From assembly GCA_017626395.1 (NCBI GenBank), contig JAGAIU010000014.1, positions 1 through 64,000 of the forward strand: 64,000 bases of DNA, written 5' to 3'. Positions 1-64,000 of this stretch are shown one piece after another (position 1 is the stretch's first letter; every line of letters begins with the position of its first letter). This stretch comes from Clostridia bacterium (GTDB lineage Bacteria; Bacillota; Clostridia; TANB77; CAG-465). The notes under the pieces are model-generated. The model ran no database searches. It was not told the origin of the DNA and saw nothing but the letters and a program-made list of their open reading frames with translations. Both the position numbers and the translations under genes were made by a program.

Positions 1-671
1 CATTCTTTACAAATGTAACAGAAAATAAAGATGTAGTTGTTACATTTGAGAAAATGGATACAAGTGTAATAGTTAAGCACCAAACAGAAGAGGGGCAAGA
101 TTTAAAAGATCCAGAAACAATAAATGGTAAAGTAGGAGATACATATACAACTGAAGAACTAGATTTACCAAACTATGAAATAAAAATTATGCCAAATAAT
201 AAAGCAGGTGAAATGACAGAAGAACAAATTACAGTAACATATGTATATAGTTTAGTAAAAGGAAAAGTAACAGTTACAAAAGTAGATAAAGCAGATGAAA
301 CTAAATTATTATCTGATGCAATATTTAAGCTAGAAAAATTAGATGATGATGGAAATGTAGATACAACATTTGCAGCAATAGAGAAAACAACAGATTCAAC
401 AGGAGTAATTGAATTTACAGATTTACTTGTTGGAAAATACAGAGTAACTGAAACAAAAGCACCAAAAGGATATGAATTAAGTAATGAACCGATAGATATA
501 GAAATTACTAAAGAAAACAAGGAAGTAAATATAAAAGCAACAGATAGGTTAAAACTTATTCTTCCAGAAACAGGAGGTATAAATTATACAATAGTAATTT
601 CTGGAATAGGACTAGCGGTAATGCTAGTGTCAGTACTTTTAATAAAATTCAGAAGTACAAAAGAAAATTAG
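1..671 (+). CDS. LPXTG-anchored surface protein, 3' part (MucBP + Cna_B)
   Basis: The reading frame is open from the window edge (codon phase starts at base 3), so the N-terminus lies outside. The visible part holds one MucBP-type module ending in a TVTYVY strand, then one SpaA/Cna_B-like beta domain (KGKVTVTKVDK through GKYRVTETKAPKGYEL). It ends with a complete cell-wall sorting signal: LPETG, a hydrophobic helix and a basic tail (KFRSTKEN). It is therefore a sortase substrate displayed on the cell wall. The downstream gene is another sortase substrate 66 bp away, which suggests a surface-protein cluster reaching upstream of the window. An internal ATG at base 54 is not the real start, because the module begins before it. 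Ligand unknown. Confidence 0.85.
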   Translation, partial: FFTNVTENKDVVVTFEKMDTSVIVKHQTEEGQDLKDPETINGKVGDTYTTEELDLPNYEIKIMPNNKAGEMTEEQITVTYVYSLVKGKVTVTKVDKADETKLLSDAIFKLEKLDDDGNVDTTFAAIEKTTDSTGVIEFTDLLVGKYRVTETKAPKGYELSNEPIDIEITKENKEVNIKATDRLKLILPETGGINYTIVISGIGLAVMLVSVLLIKFRSTKEN

Positions 672-677
672 TTATAA

Positions 678-707
678 TAGAAATAGTAGAAAAATCTACT
701 ATTTCTA
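678..707 (+). promoter_or_regulatory. Perfect 13-bp hairpin between two surface-protein genes
   Basis: TAGAAATAGTAGA (678-690) pairs exactly with 695-707 across an AAAA loop. No T-tract follows, so it is a poor intrinsic terminator. It may be an mRNA processing or stability element that sets the ratio of the two surface proteins. TATAAT occurs at 673-678 just before it, so a promoter role is also possible. Confidence 0.5.
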
Positions 708-737
708 CTATATATTTAAAGAAAGAGGAGGAAAAAT

Positions 738-2588
738 ATGAAAAGCAAACTAAAAAAATATAGCCTACTTTTAATGGCTATAGTAATGGTTGCAGTATCA
801 GCATTAACAGTATATGCAGCCACTCCAACAACTGGCTCTCTTACTATAATTACTCATGAACAAAAAAATGGAGATACTACAACAAATCCTGTTATGGAAG
901 GAATAGAATATACTTTATATAAAGTAGATGAGACATGTGAAGATTACTGGGATGCACTTTATTATGTAAGTAATAATAATATAGCAGGAACTTCTGAAAC
1001 AACAAATGATGAAGGTAAAATAGTGTTTGATAACTTGGAATTGGGAAGATATCTTGTTAGAGTTACATATGTTCCAGATGGCGGATTTAGATATGATAAT
1101 TTCCTAGTAGATATACCAATGACTAATGCTCAAGGTACAGGATATGATTATGATATAACAGTAGAACCTAAAATAGTAACATCTTTTGGAAATCTTGAAT
1201 TAACTAAAGTAGATAATGATGGAAAACCAATAAGTGGAGTTACATTTAAAGTTCAAGTTATGACTAATTATGCTGGTGTTTCAAGTTTAGAGGATACAAC
1301 AGAAGATGTATGGTCAGACTATATACCAGAAGGAAGTAATCAAGTTTTAACCGTTACAACAGATAGTAATGGGAAAATAACTTTAAATAACTTACCATTA
1401 ATGTATAGATCGAGTTATTTATCTGATGATGCTATGTTTGATAGAGTTACATATAGATTAGTCGAAGTTTCAGCACCAGATGGTTATATTATAGATAATT
1501 CGATTTTATCAAATGTAATATTTTCAATAAGTAATTTGTATGATTCTGATTATTATTTATATGCAGATACAAGTGCATTAAGTAACAGACAAAAATTGAT
1601 GCTTGATATAGAATACGATGAGAACTTAACTAAAGTAACATATGTAAATGAAAAACCAACTGTAACAAAACAAGTAAAAAATAGTGAAGGAACATTTGTA
1701 GATGTAGCAGGAATAAATGCAACAGATACAGTTACATTCAAAGTGACAGCAGAAATACCAGAACAAATAGCGGATATGGCAACATATAAAATAACAGATG
1801 TTTTACCATCAGGATTAATATTAGATAGAAGCAGTATAGTAGTTGAAGGGGATTACTATAGTAGTCAATGGGAGCTTCCGACAGAATATTATACATTATC
1901 TGATACCGGATTAGAAATAACTTTTAATACAGCAGAATTAGCGGCAGAGGATTATTATGGTATAATAATAACATATAATGCAACAGTAGATATGGACAAT
2001 ATTACAATAGGTGGAGATGGAAATATTAACACAGCTACTTTAGAATATACAAATAAAATAGATATAGACGGAAATGAAGAAGATACAACAACTGTAACAG
2101 ATACAGCTAATGTACATACAGGTGCATTAAAAATAGAAAAAGTAGAAAAAGGAAACACAGCAACAAAACTTGCAGGAGCTAAATTTAAAATAGCAACAAG
2201 TGAAGCAAATGCTAAAGCGGGAACATTTGTAAAAGATGCAAATGGAAATGATATTGAAGTTGAAACAGATGCAAATGGTCTTGCTGAAATAAAAGGACTA
2301 GCATATGCAGACGATGGTTCAGATACATCATACTGGTTAGTTGAAACACAAGCTCCAACATATACAGATACAGTAGATGGACAAACAGTAACAAAATCAT
2401 ATAACCTATTAAAAAATCCAGTAGAAGTACAAGTGGGAAAAACAACATATGAAACAGCAGTACAAGTACAAAACTCAAAAGGATTAGATTTACCAGCAAC
2501 AGGTGGTATAGGTATAGCAATCTTTGCAGTAGTAGGTATGACAATAATGATAATATCTAAAAAAATGAGCAAAGAAGAAGTAAAATAA
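738..2588 (+). CDS. Pilin-like isopeptide-forming surface protein, LPATG
   Basis: A 616-residue secreted, wall-anchored protein. Residues 1-29 form a signal peptide ending near VYAA. Several immunoglobulin-like modules follow: an N-terminal SpaA-like domain (about 30-150), a second module (about 150-290), a fimbrial-isopeptide-type module (about 310-460, with VTKQVKN and DVLPSGL signatures) and a C-terminal Cna_B domain (about 463-580). The sorting signal is LPATG, a membrane helix and the tail SKKMSKEEVK. The architecture matches pilin or backbone subunits of Gram-positive sortase-assembled pili. I could not see a classical WxxxVxVYPK pilin motif or a neighbouring sortase C, so it could also be a non-polymerised adhesin. 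The ribosome site AGAGGAGG precedes the ATG. Confidence 0.8.
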   Translation: MKSKLKKYSLLLMAIVMVAVSALTVYAATPTTGSLTIITHEQKNGDTTTNPVMEGIEYTLYKVDETCEDYWDALYYVSNNNIAGTSETTNDEGKIVFDNLELGRYLVRVTYVPDGGFRYDNFLVDIPMTNAQGTGYDYDITVEPKIVTSFGNLELTKVDNDGKPISGVTFKVQVMTNYAGVSSLEDTTEDVWSDYIPEGSNQVLTVTTDSNGKITLNNLPLMYRSSYLSDDAMFDRVTYRLVEVSAPDGYIIDNSILSNVIFSISNLYDSDYYLYADTSALSNRQKLMLDIEYDENLTKVTYVNEKPTVTKQVKNSEGTFVDVAGINATDTVTFKVTAEIPEQIADMATYKITDVLPSGLILDRSSIVVEGDYYSSQWELPTEYYTLSDTGLEITFNTAELAAEDYYGIIITYNATVDMDNITIGGDGNINTATLEYTNKIDIDGNEEDTTTVTDTANVHTGALKIEKVEKGNTATKLAGAKFKIATSEANAKAGTFVKDANGNDIEVETDANGLAEIKGLAYADDGSDTSYWLVETQAPTYTDTVDGQTVTKSYNLLKNPVEVQVGKTTYETAVQVQNSKGLDLPATGGIGIAIFAVVGMTIMIISKKMSKEEVK

Positions 2589-2608
2589 TTAAATAGTATT
2601 TTATATTG

Positions 2609-2647
2609 GAATAGAACTAAAACATTTTGTTTTAGTTCTATTCTTTT
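2609..2647 (+). terminator. Intrinsic terminator of the surface-protein cluster
   Basis: A perfect 16-bp stem (2609-2624 with 2628-2643) and a 3-nt loop are followed by TTTT. It closes transcription after the pilin-like gene. Confidence 0.85.
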
Positions 2648-2908
2648 ACAATGTAAAAAATCTTTTTAGTAGTATAATTACTAGTTTGGTAGAAGGTATT
2701 TACTATCTGAAAAATAGAGATATAATGGATATAAATATTTAATCTAAAGTTTTTTTATCTATATTGTTTTATTCGTATAAAGTTTTATTCTATAAAGATA
2801 TTTTTTCTTAAAATCTTATTCTGAATTTATAGTACACAACTTGTGATACAAATCTTTAGATAAATATTAATTTCGTAAAGAATTTTTGGTAATATAAAGG
2901 AGGAAAAG
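2648..2908. other. Non-coding gap with no recognised element
   Basis: Together with the terminator this makes a gap of about 320 bases between the pilin gene and a broken gene. It is very AT-rich, with stops in all frames and no convincing promoter pair. A ribosome binding site (AAAGGAGG) at its right end belongs to the broken gene. Confidence 0.4.
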
Positions 2909-3234
2909 ATGGTAGAAAAAGACGTAGTAATAAAAGAAAAACTATCTTTAAAAAACGATTATGTTTTTAAAAGAATATTAAAAAAAAAAAGCAAATGAAG
3001 AATTAGAATACTTATCTGGAAATAAAGAAGCAAGAAGAATGGCTGAATTAAAGTTAAAATATAAAAGAGAAATGGCATCTATTGAAAAGTGATGGTATAG
3101 AAATTGGTTTAAAAGAAGGGCAGAAAAGAAAGCAAAATGAAATTGTAAAGAAGATGTTGAAAAAAGGAATGGATGTAAAAATAATAAGCAAAATTACAGG
3201 TATGTCATTAGACGATGTTAAAAAATTAAACTAG
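2909..3234 (+). pseudogene. Rpn family / PD-(D/E)XK nuclease transposase remnant
   Basis: Three consecutive fragments in three frames match the ends of one family. The first starts MVEKDVVIKEKLSLKNDYVF (2909-2998, stops at TGA), typical of the N-terminus of Rpn/PDDEXK_2 proteins. The second (about 2990-3091) reads EELEYLSGNKEARRMAELK, the usual segment after the nuclease core. The third (about 3092-3234) reads IGLKEGQKRKQNEIVKKML through SLDDVKKLN, the typical C-terminal helix and HTH-like tail. The central catalytic domain (roughly 200 residues) is missing, so both a large deletion and two frameshifts have happened. A frameshift lies at a run of ten A residues (2981-2990). It still has a good ribosome site, but no functional product is expected. 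Confidence 0.8.
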
Positions 3235-3263
3235 AAGATTAGTGTATACTAGTCTTCTTTTTT
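3233..3263 (+). terminator. Intrinsic terminator after the Rpn remnant
   Basis: AGAAGATTAGT (3233-3243) pairs with 3248-3258, with one G-U pair, and is followed by a T run. Its survival next to a decayed gene suggests the decay is fairly recent. Confidence 0.75.
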
Positions 3264-3297
3264 GTATATAATAAAGGTATTTTTTTGTCAAAGGAAT

Positions 3298-3325
3298 TTG
3301 AGTAATTAGTCATTTATGATATAAT
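3298..3325 (+). promoter_or_regulatory. SigA-type promoter for the dipeptidase gene
   Basis: TTGAGT (3298-3303), a 16-nt spacer, then TATAAT (3320-3325). The start codon follows 15 nt after the -10 box, so the leader is very short. Confidence 0.65.
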
Positions 3326-3340
3326 ATTATCGGTGATATT

Positions 3341-4765
3341 ATGGACTTAAACGAAAAATACAATAAACTAATTAATTTTTTTAAAGAAATATCAAAGATA
3401 CCAAGGAACTCTAAAGAAGAAGGCAAAATAGCTGAATATCTTTGTAACTTTGCCGCTTCTAGAAATTTATGGTATAGAAAAGATGAAAATAATAACGTAC
3501 TAATAAAGAAAAATGCAAGTAAAGGATATGAGAATAGAAAAACTATATTATTTCAAGCACATACAGATATGGTATGTGTTAAAACGGAAGATAGTACTCA
3601 CGACTTTAAAAATGATGAAATAGAGATTATAGATGATGGAGAAACATTAAAAGCTAAAAATACAACTTTAGGTGCAGATGACGGAATAGGTGTCGCATTT
3701 TTAATGTTGCTTTTAGATGATAATGATATTAATTTACCTAATATAGAATGTCTATTTACAACTGAAGAAGAAATTGGTATGAATGGTGCTCGTGCATTTA
3801 ATTATTCAGATATTGAAGCTTCATATTTAATTAATTTAGATGGCGAAGAAGAAAATACAGCAATAGTAGGATGTGCTGGTGGAGTAAGTGTAAATTATAC
3901 TAAAGAATGTAATTTAGAAGACGCGAGTGATACGGTGTATGAGTTAAATGTTACAGGACTTTATGGGGGACATTCAGGAGTAGATATAGATAAAGGAAGA
4001 ATTAATTCTAATTATTTAGTAGCAAGACTTTTAAATGAACTTTCGGATGTTAAAATTATATCTTTTGTAGGTGGAACTAAAGATAATGCAATAGCTAATA
4101 ATACAAAAGCTATATTTACGACTTCAACAATTGAAATAGATAAAACTATTAATAGTGCACTTTGTAAATTTAGGTTTACAAAAGAAGACAGAAATATTAA
4201 AGTAGAAGTAAAACCAGTTGTAACAAAAAATAGGGTAATGTGTATAAATAAGGAAGATAGTAAAAATATATTATCTTTAATTATTGGATTAAAACAAAAT
4301 GTAATAGAGATGAGCAAAGATATAAAAGGACTTGTTGAAACTTCTGGAAATATAGGTATTGTAAAAATTGAAGAAGGTAAAATTTTTATAGTAGAATCTT
4401 TAAGATCAAGTATAGATTCTAAAAAAGAAGATATAAAAATAGAAAATAATAATTTAGCTAATAAACTTGGATTTAATATTACGGAAGAAGGTTCATATCC
4501 TGGTTGGAAATATAATCCAAATTCTATGTTAGAGAAAGTATATATAGATTCATATAAAGAAACTCACTCTGGTGAAGAACCTATTGTTTGTGCTATACAT
4601 GCAGGAGTAGAATGCGGAATGATTTATGAGAAATTACCACATTTAGATATGATATCTTTAGGACCAGATGTAAAAGATGTTCATACAGTAAATGAAACAT
4701 TATACTTAGAGTCTTGTAAAAAAATGTTAGAAACATTAGTATATATGATAGATAAATTAGATTAG
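3341..4765 (+). CDS. pepD: Aminoacyl-histidine (cytosolic non-specific) dipeptidase, M20 family
   Basis: A 474-residue metallopeptidase expected to hydrolyse dipeptides in the cytoplasm using two zinc ions. Metal-binding and catalytic motifs are in the usual order: HTDMVC (about residue 75), GADDGIG (about 109-115), TTEEEIGMNGA with the general-base Glu (about 140-145), NLDGEEE (about 165) and a late HAGVECG motif (about 424). Length agrees with the PepD branch of M20 peptidases. The start has only a weak GGTGAT ribosome site close to the ATG, and the leader is about 10 nt. It has its own promoter and terminator, so it is monocistronic. The preferred substrate cannot be read from sequence. 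Confidence 0.9.
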   Translation: MDLNEKYNKLINFFKEISKIPRNSKEEGKIAEYLCNFAASRNLWYRKDENNNVLIKKNASKGYENRKTILFQAHTDMVCVKTEDSTHDFKNDEIEIIDDGETLKAKNTTLGADDGIGVAFLMLLLDDNDINLPNIECLFTTEEEIGMNGARAFNYSDIEASYLINLDGEEENTAIVGCAGGVSVNYTKECNLEDASDTVYELNVTGLYGGHSGVDIDKGRINSNYLVARLLNELSDVKIISFVGGTKDNAIANNTKAIFTTSTIEIDKTINSALCKFRFTKEDRNIKVEVKPVVTKNRVMCINKEDSKNILSLIIGLKQNVIEMSKDIKGLVETSGNIGIVKIEEGKIFIVESLRSSIDSKKEDIKIENNNLANKLGFNITEEGSYPGWKYNPNSMLEKVYIDSYKETHSGEEPIVCAIHAGVECGMIYEKLPHLDMISLGPDVKDVHTVNETLYLESCKKMLETLVYMIDKLD

Positions 4766-4766
4766 G

Positions 4767-4799
4767 GGAAAAGGTGCAACTTTAAATTGCACCTTTTTT
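4767..4799 (+). terminator. Intrinsic terminator of pepD
   Basis: AAGGTGCAA and TTGCACCTT arms around a short AT loop, followed by TTTTT. Confidence 0.85.
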
Positions 4800-4854
4800 C
4801 TTTTATTTTTACTGAATATATAGTATAATAATTTCGAGTAAAGGAGTAGTTTTT

Positions 4855-5277
4855 ATGATAATAGAAAAACTTAAAAGAGAAGATTTACCTAAATACAAGG
4901 CTTTAATGGATGAAGCTTTTAATGGTAGTGAAGATATAGCAAATTATTTAAAATATGACGAAAGTAGTAGTGCATATGAAATTATAGTATTAAAGGAAAA
5001 AGATGAACTTGTAGGAAGTGTTACAATGTATAAATTAGATCTTTTTACTTTTTCATTTCAACCAACAATTGAACTTTTTAATGTTGCAGTTAAAGAAAGT
5101 TATAGAAGACAAAATCTAGGAAGAATACTAATGAACTATGTTATGGATTATGCTAAAGAACACGGATATAAAACAATACATTTTACTTGTTTAGAAAGTG
5201 AAAAAAATGTTCATGATTTTTATGAAAGCTGTGGCTTTACTAAAGCTGAAAGTAGAAAATATAATATGTATTTATAG
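4855..5277 (+). CDS. GNAT family N-acetyltransferase
   Basis: A 140-residue protein with the GNAT fold. The acetyl-CoA pyrophosphate-binding motif is RRQNLGRILMNYV (about residues 84-96, R-x-x-x-x-G/R type), and the C-terminal FYESCGF motif (about 122-128) is the usual beta6-alpha4 signature. The acceptor substrate is unknown. A TATAAT box (4824-4829) without a clear -35 lies upstream, and AAGGAG precedes the ATG. The next gene begins 8 bp after its stop, so the two are probably co-transcribed. Confidence 0.85.
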   Translation: MIIEKLKREDLPKYKALMDEAFNGSEDIANYLKYDESSSAYEIIVLKEKDELVGSVTMYKLDLFTFSFQPTIELFNVAVKESYRRQNLGRILMNYVMDYAKEHGYKTIHFTCLESEKNVHDFYESCGFTKAESRKYNMYL

Positions 5278-5285
5278 GAGAGAAA

Positions 5286-6845
5286 ATGTATAGATTAAGT
5301 AATGTTAAGATAAGAGAAAATCTAACTAAAGAGCAAGTTATAGATTTAGCTTTAAATAAATATAAAATAAAAAAAGACAATGTTAAAGAGGCATATATAT
5401 TCAAGAAATCTATAGATGCTAGAGATAAGAATGATATTTTATACAATTATGCTATAGATGTTGAACTTGTTAAAGATATGAATATAAAAGGAGCACAAAT
5501 AGTTGAAAAATATGAGTTTCCTAAAATTAATGTATCAAGGAACAGCTTATATAGACCAGTTATTATTGGAGCAGGTCCAGCAGGACTTTTTACTGCACTA
5601 ATTCTTGTGCAAAATGGAATAGCACCAATTGTTATTGAACAAGGAAGTAAAGTAGAAAAAAGAATACAAGATGTAGATAAATTTGTTAATTCAGGTATAC
5701 TGAATTCGAAATCTAATATACAATTTGGAGAAGGCGGAGCAGGAACTTTTTCAGACGGTAAACTTACAACAGGAAATAATTCACCATTTTCTAGAAAAGT
5801 ACTAGAAGAATTTGTAAATTTTGGAGCACCGGAAGAGATACTTTATACTGCCAAACCACATATTGGAACAGATAATCTAGTAAATATAGTAAAAAATATG
5901 CGTGAATATATCATATCTAAAGGTGGTACATTCATGTTTGATACTAAAGTTACAGATTTTGAAATTCAAAATAATAAAATAGCGGCAATCTATACAGAAA
6001 ATAATGAAATAATAGAAACAGATACAGTTGTTCTTGCAATAGGGCATAGTGCAAGAGATACATTTAAAACATTATTAAATAAAGGATTAAATCTTATTCC
6101 TAAAAGCTTTGCAGTAGGTGTAAGAATTGAGCATTTACAACAAGATATAAATGTATCACAATATGGAGAGAATCCTAAACTTAAATTACCACCAGCAGAA
6201 TATAAATTAATATATCATGCTCAAAATGGAAGAGTATGCTATACATTTTGTATGTGTCCAGGTGGACAAGTTATGGCATCATCGTCAGAAGAAGATACAA
6301 TAGTAACTAATGGTATGAGCAGATTTAAAAGAGATGGAATAAACTCAAATAGTGCTTTACTTGTAAATGTTGAACCAAAAGATTGCATTGGAAATAGTCC
6401 TTTATGTGGAATGTACTTTCAAGAGGAGCTAGAAAAGAAAGCTTTTGAACTTGGTGGAAGAACATATTATGCACCTATTCAAAAGGTAGGAGATTTTTTA
6501 GATAATAAGAAAACTCAAAATTTAGGAAAAATAATACCAACTTATGCTCCTGGATATACATTTTCAAATTTAAATGAATTATTTCCAGAATTTGTTAATG
6601 AAACTTTAAAAGAAGCATTAGTTAATTTAGATAAAAAATTAAAAGGCTTTGCAAATAAAGATGCTATACTTACAGCACCTGAAACTAGAACTTCATCACC
6701 AGTTCAAATAACTAGAGATAAAGAAACATTAATATCTAATATTGATGGTATTTATCCTTGTGGTGAAGGAGCAGGATATGCAGGCGGAATAATGACAGCA
6801 GCAGTAGATGGAATAAAAGTCGCAATAAAAATACTTGAAAAATAA
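5286..6845 (+). CDS. Uncharacterised FAD-dependent dehydrogenase (COG2509-like)
   Basis: A 519-residue flavoprotein. After a roughly 85-residue N-terminal domain comes a dinucleotide-binding motif, GAGPAGLFTAL (about 95-105), then a conserved block with GEGGAGTFSDGKL (about 150-162). A late FAD-binding motif reads YPCGEGAGYAGGI (about 492-504). This set of motifs is typical of a widespread family of uncharacterised FAD dehydrogenases in anaerobic Firmicutes. The reaction and electron partner are not known. It follows the acetyltransferase by 8 bp, with AGGAG overlapping that gene's stop. Confidence 0.85.
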   Translation: MYRLSNVKIRENLTKEQVIDLALNKYKIKKDNVKEAYIFKKSIDARDKNDILYNYAIDVELVKDMNIKGAQIVEKYEFPKINVSRNSLYRPVIIGAGPAGLFTALILVQNGIAPIVIEQGSKVEKRIQDVDKFVNSGILNSKSNIQFGEGGAGTFSDGKLTTGNNSPFSRKVLEEFVNFGAPEEILYTAKPHIGTDNLVNIVKNMREYIISKGGTFMFDTKVTDFEIQNNKIAAIYTENNEIIETDTVVLAIGHSARDTFKTLLNKGLNLIPKSFAVGVRIEHLQQDINVSQYGENPKLKLPPAEYKLIYHAQNGRVCYTFCMCPGGQVMASSSEEDTIVTNGMSRFKRDGINSNSALLVNVEPKDCIGNSPLCGMYFQEELEKKAFELGGRTYYAPIQKVGDFLDNKKTQNLGKIIPTYAPGYTFSNLNELFPEFVNETLKEALVNLDKKLKGFANKDAILTAPETRTSSPVQITRDKETLISNIDGIYPCGEGAGYAGGIMTAAVDGIKVAIKILEK

Positions 6846-6866
6846 ATAGATTAAGTGTGGTGAAAT

Positions 6867-8222
6867 ATGGAAACAAATAAAGTAGTAATAAAAAAAGTTG
6901 TTTTAGCATGTATAATCGTGATTTTAATGTTAATATTAGCAGTTATATATAATAGAATATTAACTAATAGAAAAGAAGAAGTAGATGTATTACAACAAGT
7001 ATTTAGCAACATAGAAAAAGAAAATACAGCATATTTAACATTATATACAATATATGGTAATCATTTGAATATAAGTGGATATATTCCTTTAAATTTAATA
7101 TCTGATGTTAATATAAAAGATATAAAACTAGTATTACAAGATGAAAATAAAAATGAGAAGGAATATAACTTAAAATATTCTCTTGAGGGAGAAAATTATA
7201 TATTTAAGTTATCTGAAAATATAAATGAAGGAATTAATTTAGAAAAATTAACAGATGATAATTATTTTATATTTTTAAAGATAATACAAAATGTAGAAGA
7301 AAATGAAATAGTTAAATATTTTTCTTTAAATAATGCTAGTGAATATGAAGAAAATGAATATTATACTTTAACTAGTAACATGATAAATAGAAAAATAGAT
7401 ATATCATTTAACAACTATCAATATGAAATTAAAGAAACACCTTATTCATTAGAATATATACAAATTAAAGTAGCACAAACAGAACTACCAAACGATGTTT
7501 ATGATATTGTAATTGATGCAGGACACGGTGGACGAGACCCTGGTGCTATGTACGACGGAAAAGAAGAAGCAGATATTACACTGGATTACTCAATTAAACT
7601 AAAAGAAAAGCTAGAAACTTTAGGATATAAAGTTAAGCTTACTAGAGAAAAAGATGAGTATATAGATTCTTATGGAGAGCATGGACGTGCTACTACAGGT
7701 TATGAAGTTAAAGCAAAATTAGTATTGTCTATTCATCTAAATAGTACTGTAATAGAAAATCCACAAGGTGGAGTTGAAATTTATACTTCAAATAATACTA
7801 ATTTAGATTTGGCTAAATCTTTTGCAGATAATATTGTAAGCTATACAGGTACTGGTTATTCACCAAATAATATTGCTAGAGTATTAGACGGAGTATATGT
7901 AAGAACTTATACTGAACAAGAAGTTCAAGAAGCAATAGAATATGCAGAAGACTTAGGATATACACCATATGAAAGTTTGTCTACACAGACACCATATCTT
8001 TTTATGATTAGAGAAACTGGTGGTATAATGACACATGCATATATAGATGGAAGAAATAAGACTTTAGATAATAATCCATATATAGATAGCAACATTGCAC
8101 CAGAAGCATATTTACTTGAAATTGGCTTTATAAACTCTCAAAATGATATAAATAATTTATTAAAAAATCAAGAAAGTTATATAAATGCTATTGTAAATAG
8201 TATAGTAAGTAACTATCAATAA
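6867..8222 (+). CDS. N-acetylmuramoyl-L-alanine amidase (Amidase_3), membrane-anchored
   Basis: A 451-residue zinc amidase predicted to cleave the bond between muramic acid and L-Ala in peptidoglycan, outside the membrane. Residues about 11-32 form a single N-terminal membrane helix. Residues 35-205 are an extracytoplasmic region I do not recognise. The catalytic domain starts at DIVIDAGHGG (zinc His about 220), followed by GKEEADIT (zinc Glu), SIHLNS (zinc His) and LEIGFINS (catalytic Glu near the C-terminus). Part of the family's core is enlarged by an insertion (about 335-405). It lies 21 bp after the FAD enzyme with a GGTGA ribosome site. A role in division, growth or sporulation cannot be decided. 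Confidence 0.9.
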   Translation: METNKVVIKKVVLACIIVILMLILAVIYNRILTNRKEEVDVLQQVFSNIEKENTAYLTLYTIYGNHLNISGYIPLNLISDVNIKDIKLVLQDENKNEKEYNLKYSLEGENYIFKLSENINEGINLEKLTDDNYFIFLKIIQNVEENEIVKYFSLNNASEYEENEYYTLTSNMINRKIDISFNNYQYEIKETPYSLEYIQIKVAQTELPNDVYDIVIDAGHGGRDPGAMYDGKEEADITLDYSIKLKEKLETLGYKVKLTREKDEYIDSYGEHGRATTGYEVKAKLVLSIHLNSTVIENPQGGVEIYTSNNTNLDLAKSFADNIVSYTGTGYSPNNIARVLDGVYVRTYTEQEVQEAIEYAEDLGYTPYESLSTQTPYLFMIRETGGIMTHAYIDGRNKTLDNNPYIDSNIAPEAYLLEIGFINSQNDINNLLKNQESYINAIVNSIVSNYQ

Positions 8223-8244
8223 GTTAAATAAGAGGTGAGATTAT

Positions 8245-9243
8245 ATGAATGAACAAGAAAAAAAGGTTGTTGAAGAAATTAGAAGTAAGTTAACTGGAGA
8301 TAAAGAAAAAGATAAAGAATATTTGCTTGAGGAAGCAAAAAAGTATAAAGGTAATCCAGATGCTTCAAATATTGTGAAAGAAATAGGAAAAATGCTTTTT
8401 GAAGTTTTACCGGAAGAAAAAATAGAGTATTTTTCAAGTGTTGTAGAGAAAGATGTAGATGCTATAAATGCTAAAGTAGATGAAGCATATAAAATAATGT
8501 CTTCGCCAGATAGAGATATGGCTAAAGCAAAAGAAATACTATTAGATGTAATTAATAAGCCTTTTAAATTTATTGAAAATGATGAAGAAAGATATTTTTC
8601 TTTTAATAATGTATTAGAGTTTTTTACTTCAAAATATGTATTAAATATAAATAAAAAAGCAGTATGGATAACTGCAAATTATGCTTTAGCATATAATTTA
8701 CTTACTTTTATTAGTAATGAAGAACATGATTTTGATAAAGCATTAGAGTATGCAGATAAAGCTTTGTATTATAATCCAATGGATTTAAATACTGCTTATG
8801 AAAAAGCTGAAACATATAAAATTCAAAGAAAATATGAACAAATGTTAAAGGTAACTTTAGATATATATGACTATATATTTACACCTGAACATTTAGCAAG
8901 ATATTATAGAAATCTAGGATATTTTTATACAGAAGCTTGTAATTTTGAATTATCATTCTCACTATATTTAATAAGTATGCTATATCAAGAAAGTAAAGGA
9001 GCATATCACGAGATATTATATATAAAGCAAGTGTTAAAGAATCCTGAATATAATGTAGATTTAGACACAGCTTTTAGCATGTTAGAGAAAAATAATATTC
9101 CTATTGGCATTAAAAAAGAAAACTTTAACATATTATATTCATTATATTTAAATGAGGATATAAGAAAGAATGATCCAGGTACAATAAAAGAATTAAAAAG
9201 AAGATTATATAAGTTTACAAACGATAAACAATTTTTAGATTAA
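8245..9243 (+). CDS. TPR-like helical protein of unknown function
   Basis: A 332-residue soluble, charged, helix-rich protein. The segment around DFDKALEYADKALYYNPMDL (about residues 164-183) is a convincing tetratricopeptide motif, and the surrounding region (about 130-250) reads as further degenerate TPR helices. No signal peptide or membrane helix is present. It is the last gene of the run from 4.8 kb and starts 22 bp after the amidase with an AGAGGTGAG ribosome site. TPR proteins usually mediate protein contacts. I do not recognise a specific family. Confidence 0.65.
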   Translation: MNEQEKKVVEEIRSKLTGDKEKDKEYLLEEAKKYKGNPDASNIVKEIGKMLFEVLPEEKIEYFSSVVEKDVDAINAKVDEAYKIMSSPDRDMAKAKEILLDVINKPFKFIENDEERYFSFNNVLEFFTSKYVLNINKKAVWITANYALAYNLLTFISNEEHDFDKALEYADKALYYNPMDLNTAYEKAETYKIQRKYEQMLKVTLDIYDYIFTPEHLARYYRNLGYFYTEACNFELSFSLYLISMLYQESKGAYHEILYIKQVLKNPEYNVDLDTAFSMLEKNNIPIGIKKENFNILYSLYLNEDIRKNDPGTIKELKRRLYKFTNDKQFLD

Positions 9244-9257
9244 TCCGAAAAAACAGG

Positions 9258-9286
9258 TTGCATTGTATTTAATACAATGATATAAT
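9258..9286 (+). promoter_or_regulatory. nrd operon promoter with operator palindrome in the spacer
   Basis: TTGCAT (9258-9263), 17 nt, TATAAT (9281-9286). A perfect inverted repeat CATTGTATT-T-AATACAATG (9261-9279) occupies almost the whole spacer and overlaps the -35 box. A repressor bound there would block RNA polymerase. The half-sites do not fit the ACAC/GTGT-type NrdR box or a full Rex site, so the regulator is unknown. Confidence 0.75.
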
Positions 9287-9329
9287 CACAGAGTAAATAA
9301 TGGTAGTAAAATAAGAGGTGGAAAAATAC

Positions 9330-11576
9330 ATGATAACAAAAGTAATAAAAAGAGATGGAAGAAAAGTAAATTTTAGTGTAGAAAGAATAGCAAAGTCTAT
9401 ATACAAAGCAGCTAATGCTTTAGGTGGACAAGATTATTCAAGATCAGAGGAACTAGCAAATAAAGTGTATGAAAAGCTAGATCAGATACAAGAAAATAAA
9501 CAAGTTACATCTCAAATGATACAGGACGTAGTAAAAGAAGTACTAAAAGATGAAGGACATTCATCTACCTTAAAAGTATACTCTACATTTAGAGAAGAAA
9601 GAGATAAAGTAAGGGAAAGAAATTTAGATATAATTAAGACATATAATAAACTTACTTTTGAAGATTCTAAAGATAGCAATGTAAAAAGAGAAAATGCAAA
9701 TATTAATGCAGATACTGCAATGGGAACAATGTTAAAATATGGCTCTGAAGGTGCTAAAAATTTCTATCAATTATGTGTATTAAAACCAATTCATGCTAAT
9801 GCACATAAAGAGGGAGATATACACATTCACGACTTGGATTTTCTAACACTTACAACAACTTGCTGTCAAATAGATTTAATTAAATTATATAAAGATGGAT
9901 TTTGTACAGGAGAGGGATTTTTAAGAGAACCACAAAGTATAGCAAGTTATGCAGCACTTGCAGCTATTGCAATTCAATCTAACCAAAATGATCAACATGG
10001 TGGACAAAGTATACCAAACTTTGAGTATGCAATGGCAAAAGGTGTTAGAGTAACATATAAAAAAGAGTATCTTAAAAACTTAGTAAAAGCTATTGAATTA
10101 CTTACAGATGTTGAAAATCCAGAAGCTATAGCAAACGATGTTGTAAAATCTATCAAATATGATAAGGATATTGTAGCATGCTATGAAGATTCTAATGGAT
10201 ATTTAAAAGTGGAAAGAAAATATTTAAGCAAGTATTTTGATAAAACAACAATAGATAAAATACAAAAATTTACTGTTAAATATACAGACAAAGAAGTTAT
10301 AAAAGCAACATATCAAGCTATGGAAGGATTTATTCATAATTTAAATACAATGCATTCTAGAGCAGGAGCTCAAGTACCATTTAGTAGTATAAACTATGGA
10401 CTTGATACAACTCCCGAAGGAAGACTTGTAATGAAACAATTATTATATGCTACAGAAGCAGGTCTTGGTAATGGAGAAACTCCAATATTTCCAATACAAA
10501 TATTTAGAGTAAAAGAAGGAATAAATTATAATCCAGAAGATCCAAACTATGATATATTTAAATTAAGTTGTAAAGTGTCAGCTAAAAGATTATTCCCGAA
10601 TTTCTCATTTATTGATGCACCATTTAATCTTCAATATTATAGAAAAGGAGATTACAATACAGAAGTTGCATATATGGGATGTAGAACAAGAGTTATGGGA
10701 AATGTTTATGATAAATCTCGTGAAGTAACTTGTGGAAGAGGAAACTTAAGTTTTACATCTATCAATTTACCAAGAATCGGTATTGAGGCTAAAGGAGATA
10801 TCGAAAAATTCTTTGAAATGTTAGATGAAAGAATAGATTTAGTAATAGATCAATTAAAAGCTAGATTCCAAATCCAAGCAAATAAAAGAGTATATAACTA
10901 TCCATTTTTAATGGGACAACATGTATGGTTAGATTCAGAAAAACTTGGAAATTCAGATAAAGTTGGTGAAGTATTAAAGCATGGAAGCTTAACAGTGGGA
11001 TTTATTGGACTTGCTGAATGTTTAAAAGCTCTAATTGGAAAACATCATGGGGAAAGTGAAGAAGCTAGAGAATTAGGAATTAAGATTATATCTCATATGA
11101 GAGAAAGAATGGATGAGCAATCTCAAAAAGAGAAATTAAACTTTACTCTTATTGCAACACCTGCAGAAGGATTATCTGGTAGATTTGTAAGAATGGATAA
11201 AAAGAGATATGGTGTAATAGAGGGAGTAACAGATAGAGAATATTATACAAACTCATTCCATGTTCCAGTATATTATAAAACAAGTGCTTTCAATAAAATT
11301 AAGATTGAAGCACCATATCACGAACTTACAAATGGTGGACATATAAGCTATGTTGAACTTGACGGAGATCCAAGTAAAAATCTTGAAGCATTTGAACAAA
11401 TTATAAGATGTATGAAAGAATCTGGAATTGGTTATGGCTCAATAAATCACCCTGTAGACAGAGATCCAATTTGTGGATTTACAGGTATTATAAAAGATGT
11501 TTGTCCATGTTGTGGCAGAAAAGAGTTTGAAGAGGCAAATAATATTAAAGAAAGAATAACTAGAATAAGGAGGTAA
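9330..11576 (+). CDS. nrdD: Anaerobic ribonucleoside-triphosphate reductase, large subunit
   Basis: A class III ribonucleotide reductase that makes dNTPs without oxygen using a glycyl radical. Residues 1-90 form an ATP-cone allosteric domain (TKVIKRDGRKVNFSVERI). The catalytic barrel follows, and the C-terminal DPICGFTG motif carries the radical-bearing Gly (about residue 716). A Cys-rich CPCCGR segment next to it belongs to the zinc site. An in-frame GTG lies 12 bases upstream, but the AGAGGTGG ribosome site is correctly spaced for the ATG at 9330, and the ATP-cone starts exactly there. It is the first gene of an operon with a small protein, nrdG and a permease. Confidence 0.95.
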   Translation: MITKVIKRDGRKVNFSVERIAKSIYKAANALGGQDYSRSEELANKVYEKLDQIQENKQVTSQMIQDVVKEVLKDEGHSSTLKVYSTFREERDKVRERNLDIIKTYNKLTFEDSKDSNVKRENANINADTAMGTMLKYGSEGAKNFYQLCVLKPIHANAHKEGDIHIHDLDFLTLTTTCCQIDLIKLYKDGFCTGEGFLREPQSIASYAALAAIAIQSNQNDQHGGQSIPNFEYAMAKGVRVTYKKEYLKNLVKAIELLTDVENPEAIANDVVKSIKYDKDIVACYEDSNGYLKVERKYLSKYFDKTTIDKIQKFTVKYTDKEVIKATYQAMEGFIHNLNTMHSRAGAQVPFSSINYGLDTTPEGRLVMKQLLYATEAGLGNGETPIFPIQIFRVKEGINYNPEDPNYDIFKLSCKVSAKRLFPNFSFIDAPFNLQYYRKGDYNTEVAYMGCRTRVMGNVYDKSREVTCGRGNLSFTSINLPRIGIEAKGDIEKFFEMLDERIDLVIDQLKARFQIQANKRVYNYPFLMGQHVWLDSEKLGNSDKVGEVLKHGSLTVGFIGLAECLKALIGKHHGESEEARELGIKIISHMRERMDEQSQKEKLNFTLIATPAEGLSGRFVRMDKKRYGVIEGVTDREYYTNSFHVPVYYKTSAFNKIKIEAPYHELTNGGHISYVELDGDPSKNLEAFEQIIRCMKESGIGYGSINHPVDRDPICGFTGIIKDVCPCCGRKEFEEANNIKERITRIRR

Positions 11577-11580
11577 TTGT

Positions 11581-11853
11581 ATGAAAATTAATGTAACAGG
11601 AGAACATATTAGTGAAGAAGAAAAACAAGGATATGTAAAATATGTTCAAGAAAAATATCCAGATAAACAAATAGCAACTCTAAATTTAAATATAAATGGA
11701 GATTTTGTAGATTTAGATTATACTTTTGAGAATGACGTTCCGTTTGAAAGAATAAGAAGAATTACAGGATATCTAGTTGGTACTTTAGACAGATTTAATG
11801 ATGGTAAAAGAGCAGAAGAACGTGATAGAGTAAAACATGATGTGATAGTATAG
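11581..11853 (+). CDS. Small conserved protein between nrdD and nrdG
   Basis: A 90-residue protein with no Cys, signal peptide or membrane segment. It has a mixed alpha/beta pattern (MKINVTGEH start, then LNLNINGDFVDLDYTFE strands) and a charged C-terminal half containing GTLDRFNDGKRAEERDRVKHD. It starts 4 bp after nrdD, and nrdG starts 10 bp after it, so it is expressed with the reductase. A role supporting NrdD, such as assembly of the Cys-rich tail or regulation, is inferred from position only. Confidence 0.7.
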   Translation: MKINVTGEHISEEEKQGYVKYVQEKYPDKQIATLNLNINGDFVDLDYTFENDVPFERIRRITGYLVGTLDRFNDGKRAEERDRVKHDVIV

Positions 11854-11863
11854 GTGAAAAGTA

Positions 11864-12373
11864 ATGCAAGATGAAATAAAAATAGCAGGCATTGTGGAAG
11901 AATCTATTGTAGATGGCCCAGGCATTAGATATGTGTTATTTACTCAAGGATGTCCACATCATTGCAAAGGATGTCATAATCCACAAACACATGATTTTAA
12001 CCAAGGTAAAATCGAAAAAATACAAAATATAGTAAATTCAATAGATTCAAATCCATTGCTAAAAGGGATAACTTTTAGTGGTGGAGAGCCATTTATGCAA
12101 GCTAAAGCTATATCAAGTTTAATAGATGAAGTAAAAAATAAAAAATTGGATATAATAACTTACACAGGATTTAAATATGAATATTTAGTTGAAAATGCTA
12201 GTAAAGATAATGGTTATATGCAATTATTAGAGAAAACAGACATATTAATAGACGGAAAATTTGAAATAGATAGAAAAGATGAAAATTTACTTTTTAGAGG
12301 TAGCTCAAATCAAAGAGCTATTAATGTGAAAGAGAGTTTAAAAAACGGAAAAATCATTGAATATGAATTTTAA
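11864..12373 (+). CDS. nrdG: Anaerobic RNR activating enzyme, radical SAM
   Basis: A 169-residue activase that uses a 4Fe-4S cluster and S-adenosylmethionine to install the glycyl radical on NrdD. The cluster motif is GCPHHCKGCHNPQTH (CxxxCxxC, about residues 28-35), preceded by VDGPGIRYVLFTQ, typical of activases. A GGEPF motif follows (about 76-80). Length agrees with the family. It sits 10 bp downstream of the small protein in the nrd operon. The GGTGAAAAGTA ribosome site precedes the ATG. Confidence 0.95.
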   Translation: MQDEIKIAGIVEESIVDGPGIRYVLFTQGCPHHCKGCHNPQTHDFNQGKIEKIQNIVNSIDSNPLLKGITFSGGEPFMQAKAISSLIDEVKNKKLDIITYTGFKYEYLVENASKDNGYMQLLEKTDILIDGKFEIDRKDENLLFRGSSNQRAINVKESLKNGKIIEYEF

Positions 12374-12387
12374 GGAGATAAAAAATT

Positions 12388-13503
12388 ATGGAAGAAAATA
12401 AATTTGACTTTAAATTTTTAAATAAAGTCATGTACATTGTAGCATTTATAATAGTGTTCTTTGCACTAAAAGAAGTAGGTGTTATAGATAAAGCACTTGA
12501 ACTGCTTTCAGCACTTACACCTTTGTATGTTGGAATTGTAATTTGTTGGATATCTATGCCGCTTGCTAATAAGTTAAGAAAATGGGGAATGCATAAAGGA
12601 CTTGCAGCAATTATTTCATTACTTATAATTTTTGCAATAATAATACTTGCATTATCATATATTATTCCGCTTGTAGGAACTCAAATAACAGAACTTGTTA
12701 AAGATCTTCCAGCATTATATACAAGTGCAGTGAATAAAATTAATTTGTTTTTGAGTGATAATCTAGGTATTGATTATCAAATTTCAGCAAGATTAGGAGA
12801 TTTGAGTTTTATATCTAACTATATTGGAGATATATTAACATACTCAATTGATACAGTTCAAGTAGCAGGTGGTATATTAATAAGTGCTGTTACAGCAATA
12901 ATGATATCATTCTTTATGGTTAAAGATGTAGATAGAATGAAAAATAGTTTTATAGTATTTATATCTAAAAAAGGTAAAGGCTCACAAAACTATAAAATGT
13001 TAATGGAAATGGATGGAATAATAAATTCATATGTTAGAGGATTATTACTAGATAGTGTCCTAGTAGGCATAATGACAACAATAGTTTGCTTAGTATTAAA
13101 ATTAGAATATGCTGTAATATTTGGTATATTAATAACATTTTTAAATTTAATTCCATATATAGGAGCTGTTATATCATATACAATTACATCAATATATGCA
13201 TTTACAGTAGGCGGTCCAGTACTTGCAGTTATAACATTTGTAGCTTCATTTATAATTCAAATGATTGACGCTAATATATTACAGCCAAATATAATAGGAA
13301 AATCTGTAAAACTTCATCCGGTAGTAGTAATATGTGGATTGTTAGTATTTGAAAGATTATTTGGAGTGCTTGGTATGATACTTGCAATGCCAATACTTGC
13401 AATAGGAAAGATATTCTTAAAATATAAATTTGGAATTAATTTTGATTTAGTTGAAGAAGATGATAAAAAGGAAAAGAAAGTTAAAAAGTTAAAAGTAAAA
13501 TAA
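12388..13503 (+). CDS. AI-2E family transporter / permease
   Basis: A 371-residue polytopic membrane protein of the AI-2E/YtvI/PerM family with about seven or eight predicted helices. It shows the family's paired N-terminal helices (about 14-32 and 36-60), the long loop (about 90-150), and the C-terminal block PYIGAVISYTITSI with QPNIIGKSVKLHP (about 310). The tail is very Lys-rich. Members export small molecules or ions, and the substrate here is not predictable. It is 14 bp after nrdG with AAGGAGA as ribosome site, so it shares the nrd transcript. No functional link to nucleotide reduction is known to me. Confidence 0.85.
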   Translation: MEENKFDFKFLNKVMYIVAFIIVFFALKEVGVIDKALELLSALTPLYVGIVICWISMPLANKLRKWGMHKGLAAIISLLIIFAIIILALSYIIPLVGTQITELVKDLPALYTSAVNKINLFLSDNLGIDYQISARLGDLSFISNYIGDILTYSIDTVQVAGGILISAVTAIMISFFMVKDVDRMKNSFIVFISKKGKGSQNYKMLMEMDGIINSYVRGLLLDSVLVGIMTTIVCLVLKLEYAVIFGILITFLNLIPYIGAVISYTITSIYAFTVGGPVLAVITFVASFIIQMIDANILQPNIIGKSVKLHPVVVICGLLVFERLFGVLGMILAMPILAIGKIFLKYKFGINFDLVEEDDKKEKKVKKLKVK

Positions 13504-13567
13504 TAAAACACATATTAAATGAGCAACATAAATCTGATTTGGGTTAATAAAAAAATATTTATTAGTT

Positions 13568-13600
13568 AAAAAAGACAGAAAAGTTAATTTCTGTCTTTTT
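13568..13600. terminator. Bidirectional terminator between the nrd operon and lysC
   Basis: AAAAAGACAGAAA (13568-13580) pairs with TTTCTGTCTTTTT (13588-13600) across a 6-nt loop. The A-run and T-run flanks make it work in both directions. It overlaps the 3' end of the convergent aspartokinase gene. Confidence 0.85.
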
Positions 13601-14579
13601 GTTTGTCTATAAGAATTTCATGTAATTTTTCCATAAAGTATTGAGATTTTTTTGTATCTACTATTAAATTTATAGCAAGCTCACTAAATGAAATCATATA
13701 GATTTCTATATTTTCTTCATTTGCAACTTTGAATATTTTAGATATCGCATCTTTATTTGAAAGCATCATAGGACCTACAATACATATTTTAGATACATCA
13801 TCTTTTTTTGTTATAAAGTGAATATCGAAATCTTCTTTTAAATTTTTTTGAACTATACTTCCACGACTATTTGTAAAAGTATTTTTAGATGATATTTTAA
13901 TATTATACTTTTTAGCTAAATTTACTGAACGGTTATGTAGTACTTTAGCACCTGCAGAGGAAGCTTCAAGCATTTCATCAAAAGAAATTTCATCTAGTAA
14001 TTTAGAATTTGGTATTACTTTTGGATCAGCAGAATATATGCCATCTATATCACTAAATATTTCACATTTTTGGGCATTTAGTGCAGCGGCAAGAGCAACA
14101 GCACTTAAATCTGAACCACCCCTACCAAGAGTGGTTATATTACCAAGTGTATCAATACCTTGAAATCCTGTAACTATAACTATGTAATCATCTTCTAAAA
14201 AAGATAAAATATTAGATGTAACAATATCTATAATTTTGGCATTACCAAATTCAGAATTAGTAATAATACCTGCTTGTGCACCTGTTAAACATACACATTT
14301 ATGTCCTTTTGTATTTAACATTAAAGAGAGTAAAGAGGCTGTTTGCATTTCGCCAGTAGAAAGTAGGAAATCTAAATCTTTTTTAGGAAGATTTAAGTTG
14401 TTATCTGTATATTCTTCAGCTTTAGATATAAGTTCATTAGTTGTTTTTCCTTGAGCAGAAACAACAATAACTAAATTATTTTCTTTATTTTTTTCATTAA
14501 TTATTTTATTACAAATTATCTCTAATTTTTCTTTATTTTCAACGGAACTTCCGCCATATTTTTGTACAGTTATATTCAT
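13584..14579 (-). CDS. Aspartate kinase, short single-ACT form
   Basis: Phosphorylates aspartate in the first step to lysine, threonine and methionine precursors. The kinase domain (about 1-240) starts QKYGGSSVENKEKL and includes the GRGGSDLSA active-site loop (about 151-159) and the FSDIDGIYSADPK motif (about 175-187). The C-terminal part (about 262-331) holds a single ACT-like unit (ICIVGPMM to the end). Usual aspartokinases have about 400 residues and two ACT domains, so this one is short; no second ACT frame follows before the terminator. Its allosteric control may be unusual. GGTGGTG precedes the ATG. It is transcribed opposite to its neighbours as a single gene. Confidence 0.85.
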   Translation of the reverse strand: MNITVQKYGGSSVENKEKLEIICNKIINEKNKENNLVIVVSAQGKTTNELISKAEEYTDNNLNLPKKDLDFLLSTGEMQTASLLSLMLNTKGHKCVCLTGAQAGIITNSEFGNAKIIDIVTSNILSFLEDDYIVIVTGFQGIDTLGNITTLGRGGSDLSAVALAAALNAQKCEIFSDIDGIYSADPKVIPNSKLLDEISFDEMLEASSAGAKVLHNRSVNLAKKYNIKISSKNTFTNSRGSIVQKNLKEDFDIHFITKKDDVSKICIVGPMMLSNKDAISKIFKVANEENIEIYMISFSELAINLIVDTKKSQYFMEKLHEILIDKQKDRN

Positions 14580-14656
14580 AATTTCACCACCATAATGTAT
14601 TTTATGCTTAAACTTATTAAAATGTTATACAAAATTAATGTTAAAAAAGTAAATAC

Positions 14657-14685
14657 TTGACATAAAACAAAAATAATGATATAAT
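14657..14685 (+). promoter_or_regulatory. Perfect consensus SigA promoter with a long leader
   Basis: TTGACA (14657-14662), exactly 17 nt, TATAAT (14680-14685). About 135 nt of leader separates it from the start codon. The leader contains TGTAAT/ATTACA arms (14708-14729) and a ribosome-site-like AAAAGGAGG within a tiny ORF (14739-14780). Confidence 0.8.
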
Positions 14686-14819
14686 ACTCTCGCAGAAAAT
14701 TTTTTAAATGTAATCACTAATGAAATTACATACGTACGGATGAAAAAAGGAGGCAGACGTGTAAATATAAAATATATTTAAAAAGTTCTGTAGAAAAAAA
14801 TTATTAAGGAGGTAAGATA

Positions 14820-15488
14820 ATGAAAAATTCTTACAAATTTTTCTCAAGATTAATAGTGGGTATTGCTTTAATCTTGTTAGCAGGATGGTTAATATGGACT
14901 TTATTCAATACCATTGTTTTCCCTAAGTTACCATTGAAAAGTGGTGTAGACTATGTTCAAGATGTGTCAGGTTCAATGTCTGAACCAGATAAGACTTATG
15001 CAAGAAATGCGATAAGTAAAGCAGCTAAGGAGAATAAGATAGCGATTGTTTTGGATTACCAATTAACAACTTTTGCAATTACAGATACTTATATCGATAA
15101 GACAGTAGGAAATGTCGTAAACAATGTTTACAGAAATCAACCATATGTGGTGTACACTTATTTTAAGGATACAGGTAAGTTGATTATAACTACAAACATT
15201 GATGATGCGGCAAATGATGTAGTAGATAAGCAGAAGGAAGGTATAGATAACGACGCTCGTGTTGTTAAAGAAATTCTATATTACCAACAAAATCTGTCAA
15301 GAAAAATGGGTCTTAAGAATTGGAACTTTAACTTGAATACTGAATATATGAGAAATACAGCTATTGCTGGTGCAGGCTCAATTATTCTTTTAATCCTAGG
15401 ATTTGGAGTTTTACCAAGTTCGGAAGAAGGATTAAGAAATCCATTCAAGCGTAGGAAATCTAAACCTGCTGCACATTCAGAGGGGTAG
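14820..15488 (+). CDS. Orphan two-helix membrane protein
   Basis: A 222-residue protein I do not recognise. It has a helix at about 11-33, an extracytoplasmic or periplasm-facing domain (about 34-180), a second helix at about 185-202 and a basic tail (FKRRKSK). The middle domain begins YVQDVSGSMSEPDKTYARNA, which resembles the opening of TPM-fold domains (a small alpha/beta domain of membrane proteins), but I regard this as weak. It stands alone between a perfect-consensus promoter and a strong terminator, so high expression is likely. AAGGAGG precedes the ATG. Confidence 0.65.
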   Translation: MKNSYKFFSRLIVGIALILLAGWLIWTLFNTIVFPKLPLKSGVDYVQDVSGSMSEPDKTYARNAISKAAKENKIAIVLDYQLTTFAITDTYIDKTVGNVVNNVYRNQPYVVYTYFKDTGKLIITTNIDDAANDVVDKQKEGIDNDARVVKEILYYQQNLSRKMGLKNWNFNLNTEYMRNTAIAGAGSIILLILGFGVLPSSEEGLRNPFKRRKSKPAAHSEG

Positions 15489-15504
15489 GCTTTAATATAA
15501 AATG

Positions 15505-15537
15505 AGAGATTGTCAAATTTTGACAGTCTCTTTTTTT
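15505..15537 (+). terminator. Intrinsic terminator of the orphan membrane protein gene
   Basis: AGAGATTGTCAA (15505-15516) pairs with TTGACAGTCTCT (15520-15531), with one G-U pair, followed by seven Ts. Confidence 0.85.
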
Positions 15538-15603
15538 ACTAAATTGAGTATAAAAAATAGATAAATTAAGGAGTTTTTTTACACAGTTTACAAAGTATTT
15601 ATA

Positions 15604-15631
15604 TTGAAATATGTTCATTATATGATATAAT
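15604..15631 (+). promoter_or_regulatory. Promoter of the ftsY-murB-yvcK operon
   Basis: TTGAAA (15604-15609), 16 nt, TATAAT (15626-15631), about 33 nt before the ftsY start. Confidence 0.65.
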
Positions 15632-15664
15632 TAAAGTGGCTTAATGCATAATGGGAGGATGAAT

Positions 15665-16576
15665 ATGTTTTTTGACAAAATAAAAGAGAACTTAAGAAAG
15701 ACAAAAGAAGCTTTAGATGTAAAAATAAGTAATATTTTTGCAGATAAAAAAGATATAGAAGAAATAATAGATGAGATAGAGGAAACTCTAATATTATCTG
15801 ACGTAGGATATCAAACAAGTACAAAGATTTGTGATAATTTAAGAGCAGACTTAAAGAAACAAGTAGATAAAAGTGAAGCTGCTATTAAAGAATTATTAAG
15901 AAAAGAAATGACAGATATTTTAGTATCTGAAGAAATAAATTTAGTAGATAGTGTTAATTTAAATGAAAAGCAAGTAATATTAGTAGTAGGAGTAAATGGT
16001 GTTGGAAAAACTACATCAATTGGTAAGCTTACTAAACTATATACAAATACTGGTAAAAAAGTGTTACTTGCAGCAGCAGATACATTTAGAGCTGGAGCAA
16101 TTGAGCAATTAGATGTATGGGCTCAAAGAAATAATGTAGATATTGTACTTGGAAAAGAAATGCAAGATCCCGCATCAGTTATATTTGATGCAACTAAAAA
16201 GTTCAATGAAGGAGATTATGATGTACTAATTTGTGATACAGCAGGTCGTCTTCATAACAAGAAAAACTTAATGGATGAACTTGAAAAAATGAAAAAAATA
16301 ATAGATAAAAATATATCAGAGGATATTTACAAAGAAACAATTATGGTACTTGATGCAACAACAGGACAAAACGGAGCAATTCAAGCTAAATGTTTCTTAG
16401 AAAAAACAGATGTAAATGGCATCTTTTTAACAAAATTAGATTCTACTTCTAAAGGTGGAGTAGTATTTAGTATAGTAGATGAGTTAAAAATTCCTGTAAA
16501 ATATATAGGAGTTGGCGAAAAAATAGATGATATAGAAATATTTAATCCTAAATCATTTGTTGACGCTATAATATAG
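15665..16576 (+). CDS. ftsY: Signal recognition particle receptor
   Basis: A 303-residue SRP GTPase that receives SRP-ribosome complexes at the membrane. Only the NG core is present, without the long acidic A domain of E. coli. The N domain is helical (about 1-95), the P-loop is GVNGVGKTTSIGKL (about 106-119), then DTFRAGA, DTAGR (about 193-197), TKLDSTSKGG and GVGEKIDD. In-frame ATGs occur at 15644 and 15659, but GGGAGG at 15653-15658 fits the ATG at 15665 best. Its partner Ffh is encoded at 51.5 kb. murB follows by 10 bp. Confidence 0.95.
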   Translation: MFFDKIKENLRKTKEALDVKISNIFADKKDIEEIIDEIEETLILSDVGYQTSTKICDNLRADLKKQVDKSEAAIKELLRKEMTDILVSEEINLVDSVNLNEKQVILVVGVNGVGKTTSIGKLTKLYTNTGKKVLLAAADTFRAGAIEQLDVWAQRNNVDIVLGKEMQDPASVIFDATKKFNEGDYDVLICDTAGRLHNKKNLMDELEKMKKIIDKNISEDIYKETIMVLDATTGQNGAIQAKCFLEKTDVNGIFLTKLDSTSKGGVVFSIVDELKIPVKYIGVGEKIDDIEIFNPKSFVDAII

Positions 16577-16586
16577 GAGGTTTTTT

Positions 16587-17489
16587 ATGGAAAAGTATAA
16601 AGGGTTAGAAAACATTGTAGAAAATATAAAATACAATGAACCTATGAAAATGCACACAACTATGAAAGTTGGGGGTCCATGTGATTGTTTAGTAGAACCA
16701 ACTAGTATAGAAGAAATAAAAGCTGTATTAGAATATGCTAAAGAAAATAATATAGAATACTATGTTATTGGAAATGGTAGTAACTTACTTGTTAAAGACG
16801 AAGGAATTAGAGCTTTAGTAATAAAATTAGCAAGTAAATTTTCAAAATTAGAAGTAGATGGAGAATATATAACTGCTTGTGCTGGATGTTCTGTACCAAG
16901 ACTTTCACAAGAAGCTAAGAATAAATCTTTATCTGGTCTAGAATTTGCATGTGGAATTCCAGGAAGTGTTGGTGGGGCAATTAGAATGAATGCAGGAGCA
17001 TATGGCTCTGAAATGGTAAACGTAGTAGAAAAAGTTGGATACTTAAATGAAAAAGGCGAGCTTGTTGAAATAACAGGTGAGCAAGCTGAATTTTCATATA
17101 GACATAGTATGTTTGTAGAACATCCAGAATATGTTGTAGTTTATGCTAAATATAAACTTACTCTAGGAAATATAGATGAAATATCTTCTAAAATGGAAGA
17201 AAATATGACATCAAGAAAAACAAAACAACCATTAGAATATCCGAATTTTGGTAGTGTATTTAAAAGACCAGAAGGATATTTTGTAGGAAAACTTGTAGAA
17301 GATTCTGGACTTAAAGGTTATTCAATTGGTGGAGCACAAGTTTCTACAAAACATTCAGGGTTTATGATTAATACAGGAGATGCAACTTGTAAAGATGTAC
17401 TAGATTTAATTGAGTATATTAAAAAAGTAGTATATGAAAATTTCAACGTTATGCTACATGAAGAAGTTGTAGTTTTAGGAGGAAAATAA
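16587..17489 (+). CDS. murB: UDP-N-acetylenolpyruvoylglucosamine reductase
   Basis: Reduces enolpyruvyl-UDP-GlcNAc to UDP-MurNAc with NADPH and FAD, an early cytoplasmic peptidoglycan step. FAD-binding motifs are IGNGSNLLVKDEGI (about 62-75) and GIPGSVGGAIRMNAGAYG (about 122-139). Substrate and catalytic motifs are YRHSMF (about 171-176), NFGSVFKRP with the catalytic Ser (about 220-228) and HEEVVVLG with the catalytic Glu near the C-terminus. Length (300) fits a type II MurB. AGGAGG precedes the start, and yvcK begins one base after its stop. Confidence 0.95.
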   Translation: MEKYKGLENIVENIKYNEPMKMHTTMKVGGPCDCLVEPTSIEEIKAVLEYAKENNIEYYVIGNGSNLLVKDEGIRALVIKLASKFSKLEVDGEYITACAGCSVPRLSQEAKNKSLSGLEFACGIPGSVGGAIRMNAGAYGSEMVNVVEKVGYLNEKGELVEITGEQAEFSYRHSMFVEHPEYVVVYAKYKLTLGNIDEISSKMEENMTSRKTKQPLEYPNFGSVFKRPEGYFVGKLVEDSGLKGYSIGGAQVSTKHSGFMINTGDATCKDVLDLIEYIKKVVYENFNVMLHEEVVVLGGK

Positions 17490-17490
17490 T

Positions 17491-18969
17491 ATGAGAGATC
17501 TTATAGAATGGTTAAAGCCAGGAGCTAGGGTTAAAAGATATATATTTACATTAATAATATCAGTATTATTATTAATATTTTGTGGTATTAATTTAGGAGG
17601 TACAAGTGATTTAACACCAACTATGTTACTTGCATACGTATTATTAATCACTCTATCTATATTTGGAATAATATTCTCATTTATATTAGCTCAAAGAAAC
17701 ATATTATTAGTATCACTAAAAAATATTTCTAAGAGAAATAAAAATATCCGTATAAGACAATTATTATATGGAGATCCAAGACTTAAAAAAGGTCCAAAAG
17801 TAGTTGTAATAGGTGGTGGATCTGGTCTTCCTAATTTACTAAAAGGTTTAAAAGAATATACATCTAATATTACTGCTGTAGTAAATGTATCAGCAGATGA
17901 CTATACTTTAACTTCTGCAATGAGTAAAGAAGAGAGAGTTACACCAGGAGATATCAGAAAATGTGTTAGTGCACTTTCTACATCTGAATCAGACTTTTCT
18001 AAGTTATTAACATACAAAGGTGAAAATGGAATATCTATAGGTAACTCATTAATAAATGCTTTAACAGATATAACTGGAAGCTTTCCTAAAGCTATAGACA
18101 AGCTATCAGATATATTCAAAGTACAAGGAGATATTTATCCTGTTACAACAGATGAATTAATACTTTGTGCAGGGCTTGAAAATGGCGAAGTTGTTGTTGG
18201 TAAAGAAAATATAAGTGAAAGAGTAAGAGAAACAAGAACAGCTATTAAGCAAATATTCTTAAAAGATGGTAGCTTAAAAGTTGTACCAGAAGTAATAGGT
18301 GCAATTAAAAAAGCAAATATTATAGTTTTAGGACCTGGTTCACTTTATACATCAATTGCTTCAAACTTATTATTTGAAGAAGTATCTAAAGCAATAATCA
18401 AGTCTAAAGCTAAAAAAGTATATGTTGCAAATATTATGAATCAACCTGGACAAACAGAGGGATATACTTTAGCAAGATATATAAATGAGATTGAAAGATA
18501 TCTTGGAAAACACGTTTTAGATTATGCCATTGTAAATAATGGTGAAATAACTCCTGAAATGATAAAAGACTTTAATCAAGAAGATTCAACAGCTGTTAAA
18601 ATTGACCTTGAAAATATTCAAAATAGAGCTATTTGTGTAATTCAAGAGGATTTTGTATTAACTGCTAAAAATGCTTTAATACACGATGCAGATAGACTAG
18701 CAGAAATTATAATGACTTTATCTCAAACTAAAGCTATTGGAGATTTAAATATAGTTTCTATGAAAAGAAAACATATGCAAAAAGAAAGAATTTTAACAGG
18801 TAAGAAATTTATTAAATCTAAACTACAAGAAAGAAAAGCTAAAAAAATTCAAAAGAAAATAGAAAAGCAAAGTAAAGCTAAAAAGACTAAAAAAGAAAAA
18901 GTAGTAAAACCAAGTGCTAAGTCACAAGAAACAATAAACAAGATTAAAGACAAAATTTCAAAGGAGTAA
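17491..18969 (+). CDS. YvcK/GlmR-family protein with N-terminal membrane helices, divergent
   Basis: Members of this CofD-like family bind UDP-GlcNAc and adjust carbon flow into peptidoglycan, which fits the position directly after murB. Two N-terminal helices (about 18-35 and 44-66) precede the Rossmann-like core, which starts VVVIGGGSGLPNLLKGLKEY (about 105-124). PGDIRKC (about 153) and GPGSLYTS (about 284-291) are kept. The usual DDGGSSGRLR loop reads ADDYTLTSAMSKEE here, an unusual loss of a highly conserved segment. A Lys-rich tail (about 425-492) adds about 65 residues beyond the family core. I therefore assign the family but not the exact function. Confidence 0.8.
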   Translation: MRDLIEWLKPGARVKRYIFTLIISVLLLIFCGINLGGTSDLTPTMLLAYVLLITLSIFGIIFSFILAQRNILLVSLKNISKRNKNIRIRQLLYGDPRLKKGPKVVVIGGGSGLPNLLKGLKEYTSNITAVVNVSADDYTLTSAMSKEERVTPGDIRKCVSALSTSESDFSKLLTYKGENGISIGNSLINALTDITGSFPKAIDKLSDIFKVQGDIYPVTTDELILCAGLENGEVVVGKENISERVRETRTAIKQIFLKDGSLKVVPEVIGAIKKANIIVLGPGSLYTSIASNLLFEEVSKAIIKSKAKKVYVANIMNQPGQTEGYTLARYINEIERYLGKHVLDYAIVNNGEITPEMIKDFNQEDSTAVKIDLENIQNRAICVIQEDFVLTAKNALIHDADRLAEIIMTLSQTKAIGDLNIVSMKRKHMQKERILTGKKFIKSKLQERKAKKIQKKIEKQSKAKKTKKEKVVKPSAKSQETINKIKDKISKE

Positions 18970-18975
18970 AAATTA

Positions 18976-20796
18976 ATGTTCAAGTACAAAAGAGAAATAA
19001 ATAATTATGATCAAGCAAGACAGATAGAATATTCTTTTTCAGATAATTCAAAAGTGTGTTTTTGTACTACAGGTTCATTATTTACTAGAAAACCTTATCA
19101 TGGCATGTATATAAAAAATGGTAAGGTTTTGCTAGAAAATTTAGTAGAAACTTTTGAAGTGGATGGACAAACATATAAAGTTGTAGAAATTGAAACTAAT
19201 TCTAGAGAACTAAATTCAAAAGAATATGTTACTAATATGGATTTGGAGAAGAATTTTTTTGAGTATAGTTTAAGTGAAGATATAAGCTATACTAAAAGAT
19301 TTGCTTTTGAAGAGAAAAAGGGAACTCTATGTATTGAGTATGTTATAAAAAATACCGCTAGAAGCAATATAAATTTTAAAGTTGTACCTTTAATAACATA
19401 CAGAGATTTTTATAATATGAAAAATAATAGTATGTTAAAGTTTAATCAAAGAGATACAGAAGATGGAACTTTTATTGCTCTTAGTGTATTAAATCAAGAA
19501 AACATAGTATTAAAGTCGGATAAAATGCGTTGGGAACCGGACAACAAGATGTTATATGAGGTAAAACACGAGCTAATCAATGAAGAATCTAAAAAAGAGA
19601 TATATTTTGAAGATTTGGCTATATGTGGACAATTTGTAACAGAAGTTAAAGGTTTTAGTGAAACTAAATTATATGTATATATATCATATAAGGACTTTAA
19701 TATTGAAAATATAAATGAATTAGAAGTTTTTAACAATTTAGAATTTAGAAATAGAAATGCAGTTTTCAATGTAGACGAAAGTTTTATAGAACTAAAAGAT
19801 TTATCTAAATCTATCTTAAATACAGATATGGAAGATGTGCTAGTACCATATTTACCATATAAAAAAGAATATAATGATGAATATGTAAAAAGTATTAGTG
19901 ATTTAAGTGCATCAGAACTTGAAAAAGATTTAGATGAACTTATAGATATAACTAGAGCTGTTGAAGGGCAATACTTGCTATATAAAAAAATTAAAGAAGC
20001 TAAAAATGTAGTTATGACAGTACATAAAGTCATAAAAGAAGTTTCTAAATTAGAGTTAACAGAAGAATTAAAAGAAAAAAATAATCTTTTAAAATTATGG
20101 TATATTGAAGCGGTAAATAGAATACTTCAAAAAGAGGGTAGAATTGAACTTTATATAGATTCAATGAAAGAAATTATATATAATCTGATAGAACCAGAAA
20201 ATAGAGCAACTTGTTTTAATACAATAGAAATGGCGGCTTTGATGTTAAATGCGGTAAAAGTATACCTAAATATCTTAACTTGGATAGGCGAAACAGATAA
20301 ACAGATTGAGTTACAAGAAATATATTTTAAAAATCTAATAGAAAATGAATTTTGGGTAAAAGAAAAAAATGTAATGAAAAAAAATTTAAAAGAAGAAGAC
20401 GTATATGCAAATGTAGAAATGCTTTATACTTTAAGTTTATCTTTTCCATGTGTAACAGATGATATCCCAAATAAAATATTAGATTCTGTTTTTAAAGAGC
20501 TATACACACCATATGGGTTAAGAAAGGTATCTAAACATTATAAAAAATATGATGGTATGATTTATCCCCAATATATGGCACATTTTATAAAATCAAATTT
20601 AAGACTTACAGGAATAACACGTGCATCACAAAAAATATCATATAATTTAGTTAAAGAATTATTACAAGATGTTGGAAAACATGTAAATGGTGGTGTAAAG
20701 AAAATATATAATGAAAAAGGAATAGCAATAGATTCTATGTCATATGACGTACTTACTAATGCTGAAATAGTAAGATTATATTATATGTTTATATAG
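18976..20796 (+). CDS. Degenerate glycogen-debranching-enzyme-like protein
   Basis: A 606-residue protein. The N-terminal 250 residues resemble the N domain of archaeal/bacterial glycogen debranching enzymes (RKPYHGMYIKNG, then VPLITYRDFYNM at about 136-147). The C-terminal half follows the GDE alpha/alpha toroid: EMAALMLNAVK (about 418) aligns with the EINALWYNAL motif, and TPYGLRKVSKHY with DGMIYPQYMAHF (about 513-540) aligns with TPYGLRSL and GTVWPW. Many aromatic and acidic residues of the active enzyme are replaced, and the region before residue 350 is short. It may be a non-catalytic carbohydrate-binding relative. It follows yvcK by 6 bp. Confidence 0.6.
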   Translation: MFKYKREINNYDQARQIEYSFSDNSKVCFCTTGSLFTRKPYHGMYIKNGKVLLENLVETFEVDGQTYKVVEIETNSRELNSKEYVTNMDLEKNFFEYSLSEDISYTKRFAFEEKKGTLCIEYVIKNTARSNINFKVVPLITYRDFYNMKNNSMLKFNQRDTEDGTFIALSVLNQENIVLKSDKMRWEPDNKMLYEVKHELINEESKKEIYFEDLAICGQFVTEVKGFSETKLYVYISYKDFNIENINELEVFNNLEFRNRNAVFNVDESFIELKDLSKSILNTDMEDVLVPYLPYKKEYNDEYVKSISDLSASELEKDLDELIDITRAVEGQYLLYKKIKEAKNVVMTVHKVIKEVSKLELTEELKEKNNLLKLWYIEAVNRILQKEGRIELYIDSMKEIIYNLIEPENRATCFNTIEMAALMLNAVKVYLNILTWIGETDKQIELQEIYFKNLIENEFWVKEKNVMKKNLKEEDVYANVEMLYTLSLSFPCVTDDIPNKILDSVFKELYTPYGLRKVSKHYKKYDGMIYPQYMAHFIKSNLRLTGITRASQKISYNLVKELLQDVGKHVNGGVKKIYNEKGIAIDSMSYDVLTNAEIVRLYYMFI

Positions 20797-20819
20797 TTAT
20801 AGAAAAAGAGGTTATATAT

Positions 20820-21896
20820 ATGGGGTTATTATTATTGGCAGTGCCATGGGTTATGCTAATAGCAAGCATAATAGTGTATGTTACTAAAAGAAGGTCAAAA
20901 ATTGAAAAATTTGATGAAATAAAAAAAGAAATATTAATAAAAGCTAATGCTAAAACAAAAACTATGAGGATATTACTAATAATGTTAGTAATTATCTTAA
21001 CTTTTGTATTTTTTTTACTTATAGGAGCTGGAACAGAACTTTTTTGCAATAATAGACTTGAAATAGTAGGGGATCCACTTAATCCATTTGAAAGATATGA
21101 ACATGTTAAAACTTTTTCGGCTAGTATAGAAGACTTGATAATATCAGCCATTATAATACCATTGGATATATGTTTAGCACTATTTGTATCGTATTGTGTA
21201 TACATTGTATATTTAAAAAATAGTAAAAAGTTAAGTGAAGAAGAAAGAAAAGTAGCTTTAGAGATTAATAGTGGATTTATGATTTTAGGAATAATAATAT
21301 CTACTATATCTTTAATTGGAAAATGGTTCTTTAATACTATTTTAACTGCAACTGTAGAAAAACCAATCATATATTTATATCCTGAAGAAAAACAAAGAAT
21401 TAATGTAAAATTGGAGAAAAAAGGTATTTTAACATGTACATATCCTAAATATAATGATGGTTGGAATGTAATAGCATCTCCAGATGGAACTTTAGAAGAT
21501 GATAATGGAAGAAAATATTATGCATTATATTGGGAAGGAAAATATAATGTAGAAATAGATAAAAATATTGGATTTTGTGTTAAAGGTGAAGAAACAATTA
21601 AATTTCTTGAAGAAAAATTAGAAAAACTAGGATTAACTGAAAGAGAAGCACAAGAATTTATTGTGTATTGGTTGCCGAAGCTAGAAAATAATAAATATAA
21701 TTACATATATTTCATGCAAACAGAAGAAGTAAATAAAATTTCAAATTTAGATATAAGTCCTAGTCCAGATACTTTAATTAGGATACTTATGGCATTTAAA
21801 CCATTAACTAAAGAAATTGAAGTTAAAGAGCAACAAATAGCAACACCAAAAAGAGAAGGCTTTACAGTAGTTGAATGGGGTGGAACTGAAATTTAA
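20820..21896 (+). CDS. Membrane protein with a 'KPIIYLYP' domain
   Basis: A 358-residue protein with helices at about 3-21, 43-66, 100-125 and 153-175, followed by a roughly 180-residue soluble domain starting EKPIIYLYPEE (about 180). That domain continues with LTCTYPKYNDGWNVIASPDG and YYALYWEG. The K-P-x-I-Y-L-Y-P signature occurs in many uncharacterised bacterial proteins, and I know no assigned function. The ribosome site AGAGG precedes the ATG. The next gene, 15 bp on, encodes a shorter protein with a similar helix layout. The pair sits between the debranching-like gene and ruvC on the same strand. Confidence 0.65.
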   Translation: MGLLLLAVPWVMLIASIIVYVTKRRSKIEKFDEIKKEILIKANAKTKTMRILLIMLVIILTFVFFLLIGAGTELFCNNRLEIVGDPLNPFERYEHVKTFSASIEDLIISAIIIPLDICLALFVSYCVYIVYLKNSKKLSEEERKVALEINSGFMILGIIISTISLIGKWFFNTILTATVEKPIIYLYPEEKQRINVKLEKKGILTCTYPKYNDGWNVIASPDGTLEDDNGRKYYALYWEGKYNVEIDKNIGFCVKGEETIKFLEEKLEKLGLTEREAQEFIVYWLPKLENNKYNYIYFMQTEEVNKISNLDISPSPDTLIRILMAFKPLTKEIEVKEQQIATPKREGFTVVEWGGTEI

Positions 21897-21911
21897 TTTA
21901 AGGAGTAAAAA

Positions 21912-22442
21912 ATGAAAAAGATAAGTAAAATATTGTTATTTATAATATCAATTATAAACATGAGCAATATATATGCTGCTATAGAAACTCCAAGTAGTAC
22001 AAATCAAAAAATTGGATTTGGAATATATTTAGGCATATCCATTTTAATACTTGCATCTTTAGCTACATATTTTCATATGAGAATAACAAGAATTAAATAT
22101 GTAGATGCTAAAGATAAAAAAGTTATTTTAGCTTTTAACTCAAAAGTTAAAATTATAAGATGGATATTTATGGCTGTAGTATATATTCTGTTTGTTATAA
22201 ATATGTTTACAACATTTTTTACTATATTATATTGTTTAGAAGGTCTAGGAAAGAGTATGACAGAAATAGTCATATATTCACCAATGAGTCATGCAACAGA
22301 GCATTTTATTGAAGTTATATTACTTTCAGGACTAATATTAATGTTATCTAAAGCAGAACATATAATAATTAGAAGAAAAATAGAAAAGTCTAATGAATAT
22401 AATGAAGAAGAAAAGAAAATATTAATTCAACATTATAAATAA
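21912..22442 (+). CDS. Small multi-pass membrane protein
   Basis: A 176-residue protein with four predicted helices: about 5-22 (possibly a signal peptide ending near IYAA), 34-53, 78-105 and 132-150. Charged loops lie between them, and the C-terminus is acidic and basic. The helix spacing and the position of a K/D/E-rich cytoplasmic loop resemble the N-terminal half of the preceding gene, so the two may be distant paralogues, one having lost or never gained the KPIIYLYP domain. No known family is recognised. AAGGAG precedes the ATG. Confidence 0.6.
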   Translation: MKKISKILLFIISIINMSNIYAAIETPSSTNQKIGFGIYLGISILILASLATYFHMRITRIKYVDAKDKKVILAFNSKVKIIRWIFMAVVYILFVINMFTTFFTILYCLEGLGKSMTEIVIYSPMSHATEHFIEVILLSGLILMLSKAEHIIIRRKIEKSNEYNEEEKKILIQHYK

Positions 22443-22453
22443 TAGGAGGAAAA

Positions 22454-23104
22454 ATGCTAATAATTGGTATAGATCCAGGATTTGGAAGAATTGGTTATGG
22501 AATAATAGATTATACTAAAAATCAATATAAGATTTTAGAATATGGATGTATTACTACTCCAGAAAATAGCTATTTTCCTAAAAGGTTAAATAAAATAGAA
22601 GAAGATTTAGAATCTGTTATTGCAAGATATGAAAAAATAGATGCAGCATCAATTGAAGATTTATATTTTAACACCAACACTACAACTGCTATTAAAGTTG
22701 CACAAGCAAGAGGTGTTATATTAAATATATTATCTAAACATGATATAGATATTTTTGAATATACACCAATTCAAGCAAAACAGGCAATAGCGGGCTATGG
22801 AAGAGCAGATAAGCATCAAGTTATGGAATGCTTAAAAAAGTTCTTAAAACTTGGCAATATGCCCAAAATTGATGATACAGCAGATGCTTTAGCTCTAGCT
22901 ATTTGTCATACTCAATATAACAGATATACTGAATTTACAGGAACAGACAAAAGCAAGAAAAGAGCAACTACTAAACTACAACAAGTATATGAAGAACAAG
23001 CTAAAAAAGATAAAGAACTTGAAAAAAAGAGAAATCTAATGATTAAAAATGCTTTAGAAAAAGAAAATAAAGCAAAACTAAAAATTAACAAAAATAAAAT
23101 CTAA
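22454..23104 (+). CDS. ruvC: Holliday junction resolvase RuvC with C-terminal extension
   Basis: Cuts four-way DNA junctions after branch migration by RuvAB. Catalytic acids are visible: D7 in IIGIDPGFGRIGYG, Glu in SIEDLYFNTNT (about 66), and the Asp pair in IDDTADALALAICH (about 138-142). The core ends near residue 165. The remaining roughly 50 residues are a Lys-rich, probably helical or disordered tail (KELEKKRNLMIKNALEKENK) not found in the usual 160-175-residue RuvC. ruvA and ruvB, often adjacent, are not in the window. It starts 11 bp after the membrane protein with TAGGAGG. Confidence 0.92.
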   Translation: MLIIGIDPGFGRIGYGIIDYTKNQYKILEYGCITTPENSYFPKRLNKIEEDLESVIARYEKIDAASIEDLYFNTNTTTAIKVAQARGVILNILSKHDIDIFEYTPIQAKQAIAGYGRADKHQVMECLKKFLKLGNMPKIDDTADALALAICHTQYNRYTEFTGTDKSKKRATTKLQQVYEEQAKKDKELEKKRNLMIKNALEKENKAKLKINKNKI

Positions 23105-23144
23105 ATCATAAAATACACTAACTAGAAATAGGAGGTGTATTTTT

Positions 23145-24008
23145 TTGAATCTAGGACTTGTATTAAGTGGTGGTGGAGTAAAAGGAGCTGCACATATAGG
23201 TGTGCTTAAAGCTTTAGAAGAAGAAAATATTAAAGTTAGTTGTATCTCTGGAACAAGTAGTGGAAGTATAGTCGCAGCATTGTATTCGTGTGGTTATTCA
23301 CCGAATGAGATATATTATATATTTAAAAGATATTGTAAGTGTATAACAGACTATGATAAAATGATTCCATTTAAAGTTTTAAATATGTTATTTACAGGAA
23401 ATCTAAAAATTAAGTCTTTGGCAAAAGGAGATAACTTAGAATATATCATCCAAAACTTTTGTTATAAAAAAGGAATAACAGATATGTCTAAAATAAAAAT
23501 TCCTTGTGCTATAGCAACAGTAGATGTTGTATATGGAAAAGTAGTATATTTTGTTAGTGAAAAAATAGAAAGAAAAGAGACTATATATGAAGATATACCA
23601 GAATATATATATGGTGGAAAGATTAGTAGTATAGTTAGAGCTAGTAGTGCTTTTCCAGGTGCTTTTGCTCCTAAAAGAATAGGTGAACATCTTCTAGTAG
23701 ACGGAGGTGTTAGAGTAAATAGTCCTGTTAGTGTATTAAAGACTATTAGAGAGAATAATGAAAAAATAATGGTAGTATATTTTGAAAAAGCAAATAACAA
23801 CTATGAACCTAAAAATCTTATAGATACAACACTTAAGTCTTTTGATATCATGGGACATGAAGTAAATAAAGAACAGATAGAACTTGCAGATTACAAATTA
23901 GATATAGAAAGTAGAAATGTATCATTATTAGATATTTCTAAAATAGATTATATGGTAAATTTGGGATATATACGTGCGAAAAAATATATCATAAATAACC
24001 TTAAATAA
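23145..24008 (+). CDS. Patatin-like phospholipase
   Basis: A 287-residue acyl hydrolase with a Ser-Asp dyad. The oxyanion hole is SGGGVKGAAHIGVLKALEE (about 9-27), the nucleophile elbow GTSSGSIVA (about 38-46), and the catalytic Asp lies in VDGGVRVNSPV (about 183-193). It probably acts on phospholipids in the cytoplasm or at the inner membrane; there is no signal peptide. The start is TTG, chosen because GGAGGTG (23131-23137) is 7 nt upstream and because NLGLVLSGGG must open the domain. The 40-bp gap to ruvC carries no terminator, so co-transcription is likely. Confidence 0.88.
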   Translation: MNLGLVLSGGGVKGAAHIGVLKALEEENIKVSCISGTSSGSIVAALYSCGYSPNEIYYIFKRYCKCITDYDKMIPFKVLNMLFTGNLKIKSLAKGDNLEYIIQNFCYKKGITDMSKIKIPCAIATVDVVYGKVVYFVSEKIERKETIYEDIPEYIYGGKISSIVRASSAFPGAFAPKRIGEHLLVDGGVRVNSPVSVLKTIRENNEKIMVVYFEKANNNYEPKNLIDTTLKSFDIMGHEVNKEQIELADYKLDIESRNVSLLDISKIDYMVNLGYIRAKKYIINNLK

Positions 24009-24011
24009 AAA

Positions 24012-24031
24012 GCAAATAATTTGCATTTTTT
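24012..24031 (+). terminator. Short intrinsic terminator after the patatin gene
   Basis: GCAAAT and ATTTGC arms around a single A, then a run of seven Ts. The stem is only 6 bp, extended by A-T pairs, so it is moderate. Confidence 0.6.
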
Positions 24032-24044
24032 TCTCCTAAAAGTA

Positions 24045-24073
24045 TTGTCAAAAAAATAAAAACAATATATAAT
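24045..24073 (+). promoter_or_regulatory. guaBA promoter
   Basis: TTGTCA (24045-24050), 17 nt, TATAAT (24068-24073). The start codon is 33 nt further on, too short for a purine riboswitch, and none is visible. Confidence 0.75.
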
Positions 24074-24106
24074 AATGACTACATATTTTATAGAAGGAGG
24101 ATAAAA

Positions 24107-25603
24107 ATGAGTAAAATATTAACAGATATCTCAAGAACATTTAGTGAGTTCTTATTGTTACCAAATTTAACAACAGAGAAGTGTGTTCCTGAGAATGTAT
24201 CATTAAAAACACCAATAGTAAAATTTAAGAAAAATGAAGAGCCAAAGATATGTGCTAACATTCCTATGGTTTCTGCAATCATGCAATCAGTTTCTGGGGA
24301 AGAAATGGGTATTGCACTTGCAAGAGAAGGAGGAATTGCGTTTATCTTTGGCTCTCAATCTATTCAGTCACAAGCTAAAATGGTGGAAAACGTTAAGAAA
24401 AATAAGGCTGGATTCGTAGTTAGTGATTCTAACGTTACTCCAGATGCAACATTAAGAGATGTTGTAGAACTAGTTGAAAAAACAGGTCATTCTACTGTAA
24501 TGATTACAGAAGATGGTAGCTCAAATGGAAAATTTTTAGGATTAGTTACAGATAAAGATTACAGATTATCAAGAGATAATTTAGATGAAAAAATTTCAAA
24601 ATTTATGAATGCTAAAGAAAATCTTGTATATGCTGATGAAGGAATATCTCTTAAAGAGGCAAATGATAAAATATGGGATGAAAAAATTAGTTGTTTACCA
24701 ATTCTAGATAAAGAAGGAAATTTAAAATTTTTAGTATTTAGAAAAGATTATGAAGATAGAAAAAATAACTCTAATTCTTTACTTGATGAAGAAAAAAGAT
24801 ACATAGTAGGAGCAGGTATTAATACTCGTGATTATGAAGAAAGAATACCAGCACTTGTTGAAGCTGGTGTAGATTTGCTTTGTATGGATTCATCTGATGG
24901 ATATTCAGTATGGCAAAAGAAAACTATAGATTTTGTAAGAGAAAAATATGGTGATGATGTAAAAATCGGAGCAGGAAATGTAGTAGATGCTGAAGGATTT
25001 AGATATTTAGCTGAAGCTGGTGCTGACTTTATTAAAGTTGGTGTCGGTGGAGGATCTATCTGTATCACACGTGAGACTAAAGGTATAGGTAGAGGACAAG
25101 CAAGTGCATTAATAGATGTTGTAGCTGAAAGAGATAGATACTTTGAAGAAACAGGAATTTACATTCCAGTATGTTCAGATGGTGGTATAGTTCATGACTA
25201 TCATATAACACTTGCATTAGCACTTGGAGCAGATTTTGTAATGATGGGAAGATACTTTGCAAGATTTGATGAAAGTCCAACAAGAGTAGTTAAGAAAAAT
25301 GGTAGTTTCTATAAAGAATATTGGGGCGAAGGTTCAAATAGAGCTAGAAACTGGCAAAGATATGATATGGGTGGAAATAAAACAAAACTTGCTTTTGAAG
25401 AAGGTGTAGATTCATACATACCATATGCTGGAACACTAAAGGAAAATCTAGCTATAACTTTAGAAAAAATAAAATCTACAATGTGTAATTGTGGTTCAAT
25501 AACTTTAGAAGAACTACACAAAAATGCTAGACTTACTATTGTATCTGCAGTAAGTATTCGTGAAGGTGGAGCTCACGATGTAATAACTAAAGATGTAGAG
25601 TAA
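24107..25603 (+). CDS. guaB: IMP dehydrogenase
   Basis: Oxidises IMP to XMP with NAD, the committed step to guanine nucleotides. The TIM barrel is interrupted by a CBS pair (about residues 95-215; [20 protein letters not shown] marks its start). The catalytic Cys is in [18 protein letters not shown] (about 315-332), followed by CSDGGI and [14 protein letters not shown]. The mobile flap motif resembles the RNWQRYD segment (about 415). Length (498) is usual. A strong GAAGGAGG ribosome site is present. guaA follows by 13 bp, so the two consecutive GMP steps form an operon. Confidence 0.95.
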
Positions 25604-25616
25604 GGAGAAATTAATA

Positions 25617-27152
25617 ATGGAAAAAGAATTAATTTTAATCATAGATTTTGGTGGACAATATAATCAACTTATAGCAAGAAGAGTACGTGAAAAAAACGTA
25701 TATTGTGAAGTTGTACCAAATACAATTTCAATAGAGAAAATAAAAGAAAAAAATCCTAAAGGAATAATATTTACAGGTGGTCCTGCAAGTATATATCAAG
25801 AAGATGCACCTAAATGTGCTAAAGAAGTATTTGAACTTGGAATACCAGTTCTTGGTATTTGCTATGGTATGCAACTTATGGCATATACTTTAGGTGGAGA
25901 AGTAAAAAGAGCAGATAAAAGAGAATATGGTGAAATGGAAGTAGAGTTAAATACTACATCATCATTATTTAAAAATATTAGTGAAAATAATATATGTTTA
26001 ATGAGTCATACAGACTATGTAGATGTTTTACCTCAAGGATTTGAAAAAATAGCTAGTAGTCAAACTTGTAAAATTGCTGCTATGCAAAATGTAGATAAAA
26101 ATTTCTATGCAGTTCAATTCCATCCTGAAGTTAATCATACAGTAGATGGAGAAAAAATAATTGAAAATTTCGTAATAGATATTTGTAAATGTAGTGGTTC
26201 ATGGAAAATGGATTTATTTACTAAAACAACAATAGAAGCTTTAAAAGAAAAAATACAAGATAAAAAAGCACTTTGTGCTTTATCTGGTGGTGTAGATTCA
26301 TCTGTTGCAGCAGTATTACTTTCAAAAGCTATTGGTAAAAATCTAACTTGTATATTTGTAGATCATGGTCTACTTAGAAAAAATGAAGTTGAAGAAGTAG
26401 AAGAAATATTTACAACTAAATTTGATGTGAATTTTATTAAAGTAGATGCAAAAGAAAGATTTTTAAATAAACTTAAAGGTGTAACTTCACCAGAAACAAA
26501 AAGAAAAATAATAGGTGAAGAATTTATTAGAGTATTTGAAGAAGAAGCTAAAAAGATAGGGGCAGTAGATTATCTTGTTCAAGGTACTATTTATCCAGAT
26601 GTAATAGAAAGTGGCCTTGGCAAAAGCTCAGTTATTAAGAGCCATCATAATGTTGGTGGACTTCCAGACTATGTAGATTTTAAAGAAATAGTAGAACCAT
26701 TAAGAGATTTATTTAAAGATGAAGTTAGAAAAGTTGGTAAAGAGTTAGGACTACCAGATTATATAGTTAATAGACAACCATTCCCAGGTCCTGGTCTTGC
26801 TATTAGAATAATAGGGGATATAAATGAAGAGAAACTTGAAATACTAAAAGATGCAGATTATATTTTTAGAGAAGAAATAAAAAATCATAATATGGAAAAA
26901 GAACTTAACCAATATTTTGCAGTTCTTACAGATACACGTTCTGTGGGTGTTATGGGTGATGAAAGAACATATGACTATCTTATTGCATTAAGAGCTGTAG
27001 TAACAGATGATTTTATGACTGCTAAATTTGCTAAAATTCCATATGATGTTTTAGAAGTAATATCTAAAAGAATAGTAAATGAAGTAGAACATGTAAACAG
27101 AATAGTTTATGATATAACATCTAAACCACCGGCAACAATTGAGTGGGAATAA
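25617..27152 (+). CDS. guaA: GMP synthase (glutamine-hydrolysing)
   Basis: Aminates XMP to GMP using glutamine and ATP. The N-terminal class I amidotransferase domain has the nucleophile in GICYGMQLM (about 79-87) and the His/Glu pair in FHPEVNHT (about 168-175). The ATP pyrophosphatase domain begins with the P-loop [14 protein letters not shown] (about 222-235). The dimerisation domain ends with the usual [17 protein letters not shown]. Length 511 matches the family. AAGGAG precedes the start. No clear terminator follows before the next promoter. Confidence 0.96.
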
Positions 27153-27231
27153 TTTAACAGAAATTATTTTAATGGAATAGAATAAAAACGGTTACGACTT
27201 TTATTAAAGAATAACATTTAAATTTCTTATA

Positions 27232-27260
27232 TTGATAAGATAAATATTTTTATGTATAAT
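27232..27260 (+). promoter_or_regulatory. Promoter of the small membrane protein gene
   Basis: TTGATA (27232-27237), 17 nt, TATAAT (27255-27260). Confidence 0.7.
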
Positions 27261-27313
27261 ATTGAATATAATTAGTGTTAAAAATATTGGTAATAAGAAG
27301 GGATGAAAATATT

Positions 27314-27661
27314 ATGAGTAATTTGGGATTATATCAAAAAATAACAACTTGGGCAAAAAAAGTAGGAGGACCAGCATATCTTATATTGATAATTGCTTTT
27401 ATAGGATATATTATAGGAAAAGGAATAGAATTTTTAATCAAAATAATAAGAAAATGTTCAACTAAAAATATAATATATTCTAAAATTTATGTTGTTCATT
27501 CGTATGGAAAAAGTAATGAAGAATTAGATTTCAATATAGGAGATAAATATAGAGTTCTTGAAAGAGACAAAGACTCAGTATTAATAGAGAAAATTGGAAA
27601 TACAAATAATCCGTATTTTGTATCTGCCGAATTATTACGTTCAATATCAGATTTTGTATAA
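27314..27661 (+). CDS. Small single-pass membrane protein with a beta-rich tail
   Basis: A 115-residue protein with one helix (about 20-43, PAYLILIIAFIGYIIGKGIE) and a soluble C-terminal part (about 58-115) with a strand pattern KIYVVHSYGK / DKYRVLERDKDSVLIEK that looks like a small SH3-type barrel. Function unknown. A GTG 39 bases upstream is in frame, but the ATG at 27314 has an AGAAGGGATG ribosome site at the right distance and gives a normal start. It is monocistronic, with its own promoter and terminator. Confidence 0.65.
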   Translation: MSNLGLYQKITTWAKKVGGPAYLILIIAFIGYIIGKGIEFLIKIIRKCSTKNIIYSKIYVVHSYGKSNEELDFNIGDKYRVLERDKDSVLIEKIGNTNNPYFVSAELLRSISDFV

Positions 27662-27675
27662 ACACTAAAATAAAT

Positions 27676-27708
27676 AAAAGTTACAACAAATAAAGTTGTA
27701 ACTTTTTT
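27676..27708 (+). terminator. Intrinsic terminator before deoC
   Basis: AAAAGTTACAAC pairs with GTTGTAACTTTT across AAATAAA, followed by Ts. Confidence 0.85.
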
Positions 27709-27709
27709 C

Positions 27710-27738
27710 TTTACAAAATACCAAATGCTTGGTATAAT
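27710..27738 (+). promoter_or_regulatory. deoC promoter with overlapping inverted repeat
   Basis: TTTACA (27710-27715), 17 nt, TATAAT (27733-27738). ATACCAA-ATGC-TTGGTAT (27718-27735) is a perfect 7-bp inverted repeat in the spacer and overlaps the -10 box, so it is a plausible repressor site. Confidence 0.65.
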
Positions 27739-27798
27739 GCTAGTGGACATAAATTTGTATAACATAATAAAAATATATTATAAATAGGAGGTATAATT

Positions 27799-28464
27799 AT
27801 GAACGTTAATGAAATTTTATCAAGAGTAGATCATACTCTACTAAAACAAGATGCTACTTGGGAGCAAATCAAAAGTATATGTGATGACGGAATGATGTAT
27901 AAAACAGCTTCAGTTTGTATTCCACCTTCATATGTTAGACAAGCAGTTGAGTATATTATAAGGAGTGACAGCAACTTAAAAGTTTGTACAGTTATAGGAT
28001 TTCCTAATGGATATAATACAACACAGGTTAAATGCTTTGAAACATCAGATGCAATAGAAAATGGTGCTGACGAGATAGATATGGTAATTAACATAGGATG
28101 GGTAAAAGATAAAAAATATGATGACATTTTAGAGGAAATTCTTGAAGTTAAAGAAGCATGTCAAGGAAAAACTTTAAAAGTAATAATTGAAACTTGTCTT
28201 TTAACAGAAGAAGAAAAAATAAAACTATGTGAAATTGTATCTAATGCAGGTGCTGAATACATTAAAACATCTACTGGATTTTCAAAAACAGGTGCAACTT
28301 TTGAAGATGTAAAACTTATGGATAAGCACGTATCAAGCTTTGTGAAAATAAAAGCAGCAGGTGGAATAAGTTCACTTGAAGATGCAGAAAAATTTATCGA
28401 GCTTGGAGCATCAAGACTTGGAACAAGTAAAATTGTTAAAATTGTAAAAGAAACAGATTGTTAA
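27799..28464 (+). CDS. deoC: Deoxyribose-phosphate aldolase
   Basis: Splits 2-deoxyribose-5-phosphate into acetaldehyde and glyceraldehyde-3-phosphate during deoxynucleoside catabolism. Conserved blocks are [14 protein letters not shown] (about 11-24), [27 protein letters not shown] (about 91-106), and [15 protein letters not shown] (about 153-167), whose Lys is the Schiff-base residue. KAAGGI (about 187) is the second active-site Lys segment. Length 221 is normal. It is a single gene without other deo genes nearby. AGGAGG precedes the ATG. Confidence 0.96.
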
Positions 28465-28482
28465 AAAATAAATTTAAATTAT

Positions 28483-28522
28483 AAAGAAGGTCAATTAATT
28501 TGACTTTCTTTTTTTTTTTTTT
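28483..28522 (+). terminator. Intrinsic terminator of deoC
   Basis: AAAGAAGGTCAA pairs with TTGACTTTCTTT, with one mismatch, followed by a run of Ts longer than ten. Confidence 0.85.
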
Positions 28523-28592
28523 AGATAAATAAATTCTTTTATATTACAAATAATAAAAGTAAATAAAAAAATGTAGAAAAAAGAGGTGTAAA

Positions 28593-31500
28593 ATGAAAAA
28601 GAAATTAATTTTACTTTTTATTATAATGTATATATTAGTAAATAGATTTAATTATGCAAATGCAGCAACTTTAGTCACGAGTGGAATAAGATATGTAAAT
28701 GCAACTTTATATGATATAAATACGGTAGAATATAATAGATACGCAAGAAATATGGATTATGGTTCGTATATTAGTATGTCGGAAAGTGCAAGAGCTAATT
28801 TAGATAAAAAATTAACCTTACAAAAAACTGGATCAGACAATCCAGTACATGGATGGGCACATAGGGATTTTTCTACTAACTATAATTCAACTTACTGTGC
28901 ATTGCAAGGATTAGTTCAAAAAAAATTAGTAAATGATAATATAGTATTAACTTATCAGAATAATAATGGTATATCATTATTTCCATCTGATTCAGTATTA
29001 TCTAGATATCCATCAGTATATCCAATAGTGTATAAAAATTATAAATTTCCTTTTTATAAAAATAGTAGTGGATATTATGAATTTGATAGTTCTACACATC
29101 TTGTAAGTGTAGATACAGCAAGTAAAAAATTTAATTTATATAGAGGAAATAATACAGGATTTACAGGATTTTTTCCGTTTAATAAATATACAGATAATTT
29201 ATCATCAGACTCAGCTAGGAATTATAACTTTACTGCAAGAATAGACATTCCTTTTTATATGAATGCAAATGGAACAGTAAGAAATAGCAATGGTACAACT
29301 AGTGACATGGTCTTTTCATTTAGAGGAGACGATGATGTTTGGGTATTTATAGATGATACATTAGTGTTAGATATCGGTGGATGTCATGGAGCTGTAAGTG
29401 GTAGTATAAACTTTAGAACTAAAGTAGCAACTGTAAGTCAGGGAGCTATAGCTAATGCGAGTGGTGATGGAATAGGAGCTATAAGATATCCATCAACAAC
29501 TAATTTTAATATTAGTGAAGGAAAACATACAATTAAAATTTTCTATTGTGAAAGAGCAACAGGAGAGTCAAACTTTAAGGCTACATTTAACGTTATAGAG
29601 TCTGGACTTATACAAAAGTATATAGATATACATACCGGTGAAGAATTAGGTAGTGCAGGAATATATGGTTCAGCAGGTGATATTGTAAATACGTCAGCTA
29701 AAAGTTTTACAGGTTATACTTTAGTTCAAAAACCATCTACCGAAACTTATACTTTGAATGAGCAAGAACAAATAGTTAGATATTATTATGCTAAAAATTC
29801 ACAATTGACTGTTAAATATATAGATGAAAATTCAGGTGCAGAAATAGTTCCAGGTAGTACAGGAACATATAGGCAAGGGGATTCATATACAACAGATAAA
29901 AAAGAATTTTCGGGATATACTTTTACTAGAGACACTGGAAATACTTTTGGAACTTTTGGAAGAGAAAATATTAATGTTGTATATTATTACAAAAAGAATA
30001 GTGCAGGGGTAATAACTAAATATCTAGATCAAGTAACAGGAGAAGAAATAGCAGAACGTGAAATACAAAAAGGTCTTGAAAATGACGATTATATAACAAC
30101 TGCTAAAAATATAAATGACTATACATTGGTAGCTACTCCTATGAATTCAATGGGACAAATGAAAATAGAAGAAACAATAGTAGTGTATGAATATAGAAAA
30201 GTTGCTGATGTAATAACAAGTTATATAGATGAAAATACAAATGAGGATATTACTAGTAAAATAATTAAAACATATAAAGAGGGGGATACATATTCAACTG
30301 AAAAAAAAGATTTTGAAAACTATAAATTTATACATGATACAGGAAATTTATCTGGAACCATAGCAAGAGAGAATATCGAAGTTGCATACTATTACAAAAA
30401 AAATAGTGCTGGTATTATAGTTAGACATATAGATCAAGTAACAGGTGATGAAATTGCAACAAGTGAAACTAAAACAGGACTAGAAGGAGATGAATATACA
30501 ACCACATCAAAAGATATAGATGGATACCAATTAGTTTTAATACCAAATAATGCATCAGGTAAAATGGCAGTACAACAAATAACAATAATATATGAATATA
30601 GGAAAAAATCAGAGGTAATAACTAGATATGTAGATGAAAATACTGGATTAGAGATAACAGATAGTATAATTCAGACTTTAAAAGAAGGTGATAGTTATAC
30701 AACAGAGAAAAAAGAATTCTCAAGTTATAGTTTTACAAGAGATACAGGAAATACATCTGGGACTATAGCACGAGAAAATATAGAAGTTATATATTATTAT
30801 AAAAAGAATAGTGCAGGTGTAGTAACTAAGTACATAGATCAAGTAACGAGAGAAGAAATAGCAGATTTAAAAATACAAACGGGACTTGAAAATGATACTT
30901 ATACTACTGAATCAAAAGATATAATAGATTATGAATTAGTGTTAGTACCAGAACATTCAACTGGAAAAATGACGGTAGAACAAATAACTGTGGTATATGA
31001 GTATAGAAAACTTGCCAATGTAATAACCAAACATATAGATGCAAATACAGGTGATGAGATAATACCAGAGGTAATAAAAAAATATCGCGAAGGAGATGAA
31101 TACGAAGTATTTGCTCAAAATTTAGAAGGATATACACTAGTAGAAGAACCAGAAATAAAAAGTGGAATAGTAGGAAGAGAAGATATAACAAAAGTCTTTA
31201 AATATAAGAAGATATCAGCAGGATTAGTGGTAAAATATGTAGATGAATTTTCTAATGAGCAATTATATCAAAGAGTTTATACAGGAAATGAAAAAGATGT
31301 AATTACTTTAGAAGAATTAACTTTTGGGGGATATGTATTATCTAAAAGACCAACTGAAACAGAAGTTGAACTTGCAGTAGAACCACAAGAGAAAATTTTC
31401 TATTATAAAAAAATAGTATACCTAGAAGTTGTAGGAAGAGACAAATTAACGAGTAAAGAATTATATGCATGGCTACAAGAAGGAATAGAAGGAGAAGAGT

Positions 31501-32318
31501 ATATAACAGAGTCTACAAATGTTCCAGGATATGATATGGTAGAAGAACCAGAAAATAAAAATGGTATATATAAAAGAGAAAATGATAAAGTAATATATTT
31601 ATATAGTAAGATTGCAGGTAAAATAACAGTAAAATATATAGATAAAGATACAAATGAGTTGCTGGATAGTTATGAAATTACAGGATATGTAAGTGATGAA
31701 TATACTACAGATAAAAAAGAATTTGAAAAATATAATTTTATAGAAATTGTGGGAAATCCAAATGGGAGTTTAGAAGAAAGTGAAAAGGAAATAATATATT
31801 ACTATGAAAAAAAGCGAGGAAATGTCATAGTAATTTATGAAGATACAGAAGGAAATGTATTATTTGAAGATAAATTAAATGGTAAAGTAGATGAGCCATT
31901 TAAAATTGAAGAAAGAGAAATACCACTTTATAGAATTATAAAAAGGCCAGAAAGTACAGAAGGAATATTTATAGAAGGAACTATAGAATTAAAATATATT
32001 TTAGAAAAAATAAAAGGAAAAATAACAGTAAACTTTATTGATAGGCAGGGAAACATTATTTATGAAAGTGTTACTAAAGATGGCTATTTAGATGAACAGT
32101 TTTATTTAAAAGCAAATGAGAAAGAAGGATATCAAATTATTGAAAATCAAGAAATAAGTATATATTTTGTTGAAGGTGAAACAGTTATAGATGTAGTTTA
32201 TGAAAAAATGCAAGAACCACCGGCAACAGGAGATATAAATGTTATACTTTTAACTATTATTATGATAATATCTATATTAGGAATTACTTATGCAATAATT
32301 AGAAAAAGACGCAAATAA
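28593..32318 (+). CDS. Giant fibro-slime/MucBP surface protein with PPATG sorting signal
   Basis: A 1241-residue secreted protein. Residues 1-27 are a signal peptide. The N-terminal region (about 28-335) contains a fibro-slime (PA14-related) domain recognisable by FSFRGDDDVWVFIDDTLVLD and IGGCHGAVSGSI (about 245-275). This is followed by 13 MucBP repeats of about 67 residues. The C-terminus has PPATG (1209-1213), a membrane helix and the tail RKRRK, a sorting signal with Pro in place of Leu. It is probably an adhesin for mucin or other glycans; the ligand is inferred from MucBP family knowledge. GAGGTG precedes the ATG, and it is transcribed alone. Confidence 0.88.
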   Translation: MKKKLILLFIIMYILVNRFNYANAATLVTSGIRYVNATLYDINTVEYNRYARNMDYGSYISMSESARANLDKKLTLQKTGSDNPVHGWAHRDFSTNYNSTYCALQGLVQKKLVNDNIVLTYQNNNGISLFPSDSVLSRYPSVYPIVYKNYKFPFYKNSSGYYEFDSSTHLVSVDTASKKFNLYRGNNTGFTGFFPFNKYTDNLSSDSARNYNFTARIDIPFYMNANGTVRNSNGTTSDMVFSFRGDDDVWVFIDDTLVLDIGGCHGAVSGSINFRTKVATVSQGAIANASGDGIGAIRYPSTTNFNISEGKHTIKIFYCERATGESNFKATFNVIESGLIQKYIDIHTGEELGSAGIYGSAGDIVNTSAKSFTGYTLVQKPSTETYTLNEQEQIVRYYYAKNSQLTVKYIDENSGAEIVPGSTGTYRQGDSYTTDKKEFSGYTFTRDTGNTFGTFGRENINVVYYYKKNSAGVITKYLDQVTGEEIAEREIQKGLENDDYITTAKNINDYTLVATPMNSMGQMKIEETIVVYEYRKVADVITSYIDENTNEDITSKIIKTYKEGDTYSTEKKDFENYKFIHDTGNLSGTIARENIEVAYYYKKNSAGIIVRHIDQVTGDEIATSETKTGLEGDEYTTTSKDIDGYQLVLIPNNASGKMAVQQITIIYEYRKKSEVITRYVDENTGLEITDSIIQTLKEGDSYTTEKKEFSSYSFTRDTGNTSGTIARENIEVIYYYKKNSAGVVTKYIDQVTREEIADLKIQTGLENDTYTTESKDIIDYELVLVPEHSTGKMTVEQITVVYEYRKLANVITKHIDANTGDEIIPEVIKKYREGDEYEVFAQNLEGYTLVEEPEIKSGIVGREDITKVFKYKKISAGLVVKYVDEFSNEQLYQRVYTGNEKDVITLEELTFGGYVLSKRPTETEVELAVEPQEKIFYYKKIVYLEVVGRDKLTSKELYAWLQEGIEGEEYITESTNVPGYDMVEEPENKNGIYKRENDKVIYLYSKIAGKITVKYIDKDTNELLDSYEITGYVSDEYTTDKKEFEKYNFIEIVGNPNGSLEESEKEIIYYYEKKRGNVIVIYEDTEGNVLFEDKLNGKVDEPFKIEEREIPLYRIIKRPESTEGIFIEGTIELKYILEKIKGKITVNFIDRQGNIIYESVTKDGYLDEQFYLKANEKEGYQIIENQEISIYFVEGETVIDVVYEKMQEPPATGDINVILLTIIMIISILGITYAIIRKRRK
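29601..32207 (+). repeat. Thirteen MucBP repeats, partly in a two-unit super-repeat
   Basis: Units of about 201 bases each encode the pattern KYIDxxTGEEI - EGDxYTTxKKxFxxY - xYYYKK. Units 2, 4 and 6 (ending YYYKKNSAG) alternate with units 3, 5 and 7 (DQVTGxEIA, ending VYEYRK), so units 2-7 are three copies of a roughly 134-residue pair. Units 8-13 are more diverged and single. Confidence 0.85.
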
Positions 32319-32357
32319 GAGATAAAAAAATAATTAAAATAAATTGTGATACATAAT

Positions 32358-32387
32358 AAAAAGCCTGAATATTTAGTTCAGGCTTTT
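32358..32387. terminator. Bidirectional terminator between convergent genes
   Basis: AAAAAGCCTGAA (32358-32369) pairs with TTCAGGCTTTT (32377-32387). It ends one base before the stop codon of the minus-strand CAP gene and serves both genes. Confidence 0.85.
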
Positions 32388-32388
32388 A

Positions 32389-33351
32389 CTATTTACCAAC
32401 AAACATTAAAACTATTATATAACCATAAGTATCACTTTTTTCAAGTCCTATACCAATGTAGTTGTATGAATTAGATAAAATATTTTGGCTATGCTCAGGA
32501 GAATCTAAAAAAGAATTTATAGCATCATCTAGATTATTATTTCCAGCAATATTTTCACCGGCTGTTTTGTAAGTGATACCAGCATTTTTCATCATGACAA
32601 AAGGGCTACCATAAGTAGGGGAATTATGAGAAAAGTAATTATTTTCTACCATATCACGAGCTTTAGTTTGAGCTGTTGCAGTAATAAGTGAATCGAGCGT
32701 AAGTGAAGGAAGTCCATTTTCGTTTCTTACGGCATTAATTTTTTCTAATATATAATAGATGTTAGCATTATATTCAGGCGTAGTTGCAAGATTTGGATTT
32801 TGTTCTTCTACAATAATTTCTTCTTGATTGTTAGCTGTATATTCAATTAAATCTTCACGTATCATACCTACAAGATTGTTATCTGTTATTACTAGTAAAA
32901 AGTTATTTATGGCACCAATAACATACACTTTATCTCCAGAATTTAATTTACCATATACTTTAAAAGAAGTAGAAGGGCCACCTCTAACAATAGTATTATT
33001 ACCTTTTACTGTTGCATAAAAAGGTGAATAATCTGTATAAGTATAGGAGTTTGTTTTTTCACCAGTAATTTTAACATAATCTTTAGATATTATACCCACT
33101 TCATTACTTTCAAGTTGAACAATATAAAAATTATCTAGTGAACCTACAACTTTAATTTTAGTATTAGGTTGTAGTGTTCTTACAAAAGATGAATAATTTG
33201 TAGTTGGCTTATTTCTTAAATTTACATTAGCTGTTGTTACACCATATTCTGGTGCAAAGTGTGTTATTTCTACTGCAAATATAGTAGAAAATAAAATAAT
33301 AAATACAACTGTAATAAATAGTATCATAGTTTTTTTATTATTATTAATCAT
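32389..33351 (-). CDS. Secreted SH3b-SH3b-CAP (YkwD-like) protein
   Basis: A 320-residue secreted protein. A hydrophobic N-terminal segment (about 9-27) is a signal peptide or anchor. Two bacterial SH3-type modules follow: about 38-95 (VNLRNKPTTNYSSFVRTL) and about 110-165 (TIVRGGPSTSFKVYGKL). The CAP/SCP domain (about 195-320) has SLTLDSLITATAQTKARDM, NYFSHNSPTYGSPF, AGENIAGN and the C-terminal NYIGIGLEK block. CAP proteins of this type occur in spore-formers and anaerobes; a cell-wall role is likely but the activity is unknown. GAGGTGAAAAT precedes the ATG. It is divergent from the FAD gene. Confidence 0.88.
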   Translation of the reverse strand: MINNNKKTMILFITVVFIILFSTIFAVEITHFAPEYGVTTANVNLRNKPTTNYSSFVRTLQPNTKIKVVGSLDNFYIVQLESNEVGIISKDYVKITGEKTNSYTYTDYSPFYATVKGNNTIVRGGPSTSFKVYGKLNSGDKVYVIGAINNFLLVITDNNLVGMIREDLIEYTANNQEEIIVEEQNPNLATTPEYNANIYYILEKINAVRNENGLPSLTLDSLITATAQTKARDMVENNYFSHNSPTYGSPFVMMKNAGITYKTAGENIAGNNNLDDAINSFLDSPEHSQNILSNSYNYIGIGLEKSDTYGYIIVLMFVGK

Positions 33352-33376
33352 ATAATTTTCACCTCACAAATAGTAT

Positions 33377-33411
33377 TACCAATTTTTTCCTAAATATTAT
33401 TAAAATTGGTA
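33377..33411. promoter_or_regulatory. Inverted repeat in a divergent intergenic region
   Basis: TACCAATTTT (33377-33386) and AAAATTGGTA (33402-33411) are perfect 10-bp arms 15 nt apart, between divergently transcribed genes. This is compatible with a shared operator. I see no clean promoter pair here. Confidence 0.45.
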
Positions 33412-33453
33412 TATTTTTCTAAATTTAAAAAAGAATATTTATGAGGTGGAACG

Positions 33454-34635
33454 ATGAAAAGGGGATTTTGGTTAAATAAAAATAAAATTAATAATATATA
33501 TCCGTATTTATCTAGAAATATGGACTGTGATGTTATAGTAGTAGGCGGTGGAATATGTGGTGCGATTACAGCATATTTTTTAGCTAAAGATGGATTTAAG
33601 GTAGTAGTATTAGAAAAAAATATAATAGGATATAAAAATACAAGTCTTTCATCTGCATGTATAACAGATTTTATAGATGATTTATATATAAAAAATGCGA
33701 AAGAACTTAATGAAAATATAAGAAGAAAGCTTGCAGAGTTAAAAAGAAAAGCTAATTCATTGCTGGACGAAATATTAGTAGATATACAAAAACAAGAGTA
33801 TTTGAAAAAGGTAGATTATAATATCTTAAATAGTAGGTTATTTCAAAAAGGAATGTTAAAAAATGAAGTGAATATTAGAGAGGATATAGGGGAAAAAGCA
33901 GAATTAATAGAGGGAATAGAATATATAAATACTAATAGTGGTATAAATTTGAAAAATGGTGCTAGAATGATAGATTCATATGATTTTACATCTAAAGTAT
34001 TTGAATTTATATCAGCTTTTCCTAATGTATACATTTTTGAAAATACAAAACTTAGAAATGTTCATACTTGTTATGACTATGTAGAAGTTACCACTCAAAA
34101 TGATTTTAAAATAACAGGTGGATCATTAATTTTAACTACAGGAATAGATATTTTACCTATTGCGAATTTACCAAATATTGAAGTATATAAAAGATTTAGT
34201 GTAGCTCTAAATACCAATTTAAATAAAAGAATATGTTCTAAGGTGTTAAATGATATACCTATCTATATAAGAAACGATGAAAAAGGGAATATGATTGTTT
34301 CGGGCATAGATACAAAGTATATTGTTAAAATGGAAAATCCTAAATATCTTGAAATGTTAGAAAATGAGAATGAAAAAAAGCTTAAAAGTGTCATATTAAA
34401 ATTATTTCCAAAACTTGAAGTATCTAAAGAAATAGGAGTATATAGTGGAAACATATATGTAACTAAAGATGGAATGCCACTAATTGGTGAAATAGAGGAA
34501 ATACCTAATACATATATAAATTTAGGTGTTGGAAGTTCATCAATTGCACAAATGCTAATAGGTGCAGATATATTAAAAGACGCAATAAAAGGTTATTATA
34601 AAAAGGAAATGAATTTGTTTAAAATTAGAAGATAA
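33454..34635 (+). CDS. FAD-dependent oxidoreductase of the DAO family
   Basis: A 393-residue flavoenzyme related to glycine/D-amino-acid oxidases. The dinucleotide-binding motif is DVIVVGGGICGAITAYFLA (about 25-43), followed by an acidic end of the second strand (VVVLEKN). The C-terminal FAD block is TKDGMPLIGEIEE (about 334-346) with LGVGSSSIAQMLIGAD (about 353-368). Substrate unknown; the reaction is likely oxidation of an amino acid or amine. GAGGTGG precedes the ATG. No neighbour indicates a pathway. Confidence 0.85.
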   Translation: MKRGFWLNKNKINNIYPYLSRNMDCDVIVVGGGICGAITAYFLAKDGFKVVVLEKNIIGYKNTSLSSACITDFIDDLYIKNAKELNENIRRKLAELKRKANSLLDEILVDIQKQEYLKKVDYNILNSRLFQKGMLKNEVNIREDIGEKAELIEGIEYINTNSGINLKNGARMIDSYDFTSKVFEFISAFPNVYIFENTKLRNVHTCYDYVEVTTQNDFKITGGSLILTTGIDILPIANLPNIEVYKRFSVALNTNLNKRICSKVLNDIPIYIRNDEKGNMIVSGIDTKYIVKMENPKYLEMLENENEKKLKSVILKLFPKLEVSKEIGVYSGNIYVTKDGMPLIGEIEEIPNTYINLGVGSSSIAQMLIGADILKDAIKGYYKKEMNLFKIRR

Positions 34636-34737
34636 AATTCTAAAAAAAGCCATAAAGAAATTTGTTATAATTAGTAAAAAAAACTTTAATTTTATATTCT
34701 CCTGTGATATAATACGCTCGAGGAAGGAAGATGGTAT

Positions 34738-35412
34738 ATGATGAACAAGCTAAGGATAGTTTATGGTAAATCAAAAGATGCAATGTACATCTCACAAGAG
34801 GACACTATCAAAGTTTTTAATAATGCATTTTTTATGGCAGAGATACCAGTAGTAAGATCAAGCAATACTAATTTGGTAGAAATGATGTTTGCTCATCCAC
34901 TAACTGATGGATATCAAAGTACAGGTGAAATTTTTGAAGTAGGGCTTACAGAAGATGTAGATACTCGTTATCTTGTAAGAGAGTTAAATAAGACATTACC
35001 AGCAGGATTTATTGTAATGTCAGCAGAATATGTGTCACCAAGTGAACAAAGTGTAAATTTAAGAGTATATGCAGCAAAATATGTAATCAGTTTAGATTAT
35101 ACTGAAAAATTTAAAGATAAATCTTTAAGAGAAAAAGATGAGATAAAAGCATATTATAGAAGAAAAATGGAAATGTATTTATCTCAACCACAAATTTTAG
35201 TAGTTAAAAAAAGCTACGATAGAATGGAAAGAATAGATATAAAACCTCAAATAGAGAAATATACATTTAATATAGATGATAGTGTAGATGTTGTTGTATC
35301 AGCAGGTGCTAGATCAAACATTTCACCTGCAATTCTTATGGATGGATATATGGAATATATAAATGAAAAAGTAGTATATGATGTCAAAAGAACAAAGATT
35401 TTGTATAACTAG
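34738..35412 (+). CDS. Stand-alone DUF2344 (radical SAM-linked) protein
   Basis: A 224-residue protein whose start, KLRIVYGKSKDAMYISQEDT, with VFNNAFFMAEIPVVRSS (about 26-42) and AHPLTDGYQSTGEIFEVGL (about 54-72), matches the DUF2344/TIGR03936 family. That domain is normally fused to or encoded beside a YgiQ/B12-type radical SAM protein, commonly upstream of ribonuclease G and rplU. Neither is next to it here. Sequence is divergent, for example loss of the usual SQGFNPHP block. A weak TTTAAT-17-TATAAT promoter (34685-34713) and AGGAAGGAAG ribosome site are present. The function of the family is unknown. Confidence 0.7.
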   Translation: MMNKLRIVYGKSKDAMYISQEDTIKVFNNAFFMAEIPVVRSSNTNLVEMMFAHPLTDGYQSTGEIFEVGLTEDVDTRYLVRELNKTLPAGFIVMSAEYVSPSEQSVNLRVYAAKYVISLDYTEKFKDKSLREKDEIKAYYRRKMEMYLSQPQILVVKKSYDRMERIDIKPQIEKYTFNIDDSVDVVVSAGARSNISPAILMDGYMEYINEKVVYDVKRTKILYN

Positions 35413-35477
35413 AATCGCTTAAGATTTAGTGAAATAATACTGTAACACAAATGATATGTTTTATTGTAAACAAATTG

Positions 35478-35506
35478 TTGACTTTTAAATTTTAATATGC
35501 AATAAT
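35478..35506 (+). promoter_or_regulatory. spoVG promoter
   Basis: TTGACT (35478-35483), 17 nt, AATAAT (35501-35506). The -35 is strong and the -10 moderate. It does not match the SigH consensus known for B. subtilis spoVG. Confidence 0.6.
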
Positions 35507-35538
35507 AAAGTTAACATTCAAGGAAGGCGGTGTAGAGT

Positions 35539-35793
35539 ATGCAAATTACAGATGTAAGAGTTAGAAAAGTAACTTCTCAAAACAGAATGAAGGCTATTGC
35601 ATCAATAACAATTGACGATGTTTTTGTAATTCATGATATCAAAGTTATTGAAAGTGATAAAGGTCTATTTATCGCTATGCCAAGCAGAAAAACTCCAAAC
35701 GGAGAATTTAAAGATATTGCTCATCCTATCAATACTGAAACTAGAGAAATGTTACAAAAATTAATTATTGAAAAATATAATGAGGCTGAGTAA
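35539..35793 (+). CDS. spoVG: SpoVG family RNA/DNA-binding regulator
   Basis: An 84-residue small regulator that binds nucleic acid and affects septation, sporulation or virulence in relatives. The sequence [20 protein letters not shown]-like [17 protein letters not shown] and [20 protein letters not shown] are near-complete family signatures. The C-terminal helix after residue 68 ([10 protein letters not shown]) is the specificity region. AAGGCGGTG precedes the ATG. It is followed by a terminator and then uvrC. Confidence 0.96.
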
Positions 35794-35824
35794 TTTATTA
35801 TTAAATAAATTATAATGAAAACTA

Positions 35825-35850
35825 GAGGGTTTGTATTTACACCCTCTTTT
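35825..35850 (+). terminator. Intrinsic terminator after spoVG
   Basis: AGAGGGT (35825-35831) pairs with ACCCTCT (35841-35847), followed by TTT. It lies between the spoVG stop and the uvrC start. Confidence 0.7.
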
Positions 35851-35877
35851 AATATACCTAAAAAAGGAGATGAAAAA

Positions 35878-37530
35878 ATGACTAATGAATATGTAAAAGA
35901 CATTGTAAAAAAGATACCTTTTGATCCGGGAATATATATGATGAAAGACGAAAAAGGTGAAATTATTTATGTTGGTAAAGCAATTTCTTTAAGAAAAAGA
36001 GTAAGACAATATTTCCAAAAAAATAATAAAACGGCAAGAATTGAAAAAATGGCATCATTAGTTAGAGATATAGACTATATAGTAGTAAATAATGAAGTAG
36101 AAGCTTTAAACCTTGAATGTAACTATATAAAGAAATTATCTCCTAAATTTAATGTAATGTTGAAGGATGATAAAACTTATCCATATATCAAAGTAACAAT
36201 AAAGGACAAGTATCCTTTAATATATGTAACACGAAGAAGAGTAGAAGATAAAGCATTATATTTTGGACCATATACAAATGTAGGGGCAATGCGTGATGCT
36301 CTTCATACAATAAAAGAAATATTTCCTGTTAAGAGATGTAAATATAACTTAGATAAAACTCAAGTAAAAAATGCTTGTTTATATTATCATATTGGAAGAT
36401 GTTTGGGACCTTGTATTAATGATGTAAGTCTTAAAGCATATAAAGATATGATAGACCAAGTTGTGTTATTTTTAGAAGGTAAAACAACTGAAGTAAAGAA
36501 AATGATAAAATCTCAAATAGATGAATGTATAGAAAAATTAGATTTTGAAAAAGCTGCAGTTCTAAAACAAAGACTAGATAATATTGAGAAATTTAGTCAA
36601 AAACAAACTGTATCAAATCTAAATGAATTAAGTACAGATATCTGGGGATATGTATTCTTAGATAATACATTGTATATTCAAATATTTAAAATAAGAGACT
36701 ATAAAATAGTACTACATGATAATGTAAAGATTACAGAAGTATCTGAAGAAGAAATAGAAGAATCATTAAGTCAGATAGTATCTAATTATTATATAGATAA
36801 TAATGATATGCCTAAAAAGGTATATATAAATTTATTAGAAGAAAATATAGAATTAATTAATAAGCTTTTTGAAAATAAAGAAATTAAATTACAAGTTATA
36901 TGTCCAAAACGTGGTGAAAAAGCTAAATTAATTAAGATGGTGGAAAATAATATTCATATTAATATTGAAGACAATAAGAACAATGTTGTTGAAGATTTAG
37001 CCTCAATGCTTGGATTTAATGAGGGAATTGATTCTATAGAATGTTACGATATATCAAATTTAAGAAATGAATATATAGTAGGCTGTATGATTAGATTTGA
37101 AAATGGAAAACTTAATAAAAGTATGTATAGAAAATTTAAAATAAGAAGTACAATGACTCAAGATGATCCACTTTGTATGTACGAAGTATTAACCAGAAGA
37201 CTTGGACATGCAAAAGATTGGCCACTTCCAGATGTAATATTAATAGATGGTGGTAAAACACAACTTAATATGGTTAAAAAAGCTATGCAAGATGTTGGTG
37301 AACACACTAACATTTATGGTATGGTTAAAAATGATAAACACAGAACTCGTGGTCTTATAGACGAAAATGGTAATGAGTTTGATTTATCAGATAAAAAATC
37401 TATATTAAACTTCTTAACTTTCTTACAAGATGAAGTACACAGATTTGTAATAACTTATCATAGAAGTTTGAGAGACAGTGTAAAATTAAGTAACGGAAAA
37501 GTATATAAAAATGTAGAAAAGAAAAAATAG
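35878..37530 (+). CDS. uvrC: UvrABC excinuclease subunit C without the C-terminal HhH region
   Basis: Makes both incisions around DNA damage together with UvrB. The GIY-YIG nuclease domain opens with PGIYMMKDEKGEIIYVGKA (about 14-32). The Cys-rich linker has CLYYHIGRCLGPC, the UVR motif lies at about 205-240, and the RNase H-like nuclease has ECYDISNLRN (about 388) and DVILIDGGKTQLN (about 451). The protein stops shortly after the QDEVHRFVITYHRSLRD block; the usual tandem helix-hairpin-helix domain (about 60 residues) is missing, giving 550 residues. An upstream in-frame ATG at 35815 would read through the terminator; GGAG at 35866 supports 35878. Confidence 0.92.
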   Translation: MTNEYVKDIVKKIPFDPGIYMMKDEKGEIIYVGKAISLRKRVRQYFQKNNKTARIEKMASLVRDIDYIVVNNEVEALNLECNYIKKLSPKFNVMLKDDKTYPYIKVTIKDKYPLIYVTRRRVEDKALYFGPYTNVGAMRDALHTIKEIFPVKRCKYNLDKTQVKNACLYYHIGRCLGPCINDVSLKAYKDMIDQVVLFLEGKTTEVKKMIKSQIDECIEKLDFEKAAVLKQRLDNIEKFSQKQTVSNLNELSTDIWGYVFLDNTLYIQIFKIRDYKIVLHDNVKITEVSEEEIEESLSQIVSNYYIDNNDMPKKVYINLLEENIELINKLFENKEIKLQVICPKRGEKAKLIKMVENNIHINIEDNKNNVVEDLASMLGFNEGIDSIECYDISNLRNEYIVGCMIRFENGKLNKSMYRKFKIRSTMTQDDPLCMYEVLTRRLGHAKDWPLPDVILIDGGKTQLNMVKKAMQDVGEHTNIYGMVKNDKHRTRGLIDENGNEFDLSDKKSILNFLTFLQDEVHRFVITYHRSLRDSVKLSNGKVYKNVEKKK

Positions 37531-37539
37531 GAGGATACA

Positions 37540-37926
37540 ATGAAAGTATTAACAATTAGACAACCTTGGGCTACTCTTATCATGCAAGGAGTAAAACGAT
37601 ACGAATTTAGAAGTTGGAAAACAAATTTTAGAGGTGAAGTTTTAATTCATGCAGGAAAAGGAATAGATAAAGAGGCAGTAGAAAGACTAAAGAAATATTT
37701 ACCTGAAGGTGAATTACCACTTGGTAAAATTTTAGGAAAAGTAAATATAACAGATTGTGTTCCTATGAGTGAAGAATTTGCTAGCATGCTATCTAAAGAA
37801 AATAACGACATTTATACAACGCATTCTTTTTCAAGAAATTATGGATTTAAACTAGAAGATGTTGAAGTTTTTGATACTCCAATAGATGCTAAAGGACAAC
37901 TTGGATTTTGGAATTATAATGAATAA
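37540..37926 (+). CDS. ASCH domain (PUA-like) protein
   Basis: A 128-residue protein with the ASCH fold, thought to bind RNA or modified nucleotides. KVLTIRQPWATLIMQGVKRYE (about 2-22) is the signature, with FRSWKTNFRGEVLIHAGKG (about 23-41) as the second conserved stretch. Some relatives act as coactivators or as amidohydrolases of modified cytidine; nothing here decides. It starts 9 bp after uvrC with AGGAGG, so it is the second gene of that transcript. Confidence 0.88.
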   Translation: MKVLTIRQPWATLIMQGVKRYEFRSWKTNFRGEVLIHAGKGIDKEAVERLKKYLPEGELPLGKILGKVNITDCVPMSEEFASMLSKENNDIYTTHSFSRNYGFKLEDVEVFDTPIDAKGQLGFWNYNE

Positions 37927-37931
37927 TAATT

Positions 37932-37958
37932 AAGAGGATAATGATATTATCCTCTTTT
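37932..37958 (+). terminator. Intrinsic terminator of uvrC-ASCH
   Basis: AAGAGGATAAT pairs with ATTATCCTCTT around a GAT loop, then a short T stretch. Confidence 0.8.
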
Positions 37959-37984
37959 GTTTTACATAAAATAATTTACAATAC

Positions 37985-38013
37985 TTTACATAATATTTAA
38001 AATGTGCTATAAT
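37985..38013 (+). promoter_or_regulatory. Promoter of the orphan gene at 38125
   Basis: TTTACA (37985-37990), 17 nt, TATAAT (38008-38013). The leader is about 105 nt long. Confidence 0.7.
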
Positions 38014-38124
38014 TGAAAACAGATGATTACTTTTTAATTCAGTCATAATTGAATCGAATAAGAAATACAAAGGCTATTGTCAGTAGAGATAGTATTTTAT
38101 AAAAAAAGGAGTGAAATATGGTTA

Positions 38125-38640
38125 ATGAATGCAATAGTTAATAAGGCTATTGAAAATTCTAAGAGAATAGTACCACAATACTGGGAAAGTACAGTTAAAG
38201 GTCGTTTAAACGGTGGAATCGGTAGTGTCTATGATCAATTTAGTACAGTAGAAGAACTTGAGAAAGCTCTTTTAGCTGCTGATTGGAGAGAAACTACACA
38301 TCCTGACGTTATGACAGGCTGTAGAGTATTTGTGGCTAACTTAGAAGGTAGATTTGGAATCGTTGAGATTTCTGAACTTCCATCAGATACAGTTTTAATT
38401 GCAGACGATAGAAAGAATACAGGAAGAGTGGCAATGACTGTTGAAGGCATCAGGGGAAAAATTGTTTCAGAGACTTACCTAATTATAGGTGAGGAACAAG
38501 GTGAAGATGTAGTGTTTACATTCCACCCTGGTGAACCAATTAGACCATCTGTTGTAGAAGTATCTACTGTAAGTCACGGTTCTAGAGTTTCTGTTAAAGA
38601 AGCTAAAGAATTAGGTTTTGACTTAGCTAAGATAGTTTAG
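38125..38640 (+). CDS. Orphan soluble protein of unknown function
   Basis: A 171-residue soluble protein that I do not recognise. It starts MNAIVNKAIENSKRIVPQYW, has a helical N-terminal third, then a beta-rich part (GCRVFVANLEGRFGIVEIS, VFTFHPGEPIRPSVVEVS) and ends with a short helix. Base composition looks less AT-biased than its neighbours. The start is uncertain: GGAG at 38108-38111 is 13 nt before this ATG, while an out-of-frame ATG at 38118 opens a 7-codon ORF (MVNECNS) that overlaps it; an in-frame TTG at 38077 is less likely. It has its own promoter and is followed by a candidate structured RNA and terminator. Confidence 0.65.
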   Translation: MNAIVNKAIENSKRIVPQYWESTVKGRLNGGIGSVYDQFSTVEELEKALLAADWRETTHPDVMTGCRVFVANLEGRFGIVEISELPSDTVLIADDRKNTGRVAMTVEGIRGKIVSETYLIIGEEQGEDVVFTFHPGEPIRPSVVEVSTVSHGSRVSVKEAKELGFDLAKIV

Positions 38641-38673
38641 TTCTCTGGTACGTATATCTGAAATGGTATACTT

Positions 38674-38822
38674 GGTGATAAGATGGCTCTGGCAAGGTTG
38701 AATATTTATATATTCATGCTGAACTTGTCTCACGACTCGGCGAGCCCTACTAATATATAGTTAAATATATATCCTCTATGTAGAGTGACACCTACAATAT
38801 GTTTATATTTGCTTATATATTA
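38674..38822 (+). other. Candidate structured RNA (3' UTR or independent ncRNA)
   Basis: This stretch is much richer in G and C than its surroundings and has nested complementary arms. GGCTC (38685-38689) pairs with GAGCC (38742-38746), GGCAAG (38691-38696) with CTTGTC (38724-38729, one G-U), and GAATAT (38700-38705) with ATATTC (38710-38715). Further on, CTCTA/TAGAG (38774-38785) and TGTAG/CTACA (38779-38796) are mutually exclusive hairpins. A strong terminator follows. I do not recognise a known RNA family. It could be a 3' UTR of the preceding gene, a processed small RNA, or a cis-regulator of the flavin reductase gene downstream. Confidence 0.45.
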
Positions 38823-38830
38823 ATAGTTTA

Positions 38831-38869
38831 AAAAATAAGATGAAACATTGTTTTCATCTTATTTTTTTT
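38831..38869 (+). terminator. Strong intrinsic terminator after the candidate RNA
   Basis: A perfect 15-bp stem (38831-38845 with 38852-38866) with a CATTGT loop, followed by Ts. Confidence 0.9.
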
Positions 38870-38937
38870 ATCCTTGTATAAACTTTATATTTATGATAAC
38901 ATTGAAGTGTAGAAGTATTTTTTATGGAGGGATATAT

Positions 38938-39891
38938 ATGAGTGAAGAAATTAAAAAAATAGAAGAAATGGATGGATTTAAAGATATGAGAATGGTAGAT
39001 AACTTCTATCAAACATCTAGCTTTTTTCCTATGCCAACAATTGAAATTGGAACATTAGATGAAAATGGTAATACAAATCTTGGTTCATATTCTTTATGTT
39101 TTCCATACTATATAGCTGGCAAAGATTATTATGCAATGGTACTTTGTTGCAGAAACAGTTCTAATACTTGTAAAAATATATTAAGAACAGGTAAATGTAC
39201 ACTTAACTTTATTACACATGAAAGAAAATACTTTAAAGAGGCAGTAAGACTTGGTTTCCCTGGTGAGACAACTGAAGAGAAAATGAAAGACTGTATATTT
39301 ACATTAGTAGATGGTAAAAGAGCAAGAGAAAATCCAAATGAGCAATTTCCTAAAATAGTAAAAGAATCTTATCAAGTCTTTGAATGTACATGGGTTAAAG
39401 AATTAGATAATGCACAAGATGATAAAATACAAGAAGAATATTTACCACCATATCATAATTTTAATGGTATTACTAGTCAATATGGTGCTCATTTTATCTT
39501 AAAAATAGATAATATATTAATGAAAAAAAAATATTATGATGGAATAATAAATGGAGTAAAAGCATCAAGCTTTCCAATGGTACCTGTAGATTATGGATAC
39601 AGAGATAGTAAGAACTTCTGGTATACTAAATTTAGAAGACCAATTTGTGAACCAATTCCAGAAAATAAAGGAATTAGTTTAGATTCTGTAAAATATGCCG
39701 CTTCAAGAATTGATCCGGAAATTAAATTTACAGATGAAGCATGCCAAAAACTTGTAAAAGTACCAAGAGTATTTTTAAATGTAGTTCTTAAAGGTTGTGT
39801 ATCTTGGGCAAAAGAAAACAACGTTACTTTAATAACTGAAAAAGAAATGGATATTATAAACGACAAAAGAAGTAAAGAGAAGAATAAATAA
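38938..39891 (+). CDS. Flavin reductase family (flavoredoxin-like) protein
   Basis: A 317-residue protein with a flavin-reductase-like FMN-binding split barrel. The N-terminal part has TIEIGTLDENGNTNLGSYSL (about 25-44), the usual substrate/FMN-binding strand, followed by FCPYYIAGKDYYAMVLCCR-type sequence and NILRTGKCTLNFIT (about 77-90). The C-terminal half is family-specific and ends with KGCVSWAKENN. Likely an FMN-dependent reductase; the partner is unknown. The start at 38938 has GGAGGG 6 nt upstream. A longer frame from 38848 would begin in the terminator and is not credible. Confidence 0.8.
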   Translation: MSEEIKKIEEMDGFKDMRMVDNFYQTSSFFPMPTIEIGTLDENGNTNLGSYSLCFPYYIAGKDYYAMVLCCRNSSNTCKNILRTGKCTLNFITHERKYFKEAVRLGFPGETTEEKMKDCIFTLVDGKRARENPNEQFPKIVKESYQVFECTWVKELDNAQDDKIQEEYLPPYHNFNGITSQYGAHFILKIDNILMKKKYYDGIINGVKASSFPMVPVDYGYRDSKNFWYTKFRRPICEPIPENKGISLDSVKYAASRIDPEIKFTDEACQKLVKVPRVFLNVVLKGCVSWAKENNVTLITEKEMDIINDKRSKEKNK

Positions 39892-39912
39892 AATATAGTA
39901 GTAGATATTGTT

Positions 39913-39946
39913 AAAGACATAGTAATGATTAGTTACTATGTCTTTT
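39913..39946 (+). terminator. Intrinsic terminator of the flavin reductase gene
   Basis: AAAGACATAGTAA pairs with TTACTATGTCTTT, with only a short T tail. Confidence 0.7.
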
Positions 39947-39993
39947 GTTACAATAATATTACTGAAAAAAGTATACTAAAATATTAAAATTAG

Positions 39994-40022
39994 TTGATAA
40001 ATCGTACAAAATGTAGTAAAAT
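39994..40022 (+). promoter_or_regulatory. Promoter of the HD-domain gene
   Basis: TTGATA (39994-39999), 17 nt, TAAAAT (40017-40022). Confidence 0.65.
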
Positions 40023-40043
40023 GGGTGTGTGAAAGGTGATTTT

Positions 40044-41087
40044 ATGATAGGAATTACAAAAAGTGAATTTGAAAACTCGCTATTAAGAGAAGATGTAGTA
40101 GAATACTATCTTAATATGTCAAGAGAAGATATAGAATATAAATTTGGAAGTATAGTACTTGATATGGTTGGATTTAATCAAAACAATCCACATCATTGCT
40201 ATGACCTATTTGAACATACATTAAGAACTGTAAAAGATTTACCTACTGGTGAACTTTCAAATGAAGAAATAAAACTATTAAAAATAGCAGCTTTTTTACA
40301 TGATGTTGCTAAACCAAATTTAAGAGAAGATTTAACAGGTAGAGAGAAATATATAGCTAATGAAATTGAATCTGCAAAAATGGCAAGAAACTTTTTACAA
40401 GAGCTTGGTTACAGACAAGAAGAAATAGCTAGAATATGTTTCTATATAGCTCACGTAGAAGATTTTGTTTATTATAAAGATGAAGTTCCATACTATTACG
40501 AACATCATTTATATATCAAAAAAATCTCTTCACTTACAATAGCAGAACAAATGCTAGAAAATGAGTATAACTTTAGAAAATTAGGATTAGATAGTGCTCA
40601 AATTAAAGCTATTTGTTATTCACTTGTAAGAGATGGAGAATGGCCTTTATTTGAAACAGAAAAAGGTGAAGAAGTGAAAATTGCACCTGTTGATATGGAA
40701 GATGTAAAATGTAAGCTAGTAGAAATAAGAAGAGATTATATGCCTACATTAAAAGACTATCAAATGCTATCAAAATTAAGTATTGCTAATTATAAAGCAC
40801 AAGCTAAAAAATCTTATCAAAGAGGTAGACTAATAGCTACACGTGCTGAAAAGGTTAGAGTTGCCGCTATAATCGAATCAATACTACCAGAAGCATATAA
40901 AGTTTTTGAAGAAGCAATGGATAAATACCAAATGGATGGGGCTCTAACTCAAGAGCTTATAGATGTTACAAATAAATATCATGAATTAATTGCAATGAAT
41001 CAAATTGAACAAATGAGAGAAGAAAATGCAAAAAATTTAATGAATAAATTTAACGACATGAAGATTCGTTTAACCATGAAATCTTAG
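40044..41087 (+). CDS. HD-domain phosphohydrolase-like protein
   Basis: A 347-residue protein with an HD metal site: CYDLFEHTLRTVKDLP (first His, about 58), then AAFLHDVAKPNLRED (HD pair, about 90-91) and a later HVED (about 141). The fold resembles the HD part of tRNA nucleotidyltransferase-type proteins, but no nucleotidyltransferase motif is present. Substrate unknown. GGTGAT precedes the ATG at 40044; a GTG 15 bases upstream is in frame but lacks spacing for a ribosome site. The next gene starts 9 bp after its stop. Confidence 0.8.
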   Translation: MIGITKSEFENSLLREDVVEYYLNMSREDIEYKFGSIVLDMVGFNQNNPHHCYDLFEHTLRTVKDLPTGELSNEEIKLLKIAAFLHDVAKPNLREDLTGREKYIANEIESAKMARNFLQELGYRQEEIARICFYIAHVEDFVYYKDEVPYYYEHHLYIKKISSLTIAEQMLENEYNFRKLGLDSAQIKAICYSLVRDGEWPLFETEKGEEVKIAPVDMEDVKCKLVEIRRDYMPTLKDYQMLSKLSIANYKAQAKKSYQRGRLIATRAEKVRVAAIIESILPEAYKVFEEAMDKYQMDGALTQELIDVTNKYHELIAMNQIEQMREENAKNLMNKFNDMKIRLTMKS

Positions 41088-41096
41088 GAGGTTACT

Positions 41097-41498
41097 ATGG
41101 GAGAGAAATATTATAACTTACCTATGGTAAGAGAAAGTTTTGTTGCCAGAAATATTAAAAAAATCTTTCAAAGTTTTTTCAATATAAAAAGGAAAAAAAG
41201 AGATCAAAAAAGAGCACAAATACTTGCACAAAGAGCAAAGAAAAATCGTACTTTTAGTGATACAGTAACATTAGGAGCAACTCGTCAAAAAGTAGATATT
41301 TATGAATTCCAAAATATGTATAAAAGAGGAGAAATAAAAATCGAAGATATGAACGAGGACCAAAAATATGCTCTTATCAAACTATTTGAAATGCAAAATG
41401 AAAGATTAAAAGAAAGTATTCAAGAACATAAAAGAAATACAGAAGCATACAATATGGAAGTTCAAAGATTAAAGAAAGAATTAGATATTATAGGATAA
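41097..41498 (+). CDS. Basic coiled-coil protein of unknown function
   Basis: A 133-residue soluble protein. Residues about 18-50 are strongly basic (NIKRKKRDQKRAQILAQRAK), which suggests contact with RNA or DNA. Residues about 85-131 form a likely coiled coil (ALIKLFEMQNERLKESIQEH). No known family is recognised. It is co-transcribed with the HD protein, which may be its partner. GGAGG precedes the ATG. Confidence 0.6.
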   Translation: MGEKYYNLPMVRESFVARNIKKIFQSFFNIKRKKRDQKRAQILAQRAKKNRTFSDTVTLGATRQKVDIYEFQNMYKRGEIKIEDMNEDQKYALIKLFEMQNERLKESIQEHKRNTEAYNMEVQRLKKELDIIG

Positions 41499-41504
41499 AT
41501 AGAA

Positions 41505-41532
41505 TAAAAAAGCTACATTAGTAGCTTTTTTA
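41505..41532 (+). terminator. Intrinsic terminator after the coiled-coil gene
   Basis: AAAAAGCTAC pairs with GTAGCTTTTT around ATTA. Confidence 0.85.
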
Positions 41533-41547
41533 TTTTGTTTAAATCAC

Positions 41548-41576
41548 TTGACATAAAAATAAAGCGGTGGTAGAAT
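41548..41576 (+). promoter_or_regulatory. pepF promoter
   Basis: TTGACA (41548-41553), 17 nt, TAGAAT (41571-41576). Confidence 0.75.
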
Positions 41577-41629
41577 ATGCAATGCATTAAAATTTTGTGC
41601 CCGAAATAAATTTATGGAGGTAATTGCAT

Positions 41630-43402
41630 ATGAAAAGAAATGAAATTGAAGAAAAGTACAAGTGGGATTTGACAAAAATGTATCTGAGTATTGAAGCATA
41701 TGAAAAAGATTTCAATACTGTAAAAAAGGATATTCCTAAATTAACTAAGTATAAAGGAGGGAAATTTTTAAGTTCTGTAGAAAAATTTTTAGAGTTTATG
41801 AAGCTTGAAGAAGGTATAAGTAGAAAGTTAGATAAGCTATATGAATACACATACCTTTCAACTGTAGTTGAGCCAGATAATGATGAATTACAATATTGGC
41901 ATGCTAATATTACAGCTTTGATACAAGAATATGATAATGCAGTATCATTTGTTGATACAGAAGTTGTAGAGCTAGAAGATAAGGCAAAAGAAATTATACA
42001 AGATGAAAGATGCAGTGAATATGTAGTTTTAATAGAAGAAATATTAAGATATAAACCACATATATTAGATTATGACACAGAAAAACTATTAACGTTTGCA
42101 GATAATACTATGAATGCATATTCAACATACACAGCAATAAAATTAGAATACAAACCTGTAATAATTGATGGTAAAGAACATTTTCTTAATGATGCAACAT
42201 TAAACGATTTCCTTAGAAATCCAGATGAGAATATAAGAAAACAAGCATACGAAAATGTATATGAGGAGTATAAGAAATTTTCTAATCTTTATGCACAGAC
42301 TTTAAGTGGGAAAATAAAGCAGGATATATTTTTTGCAATAACTAGAAAATATAAATCAGCATTAGAAAGCTCAACATTTTCAGATAATGTAACACCAGAA
42401 CTATTTTATAAAATACTTGAAGCTGCAAATAGTAAGTATCATGGACACTTTTTAGAATATTTAGATGTTGTAAATAAAATCTTGAAAAAGGATAAAATTA
42501 CAAATTATGATTTAAAAGTTCCTTTATGTAAGACACCTAAATCTGAATACACAATAGAAGATGCTTGGAAATTAGTAATTGAGGCAATAAAACCTTTTGG
42601 TAAAGAGTATGAGGAAATAGTAAAAAAAGCTAAAAACGAAAGATGGATAGATTACTATCCACATGAAGGAAAAAGACATGGAGCTTTTTCAGCTGGTGTA
42701 TATGATTCATATCCATATATTATGACTAATTTTACTGGAGATGTAGAGTCAGTATTTACTATAGCTCATGAGCTTGGACATTCTGTTCATTCATATTTGA
42801 GTAATAAAAATCAAGCATATAATAATAGCAGCTATAAGATATTTGTAGCGGAAGTTGCTTCAACTGTAAATGAAAATTTACTAATGGAATATTTAATAAA
42901 AAATGCTACAAGTAAAGAAGAAAAAATGTATTATTTGTACAGAAAGTTAGATGAATTTGTAGGAACTTGTTATAGACAACCATTTTTTGCAAAGTTTGAA
43001 GATATATTGCATAATAAAGCTCAGAATAATGAAGGATTATCTGCTAAAAGTATAACAGATATTTATGAAGAAATTAGTGAAGAATATTATGGTGAAAGAG
43101 TAGAACAGCATAGACTAAGTAAATATTCTTGTTTTGCAGTACCACATTTTTACTATAATTACTATGTATATAAATATACAATTGGAAATTGTGTGGCTTC
43201 AGTAATTGCATCAAGGATTTTATCTGGAGATAAACGTACATTAGAAAATTATTTAGAGTTTTTAAAATCTGGATGGACAAAATCACCAGTAGAATTACTA
43301 AAAGCAGTAGGAGTAAATCCTTTAGAGGATAACTTGTATAAAGAGGCTTTTGAAGGATTTAAAAAAGCTTTAGATGAATTTAAGAGGCTTGCACTAGAAT
43401 AA
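41630..43402 (+). CDS. pepF: Oligoendopeptidase F, M3 family
   Basis: A 590-residue cytoplasmic zinc endopeptidase that cuts oligopeptides. The zinc motif is HEXXH in TIAHELGHSVHSY (about 381-393), with the third ligand Glu in VAEVASTVNE (about 410). The N-terminal oligopeptidase domain (about 1-190) and the late YRQPFFAKFE block agree with the PepF branch. A TTG two codons earlier is in frame, but GGAGG at 41616-41620 fits the ATG at 41630. It is monocistronic with a strong promoter. Confidence 0.95.
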   Translation: MKRNEIEEKYKWDLTKMYLSIEAYEKDFNTVKKDIPKLTKYKGGKFLSSVEKFLEFMKLEEGISRKLDKLYEYTYLSTVVEPDNDELQYWHANITALIQEYDNAVSFVDTEVVELEDKAKEIIQDERCSEYVVLIEEILRYKPHILDYDTEKLLTFADNTMNAYSTYTAIKLEYKPVIIDGKEHFLNDATLNDFLRNPDENIRKQAYENVYEEYKKFSNLYAQTLSGKIKQDIFFAITRKYKSALESSTFSDNVTPELFYKILEAANSKYHGHFLEYLDVVNKILKKDKITNYDLKVPLCKTPKSEYTIEDAWKLVIEAIKPFGKEYEEIVKKAKNERWIDYYPHEGKRHGAFSAGVYDSYPYIMTNFTGDVESVFTIAHELGHSVHSYLSNKNQAYNNSSYKIFVAEVASTVNENLLMEYLIKNATSKEEKMYYLYRKLDEFVGTCYRQPFFAKFEDILHNKAQNNEGLSAKSITDIYEEISEEYYGERVEQHRLSKYSCFAVPHFYYNYYVYKYTIGNCVASVIASRILSGDKRTLENYLEFLKSGWTKSPVELLKAVGVNPLEDNLYKEAFEGFKKALDEFKRLALE

Positions 43403-43411
43403 TAAAAAACA

Positions 43412-43446
43412 AAACGATAGATTAATTTCTATCGTTTCTTTTTTTA
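43412..43446. terminator. Bidirectional terminator between pepF and the amidotransferase-like gene
   Basis: AAACGATAG (43412-43420) pairs with CTATCGTTT (43429-43437). T-runs occur on both strands. The stop codon of the minus-strand gene begins in the loop. Confidence 0.85.
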
Positions 43447-44099
43447 CATGCATATATAAAACTTTTAAATAACTTTTGATCATTTTCGTCAAAATGTATT
43501 TCAGGATGCCACTGAACACCAAGATTAAATACTTCATCTTTTTTCTCAATAGCTTCAATGATATTACCATCACAAAAAGCAGTGGATTCATATTCACCAG
43601 GATTGGGAACTTTGTATCCATGTAAACTATTTACAGTGATGCTTTCTTTTTGAAGTATATCAAATAATTTAGAATTTTTATCTATTGTAACATCATGTAA
43701 ATAATTTCCTTTAGGCTCTTTATGACCTTCAACTTTTTCATTTATATTTTCATTATTATAATTACACATTACTTGCATACCCATGCATATACCAAATAGT
43801 GGAAGATGTTTTTCATTTGCCATTTTGCAAACATATTTATCATAAAAATAAATTCTATCACCACCAGGCATTAGTATTCCATCACATAGATTAATTTGTG
43901 TATCAAGTATTTCTTTATCTTCATCACTTAATACATTTTCACGATTATTTAAGTAATTCATATTTTGTGTCGGTAAAATCATTAAAGGAATACCGCCACT
44001 TTTAATTACAGCCTTTCTAATATTTTCTAATATGCACATTACATATCTACCATTATCTGTCATATATGGTCTTGCTAAAACACCAATAATTGGTTTCAT
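43422..44099 (-). CDS. Class I glutamine amidotransferase-like hydrolase (peptidase C26, PuuD-like)
   Basis: A 225-residue hydrolase of the gamma-glutamyl-GABA hydrolase group. It starts KPIIGVLARPY, with GIPLMILPTQN (about 42-52), CDGILMPGGD, the nucleophile in FGICMGMQVM (about 107-116) and the His/Glu pair in GVQWHPEIHFDE (about 198-209). It probably removes gamma-glutamyl groups from amides or peptides. The ATG at 44099 follows a GGTGAT site; a further upstream frame to 44135 would overlap the promoter-like TATAAT. It lies 11 bp or more from the radical SAM gene on the same strand. Confidence 0.88.
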   Translation of the reverse strand: MKPIIGVLARPYMTDNGRYVMCILENIRKAVIKSGGIPLMILPTQNMNYLNNRENVLSDEDKEILDTQINLCDGILMPGGDRIYFYDKYVCKMANEKHLPLFGICMGMQVMCNYNNENINEKVEGHKEPKGNYLHDVTIDKNSKLFDILQKESITVNSLHGYKVPNPGEYESTAFCDGNIIEAIEKKDEVFNLGVQWHPEIHFDENDQKLFKSFIYACKKRNDRN

Positions 44100-44146
44100 A
44101 ATAATCACCAGAAATATTATACCACGGTTTGACAAGTTTCAACAAA

Positions 44147-45055
44147 TTATTTGCTAAAATACATACCTTGGTATAAATCTTTTTCTCTAAGTATTTTATC
44201 TATACCATTTAAAACTAATTTTTTATGACTATTCCAGCTTGGAGCAACAAGTAAATCTTTTGGAGCATCTCCACTTATCCTATGAATTATTATATCTGGA
44301 TTTATATGTGTTAATACATAGCATAAAGATTCTAAATAATATTCAAGTGAAATAGGAGAGTAAGTATTGTTCTTATACATATCTTCAAGTTTAGTATTAG
44401 ATATAACATAAGTTGAATGTATCTTTAGTCCTTGTATATTATGACTATTTACAAAATTAACTGTATTTTCCAAATCTTTTTGAGTTTCATTTGGAAGCCC
44501 TATCATAACATGAGTAATAACATCTATGTTATATTTATTTAATAACTTAACTGCATTTGTAAAATCCGAAGAAGTGTAACCTCTGTTAAGTAATATTCCT
44601 GTTTCATCATTTGAAGTTTGAAGTCCAAGCTCAACAGAAACATAATACTTATCTGTAAATTCAGATAATAACTTAACTATATCTTCATCTATACAGTCTG
44701 GTCTTGTGGCAATAGCAAGTCCTACAATTCTATCATCTACTAAAGCAGAAGTATATTTTTTTCTTAAATTTTCAATTGTATCGTATGTATTAGTAAAGTT
44801 TTGAAAATATACAATAAATTTTTCTGCTCTTTGTCCACGATAGCTTTCAAGATGTTTATGTACTTGAGATGAAATATCTATAGTTTTTAGATGTTCACCA
44901 GAACCACGTTCACCACAGAAAATACATCCACCATATCCTTTTTTACCATCACGATTAGGACAAGTAAAACCGCCATCAACACATATCTTTAAAGTTCTTT
45001 GTCCAAATTTATTTTTTAAATAACTATTTAAATGATTATATCTTTCTTTTTCCAT
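44147..45055 (-). CDS. Radical SAM protein of the TIGR01212 (YtqA/YhcC) family
   Basis: A 302-residue radical SAM protein. The cluster ligands are in ICVDGGFTCPNRDG and GGCIFCGERGSGEH (about 24-53), a spacing that marks this family rather than the usual CxxxCxxC. LGLQTSNDETGILLNRGYTS (about 143-162) and HVMIGLPNETQ (about 181-191) follow. The reaction is uncharacterised; tRNA or methyl transfer roles have been suggested for relatives. It has no obvious ribosome site beyond TATTACG sequence before the ATG. The amidotransferase-like gene follows on the same strand. Confidence 0.88.
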   Translation of the reverse strand: MEKERYNHLNSYLKNKFGQRTLKICVDGGFTCPNRDGKKGYGGCIFCGERGSGEHLKTIDISSQVHKHLESYRGQRAEKFIVYFQNFTNTYDTIENLRKKYTSALVDDRIVGLAIATRPDCIDEDIVKLLSEFTDKYYVSVELGLQTSNDETGILLNRGYTSSDFTNAVKLLNKYNIDVITHVMIGLPNETQKDLENTVNFVNSHNIQGLKIHSTYVISNTKLEDMYKNNTYSPISLEYYLESLCYVLTHINPDIIIHRISGDAPKDLLVAPSWNSHKKLVLNGIDKILREKDLYQGMYFSK

Positions 45056-45157
45056 AACGTAATAAGTATAACAAAAATTTACATAAAAAACAATAAATTA
45101 AAATATAAAGTATAAAAAAATAAATAATGCAAAAAATATATATAGGAGATGATAATA

Positions 45158-45364
45158 ATGAGAAAAGGTGATGACAGAATAAAATGTAATGTAGCTAAAT
45201 GTATGCATAACTGTATAGATGACTCTACATGTAGATTAAATTCAATTAAAGTATGTGAATGTATGAATGATAAAAGGAGTGGAAAAAGAGAAGACCAAAC
45301 TGCATGTGGCTCATATGAATATGTAGGCAATTTAAATAAGTCTGAAATACTAGGTGGAAATTAG
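45158..45364 (+). CDS. DUF1540-like small Cys-rich protein
   Basis: A 68-residue protein with seven Cys in the DUF1540 pattern: IKCNVAKCMHNCIDDSTCRL (four Cys), IKVCEC (two) and TACGSYE (one). Such proteins are common in clostridia, and a metal-binding or spore-associated role is assumed but unproven. ATG at 45158 is 9 nt from TAGGAG; the ATG at 45149 touches that site and is less likely. It stands alone on the plus strand between minus-strand genes. Confidence 0.75.
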   Translation: MRKGDDRIKCNVAKCMHNCIDDSTCRLNSIKVCECMNDKRSGKREDQTACGSYEYVGNLNKSEILGGN

Positions 45365-45371
45365 ATAAATT

Positions 45372-45402
45372 AAGAGACACTATAAAAAATAGTGTCTTTT
45401 TT
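45372..45402. terminator. Bidirectional terminator
   Basis: AAGAGACACTA pairs with TAGTGTCTTTT. It ends two bases before the stop of the convergent minus-strand gene. Confidence 0.8.
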
Positions 45403-45403
45403 G

Positions 45404-45856
45404 TTAAGTTAGATCGTATAGATAAAAATCATAATCTATCATATTTTTTCCTTCAATGCATTCAACTCTTGAGAAAACAATTTGTTCTACGACTCCGTCA
45501 AATAGAGCATATTTACTTTTTCTTTTTAGATAAGGATTTTCTAAAATATTGTAGAATTTTTCATTTACTACAAATTTATCACTACCATATCCACGTTTAT
45601 ATATTTCTATAGGAATGAAATTGTTTTTCACATCAGAAAATAATAATTTTTTCTCTATACCATTGCATTTTAAATCCACATCTTCTAAAAAGATAATTTT
45701 TAATCCACCTCTAGTATCAACGTCAAAGTTGATCTTTTGAGCTTTTTCCTTTCCAAAGATAGTTTTCCTTACTGCAACGTAATATCTAGGAGTTTTGTAT
45801 TCTTCAACTTCATAGATATCAAATCCTCTTTTAAAAATTAAATTTAAATTTTTCAT
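45404..45856 (-). CDS. Small soluble protein of unknown function
   Basis: A 150-residue protein with a mostly beta pattern (KRGFDIYEVEEYKTPRYYVA, FDVDTRGGLKIIFLEDVDL, KYALFDGVVEQIVFSRVECI). It has no signal peptide, membrane segment or motif that I recognise. A clean promoter lies upstream, and the leader contains a GATGTC/GACATC hairpin (45875-45893) just before the CAGGAG ribosome site, which could affect translation. Confidence 0.6.
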   Translation of the reverse strand: MKNLNLIFKRGFDIYEVEEYKTPRYYVAVRKTIFGKEKAQKINFDVDTRGGLKIIFLEDVDLKCNGIEKKLLFSDVKNNFIPIEIYKRGYGSDKFVVNEKFYNILENPYLKRKSKYALFDGVVEQIVFSRVECIEGKNMIDYDFYLYDLT

Positions 45857-45916
45857 AATTTTTCTCCTGTTCCGATGTCATAGTTAGACATCAATAAAAT
45901 ATTTTTAACTAATTAT

Positions 45917-45945
45917 ATTATACCATATTTAAAATATTATGTAAA
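45917..45945 (-). promoter_or_regulatory. Minus-strand promoter of the 150-residue protein gene
   Basis: On the minus strand: TTTACA (45945-45940), 17 nt, TATAAT (45922-45917). Confidence 0.7.
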
Positions 45946-45987
45946 ATTCAAAAGAGGATAATATGTATGAAATATAAAGAGTTTTTG

Positions 45988-46016
45988 TTGCAAAAATATA
46001 TACTTAGTAATATAAT
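45988..46016 (+). promoter_or_regulatory. murD promoter
   Basis: TTGCAA (45988-45993), 17 nt, TATAAT (46011-46016). Confidence 0.75.
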
Positions 46017-46042
46017 ATTAGTGATAAAGGAGTATGAAAATT

Positions 46043-47428
46043 ATGGCAAATAATAAAGTAGAAGAATTTAAAAAGAATATAAGAGGAAAAAGAGTTTCAG
46101 TAATAGGAATAGGAGTTAGTAATATTCCTGCTATTAAATATTTAAATAAAATAGGAGCTAATATAGTAGCTAGAGATAAAAATACAAATATCCCGGAAGA
46201 ATTAAAAGGGTTAAATAATATAGAATTCGTATTAGGAGAAGACTATCTAAAAGGGTTAGATAACTCAGATTATATATTTAGATCTCCTGGTGTAAAACCA
46301 TTTTTACCAGAAATAGAAGAAGCTGTAAAAAAAGGTGTTATACTTACTTCTGAAATAGAAACTCTTATACATTTAACTGACGCAACAGTAATAGCAATTA
46401 CAGGTTCAGATGGTAAAACTACATCAACAACACTTACAACATTATTTTTAGAAGCGGCAGGTAAAAATGTATATGTAGGTGGAAATATTGGAATACCGCT
46501 TTTAGATAAAGTTGAAGAAATGACTAAAGACGATTATGTCGTACTTGAACTTAGTAGTTTCCAACTTATGACTATGAAAGAAAAAATAGATAGAGCAGCA
46601 ATAACTAATGTATCACCAAATCATTTAGATTATCATAGGGATTATGAAGAATATATAGAAGCTAAAGCTAATGTATTTAAATGTCAAGATGAGTTTGGAA
46701 TATTAGTTTTAAATGAAGATAACGAATATACATCTAGATATGAAAATCAAGCTAAAGGAAGTGTAAGAAAATTTAGCATTGAAAAAGAAACTGGCTGTGG
46801 TGTTTATCATAAAGATGGAAAAATATATTCTTCTGTTGGATGTAAAACAGAAGAAATAATGGATGCTAAAGATGTTAAACTTGTAGGAATGCATAATGTC
46901 GCAAATACATGTACAGCTGCATCTTTAGTTATAGATATAGTTGGTAAAGAGGCAATTGCTTCTGTTGCTAAAACATTTACAGGTGTAGAACACAGAATGG
47001 AACCAGTAAGAGAATTAAATGGTGTTAAATGGTATAACGATTCAATTGCAAGTAGCCCAACACGTACAATAGCAGGACTAAAAGCATTCCCAAAACCAAT
47101 AGTTCTTATAGCTGGTGGTTATGATAAACATATACCATATGATGTAATGGGACCATATTTAGTAGATAAAGTTAAACTTTTAATACTTGTAGGTACTACT
47201 GCACCTAAAATTAGAGAAGCTGCTGAAAATGAAGCTAAAAAACGTGGTGTAGATGTTATGCCTATAGTTGAATTTGATAATCTTAAAGATGCTGTAGAAT
47301 ATGCATATAAAAATACTAATGAAGGAGATATTGTGGCTATGTCTCCAGCAAGTGCATCTTTTGATTTATATAAAAACTTCATGATAAGAGGAGATTATTT
47401 TAAAGAATTAGTAAATAATTTGCAATAA
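46043..47428 (+). CDS. murD: UDP-N-acetylmuramoyl-L-alanine--D-glutamate ligase
   Basis: Adds D-Glu to UDP-MurNAc-L-Ala in cytoplasmic peptidoglycan synthesis. The N-terminal Rossmann part has VSVIGIGVSNIPAIKYL (about 18-34). The ATP site is AITGSDGKTTSTTL (about 117-130), then GGNIGIPL and ELSSFQL. The C-terminal domain shows GVEHRMEPV (about 315), NDSIASSP and GGYDKH. Length (461) fits the family. Of two nearby ATGs, 46043 is spaced 10 nt from AAAGGAG, while 46034 is too close. It is alone here rather than in a dcw cluster. Confidence 0.95.
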   Translation: MANNKVEEFKKNIRGKRVSVIGIGVSNIPAIKYLNKIGANIVARDKNTNIPEELKGLNNIEFVLGEDYLKGLDNSDYIFRSPGVKPFLPEIEEAVKKGVILTSEIETLIHLTDATVIAITGSDGKTTSTTLTTLFLEAAGKNVYVGGNIGIPLLDKVEEMTKDDYVVLELSSFQLMTMKEKIDRAAITNVSPNHLDYHRDYEEYIEAKANVFKCQDEFGILVLNEDNEYTSRYENQAKGSVRKFSIEKETGCGVYHKDGKIYSSVGCKTEEIMDAKDVKLVGMHNVANTCTAASLVIDIVGKEAIASVAKTFTGVEHRMEPVRELNGVKWYNDSIASSPTRTIAGLKAFPKPIVLIAGGYDKHIPYDVMGPYLVDKVKLLILVGTTAPKIREAAENEAKKRGVDVMPIVEFDNLKDAVEYAYKNTNEGDIVAMSPASASFDLYKNFMIRGDYFKELVNNLQ

Positions 47429-47433
47429 GTTTT

Positions 47434-47472
47434 AAAATACGTTATGATATAGATATACATAACGTATTTTTT
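47434..47472 (+). terminator. Terminator of murD with a possible embedded -10 box
   Basis: AAAATACGTTATG (47434-47446) pairs perfectly with CATAACGTATTTT (47458-47470), followed by Ts. TTTGCA (47419-47424), 18 nt and TATGAT (47443-47448) form a possible promoter whose -10 lies in the left arm. It would start transcripts in the loop and escape termination, feeding the next operon. Confidence 0.7.
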
Positions 47473-47493
47473 GTACATAGAGGGAGGATATAT

Positions 47494-47637
47494 ATGAAAG
47501 AAGAATTATTTATGGATTTTTCAAAACTAACACAAGAAGAAATCGAAAAAGCAAAAGAGGCTAAAAAAGCAAGTGAATATACTATAGAGGATTTTGTTAA
47601 TGATATGAACGATGATGGAAAAAATAGTGAGGTGTAA
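47494..47637 (+). CDS. Microprotein A of the scaffold locus
   Basis: A 47-residue acidic protein, too short for usual gene finders, with a strong AGGGAGGAT ribosome site. Its core MDFSKLTQEEIEKA (about 7-20) and KKASEYTIEDFV (about 24-35) closely match microprotein B at 50950 (DFSELTQEDIDRA, KKVNEYDIMDLL). The conservation between two copies in one locus is good evidence that it is translated. It lies 3 bp before the 1021-residue gene, whose ribosome site GAGGTG overlaps its end. No transmembrane segment; probably a short helical interaction peptide. Function unknown. Confidence 0.7.
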   Translation: MKEELFMDFSKLTQEEIEKAKEAKKASEYTIEDFVNDMNDDGKNSEV

Positions 47638-47640
47638 AAA

Positions 47641-50600
47641 ATGACAAAACAAGAAACAGCAATGAAAAAGTTCTTTACTGTTGCAGCAGATAAAAAAATA
47701 AGTGATCAAGTAAAAGAAGAATTATTAAACGAATCATTAGTTGAATTTGTAAATGCTACTCTAAAAAAAGATCCTAGATATAAAGAACAAGAAGCAAGAC
47801 TAACTAGTATACAAACTCAAGAAGGAATTAATAGATATGAAATAAGTGTCGATGATTTATTTTCTATGGATATTAATTATGACAACTTTTTAAAATCAAA
47901 AAATACACCAGATAAATTTCAAGATTGTTTTGAATTCTTTTTGGATGTAAATGATAGTATTTTAAGATCTTCTAAAGAAAAGAATTATGAGAATTTTATT
48001 CCAACAACTAAAGAAGATGAGATAACTATATATTCTAATTATGCTAAAGAAAAACTATTAGATCAGGAAGAAAGCTTATATAAAGATTCTGCAGAGGAAG
48101 CTACTTTACTTACTCTTGCTCAAACATCTAGAGTAATAACAGATTTAAGTACAAGACAATATGATGAAAGTGTTAAAGAGGCATCAAGAGATAAAGTATT
48201 TGGTAGAGCAAGAAATTTAATTGAAAGTATTGCTGCTGTGGACGATATAGCTTTAGAAAAAGATAAACCTAAAGATGTAGAAATAGTTTTAGATAATGAA
48301 GGAAAGCCGGAAAGCATAAATATAAATTATATAGATCAATTAGTAGCAGCTGAACCTGAATTGTTAGATAGATATAAAGTTTTAAGAAATGAATACAATG
48401 CTGATGGTACAAGAAAAGAGCTAGATGAGATAATTCAAACAAGGGATAATTTAATTCAATCAGTTCAAGAAAATCAAAATATTAATGAAACTACAAGAAA
48501 AAATATAACAAATCAATTAAATACTGCTTTTGCAAATATTGTAAGAGATGAACTTGTTTCAAAAGGAAGTATAGAAAATCTTGCAGAACTAAGAACTATT
48601 GTTGGTGATGAAAAATTAATTGAAGAAATCGAAAGAGTAGCTGAACATACAGAAGCTCCTTTAGAATTATCGCAAGATGAAAACAATAAAGCTATTAAAT
48701 ATTTTAATGACCATATTGAAAATGTAACTTATGGTCTAAGTGATCAAGCAACAAAAGACTTGGTAGATTTAATGGATTTAGTTGAAAAAAGAAGAAATAA
48801 ATCTAAAGAAAATCAAGTAATGAATACTGAACAAAGAGAAGTATTAAAACAAGAGATTCTTGAACAATTAAAACAAGAACTAATACAAGATAAAAAAGAG
48901 CCAGCAACTCAAGAGGAAAAGGATAATGCTATTAAACAAAGAGATACTAAAAGAAGATCATTCTTAGTATTTATCAAAGACAAGTTAACAAATAATAAAT
49001 ATAATGAAAAAGAAGAACAAGAGCAAGAAGAACCAGATGAAAACGAACCGGAATTACCAGATCCTAAACCATATTCTGTAGTTGAACCAGTTGAAGAAGA
49101 AGAAAAAGAAGTTAAAAAGAAAGTAAAAAAAGAGAAAAATAAAACAAAAACAACTGAGAAAGAACGTGGCGAAGATGGAACTGATGGTCGTGAGGGTGAG
49201 AACGGAAATAACGGACGTGATGGCGAAAATGGTACTAGTGGTAGAGATGGTGCCGATGGAGAAAATGGTAGAGATGGTGAAAACGGAAGAGACGGAGAAA
49301 ATGGACACGATGGAAAAGATGGAGTTTCTCCAGAAAGAGATGAAGAAACAGATAAGAAAATAGATGATACTAACAAAGAAATAGATGATTTGAAAAATAA
49401 AATAGACGAACTATCACAAACTATCAATGATATGAATAGTAAGCCAAATCTTGATACAAGTATTCTTATTGGTATAGAACAATTAAAATCATTATATAAA
49501 CAAATTCTTGAGAAAAATGATAATGGAGAGATCTCAAGATTGCAAAAAATGATTGAAGATTTAAATGGTAAGATAGAAGAAATGCAAAATAAAGAAGTTC
49601 CATCAAAAGATGAACCAATATTACCAAAAGACAATATTGAAGAACCAGTAAAAGAAGAAGACGAGCCATTAATTGTAGAACCAACAACTGTATTACAACC
49701 GGAAGCTACTATACCAGAGGAAGATGAACCGATACTACCAGACGAAAATGTAGAAGAGCCAGTTACAAATACAACAGAATCATTAAAAGAGGAGGACGAA
49801 CCATTAATTTTAGAGCCAACAACTGTACCACAACCGGAAGCTACTATACCAGAGGAAGATGAACCAATACTACCAGATGAAAATGCAGAGGAACATGGTG
49901 TAGATACAACAGAGCCGGTAAAAGAAGAGGACGAGCCATTAATCGTAGAGCCAACAGTTGAGCAACAATCAGAAACTACTATACCAGAGGAAGATGAACC
50001 AATACTTCCAGATGAAAATACAGAGGAACCTGGTGTAGATACAACAGAGCCGGTAAAAGAAGAGGACGAGCCATTAATCGTAGAGTCAACAGTTGAGCAA
50101 CAATCAGAAACTACTATACCAGAAGAAGATGAACCAATACTACCAGATGAAAATGCAGAAGAACCAGCTCAAGATACAGAGCCAGTAAAAGAAGAAGACG
50201 AACTGCTAGTTGGAGAAAATAAAGCTCCTGTTAATGTGGAAATAGAAGAACTTAGAAAATCTAAGGATGCATTAATAGCTGGAATTAGACAGAAAAATGA
50301 AGAAGAAATAAAAGAATATGAAAATAATCTACAACAAAGAGCAGATGAAATAATAGATAAGCTTGATCCATCAAAAATTACTTTAGATGAATTATATAAA
50401 GCTAGAGAACATTTAGAAAAAAGAATAGCTCAAGATGTTGCTGCTAAAAGACAACAAAAAGAAGAGTCTTTAAAAATGATTCAAGAAACTATGGAAAAAT
50501 ATATAACAAGAAAAGAGTTAGCAGATAAACTAAATGAATTAAATAAAGTAAAAGAAGAATTAAAAACAAAACAAGATTTAATTAACTCTATTGAAACTGA

Positions 50601-50706
50601 AACTGCTAAATCTTTAAAAGCTGTTGAAGATGAAATTGAGTCAGTAAAAGATGAAATTAAAAAGAATACTGTTACTAAGGAGGATGGAGTAATTGGAACA
50701 ATATAA
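47641..50706 (+). CDS. 1021-residue cytoplasmic scaffold-like protein with collagen-like and acidic repeats
   Basis: I do not recognise a family. No signal peptide, membrane helix or sorting signal is present, so it should be cytoplasmic. Residues about 1-430 are helical and charged. A Glu/Lys-rich linker follows (about 455-508), then 18 uninterrupted G-x-y triplets without proline (about 510-563) and a coiled coil (about 568-602). Five acidic repeats of about 45 residues come next (about 657-858), and a long C-terminal coiled coil (about 865-1010). This modular layout suggests a structural or tethering role. Microprotein A is 3 bp upstream, and the next gene overlaps its end by 14 bp. Confidence 0.75.
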   Translation: MTKQETAMKKFFTVAADKKISDQVKEELLNESLVEFVNATLKKDPRYKEQEARLTSIQTQEGINRYEISVDDLFSMDINYDNFLKSKNTPDKFQDCFEFFLDVNDSILRSSKEKNYENFIPTTKEDEITIYSNYAKEKLLDQEESLYKDSAEEATLLTLAQTSRVITDLSTRQYDESVKEASRDKVFGRARNLIESIAAVDDIALEKDKPKDVEIVLDNEGKPESININYIDQLVAAEPELLDRYKVLRNEYNADGTRKELDEIIQTRDNLIQSVQENQNINETTRKNITNQLNTAFANIVRDELVSKGSIENLAELRTIVGDEKLIEEIERVAEHTEAPLELSQDENNKAIKYFNDHIENVTYGLSDQATKDLVDLMDLVEKRRNKSKENQVMNTEQREVLKQEILEQLKQELIQDKKEPATQEEKDNAIKQRDTKRRSFLVFIKDKLTNNKYNEKEEQEQEEPDENEPELPDPKPYSVVEPVEEEEKEVKKKVKKEKNKTKTTEKERGEDGTDGREGENGNNGRDGENGTSGRDGADGENGRDGENGRDGENGHDGKDGVSPERDEETDKKIDDTNKEIDDLKNKIDELSQTINDMNSKPNLDTSILIGIEQLKSLYKQILEKNDNGEISRLQKMIEDLNGKIEEMQNKEVPSKDEPILPKDNIEEPVKEEDEPLIVEPTTVLQPEATIPEEDEPILPDENVEEPVTNTTESLKEEDEPLILEPTTVPQPEATIPEEDEPILPDENAEEHGVDTTEPVKEEDEPLIVEPTVEQQSETTIPEEDEPILPDENTEEPGVDTTEPVKEEDEPLIVESTVEQQSETTIPEEDEPILPDENAEEPAQDTEPVKEEDELLVGENKAPVNVEIEELRKSKDALIAGIRQKNEEEIKEYENNLQQRADEIIDKLDPSKITLDELYKAREHLEKRIAQDVAAKRQQKEESLKMIQETMEKYITRKELADKLNELNKVKEELKTKQDLINSIETETAKSLKAVEDEIESVKDEIKKNTVTKEDGVIGTI
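49168..49329 (+). repeat. Proline-free collagen-like G-x-y tract
   Basis: Eighteen consecutive triplets starting with Gly (GED, GTD, GRE, GEN, GNN, GRD, GEN and so on), rich in GEN and GRD. Charged and Asn residues fill x and y, and proline is absent. Bacterial triple helices can use charge pairs in place of hydroxyproline. Confidence 0.85.
49609..50214 (+). repeat. Tandem acidic repeats, about 45 residues each
   Basis: Five units (first and last partial) with the core PEEDEPILPDEN-EEP and VKEEDEPLIVEPT. Units 3 and 4 are almost identical at DNA level, indicating recent duplication. Confidence 0.85.
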
Positions 50707-50935
50707 AGTAAAAGAATTTAATAGAATAGATGAGTTAAGACTAGCTCTTGAAAATAATAGCATAACTGTAGATAGCATATCAGATAATGACGTTCCTTTA
50801 GTAACTGCACTTCTTCAATATGAAATAATGAAGACTAAAGAAAAAGTTGAACAAGCTAGTGAAAAGATTAATGATTACAAAAAGAGAATGATTGAAGCTA
50901 TAGAATATTTAAAGAATAAAAATACTTCAAATTAA
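50693..50935 (+). CDS. Small coiled-coil protein coupled to the scaffold gene
   Basis: An 80-residue protein starting with TTG, supported by AAGGAGG at 50677-50683, nine bases upstream. Its first 14 bases overlap the end of the scaffold gene, so translation is probably coupled. The N-terminal half is acidic with FNRIDELRLALENNSI; residues about 40-75 form a likely coiled coil (KTKEKVEQASEKINDYKKR). No known family. Confidence 0.7.
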   Translation: MEQYKVKEFNRIDELRLALENNSITVDSISDNDVPLVTALLQYEIMKTKEKVEQASEKINDYKKRMIEAIEYLKNKNTSN

Positions 50936-50949
50936 AGAGGTGGAAAAAA

Positions 50950-51090
50950 ATGGATGAAAAAAAATTACCTTTAGATTTTTCTGAATTAACTCAAGAAGAT
51001 ATTGACAGGGCAGACAGTTATAAAAAAGTAAATGAATATGACATAATGGACTTACTAAAAGCAATTGTCGATAGTTCTGAAGAAGAGTAG
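50950..51090 (+). CDS. Microprotein B, paralogue of microprotein A
   Basis: A 46-residue acidic protein with AGAGGTGG upstream. It shares the DFS-LTQE-I--A and K--EY-I-D pattern with microprotein A 3.3 kb upstream. It starts 14 bp after the coiled-coil gene and is the last gene of the predicted four-gene operon. There is no membrane helix. The shared motif may be a common docking peptide for the scaffold protein; this is inference. Confidence 0.7.
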   Translation: MDEKKLPLDFSELTQEDIDRADSYKKVNEYDIMDLLKAIVDSSEEE

Positions 51091-51153
51091 GTGAGAAACA
51101 ATCCAATAATACTAATAAAATAGCGATTTTTATAATATTTTTCAATAAATTTG

Positions 51154-51216
51154 TTGACAAATCAGAATACGCCGTGTATAATATGTGTAAAGTTTTAAAG
51201 CTTTACACATTTTTTA
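51154..51216 (+). promoter_or_regulatory. SRP operon promoter nested in a terminator-like hairpin
   Basis: TTGACA (51154-51159), 17 nt, TATAAT (51177-51182) is a perfect consensus promoter. Directly after it ATGTGTAAAG (51183-51192) pairs perfectly with CTTTACACAT (51201-51210), followed by six Ts. Transcripts from upstream would contain both arms and terminate. Transcripts starting at about 51189 would lose most of the left arm and continue into ylxM. Confidence 0.75.
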
Positions 51217-51228
51217 TTAGGTGATTAT

Positions 51229-51549
51229 ATGGATAAAAGTGTTGAGTTTACTATGCTATATGAAATATATGGTAAACTATTAACTAATAAACAGCAAGAG
51301 ATTTTTGAAGAGTATTATTTATACAATTTATCTTTAAGAGAAATTGCTGAAAATAAAAAAATTTCATATCAAGCAGTAAGAGATAGCATTAAAGCAAGTG
51401 AACAAGCTCTTACAAATTTTGAAAAAGTAACTCATACTTTAGCATTAACTGAAAGAATGCAAAAAGCATATAACTTATGCGAGTGTGAAGACTTAAATAC
51501 TAAAAGACAACAAATTAAGAGACTTTTAAGAAGTGAGGATGATATATAA
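51229..51549 (+). CDS. ylxM: YlxM/p13-like SRP-associated DNA-binding protein
   Basis: A 106-residue protein with a sigma-70 region 4-like HTH: LSLREIAENKKISYQAVRDS (about 40-59). YlxM proteins are encoded before ffh in Firmicutes and contribute to SRP function, although details differ between species. Its stop overlaps the ffh start (TAATG), so the two are translationally coupled. TAGGTGAT precedes the ATG. Confidence 0.9.
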   Translation: MDKSVEFTMLYEIYGKLLTNKQQEIFEEYYLYNLSLREIAENKKISYQAVRDSIKASEQALTNFEKVTHTLALTERMQKAYNLCECEDLNTKRQQIKRLLRSEDDI

Positions 51550-52886
51550 TGTTTGATAGTCTTTCAGATAAATTACAAAATGTAATGAAGAAATTAAAAG
51601 GTCAAACAAGAATTTCTGAAAAAGAACTTAAAGAGATGTTAAGAGAAGTAAAACTTGCACTTCTTGAAGCAGATGTTAACTATAAAGTTGTTAAAGATTT
51701 TGTGGCTTCAATAGAGACTAAAGCTCTAGGCGAAGATGTAATGAAATCATTAACACCTGGTCAACAAGTAGTAAAGATAGTAAGAGATGAATTAACAGAG
51801 CTTTTAGGTGATACAAATTCAGGACTTAATTTTTCTTCAAATCCACCAACAATTATAATGCTTGTTGGATTACAAGGTAGTGGTAAAACTACTCTTTGTG
51901 GAAAACTTAGTAACTATTTAAGAAAACAAGGCAAAAAACCATTAATGGTTGCTTGCGATGTATATAGACCAGCTGCTATAAAACAATTAGAAACATTAGG
52001 TAAAAGCTTAAATGTAGATGTTTATAGTGAGCCAGACAATAAAGATGTAGTAGAAATTGCTAAAAATGGTATTAAAACTGCTATATCTAAACTATGTAAC
52101 GTAGTATTAGTCGATACTGCAGGACGTCTTCAAATAGACGAAACTTTAATGGATGAACTTGTTGATTTAAAAAAAGCAATTAGACCGCATGAAATAATGC
52201 TTGTAATTGACTCAATGGTTGGTCAAGAAGCTGTAAATGTTGCACAAACATTTAATGATAAATTAGGAATTGATTCTGTAACAATGTCAAAATTAGATTC
52301 AGATTCAAGAGGTGGTGCAGCATTATCAGTAAAAAGCATTACTAAAAAACCTATTAAATTTGCTTCGGTTGGTGAAAAGTTAAGTGACTTAGAACCATTT
52401 TATCCAGATAGAATAGCTTCTCGTATTTTAGGAATGGGAGATGTGTTATCTATCATAGATAAAGCAGAAGAAGCTTATGAAGAGGAAGAGGCTATAGAGC
52501 TTGAAAAGAAAATCAGAAAAAATGAATTCACTTTAGATGATTATTTAGAGCAAATGAAGAAAATTAGAAAAATGGGTTCATTTAAACAATTACTTGCTAT
52601 GATTCCTGGTATTCCAAAAGAAATCAAGGACATAGATATAGATGAAAAACAACTACTTCGTATTGATGCAATAATAACTTCAATGACTAAAGAAGAAAGA
52701 AGAAATCCTAAGATTTTAAATGCTTCTAGACGTCAAAGAATTGCAAAAGGAAGTGGAAACAAAGTTCAAGACATCAATAGATTCATCGAACAATTTACAG
52801 AAATGCAAAAAATGATGAAGAATATGATGAATGGTAATGGAAAATATCCTAAATTACCAGGTAATATGAACAATTTATTTAAATAA
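51549..52886 (+). CDS. ffh: Signal recognition particle GTPase
   Basis: A 445-residue protein that binds signal sequences and 4.5S-type RNA and delivers ribosomes to FtsY. The N domain (about 1-95) is followed by the G domain with VGLQGSGKTTLCGKL (about 103-117), DVYRPAAIKQLE, DTAGRLQIDE (about 190-199), KLDSDSRGG and GVGEK-like ASVGEKLSDLEPF. The Met-rich M domain (about 300-445) ends in a run of Met-containing helices (MQKMMKNMMNG). The SRP RNA gene is not visible in the window. Confidence 0.96.
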   Translation: MFDSLSDKLQNVMKKLKGQTRISEKELKEMLREVKLALLEADVNYKVVKDFVASIETKALGEDVMKSLTPGQQVVKIVRDELTELLGDTNSGLNFSSNPPTIIMLVGLQGSGKTTLCGKLSNYLRKQGKKPLMVACDVYRPAAIKQLETLGKSLNVDVYSEPDNKDVVEIAKNGIKTAISKLCNVVLVDTAGRLQIDETLMDELVDLKKAIRPHEIMLVIDSMVGQEAVNVAQTFNDKLGIDSVTMSKLDSDSRGGAALSVKSITKKPIKFASVGEKLSDLEPFYPDRIASRILGMGDVLSIIDKAEEAYEEEEAIELEKKIRKNEFTLDDYLEQMKKIRKMGSFKQLLAMIPGIPKEIKDIDIDEKQLLRIDAIITSMTKEERRNPKILNASRRQRIAKGSGNKVQDINRFIEQFTEMQKMMKNMMNGNGKYPKLPGNMNNLFK

Positions 52887-52929
52887 TGTTAAAAATGTTT
52901 ATTATTTCACTGTAAGGAGGTGAAACTTA

Positions 52930-53172
52930 ATGGTAAAAATTAGATTAAGAAGAGATGGTGCTAAAAAAGCTCCATACTATACAATTGTTGTTGCTGATTC
53001 TAGATATCCAGCTGATGGAAGATTCATTGAGAAAGTAGGAACTTACAACCCGATGACTGAACCTGCTGAATTAAAAATCGATACTGAAAAAGTAGCAGAA
53101 TGGATCAAAAAAGGAGCTAAACCAACAGATACAGCTGCAGCTCTAATAAAAAAAGCAGGATTAGAAATATAG
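52930..53172 (+). CDS. rpsP: 30S ribosomal protein S16
   Basis: An 80-residue ribosomal protein with [20 protein letters not shown] and [19 protein letters not shown], the family signatures. It has a strong AAGGAGGTG ribosome site and follows ffh by 43 bp. The order ffh-rpsP-khpA-rimM-trmD-rplS is the classical Firmicute arrangement. Confidence 0.97.
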
Positions 53173-53184
53173 GAGGACAAGAAA

Positions 53185-53433
53185 ATGTATAAAAATTTAT
53201 TAGAATACATAGTTAAAAACCTTGTTGCTTATCCTGAAAAAGTAGAAATTTCTGAAGTAGAAACTGAAGGAAAAGTAACTTTAAAGTTAAAAGTAGCAAA
53301 AGAAGATATGGGTAGAATAATTGGTAAAGAAGGAAGAATAATTCGTTCAATAAGAGAAATTATATACGCATATGCTGCAAAAGAATCAAAGAAAGTTTCT
53401 GTCGATGTTGAAGAAACAAAGGAGAATGCTTAA
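53185..53433 (+). CDS. khpA: KH-domain RNA-binding protein KhpA (YlqC)
   Basis: An 82-residue single-KH protein. The GxxG loop is in MGRIIGKEGRIIRSIREII (about 43-61). KhpA works with KhpB/Jag in RNA binding and cell elongation in relatives. It starts 12 bp after rpsP, and rimM starts 3 bp after its stop. Confidence 0.93.
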   Translation: MYKNLLEYIVKNLVAYPEKVEISEVETEGKVTLKLKVAKEDMGRIIGKEGRIIRSIREIIYAYAAKESKKVSVDVEETKENA

Positions 53434-53436
53434 TAT

Positions 53437-53943
53437 ATGTCAAGTGTTTTAATTGGACAGATAGTAAATGTACATGGTATTAAAGGTGAAGTTAAAATAT
53501 ACCCATATACAGACGATGTAGATAATTTAGCTATGAAATTAAAAAAGATATATCTAGATGAAGAAATGAAGCAAGGAAGTTATAAAATTTCTTGTAGAAT
53601 TCAAAAAGGTATGCTTCTTGCAAAGATTACGGGAATTGATACTGTAGAAAAAGCAGAAGAACTTAGAAATAGATATGTATATATTTCAGAAGATAGTTTA
53701 GATACATTAGAAGAAGATAGCTACTATGTTAAAGATTTAATTGGACTAGATGTAATTGATGTTAAGAGCAATGAATTATTTGGTAAATTAGATTATGTGT
53801 TTAACACAGGAGCAAACGATGTATATGAAGTAACTACACTAGATAATAAAAAAGTATATTTACCTGCTATAAAACAAGTTGTAAAAAAAGTGGATATAAA
53901 AGCAAGAAAAATCTATGTTGAGATAATGGAAGGATTAATATAA
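53437..53943 (+). CDS. rimM: Ribosome maturation factor RimM
   Basis: A 168-residue factor that helps mature the 30S head and binds S19. The N-terminal RimM domain starts IGQIVNVHGIKGEVKIYPYT (about 6-25), and the C-terminal PRC-barrel follows with DLIGLDVIDVKSNELFGKL (about 100-118) and VYLPAIKQVVKKVD. It is one base from trmD. Usual length. Confidence 0.95.
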   Translation: MSSVLIGQIVNVHGIKGEVKIYPYTDDVDNLAMKLKKIYLDEEMKQGSYKISCRIQKGMLLAKITGIDTVEKAEELRNRYVYISEDSLDTLEEDSYYVKDLIGLDVIDVKSNELFGKLDYVFNTGANDVYEVTTLDNKKVYLPAIKQVVKKVDIKARKIYVEIMEGLI

Positions 53944-53944
53944 T

Positions 53945-54640
53945 ATGAAATTTATTGTGTTAACGCTTTTTAAAGAAATGTTTGATGCTTTTGTAACGAC
54001 TAGTATCATTAAAAGAACTATTGAAAAAGATATTGTATCAATTGATGTAGTAGATATTAGAGACTTTACACAAGACAAACATAACAGAGTAGACTTTCCA
54101 CCATATGGCGGTGGTAGTGGTATGATAATATCTGCTGAACCATTAAGTTTAGCTATAGATCATTCTATTGAAATATTAAAACAAGATAATAAAGATATTG
54201 AAATACTATATATGTCACCGAGAGGAAAAGTCTTAAATTACAATCTTTCAAAAGAATATGCTTCAAAAGAATGTAACTACATTATAATATGTGGACATTA
54301 TGAAGGAATAGATGAAAGAATTATAGAAGAATATAATGTTAAAGAAATCTCAATAGGAGATTATGTGCTTACCGGTGGAGAGCTTGCCTGCCAAGTTTTC
54401 ATGGATAGTGTAATACGACTATTACCTGGAGCACTAAGTGAAGGTTCTTTAGATGAAGAATCACATACAAATAAATTACTTGAATATCCGCAATATACAA
54501 AACCATATGACTTTCGTGGTAGAAAAGTTCCAGATATATTACTTTCTGGACATCATAAAAATATAGCAGATTATAGAAAACAAGAATCTATCAGAATCAC
54601 TAAAAAGTTTAGACCTGATCTTATAGATAAACAAAATTAA
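53945..54640 (+). CDS. trmD: tRNA (guanine-N1)-methyltransferase
   Basis: Methylates G37 of tRNAs to prevent frameshifting. It is a SPOUT knotted enzyme: VDFPPYGGGSGMI (about 48-60), SPRGKVLNY (about 94), IICGHYEGIDERI (about 115-127) and ISIGDYVLTGGELA (about 136-149) form the knot and SAM site. DEESHTNKLLEYPQYTKP is the flexible lid region. Length 231 is typical. Confidence 0.97.
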   Translation: MKFIVLTLFKEMFDAFVTTSIIKRTIEKDIVSIDVVDIRDFTQDKHNRVDFPPYGGGSGMIISAEPLSLAIDHSIEILKQDNKDIEILYMSPRGKVLNYNLSKEYASKECNYIIICGHYEGIDERIIEEYNVKEISIGDYVLTGGELACQVFMDSVIRLLPGALSEGSLDEESHTNKLLEYPQYTKPYDFRGRKVPDILLSGHHKNIADYRKQESIRITKKFRPDLIDKQN

Positions 54641-54679
54641 TAAAAATAATGATTCCATAATAAGGGAGGGAAAAAGATA

Positions 54680-55024
54680 ATGGATATAATAAACGCAATA
54701 GAAAACGAATATAAAAAAGAAGTAGCACCTTTCAAAATAGGTGATACAGTTGATGTACACGTAAAAATTAAAGAAGGAAACAAAGAAAGAATCCAAATTT
54801 TCACTGGTACAGTTATAAAACGTCAAAATAGCGGACTTAACGAAACTTTCACAGTAAGAAAAATCTCTTACGGTGTAGGTGTTGAAAAAACATTCCCAGC
54901 TCACTCACCAAGAATTGCTAAAATTGAAGTTAAAAGAGTTGGTAAAGTTAGACGTGCTAAATTATACTACTTAAGAGATAGAGTAGGTAAAGCTGCTAAA
55001 ACTAAAGAAAAAATAGAACAATAA
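54680..55024 (+). CDS. rplS: 50S ribosomal protein L19
   Basis: A 114-residue ribosomal protein with the signatures [20 protein letters not shown] and [32 protein letters not shown]-type sequence (about 18-72), then [29 protein letters not shown] precedes the start. Last gene of the SRP/ribosome operon; a long stem-loop follows. Confidence 0.97.
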
Positions 55025-55028
55025 TATT

Positions 55029-55105
55029 TTTAGTAGTATATATAGTAAGCTCCCAGTGTATTAACTTTATATTAATTGCTGGGAGTTTAAATATATATTA
55101 CTAAA
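55029..55105 (+). other. Long imperfect stem-loop after rplS
   Basis: Bases 55029-55056 pair with 55078-55105 almost throughout, including a CTCCCAG/CTGGGAG core. The loop holds a TTAA/TTAA mini-stem. No T-run follows, so it is more like a processing or stability element than a simple terminator. Confidence 0.65.
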
Positions 55106-55146
55106 GATATAAATATGTGTAAAAGGTATATATAGTGGAGGTTGAA

Positions 55147-55890
55147 ATGAAAAAAAGCATAGATTTAATTTGCATTATGTGTATTCATAATGAAAGTTTG
55201 AATTTAGAAGATTGTATTAAACATTTATATAAATATGTGGATAATTTTGTTGTTTTTGATGATGAATCAACAGATAATTCTATAGAAATTTTAAAAAAAT
55301 TTCCAAAAGTTACAGAAATAATTACTGAAAAACAAAATGGGGAACATAAATGGAGAGAAAGATACAATAGAGAAACTGTTTTAAGAAAAGCTAAAGAAAT
55401 CTCAAATGCTGATGAGACATGGGTATTATGTGTAGATCCAGACGAGAGATTTGAAAAAAGCTTTTTAAGAAATATGAGAAAAATAATTAAAAGAAATTCA
55501 GGTAAGGCTATAAATATTCATTTTAGAGAGTTATGGGATAGTATTTATCAATATCGAAATGATGGGATTTGGAATGATAAAAATAAAACGTTATTATTTC
55601 CGTTAAGCGAAAAAATGACATTTGACTATGAAAATGAACATCATATTCCATGGATTTATAGAGAATTAAATGATATTGTGTCACTTGATTATAATTTATA
55701 TCATTTAAAGATGGTAAAAAAAGAAGATAGAGAAAAAAGAAAAGATTTGTATAATAAATTAGATCCAAATAAAGTAATGCAAGCAATAGGATATGATTAT
55801 TTAGTAAATACAGAAGATTTATCTTTAGAAAAAATTAAATTTAAAGATAGATATGATTATAAAACAGTTCCTAGTTATTATAAAGATTAA
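55147..55890 (+). CDS. Family 2 glycosyltransferase-like protein
   Basis: A 247-residue GT-A protein. The N-terminus shows IDLICIMCIHNESLNLEDCI (about 4-23) and FVVFDDESTDNS (about 38-49), the nucleotide-sugar motif. VLCVDPDERFEKSF (about 96-109) is the DxD-like metal site. The C-terminal region is short and lacks membrane helices. Sugar and acceptor unknown. GGAGG at 55137-55141 fixes the ATG at 55147, against a GTG at 55135. It is the last gene before the mobile-element-like region and could be native or cargo. Confidence 0.8.
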   Translation: MKKSIDLICIMCIHNESLNLEDCIKHLYKYVDNFVVFDDESTDNSIEILKKFPKVTEIITEKQNGEHKWRERYNRETVLRKAKEISNADETWVLCVDPDERFEKSFLRNMRKIIKRNSGKAINIHFRELWDSIYQYRNDGIWNDKNKTLLFPLSEKMTFDYENEHHIPWIYRELNDIVSLDYNLYHLKMVKKEDREKRKDLYNKLDPNKVMQAIGYDYLVNTEDLSLEKIKFKDRYDYKTVPSYYKD

Positions 55891-56218
55891 TCAAGAAAGG
55901 AGGAGTAAAGATGAATATAAACTGGGTAATGGAAGTATAAGAAAAAACACTCACAAACCCTTATAAAATGGGATAAAAATTATAATTTCTTTTTACATTA
56001 TTTTAATTATTTTAACATAAAAAAATGATAAAAATGGGGTAATGGAAAAACAAGAAAAACTCGTATAATTTAAAATATATTATATTTAAGGACTGATAAT
56101 TTTCATCAGTTCTTTTTTATACTCACATATATTATATTATAAAGTAATGTCGCATATTTGTATATTGATGTAGCGAATGATAAAATATAATAAATAAATT
56201 TATTAGGAGGAGTTCGGT
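55891..56218. other. Junction region with direct repeat and terminator, no gene
   Basis: About 330 bases without a credible gene. An imperfect direct repeat starting GGGTAATGGAA occurs at 55924 and 56037, each followed by an AAGAAAAA block. A terminator (56088-56119) uses AAGGACTGAT and ATCAGTTCTT arms and a T-run. This may be the scar of an integration event or the left end of the element. Confidence 0.45.
56088..56119 (+). terminator. Intrinsic terminator at the element boundary
   Basis: AAGGACTGAT (56088-56097) pairs with ATCAGTTCTT (56105-56114), with one G-U, then Ts. Its core resembles the terminator at 56366. Confidence 0.75.
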
Positions 56219-56374
56219 ATGAAAAAGTTTAAATTGTTAGTAGATGGTTATGAATTAAAAATAATTATCAATGCTTTAAATGAATTACGAACAAAACAAT
56301 TAAATGAATCAAGACCAACAGATGCGATTGATGAACTCTTATTAAAGATGATTAAAACATTAGACAAGAACTGA
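56219..56374 (+). CDS. Small conserved mobile-element protein
   Basis: A 51-residue protein with GGAGGAG upstream. The sequence KLLVDGYELKIIINALNELR, then RPTDAIDELLLKM, is a pattern I know from short proteins of Firmicute conjugative elements. No function is assigned. It ends inside a terminator (56366-56395), so it forms its own transcript. Confidence 0.75.
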   Translation: MKKFKLLVDGYELKIIINALNELRTKQLNESRPTDAIDELLLKMIKTLDKN

Positions 56375-56395
56375 TAATTTCAGTTCTTTTTTTAT
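56366..56395 (+). terminator. Intrinsic terminator of the small element gene
   Basis: AAGAACTGA (56366-56374) pairs with TCAGTTCTT (56380-56388), then seven Ts. The left arm contains the stop codon. Confidence 0.85.
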
Positions 56396-56417
56396 GCCTG
56401 TAAAGGCATAACTACAT

Positions 56418-56443
56418 AGCCATCTTATTTATTTAAGGTGGCT
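56418..56443 (+). promoter_or_regulatory. Leader hairpin before parA
   Basis: AGCCATCTTA (56418-56427) pairs with TAAGGTGGCT (56434-56443), with one G-U. It lies 30 bases before the parA start and after a GCCT/AGGC mini-hairpin. Confidence 0.5.
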
Positions 56444-56472
56444 AAATTAAATAGAAAGGAGGATGAAAAAGA

Positions 56473-57300
56473 ATGTCAAAATGTGAAGTAATTGCTATTG
56501 CAAATCAAAAAGGTGGCGTAGGTAAAACTACTACAACATTTAATCTTGGAGCAGGACTTGCTAGTCAAGGAAAGAAAGTATTGTTAATTGACGCAGATCC
56601 ACAAGGTAACTTAACTACTTGTATGGGATGGACAGAAGATGAACTGTCTTCTACTCTAAATGATTTGTTAATAAATACTCTTAATGATAGGAAGAATGAT
56701 TTTGATACTTGTATAAAACATCATAGTGAAAATATGGATTTAATTCCTAGTGATATTCAATTATCTAGTATTGAAATGACATTAGTAGGTGCAATGAGTA
56801 GAGAATATACAATGAAAAATTGTATTAAGGATTTAAGAGAAAAATACGATTATATATTGATTGATACTCAACCATCATTAGGTATGTTAACAATAAATGC
56901 TTTGGCTAGTGCAGATAAAGTTATTATTCCATTACAACCACAATATCTTGCAGCAAAAGGAATGACTCAATTATTATCTACTATTATTAAGATTAGACAA
57001 CAAATTAACCCTAATTTAAAAATAGATGGTATTGTTCTTACAATAGTAGATAAAAGAGCAAACCTTACAAAAGATATATATAACCAATTAAAAGATAGTT
57101 ATGGAAGTGCGATAAAGATTTATGACACACAAGTACCAAGAGCAATTAAAGTAGCAGAATCTACACAACACGGTAAAAGTATTTTTACTTATGATAAGAA
57201 TAGTAAAGTGGCAGACGCTTATTCATCACTTGCAAAGGAGGTGTTAATTGATGGAAAAGAAAGAAACAAAAATGCAAATTCCAAAGATTACACTAGATGA
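56473..57300 (+). CDS. parA: ParA family partition ATPase
   Basis: A 275-residue deviant Walker ATPase of the ParA/Soj group. The P-loop is AIANQKGGVGKTTTTFNLG (about 7-25), with the signature Lys. Walker A' is IDADPQGNLTTCMG (about 39-52), and Walker B-like IDTQPSLGMLT (about 129-139). It binds DNA nonspecifically with ATP and moves ParB-bound DNA. AAGGAGG precedes the ATG. Its end overlaps parB by 50 bp, so translation is coupled. On an element it probably supports maintenance of an excised circle. Confidence 0.92.
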   Translation: MSKCEVIAIANQKGGVGKTTTTFNLGAGLASQGKKVLLIDADPQGNLTTCMGWTEDELSSTLNDLLINTLNDRKNDFDTCIKHHSENMDLIPSDIQLSSIEMTLVGAMSREYTMKNCIKDLREKYDYILIDTQPSLGMLTINALASADKVIIPLQPQYLAAKGMTQLLSTIIKIRQQINPNLKIDGIVLTIVDKRANLTKDIYNQLKDSYGSAIKIYDTQVPRAIKVAESTQHGKSIFTYDKNSKVADAYSSLAKEVLIDGKERNKNANSKDYTR

Positions 57301-58198
57301 TTTGTTTTCTACCCAAGAACAAAGAGATAATGCTAATTTAGAGAAAGTTGTTGATATATCAATAAAGGATATTAAAGACTTCCCAAATCACCCATTTAAA
57401 GTTATTGATAACGAAGAAATGGAACAAATGAGAGATAGCATTAAAGAAAATGGTGTATTAGTTCCTGCATTAGTAAGACCAAAAGAAGATGGAACTTATG
57501 AAATGATTTCAGGACACAGAAGAAAAAGAGCAAGTGAATTAGCAGAGTTAGATACTATACCTTGTATTATTAGAGATTTAACTGATGATGAGGCTACTAT
57601 AATAATGGTAGATAGTAATATGCAAAGAGAAGAAATACTACCTAGTGAAAAAGCATTTGCATATAAAATGAAATTAGAAGCAATGAAACATCAAGGTAAA
57701 AGAACAGATTTAACTTCTGACCAAGTTGGGCAGAAGTTAGATAATAAATCTTCTGTTGAACTTTTAGCAAATGAAGTAGGAGATAGTAAAACTCAAATAC
57801 AAAGATATATAAGACTAACTGAACTAATACCAGAATTGTTAGAAATGGTAGATAAAAAAAGAATTGCTTTTCTACCAGCAGTTGAATTATCTTACTTAAC
57901 CGAAGAACAGCAATATACTCTTTTGGATTGTATTGAGTATAATGACGCTACACCATCTCACGCACAGGCAATTAAAATGAAAAAAATGAGTCAAGCAGGG
58001 ACTCTCACAGAAGATGATATAGATGATATATTATCCCAAGAAAAACCTAATCAGATTCCCAAAATGAAATTTGATGAAGGAAGAATTAGAAGTGTACTCC
58101 CTAAAAATATTGAAGAACCAAAAATTGAAGATTTTGTTGTCAAAGCAATAGAGCATTATAGCAAGTATTTGCGACAACGAGATATGAGTGCAAGATGA
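57251..58198 (+). CDS. parB: ParB-like partition protein
   Basis: A 315-residue ParB/Spo0J-type protein. The CTP-binding/nuclease-like N domain has DIKDFPNHPFKVIDNEEMEQ (about 36-55), ENGVLVPALVRP, and MISGHRRKRASELA (about 86-99, GHRR motif). A DNA-binding HTH region spans about 130-220. The C-terminal third is charged. The ATG at 57251 has AAGGAGGTG 9 bases away; the TTG just before is less likely. I did not see the canonical parS sequence in the window. Confidence 0.9.
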   Translation: MEKKETKMQIPKITLDDLFSTQEQRDNANLEKVVDISIKDIKDFPNHPFKVIDNEEMEQMRDSIKENGVLVPALVRPKEDGTYEMISGHRRKRASELAELDTIPCIIRDLTDDEATIIMVDSNMQREEILPSEKAFAYKMKLEAMKHQGKRTDLTSDQVGQKLDNKSSVELLANEVGDSKTQIQRYIRLTELIPELLEMVDKKRIAFLPAVELSYLTEEQQYTLLDCIEYNDATPSHAQAIKMKKMSQAGTLTEDDIDDILSQEKPNQIPKMKFDEGRIRSVLPKNIEEPKIEDFVVKAIEHYSKYLRQRDMSAR

Positions 58199-58351
58199 TG
58201 GGAGTATTTATTCCACAAATCCCTCCTTACAATCCTCCCTAGTATTTATACTAACTATTATTTACTAACTGAAAAAAGTATATAAGTAATTGCAGTAATG
58301 AAAAAATTAAAGTTAGAAATTATAATGGCTTTGAAGAAAGGTGTGATTGAG

Positions 58352-59005
58352 ATGAAAAAGAAAATTTTTATAATTGCAGGAATAGTAGCAATAACTTTTT
58401 TGATGATATTGGGATTTGAAACTAAAACAATGCAAAAAAATAGCATTGAAGAAACTCAAAAAGAAATGGAGGTAATTGCAGAAGATGTTAAAGATATTAC
58501 AAAAATTGAAGTTGAACAGAAACAACAAGAAAACACAGAAAAAACAACAACAGAAACAACAACAAAAACCGAATCTGTTATTTCACAAAAAGAAACTCAA
58601 AAATCAGAAGTAAGTAATGCACAACAACAAGAACAGAACTCTAATAAAACAACTTCTGTAAAAGAAAATGTTGTAAAGCAAGAGCCTAAAAAAGAACAAG
58701 AAGATGTTCCTAAAAAAGTGGAAGAAAAAGTTGAAGTAAAAGAAGAAATAATTGAAGATAAGCCACAAGAAGAAACATCAGAAGAAATTGTTGTTGAAGA
58801 AGAAAAATTAGTTGATGAAGAATATGAACGACTTATGAAAGAAGTTGAATATGCTACTTATGATGAATGTATGAAAGCAGGATTTGAAATAGCATTTTCT
58901 GATACTGTAAATATTCTTGGTTTTGATCCAATAGAAATTATTTACAAAGGTAAAGTTATAGGATATAAGTTGAAAATTAACTATACAAATCCTATGGAAA
59001 ATTAA
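58352..59005 (+). CDS. Membrane-anchored E/K/T-rich protein of the element
   Basis: A 217-residue protein. A signal-anchor helix (about 4-22, IFIIAGIVAITFLMILGF) is followed by a long low-complexity region rich in Glu, Lys, Thr and Gln (about 30-155) and a short folded-looking C-terminal part (TYDECMKAGFEIAFSDTVNI, about 170-217). Probably extracellular, spanning the wall. AAAGGTG before 58352 supports this start over an in-frame ATG at 58298. Unknown function; the context is the adhesin and sortase genes downstream. Confidence 0.65.
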   Translation: MKKKIFIIAGIVAITFLMILGFETKTMQKNSIEETQKEMEVIAEDVKDITKIEVEQKQQENTEKTTTETTTKTESVISQKETQKSEVSNAQQQEQNSNKTTSVKENVVKQEPKKEQEDVPKKVEEKVEVKEEIIEDKPQEETSEEIVVEEEKLVDEEYERLMKEVEYATYDECMKAGFEIAFSDTVNILGFDPIEIIYKGKVIGYKLKINYTNPMEN

Positions 59006-59017
59006 AAATTTTAGTTA

Positions 59018-59045
59018 AAGCAATCAGATGTTGGTTGCTTTTTTT
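59018..59045 (+). terminator. Intrinsic terminator before the adhesin gene
   Basis: AAAGCAATCA pairs with TGGTTGCTTT, with one G-U, followed by Ts. The next start codon is only 23 bases further, so an upstream promoter would have to read through. Confidence 0.7.
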
Positions 59046-59067
59046 GATGAAAGGAAATGATAAAATT

Positions 59068-62000
59068 ATGAATAAAAAAAGAATATTAAGTATGTTCTTG
59101 TTGGCTTTTACTTTATTTGGCGTATTTAATTTTATTACTCCTACAAAAGTAGAGGCTGCAACAAATGGAACTTTATCACATCCTAAAACACCAAATGTTT
59201 ATTACACAAGACGAGGTGGTGGAAAGGATTATATGTCAGCACAGTATGAGCAATATACAATGAATGGGAAAGTAGTTTATTGTATAGAGCCGGGTGTTGA
59301 TATAACTACTACCTCATATTTAGGGTATGATGGATTACAGGCATCACCCTATGATGAGGCAACAAATAAAAAAATAGAATTGATAGGTCACTATGGATAT
59401 GATTATCCGGGTCATCAAACTTTAAGATATAGAATGGCTACACAAGCGTTAATATGGGAAACAACAGGAGGTCAAATTGTAGAATTCTGGACAGAACAAT
59501 ATGGTTATGGTGATTATATCAATATCAATGCAGAAAAAAATGAAATAATGAGATTAGTAAATGCTCATTATAATAAGCCAAGTTTTAATGGAAGTTCAAT
59601 GGAAGTTATAATTGGTAAAGAATATAAAATAACAGATAATAATGGTTTAATGAGTGAATATGAATTATATTCAGCAGATAATCTTAATGTTAGAATTGAA
59701 GGAAATAATATCTATGTAACACCATTAGCAACAGGTAATTTAACTTTAAATGTTGTAAGAAAACATTATGATAATCATACAACTATTGTTTATCACGGAA
59801 ATGATGGAAAATCACAAAAAATGGGATTTTTTAGATTTTCAGACCCTGTTGTAGCGTCTGTAAAATTAAATGTTTTAGGTGGTAAAATACAAGTTAAGAA
59901 AGTAGATTCAGAAACAAATTCTACAACACCACAAGGTGCTGCAACATTAGTTGGTGCAAAATATAATGTAATCAATTCAAATGGTAATGTAGTATCTACT
60001 TTAACTATTGGCGAAGATATGACAGCAATTACAGATAACTTGCCATTAGGAACATATACTATAAAAGAAGTGTCTGCACCAACAGGATATGAACTAGATA
60101 AAACTACTTATACTGTGACAGTTAATTCAAGTGATACAGTTAATATAACAGTTAAAGATAATGTTATAAAAGGAAAAATTAAAGTAGTAAAATATGATAG
60201 TGAAAATAATTCTTGTAAAGCACAAGGACAAGCAACTTTAAAAGGTGCTAAATACGAAATACGAGATAAAAACAACAATGTTGTTGATACAATAACTATT
60301 GGTGATGATTGTAGTGCTACAAGTAAGTATCTTCCTTATGGAAAATATACAATAAAAGAAATATCAGCACCAACAGGTTATTATTTAGATTCAAACACTT
60401 ATACAGTAGATATAAAAAATAGTGATACAGTGTCAGTAACTTCAAAAGATGAGGTTATAAAAGGTAGAATTAAAGTTGTTAAAAACGATAGTGAAAATAA
60501 TTCTTGTAAAGCACAAGGACAAGCAACTTTGAAAGGTGCAAAGTTTAATATATTAGACCATAATAACAATGTTGTTGATACAATAACAACGGGTGATGAT
60601 TGTACTGCAACAAGTAAATATCTTCCTTATGGTAAGTACACTATAAAAGAAGTGTCTGCACCAAAGGGTTATTATCTATCAACTGATACGAAAGAACAAT
60701 TTATTGGTGAAAAGAAAGATTACTCTGTGACAGTAAAGAATGAAGTTATTAAAAACTTTATTAGTATTTTAAAACAATACGATTACGTTAATGGAAATAC
60801 TACTTTCTTAAATGCAGAGGCAAATATCACATTTGAAATATTCTATCCAGATGGAACAAAATATGGTGAAATCAAAACTGATAAAAATGGTTATGCAACT
60901 ATTGAGATTCCTTATGGAGTATGGAAATTTCATCAAGTAAACAGCAACACAGGATTTGAAAAAATCTATGACTTCTTTATTACTGTTGATGAAGTAAGTG
61001 AGAAAGAACAATATTATAATATTTTAAATAATAAAATATCTGCATATCTTCAAGTATTTAAGAAAGATAGTGAAACAGGTAAAACAATAGCAATAGCAAA
61101 TACTAAATTTAAAATATTAAACACTGATACTAATCAATATATAAGTCAATATGTAGGTGGTAAAGTATATGATAATTTCTTAACAGATGAAAATGGTACT
61201 TTTACAACTTATTTAAAATTAGAGGCAGGTAATTATAAGTTAGTAGAAATTGAAAGTCCAAAAGGTTATTTGCTATCAAAAGATGGATTAAAATTTACTA
61301 TTGGCGAAGATACTGAATATAATTACACAACTTATGGTGCTATTGTAGTAGTAGAGTTTAAGAATACTCCAATAAAAGGACAAGTTGAGATATTTAAAAA
61401 TGGTGAAAAGTTTGTAGCAGAAGATGGAACTTTTAAATATCAAGACATTAAATTATCTGGTATTAAATTTAATATATATGCTGAACAAGATATTAAATCA
61501 GCAGATGGTAATTATTTATATTACAATAAAGGCGATTTAGTAGAAACACTTACAACTAATGAAGATGGATATATTAAGAGTAAAAAACTTCCACTAGGTA
61601 AATACTATCTAGTTGAAGTAGAAACAAAAGAAAATTTTGTTCTAAATACAGAAGAATATCATTTTGAACTAACTGAAAAAGATAATAAAACTGCTATTGT
61701 ATTAGATACTTACAAAGCATTTAATTATTTGAAAAAAGGAACATTAGAGTTTACTAAAAAAGATTATTCTACAAGCGATCCTATTCCTAACGTAGAGTTC
61801 AAAATATTTACTGAAAAAGACGAATTGATTTATTCTGATAAAACTGATGAGAATGGCAAAATCGTTATTAAAGAATTAGCAGTAGGTAAATATTATATTG
61901 TTGAAGAAAATCCTATTGAGGGTTATGTATCTTCTGATGAAAAGGTATTATTTGAAATAAAAGAAAATGGCGAAATAGTTAAGGCTGAAATGACTAACAA

Positions 62001-62940
62001 AAAAATAACATCAACATTGAAAGTCACAAAAAATGATGAAGATGAAACATTATTATCTGGTATTAAGTTTGGTGTTTACAATTTAGAAGATAAACTAATA
62101 AGTGAACACACAACAGATGAAAATGGTTATTTTGAAGTTGTTTTAGAATATGGTAAATACTATTTCAAAGAGATATCTACACTAGATTCTTATGTTTTAA
62201 ATGATGAGAAAGTTCATTTTGAGGTTAAAGAAGAAGGTGCAGTAATTGAAAAAACAATGACAAATAAATTTAAGACGGGAACATTAGAGTTTACTAAAAC
62301 TGATTTAGTAAATGGTGAAGTTATACCAAATACACTAATTGAAGTTTATAATTCAAAAGATGAACTTGTTTTCTCTGGTAAAACTGATGAGAATGGAAAA
62401 GTTGTCATTGAAGAATTGAGATATGGTAAATACTATATCATTGAGAAAGAGGCTGCAACAGGTTTTGTAATAACAGATGAAAAGGTATTATTTGAAATAA
62501 AAGAAAATGGCGAAATAGTTAAGGCTGAAATGAAAAATAGACCTATCTATGGAATATTAGAATTTACAAAAACTGATATATCAACAAGTGAGCCACTTCC
62601 TAATACAGTTATAGAAATATATACTGAAAATGATGAACTTGTTTTCTCTGGTAAAACTGATGAGAATGGAAAAGTTGTCATTGAAGAATTGAGATATGGT
62701 AAATACTATATTTTAGAAAAGGAAGCACCAGAAGGATATATTTTAACAGAAGAAAAAATGGCATTTGAGATATTAGAAGATGGCGAAATAGTTAAGGCAA
62801 CTATGGTAAACGAAAAAGTAGTAGTTGAAGTTCCTAACACCGGATTAAATGATTATTTTGTATTAGAAATAATATCTGGATTACTAATATTAAGTGGAAT
62901 AGGAGTGATAATTTATGCTAAAAAGAAAAACAAAAAATAA
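59068..62940 (+). CDS. Thioester-domain SpaA-repeat adhesin with VPNTG sorting signal
   Basis: A 1290-residue secreted wall protein. The signal peptide (1-31) ends near VEAA. A thioester domain (about 40-200) has the Cys in VVYCIEPGVD (residue 72) and the Gln in ATQALIWE (residue 126), which form an internal thioester able to bond covalently to host or partner molecules. A beta module (about 180-280) is followed by ten SpaA/Cna_B domains (about 282-1250), each opening with a K-V-K-x-D-like strand and ending GKYYIxE-APxGY. VPNTG (1255-1259), a helix and KKKNKK complete the sorting signal. The upstream ATG at 59035 is not a good start. The sortase gene overlaps its end. Confidence 0.9.
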   Translation: MNKKRILSMFLLAFTLFGVFNFITPTKVEAATNGTLSHPKTPNVYYTRRGGGKDYMSAQYEQYTMNGKVVYCIEPGVDITTTSYLGYDGLQASPYDEATNKKIELIGHYGYDYPGHQTLRYRMATQALIWETTGGQIVEFWTEQYGYGDYININAEKNEIMRLVNAHYNKPSFNGSSMEVIIGKEYKITDNNGLMSEYELYSADNLNVRIEGNNIYVTPLATGNLTLNVVRKHYDNHTTIVYHGNDGKSQKMGFFRFSDPVVASVKLNVLGGKIQVKKVDSETNSTTPQGAATLVGAKYNVINSNGNVVSTLTIGEDMTAITDNLPLGTYTIKEVSAPTGYELDKTTYTVTVNSSDTVNITVKDNVIKGKIKVVKYDSENNSCKAQGQATLKGAKYEIRDKNNNVVDTITIGDDCSATSKYLPYGKYTIKEISAPTGYYLDSNTYTVDIKNSDTVSVTSKDEVIKGRIKVVKNDSENNSCKAQGQATLKGAKFNILDHNNNVVDTITTGDDCTATSKYLPYGKYTIKEVSAPKGYYLSTDTKEQFIGEKKDYSVTVKNEVIKNFISILKQYDYVNGNTTFLNAEANITFEIFYPDGTKYGEIKTDKNGYATIEIPYGVWKFHQVNSNTGFEKIYDFFITVDEVSEKEQYYNILNNKISAYLQVFKKDSETGKTIAIANTKFKILNTDTNQYISQYVGGKVYDNFLTDENGTFTTYLKLEAGNYKLVEIESPKGYLLSKDGLKFTIGEDTEYNYTTYGAIVVVEFKNTPIKGQVEIFKNGEKFVAEDGTFKYQDIKLSGIKFNIYAEQDIKSADGNYLYYNKGDLVETLTTNEDGYIKSKKLPLGKYYLVEVETKENFVLNTEEYHFELTEKDNKTAIVLDTYKAFNYLKKGTLEFTKKDYSTSDPIPNVEFKIFTEKDELIYSDKTDENGKIVIKELAVGKYYIVEENPIEGYVSSDEKVLFEIKENGEIVKAEMTNKKITSTLKVTKNDEDETLLSGIKFGVYNLEDKLISEHTTDENGYFEVVLEYGKYYFKEISTLDSYVLNDEKVHFEVKEEGAVIEKTMTNKFKTGTLEFTKTDLVNGEVIPNTLIEVYNSKDELVFSGKTDENGKVVIEELRYGKYYIIEKEAATGFVITDEKVLFEIKENGEIVKAEMKNRPIYGILEFTKTDISTSEPLPNTVIEIYTENDELVFSGKTDENGKVVIEELRYGKYYILEKEAPEGYILTEEKMAFEILEDGEIVKATMVNEKVVVEVPNTGLNDYFVLEIISGLLILSGIGVIIYAKKKNKK
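62359..62711 (+). repeat. Identical 80-bp DNA blocks in the last adhesin repeats
   Basis: Bases 62359-62438 and 62632-62711 are identical. Two further blocks are identical between repeats: 61936-61993 with 62476-62533 (58 bp) and 60196-60239 with 60487-60530 (44 bp). Confidence 0.85.
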
Positions 62941-63580
62941 TAATGGAAGAAAGGGTCAACTTTTAATAGTTGGCTCTTTTCTTATAATTATTGGCATTGG
63001 AATTTTAGGAGGAAAATTAGTAAATAATTATTTAGATAAAAAACAAGAACAGGACTTAATAAATAATTTTTATGAGCAACAAGAAGAATATGTTGTAGAT
63101 GTTCCAGTTATGGAAGAAGAATTAGTAAAGGAAGAAGTTGTAGAACAAGAAGAAAAGAAAGAAACAACAACTCCTACTATAAACTATATTGCAGTTATTA
63201 AAATACCTAAAATTGGTTTAGAAAAAGGATTAGCAAGTAAAGGCAGTTATTGGAATAATGTAAATAGAAATATTGAGATATTATCTGAATCTGATATGCC
63301 AGATGTAGAGAATGGAAATGTTATATTAGCAGGACACAGTGGTAATAGTGGCGTTTCATATTTTAGAAAACTTAATAAACTACAAAATGATGATACTGTA
63401 AGTATTGTATATAACGGAAAAGAATATAAATACAAAATGGTTAATTCTTATGAAATAGAAAAGAATGGTTATGCTCATATAGTTAGAAATGCAGAAAAAA
63501 GCACTTTAACTTTAATTACTTGTAAGCATAACACTAATAAACAAATAGTAGTTATTTGTGAATTAATAGAAGTTATATAG
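62915..63580 (+). CDS. Sortase of the element
   Basis: A 221-residue transpeptidase expected to anchor the upstream VPNTG protein. One membrane helix (about 15-38) is followed by an acidic linker (about 45-85) and the sortase barrel (about 88-221). The catalytic His is in NVILAGHSGNSG (about 129-140) and the Cys in LTLITCKHNTNKQIVV (about 194). The Arg normally found before the last strand is replaced by K-Q here. The start overlaps the adhesin by 26 bp, with GGAG about 12 bases upstream. Confidence 0.88.
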   Translation: MLKRKTKNNNGRKGQLLIVGSFLIIIGIGILGGKLVNNYLDKKQEQDLINNFYEQQEEYVVDVPVMEEELVKEEVVEQEEKKETTTPTINYIAVIKIPKIGLEKGLASKGSYWNNVNRNIEILSESDMPDVENGNVILAGHSGNSGVSYFRKLNKLQNDDTVSIVYNGKEYKYKMVNSYEIEKNGYAHIVRNAEKSTLTLITCKHNTNKQIVVICELIEVI

Positions 63581-63591
63581 GAGGGATTTAA

Positions 63592-63822
63592 TTGGAAACA
63601 AAATATAGTTTAAATCAAATAACTAAAACACTAGAAAAACTATTTGAGGCTGGATTTAATACTGATAAAAAAATCCTTGCTATGAAAATGGAAGATTTAG
63701 CAAAACTTCCTAATTTAGCACCTAATGAGCCGTTAATAATAATAGAGTTTAAGAATGCGATTAAGAATAGAGATATAATCGCTTTTTTAAGTGGTTATAA
63801 AGAGAAAGGAAATGATAAATAA
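63592..63822 (+). CDS. Small conserved element protein
   Basis: A 76-residue soluble protein starting with TTG, supported by GGAGGG 6 bases upstream. It has LNQITKTLEKLFEAGFNTDKK (about 7-27) and LPNLAPNEPLIIIEFKNAI (about 39-57). It resembles small ORFs that accompany conjugation modules, but I know no function. It follows the sortase by 11 bp. Confidence 0.65.
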   Translation: METKYSLNQITKTLEKLFEAGFNTDKKILAMKMEDLAKLPNLAPNEPLIIIEFKNAIKNRDIIAFLSGYKEKGNDK

Positions 63823-63823
63823 T

Positions 63824-64000
63824 ATGAAAAAATTTGATATTGATGTTGATATAAATGGAAGAATTACTTTTGAAGTAGAGGCTAGAAATAAGAATGAGGC
63901 AAAAGCAAAAGTTGATGAATTATTACAAAATACTGCCTTAAAAGAGGCGTTAGAAAAATATCAAAATAATGTAAGTCTGGAAATGAAAGTAAGAGCAGAC
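63824..64000 (+). CDS. Partial small protein at the right edge
   Basis: The first 59 residues of an open frame (MKKFDIDVDINGRITFEVEA) cut by the window end. The start lies one base after the previous stop. It shows two beta strands then a helix; no family is assigned. Confidence 0.55.
   Translation, partial: MKKFDIDVDINGRITFEVEARNKNEAKAKVDELLQNTALKEALEKYQNNVSLEMKVRAD

Follow-up and report, generated by a model that had tools for sequence, protein, structure and literature searches.

What is the function of a very large protein with collagen-like repeats that is encoded between two microprotein genes, immediately ahead of the signal recognition particle genes ylxM-ffh? A preliminary description of the locus had seen in it a cytoplasmic collagen-like scaffold, bound by short interaction peptides and perhaps working near the translation or secretion machinery. 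The window, i.e., the whole 64,000-nucleotide stretch of DNA that was analyzed, comes from a 2.0-Mb metagenome-assembled genome (MAG) of the Clostridia.

The four tightly packed genes claimed for the locus are all present, and their coordinates match (Table 1). The stop codon of microprotein A lies 3 nt upstream of the large gene, the coil gene overlaps the end of the large gene by 14 nt and is probably translationally coupled to it, and each of the four open reading frames (ORFs) is preceded by a Shine-Dalgarno-like sequence. The claim that none of the four proteins has a signal peptide or membrane helix also held, since no segment of sufficient hydrophobicity was found (highest 19-residue Kyte-Doolittle mean, 0.81).

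Table 1. Features of the locus, with positions counted from the first nucleotide of the window
Feature	Position	Strand	Remarks
Protein ending in a coil of the same kind	41097-41498		133 aa; within the window
Microprotein A	47494..47637	+	47 aa, acidic, DFSxLTQExIE ... EYxIxDF; profile relatives found
Large protein, pseudo-zincin with long tail	47641..50706	+	1021 aa
Zincin-homologous domain, residues 5-332	47653..48636	+	Profile-profile alignment with HExxH family; HExxH columns read FFLDVNDSILRS, zinc ligands missing
Basic segment NAIKQRDTKRRSFLVFIKDKLTNN, residues 429-452	48925..48996	+	Located between domain and tail; weak candidate for a membrane or acid-binding helix
Collagen-like Gly-x-x stretch, residues 510-563	49168..49329	+	18 triplets; Pfam Collagen match
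Acidic 45-residue (135-nt) repeat, EEDEPLIVEP... PEEDEPILPDENAEEP	49641..50201	+	4.2 tandem copies; repeat analysis
Coil partner	50693..50935	+	80 aa, TTG start; HMM
Microprotein B	50950..51090	+	46 aa; closest to microproteins of G012 and G007 live zincins
ylxM-ffh promoter TTGACA-17-TATAAT	51154..51182	+	Separate from the module, marks its 3' limit

The answer starts at the N terminus of the large protein. Sequence searches with the first 440 residues returned relatives confined to the genus, at 22 to 28% identity. When these were aligned, about half were found to carry an HExxH motif together with a second conserved block, NYxxxxxExDAR. H112, E113, H116, N162, Y163, E169, D171, A172, and R173 are invariant across seven HExxH relatives with identities down to 20%, and H, E, H, and Q plus N, Y, E, and A are unchanged in 12 members spanning several families of the order, the family signature being T-x2-H-E-x2-H-x2-Q ... 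N-Y-x5-E-x2-A. With a profile built from the HExxH members, such live copies were detected in 28 of the 287 genomes and 9 of the 45 genera of the order. A class-wide search matched 2 of 391 genomes, one being the window's own and the other a partial match outside the order, and a profile search with three close members returned only three MAGs, all of them already found. Scans of phages, plasmids, and viral contigs gave no family relatives, and no Pfam or NCBIfam entry matched the live family signature.

Profile-profile comparison of nine window-type proteins with the HExxH family gave an hhalign probability of 99.4% (E value of 1e-21 over 313 columns), and the live-copy profile matches the window protein itself with an E value of 2.8e-23. 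These profile comparisons establish homology between the N-terminal ~330 residues and an unannotated, lineage-specific family of putative HExxH metallopeptidases. However, neither the window protein nor any of its nine syntenic relatives retains the metal-binding histidines, and HExxH is absent from all nine window-type proteins. Because these histidines are gone, we regard the window protein as a pseudo-zincin that, judged by its motif, is catalytically dead.

Assignment of the live family to the zincins involves structure prediction as well, which covered the window proteins and the loci of these three MAGs. The model of a live member (pLDDT 71, from a shallow alignment) predicts a helix, three strands, the HExxH helix, and a later helix bearing a Glu, which is the order of elements described for the zincin-like peptidase core (PMC5512222). 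Many of the top solved-structure matches of the live-domain model are zincins, at Z scores of 4 to 6; all Z scores are below 8, a range in which chance arrangements are common, so that these matches fall short of proving the fold alone. With Foldseek alone, nothing significant was found in the PDB or among viral models, and a PDB-sequence profile search with the live zincins gave one marginal match, to an unrelated enzyme. The window N-domain model (pLDDT 51, shallow alignment) is of low confidence and too poor as a structure query. Zincin is the best assignment for the live family because motif, residue invariance, and model combine in its favor. The family's predicted place among known zincins thus rests on motif and model, and the homology itself is with the new HExxH family.

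The label of collagen-like scaffold is not supported: it overlooks the main feature of the protein, a decayed zincin domain that is evident from profile alignment, relatives, and tree. The collagen match is real (Pfam score of 34.6 bits against a cutoff of 27.2), and a second Gly-x-x stretch occurs among the aligned relatives only in G010; the tail of the large protein, made up of the collagen and acidic repeats, is variable. Searches of the large proteins and their partners against Pfam, NCBIfam, PHROGs, and PADLOC gave only collagen, low-complexity, or marginal matches. An amphipathic or membrane helix in the large protein was also considered and is not claimed, because control proteins reach comparable scores.

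Dead copies are found in 10 of the 28 genomes of the genus, and all 10 also have a live copy. That of the window genome (G000:C21:61957-63519) reads HHEVWHKLQH and stands between an ORF of 72 to 76 aa and a coil gene of 63 aa. Since the genomes are close relatives, this co-occurrence is suggestive but not proof of a functional pair, and it may reflect shared descent. Phylogenetic analysis places eight of nine dead copies in one group (support, 94/89), beside the live copies of G007, G012, and G019 (95/90); the ninth, G016_dead2, is placed elsewhere on a very long branch. Adjoining the gene of the CCA-adding enzyme, G012 has the order small-live-coil-small-dead-coil, and G007 and G019 have small-live-coil-dead-coil. 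The window has A-dead-coil-B, and G004 has a large gene followed by coil, small ORF, and ylxM. In G003 the murD-ylxM site is empty and the module absent, and a stop breaks the frame of the G005 dead copy. Sister modules of the genus lie at unrelated loci, for instance near genes read as mutS, recA, and arginine biosynthesis.

The two microproteins had been described as sharing sequence patterns, and they are true paralogues: their alignment score is 86, compared to 26.8 ± 5.2 for shuffled sequences, and since none of 5,000 shuffles reached 86, the resemblance is not due to chance. A profile of this type (type i) has strong matches in the window genome only to A and B. Type-i homologues stand upstream of other family genes in G012 (two), G007, and G019, which bears out the earlier view that the microproteins are real and associated with the large gene. 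In G007 and G019 the small ORF shares its reading frame with the end of the CCA-adding enzyme gene and has its own ATG and GAGGAG. The orthologues show dN values of 0.13 to 0.22 and dS values of 0.59 to 1.23, i.e., purifying selection. More generally, 13 of the 15 live copies of the genus have a small ORF immediately upstream, as do 4 of the 9 scorable dead copies, the other 5 being without one of their own. At least four sequence types can be distinguished among the small ORFs, three of them by alignment score, and the types track zincin groups. The fourth is the GKGFFGK type of 72 to 100 aa. An EQxxEYL...DEIIEEV type is found in G016 and G026 of the genus, with a weaker likeness in another family of the order.

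The order A-large-coil-B, whose conservation the preliminary description had suggested testing, is not conserved. What recurs is [small ORF]-(pseudo)zincin-[coil], and a B-like ORF after the coil is seen elsewhere only in G004. Compared with the microproteins of live copies, B gives z scores of about 11 to 13, and A gives about 1 to 4; because B is the closer of the two, it is probably the remnant of a deleted live tandem unit. Given the post-coil ORF of G004, an ORF in this position may still serve a function. The description had also made its idea of a system depend on the large gene keeping a microprotein and on selection in the microprotein frames. Selection is seen, but the syntenic loci of G014, G010, and G005 contain no microprotein, which goes partly against that idea.

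A coil gene follows all 25 family genes of the genus, live or dead. The coil family extends beyond the zincins, occurring in 78 of the 287 genomes of the order, and because its members also follow several unrelated large proteins, such as one of 586 aa in the window's own genome, the coil is a general small partner, loosely SHOCT-like and not specific to zincins. The window coil has no match over the cutoff for SHOCT (Pfam PF09851), the best of 12 coils reaching an E value of 0.0052, and a PDB-sequence profile search with the coil returned only marginal helical proteins.

The reading we prefer, with a probability of roughly one-half, is that the locus encodes a cytosolic module around a catalytically dead zincin, which would be a non-catalytic partner or regulator of live zincins and would be bound by the coil protein and the micropeptides. 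The ancestor may have been a live zincin next to murD or the CCA-adding enzyme that underwent tandem duplication, after which the downstream copy would have become inactive and acquired a long tail that changes fast. We infer that the dead copy binds live zincins of the same cell as a regulator, substrate-holder, or scaffold and so regulates or guides them. The coil protein, made in step with the dead zincin, would then bind to it, and the zincin fold would have the microproteins as its short helical ligands; because they also stand before dead copies, the microproteins could not be solely active-site blockers. More tentatively, the order may have a previously undescribed metallopeptidase system of its own, built from live zincins and dead paralogues with a common co-translated coil adaptor and dedicated peptide ligands of ~45 aa (at least four types, tracking zincin groups), the microproteins being specific regulators or docking tags of a protease-pseudoprotease pair.

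Some of the same observations could be expected of a toxin-antitoxin-like or phage defense module, with the live zincin as a protease effector kept in check by the small acidic protein encoded upstream, the coil acting as sensor or adaptor, and the dead, long-tailed copy as a decoy or additional immunity component. An acidic small ORF does lie directly upstream of the enzyme gene, overlapping or nearly touching it, and the family diverges fast, is patchily present (11 of the 28 genus genomes), and has multiple copies at different loci. We nevertheless consider this explanation unlikely: there was no PADLOC match and no phage or plasmid match, the loci are in stable synteny among housekeeping genes, and the microprotein persists next to dead copies and, in two genomes, lies in the reading frame of the CCA-adding enzyme.

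Collagen repeats are typical of surface proteins. The nearest NCBIfam matches of the large protein are surface adhesins, and small helical partners flank a large, modular, fast-changing protein, so that one might think of an exported or surface effector system in which the large proteins are secreted by a nonclassical pathway and chaperoned by the small helical ones. This is rather improbable given that signal peptides and membrane helices are missing and the tail is collagen-like only in some members. A type VII (Esx/LXG) substrate cluster was rejected as well: the EssC ATPase was found over the family cutoff in none of the 28 genomes, which also counts against export.

The very fast divergence (20 to 25% identity within the genus) and the stop in the G005 copy would also fit decaying or neutral lineage-specific genes, i.e., a dead copy on its way out and microproteins that are non-functional short frames. 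However, nine dead copies retain long open frames, a coupled coil gene, and the same site, the dN of the microprotein orthologues is well below dS, and A and B share matching residues; we therefore think decay very unlikely.

Proximity to the SRP or translation machinery, the function favored by the preliminary description for a cytoplasmic scaffold, has the location on its side: the window module adjoins ylxM-ffh, and the copies of G012, G007, and G019 adjoin the gene of the CCA-adding tRNA enzyme. In the window, however, ylxM is preceded by a perfect promoter (12 of 12 positions) and a 5' hairpin. A close equivalent of both is present in all relatives examined, whether they have the module or not, including G003. 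Because ylxM-ffh has its own promoter and leader and one relative shows an empty site, the link fails, and other modules of the genus are in unrelated neighborhoods. The adjacency is positional, and the attractive collagen-scaffold/SRP reading, now highly improbable, is corrected here as wrong. A remnant of a phage tail fiber gene can be practically dismissed, since the PHROG tail fiber profiles that match the window protein (E value of 1e-11) all cover, in their best matches, the Gly-x-x and charged low-complexity stretch, there are no phage genes nearby, live members have marginal PHROG matches at most and none in phage genomes, and the collections searched yielded no phage relative of the N-domain.

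The analysis adds a zincin family that is not named in the searched protein family libraries, in uncultured Clostridia, with clear enzyme death within one genus and live/dead pairs in tandem. Should the zincin fold prove to bind the microproteins, the module would be a compact natural test of control by peptides and a dead paralogue over a cytosolic protease.

The family is previously undescribed, and a zincin with a dead paralogue is of a kind already known. It resembles the zincin-like MPTase domain of polyvalent proteins (Iyer et al. 2017, PMC5512222) in the predicted order of helix, three strands, HExxH helix, and Glu helix in live relatives and in being an enzyme domain within a large modular protein. 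Polyvalent proteins are encoded by phages or conjugative elements, whereas the present family is chromosomal, in stable housekeeping synteny, and without a phage, plasmid, or viral-contig match. It also differs in its signature (HExxHxxQ ... NYx5ExxA), fixed coil partner, upstream microproteins, and dead window copy. The coil is like SHOCT (PMC3581485) in opening with a short helix-turn-helix pattern, x-G-x-I-xx-x-D, and in being paired with many unrelated large proteins, but it is a separate gene of 60 to 90 aa with a long second helix, and one of 12 coils reaches an E value of 0.005. With bacterial collagen-like proteins of the Scl/Lcl type, the window protein shares a Gly-x-x stretch over the Pfam cutoff; unlike them, it has no signal peptide or membrane anchor, and its stretch is a variable insert in a pseudoenzyme. 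In the pairs formed by AdoMetDC and its prozyme (PMC5201418), a dead paralogue is likewise kept alongside a live copy, here sometimes in tandem; that enzyme is of another class, and in the present family regulation of the live copy would be the corresponding role of the dead one.

The coil family, small coiled-coil proteins encoded directly after zincin and pseudo-zincin genes, has partners outside the zincins. Six loci, one in the genome of the window itself (L129) and five others (L183, L186, L188, L189, and L190), encode uncharacterized large proteins of 586 to 754 residues, each followed by a coil gene, and many of these large genes adjoin a DnaJ-like or P-type-ATPase-like gene. They form a second group of coil partners, lacking HExxH. 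The 133-residue protein of the window combines a basic, amphipathic N-terminal helix with a coil at its C-terminus that belongs to this family. Across the order, proteins resembling it frequently begin with FFxKIKxFFKxIF-like helices.

Further features, with coordinates
Feature	Location	Remark
133-residue protein	window 41097-41498	after HD-domain-like gene
Large protein and coil gene	L129 4165-6174	contig G000:C61
G005 pseudo-zincin	L018 3788-6370	in-frame stop
CCA-adding enzyme	L022 10895-12298; L023 3725-5095	frame continuous with microprotein
ylxM-ffh leader	window 51154-51210	consensus promoter, hairpin
Large repeat-domain surface proteins	window 54-2588; 28593-32318; 59035-63580	read by eye only

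Zincin genes in another family of the order adjoin a gene for a helical protein of about 150 residues, often upstream (AYxEVxEIL...KIPxKLxxLF; loci L078, L079, L080, L082, L091, L092, and L094). Genome G281 shows an unusual expansion, with seven zincin-profile matches on different contigs (loci L080, L081, L097, L098, and L100). The interruption of the pseudo-zincin in genome G005 reflects either decay of this copy or a fault in the assembly.

No stop separates the CCA-adding enzyme from the microprotein in two metagenome-assembled genomes, and the microprotein retains its own ATG and ribosome-binding site; the arrangement is either a fusion or a nested gene. Immediately after the ylxM-ffh promoter, where the mRNA 5' end is expected, lies a hairpin (GTGTAAAGT..AGCTTTACACAT) with a T run, and this leader has a similar form in about 30 relatives. 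By eye, the three surface proteins resemble pilins or adhesins, and a sortase-like gene follows one of them.
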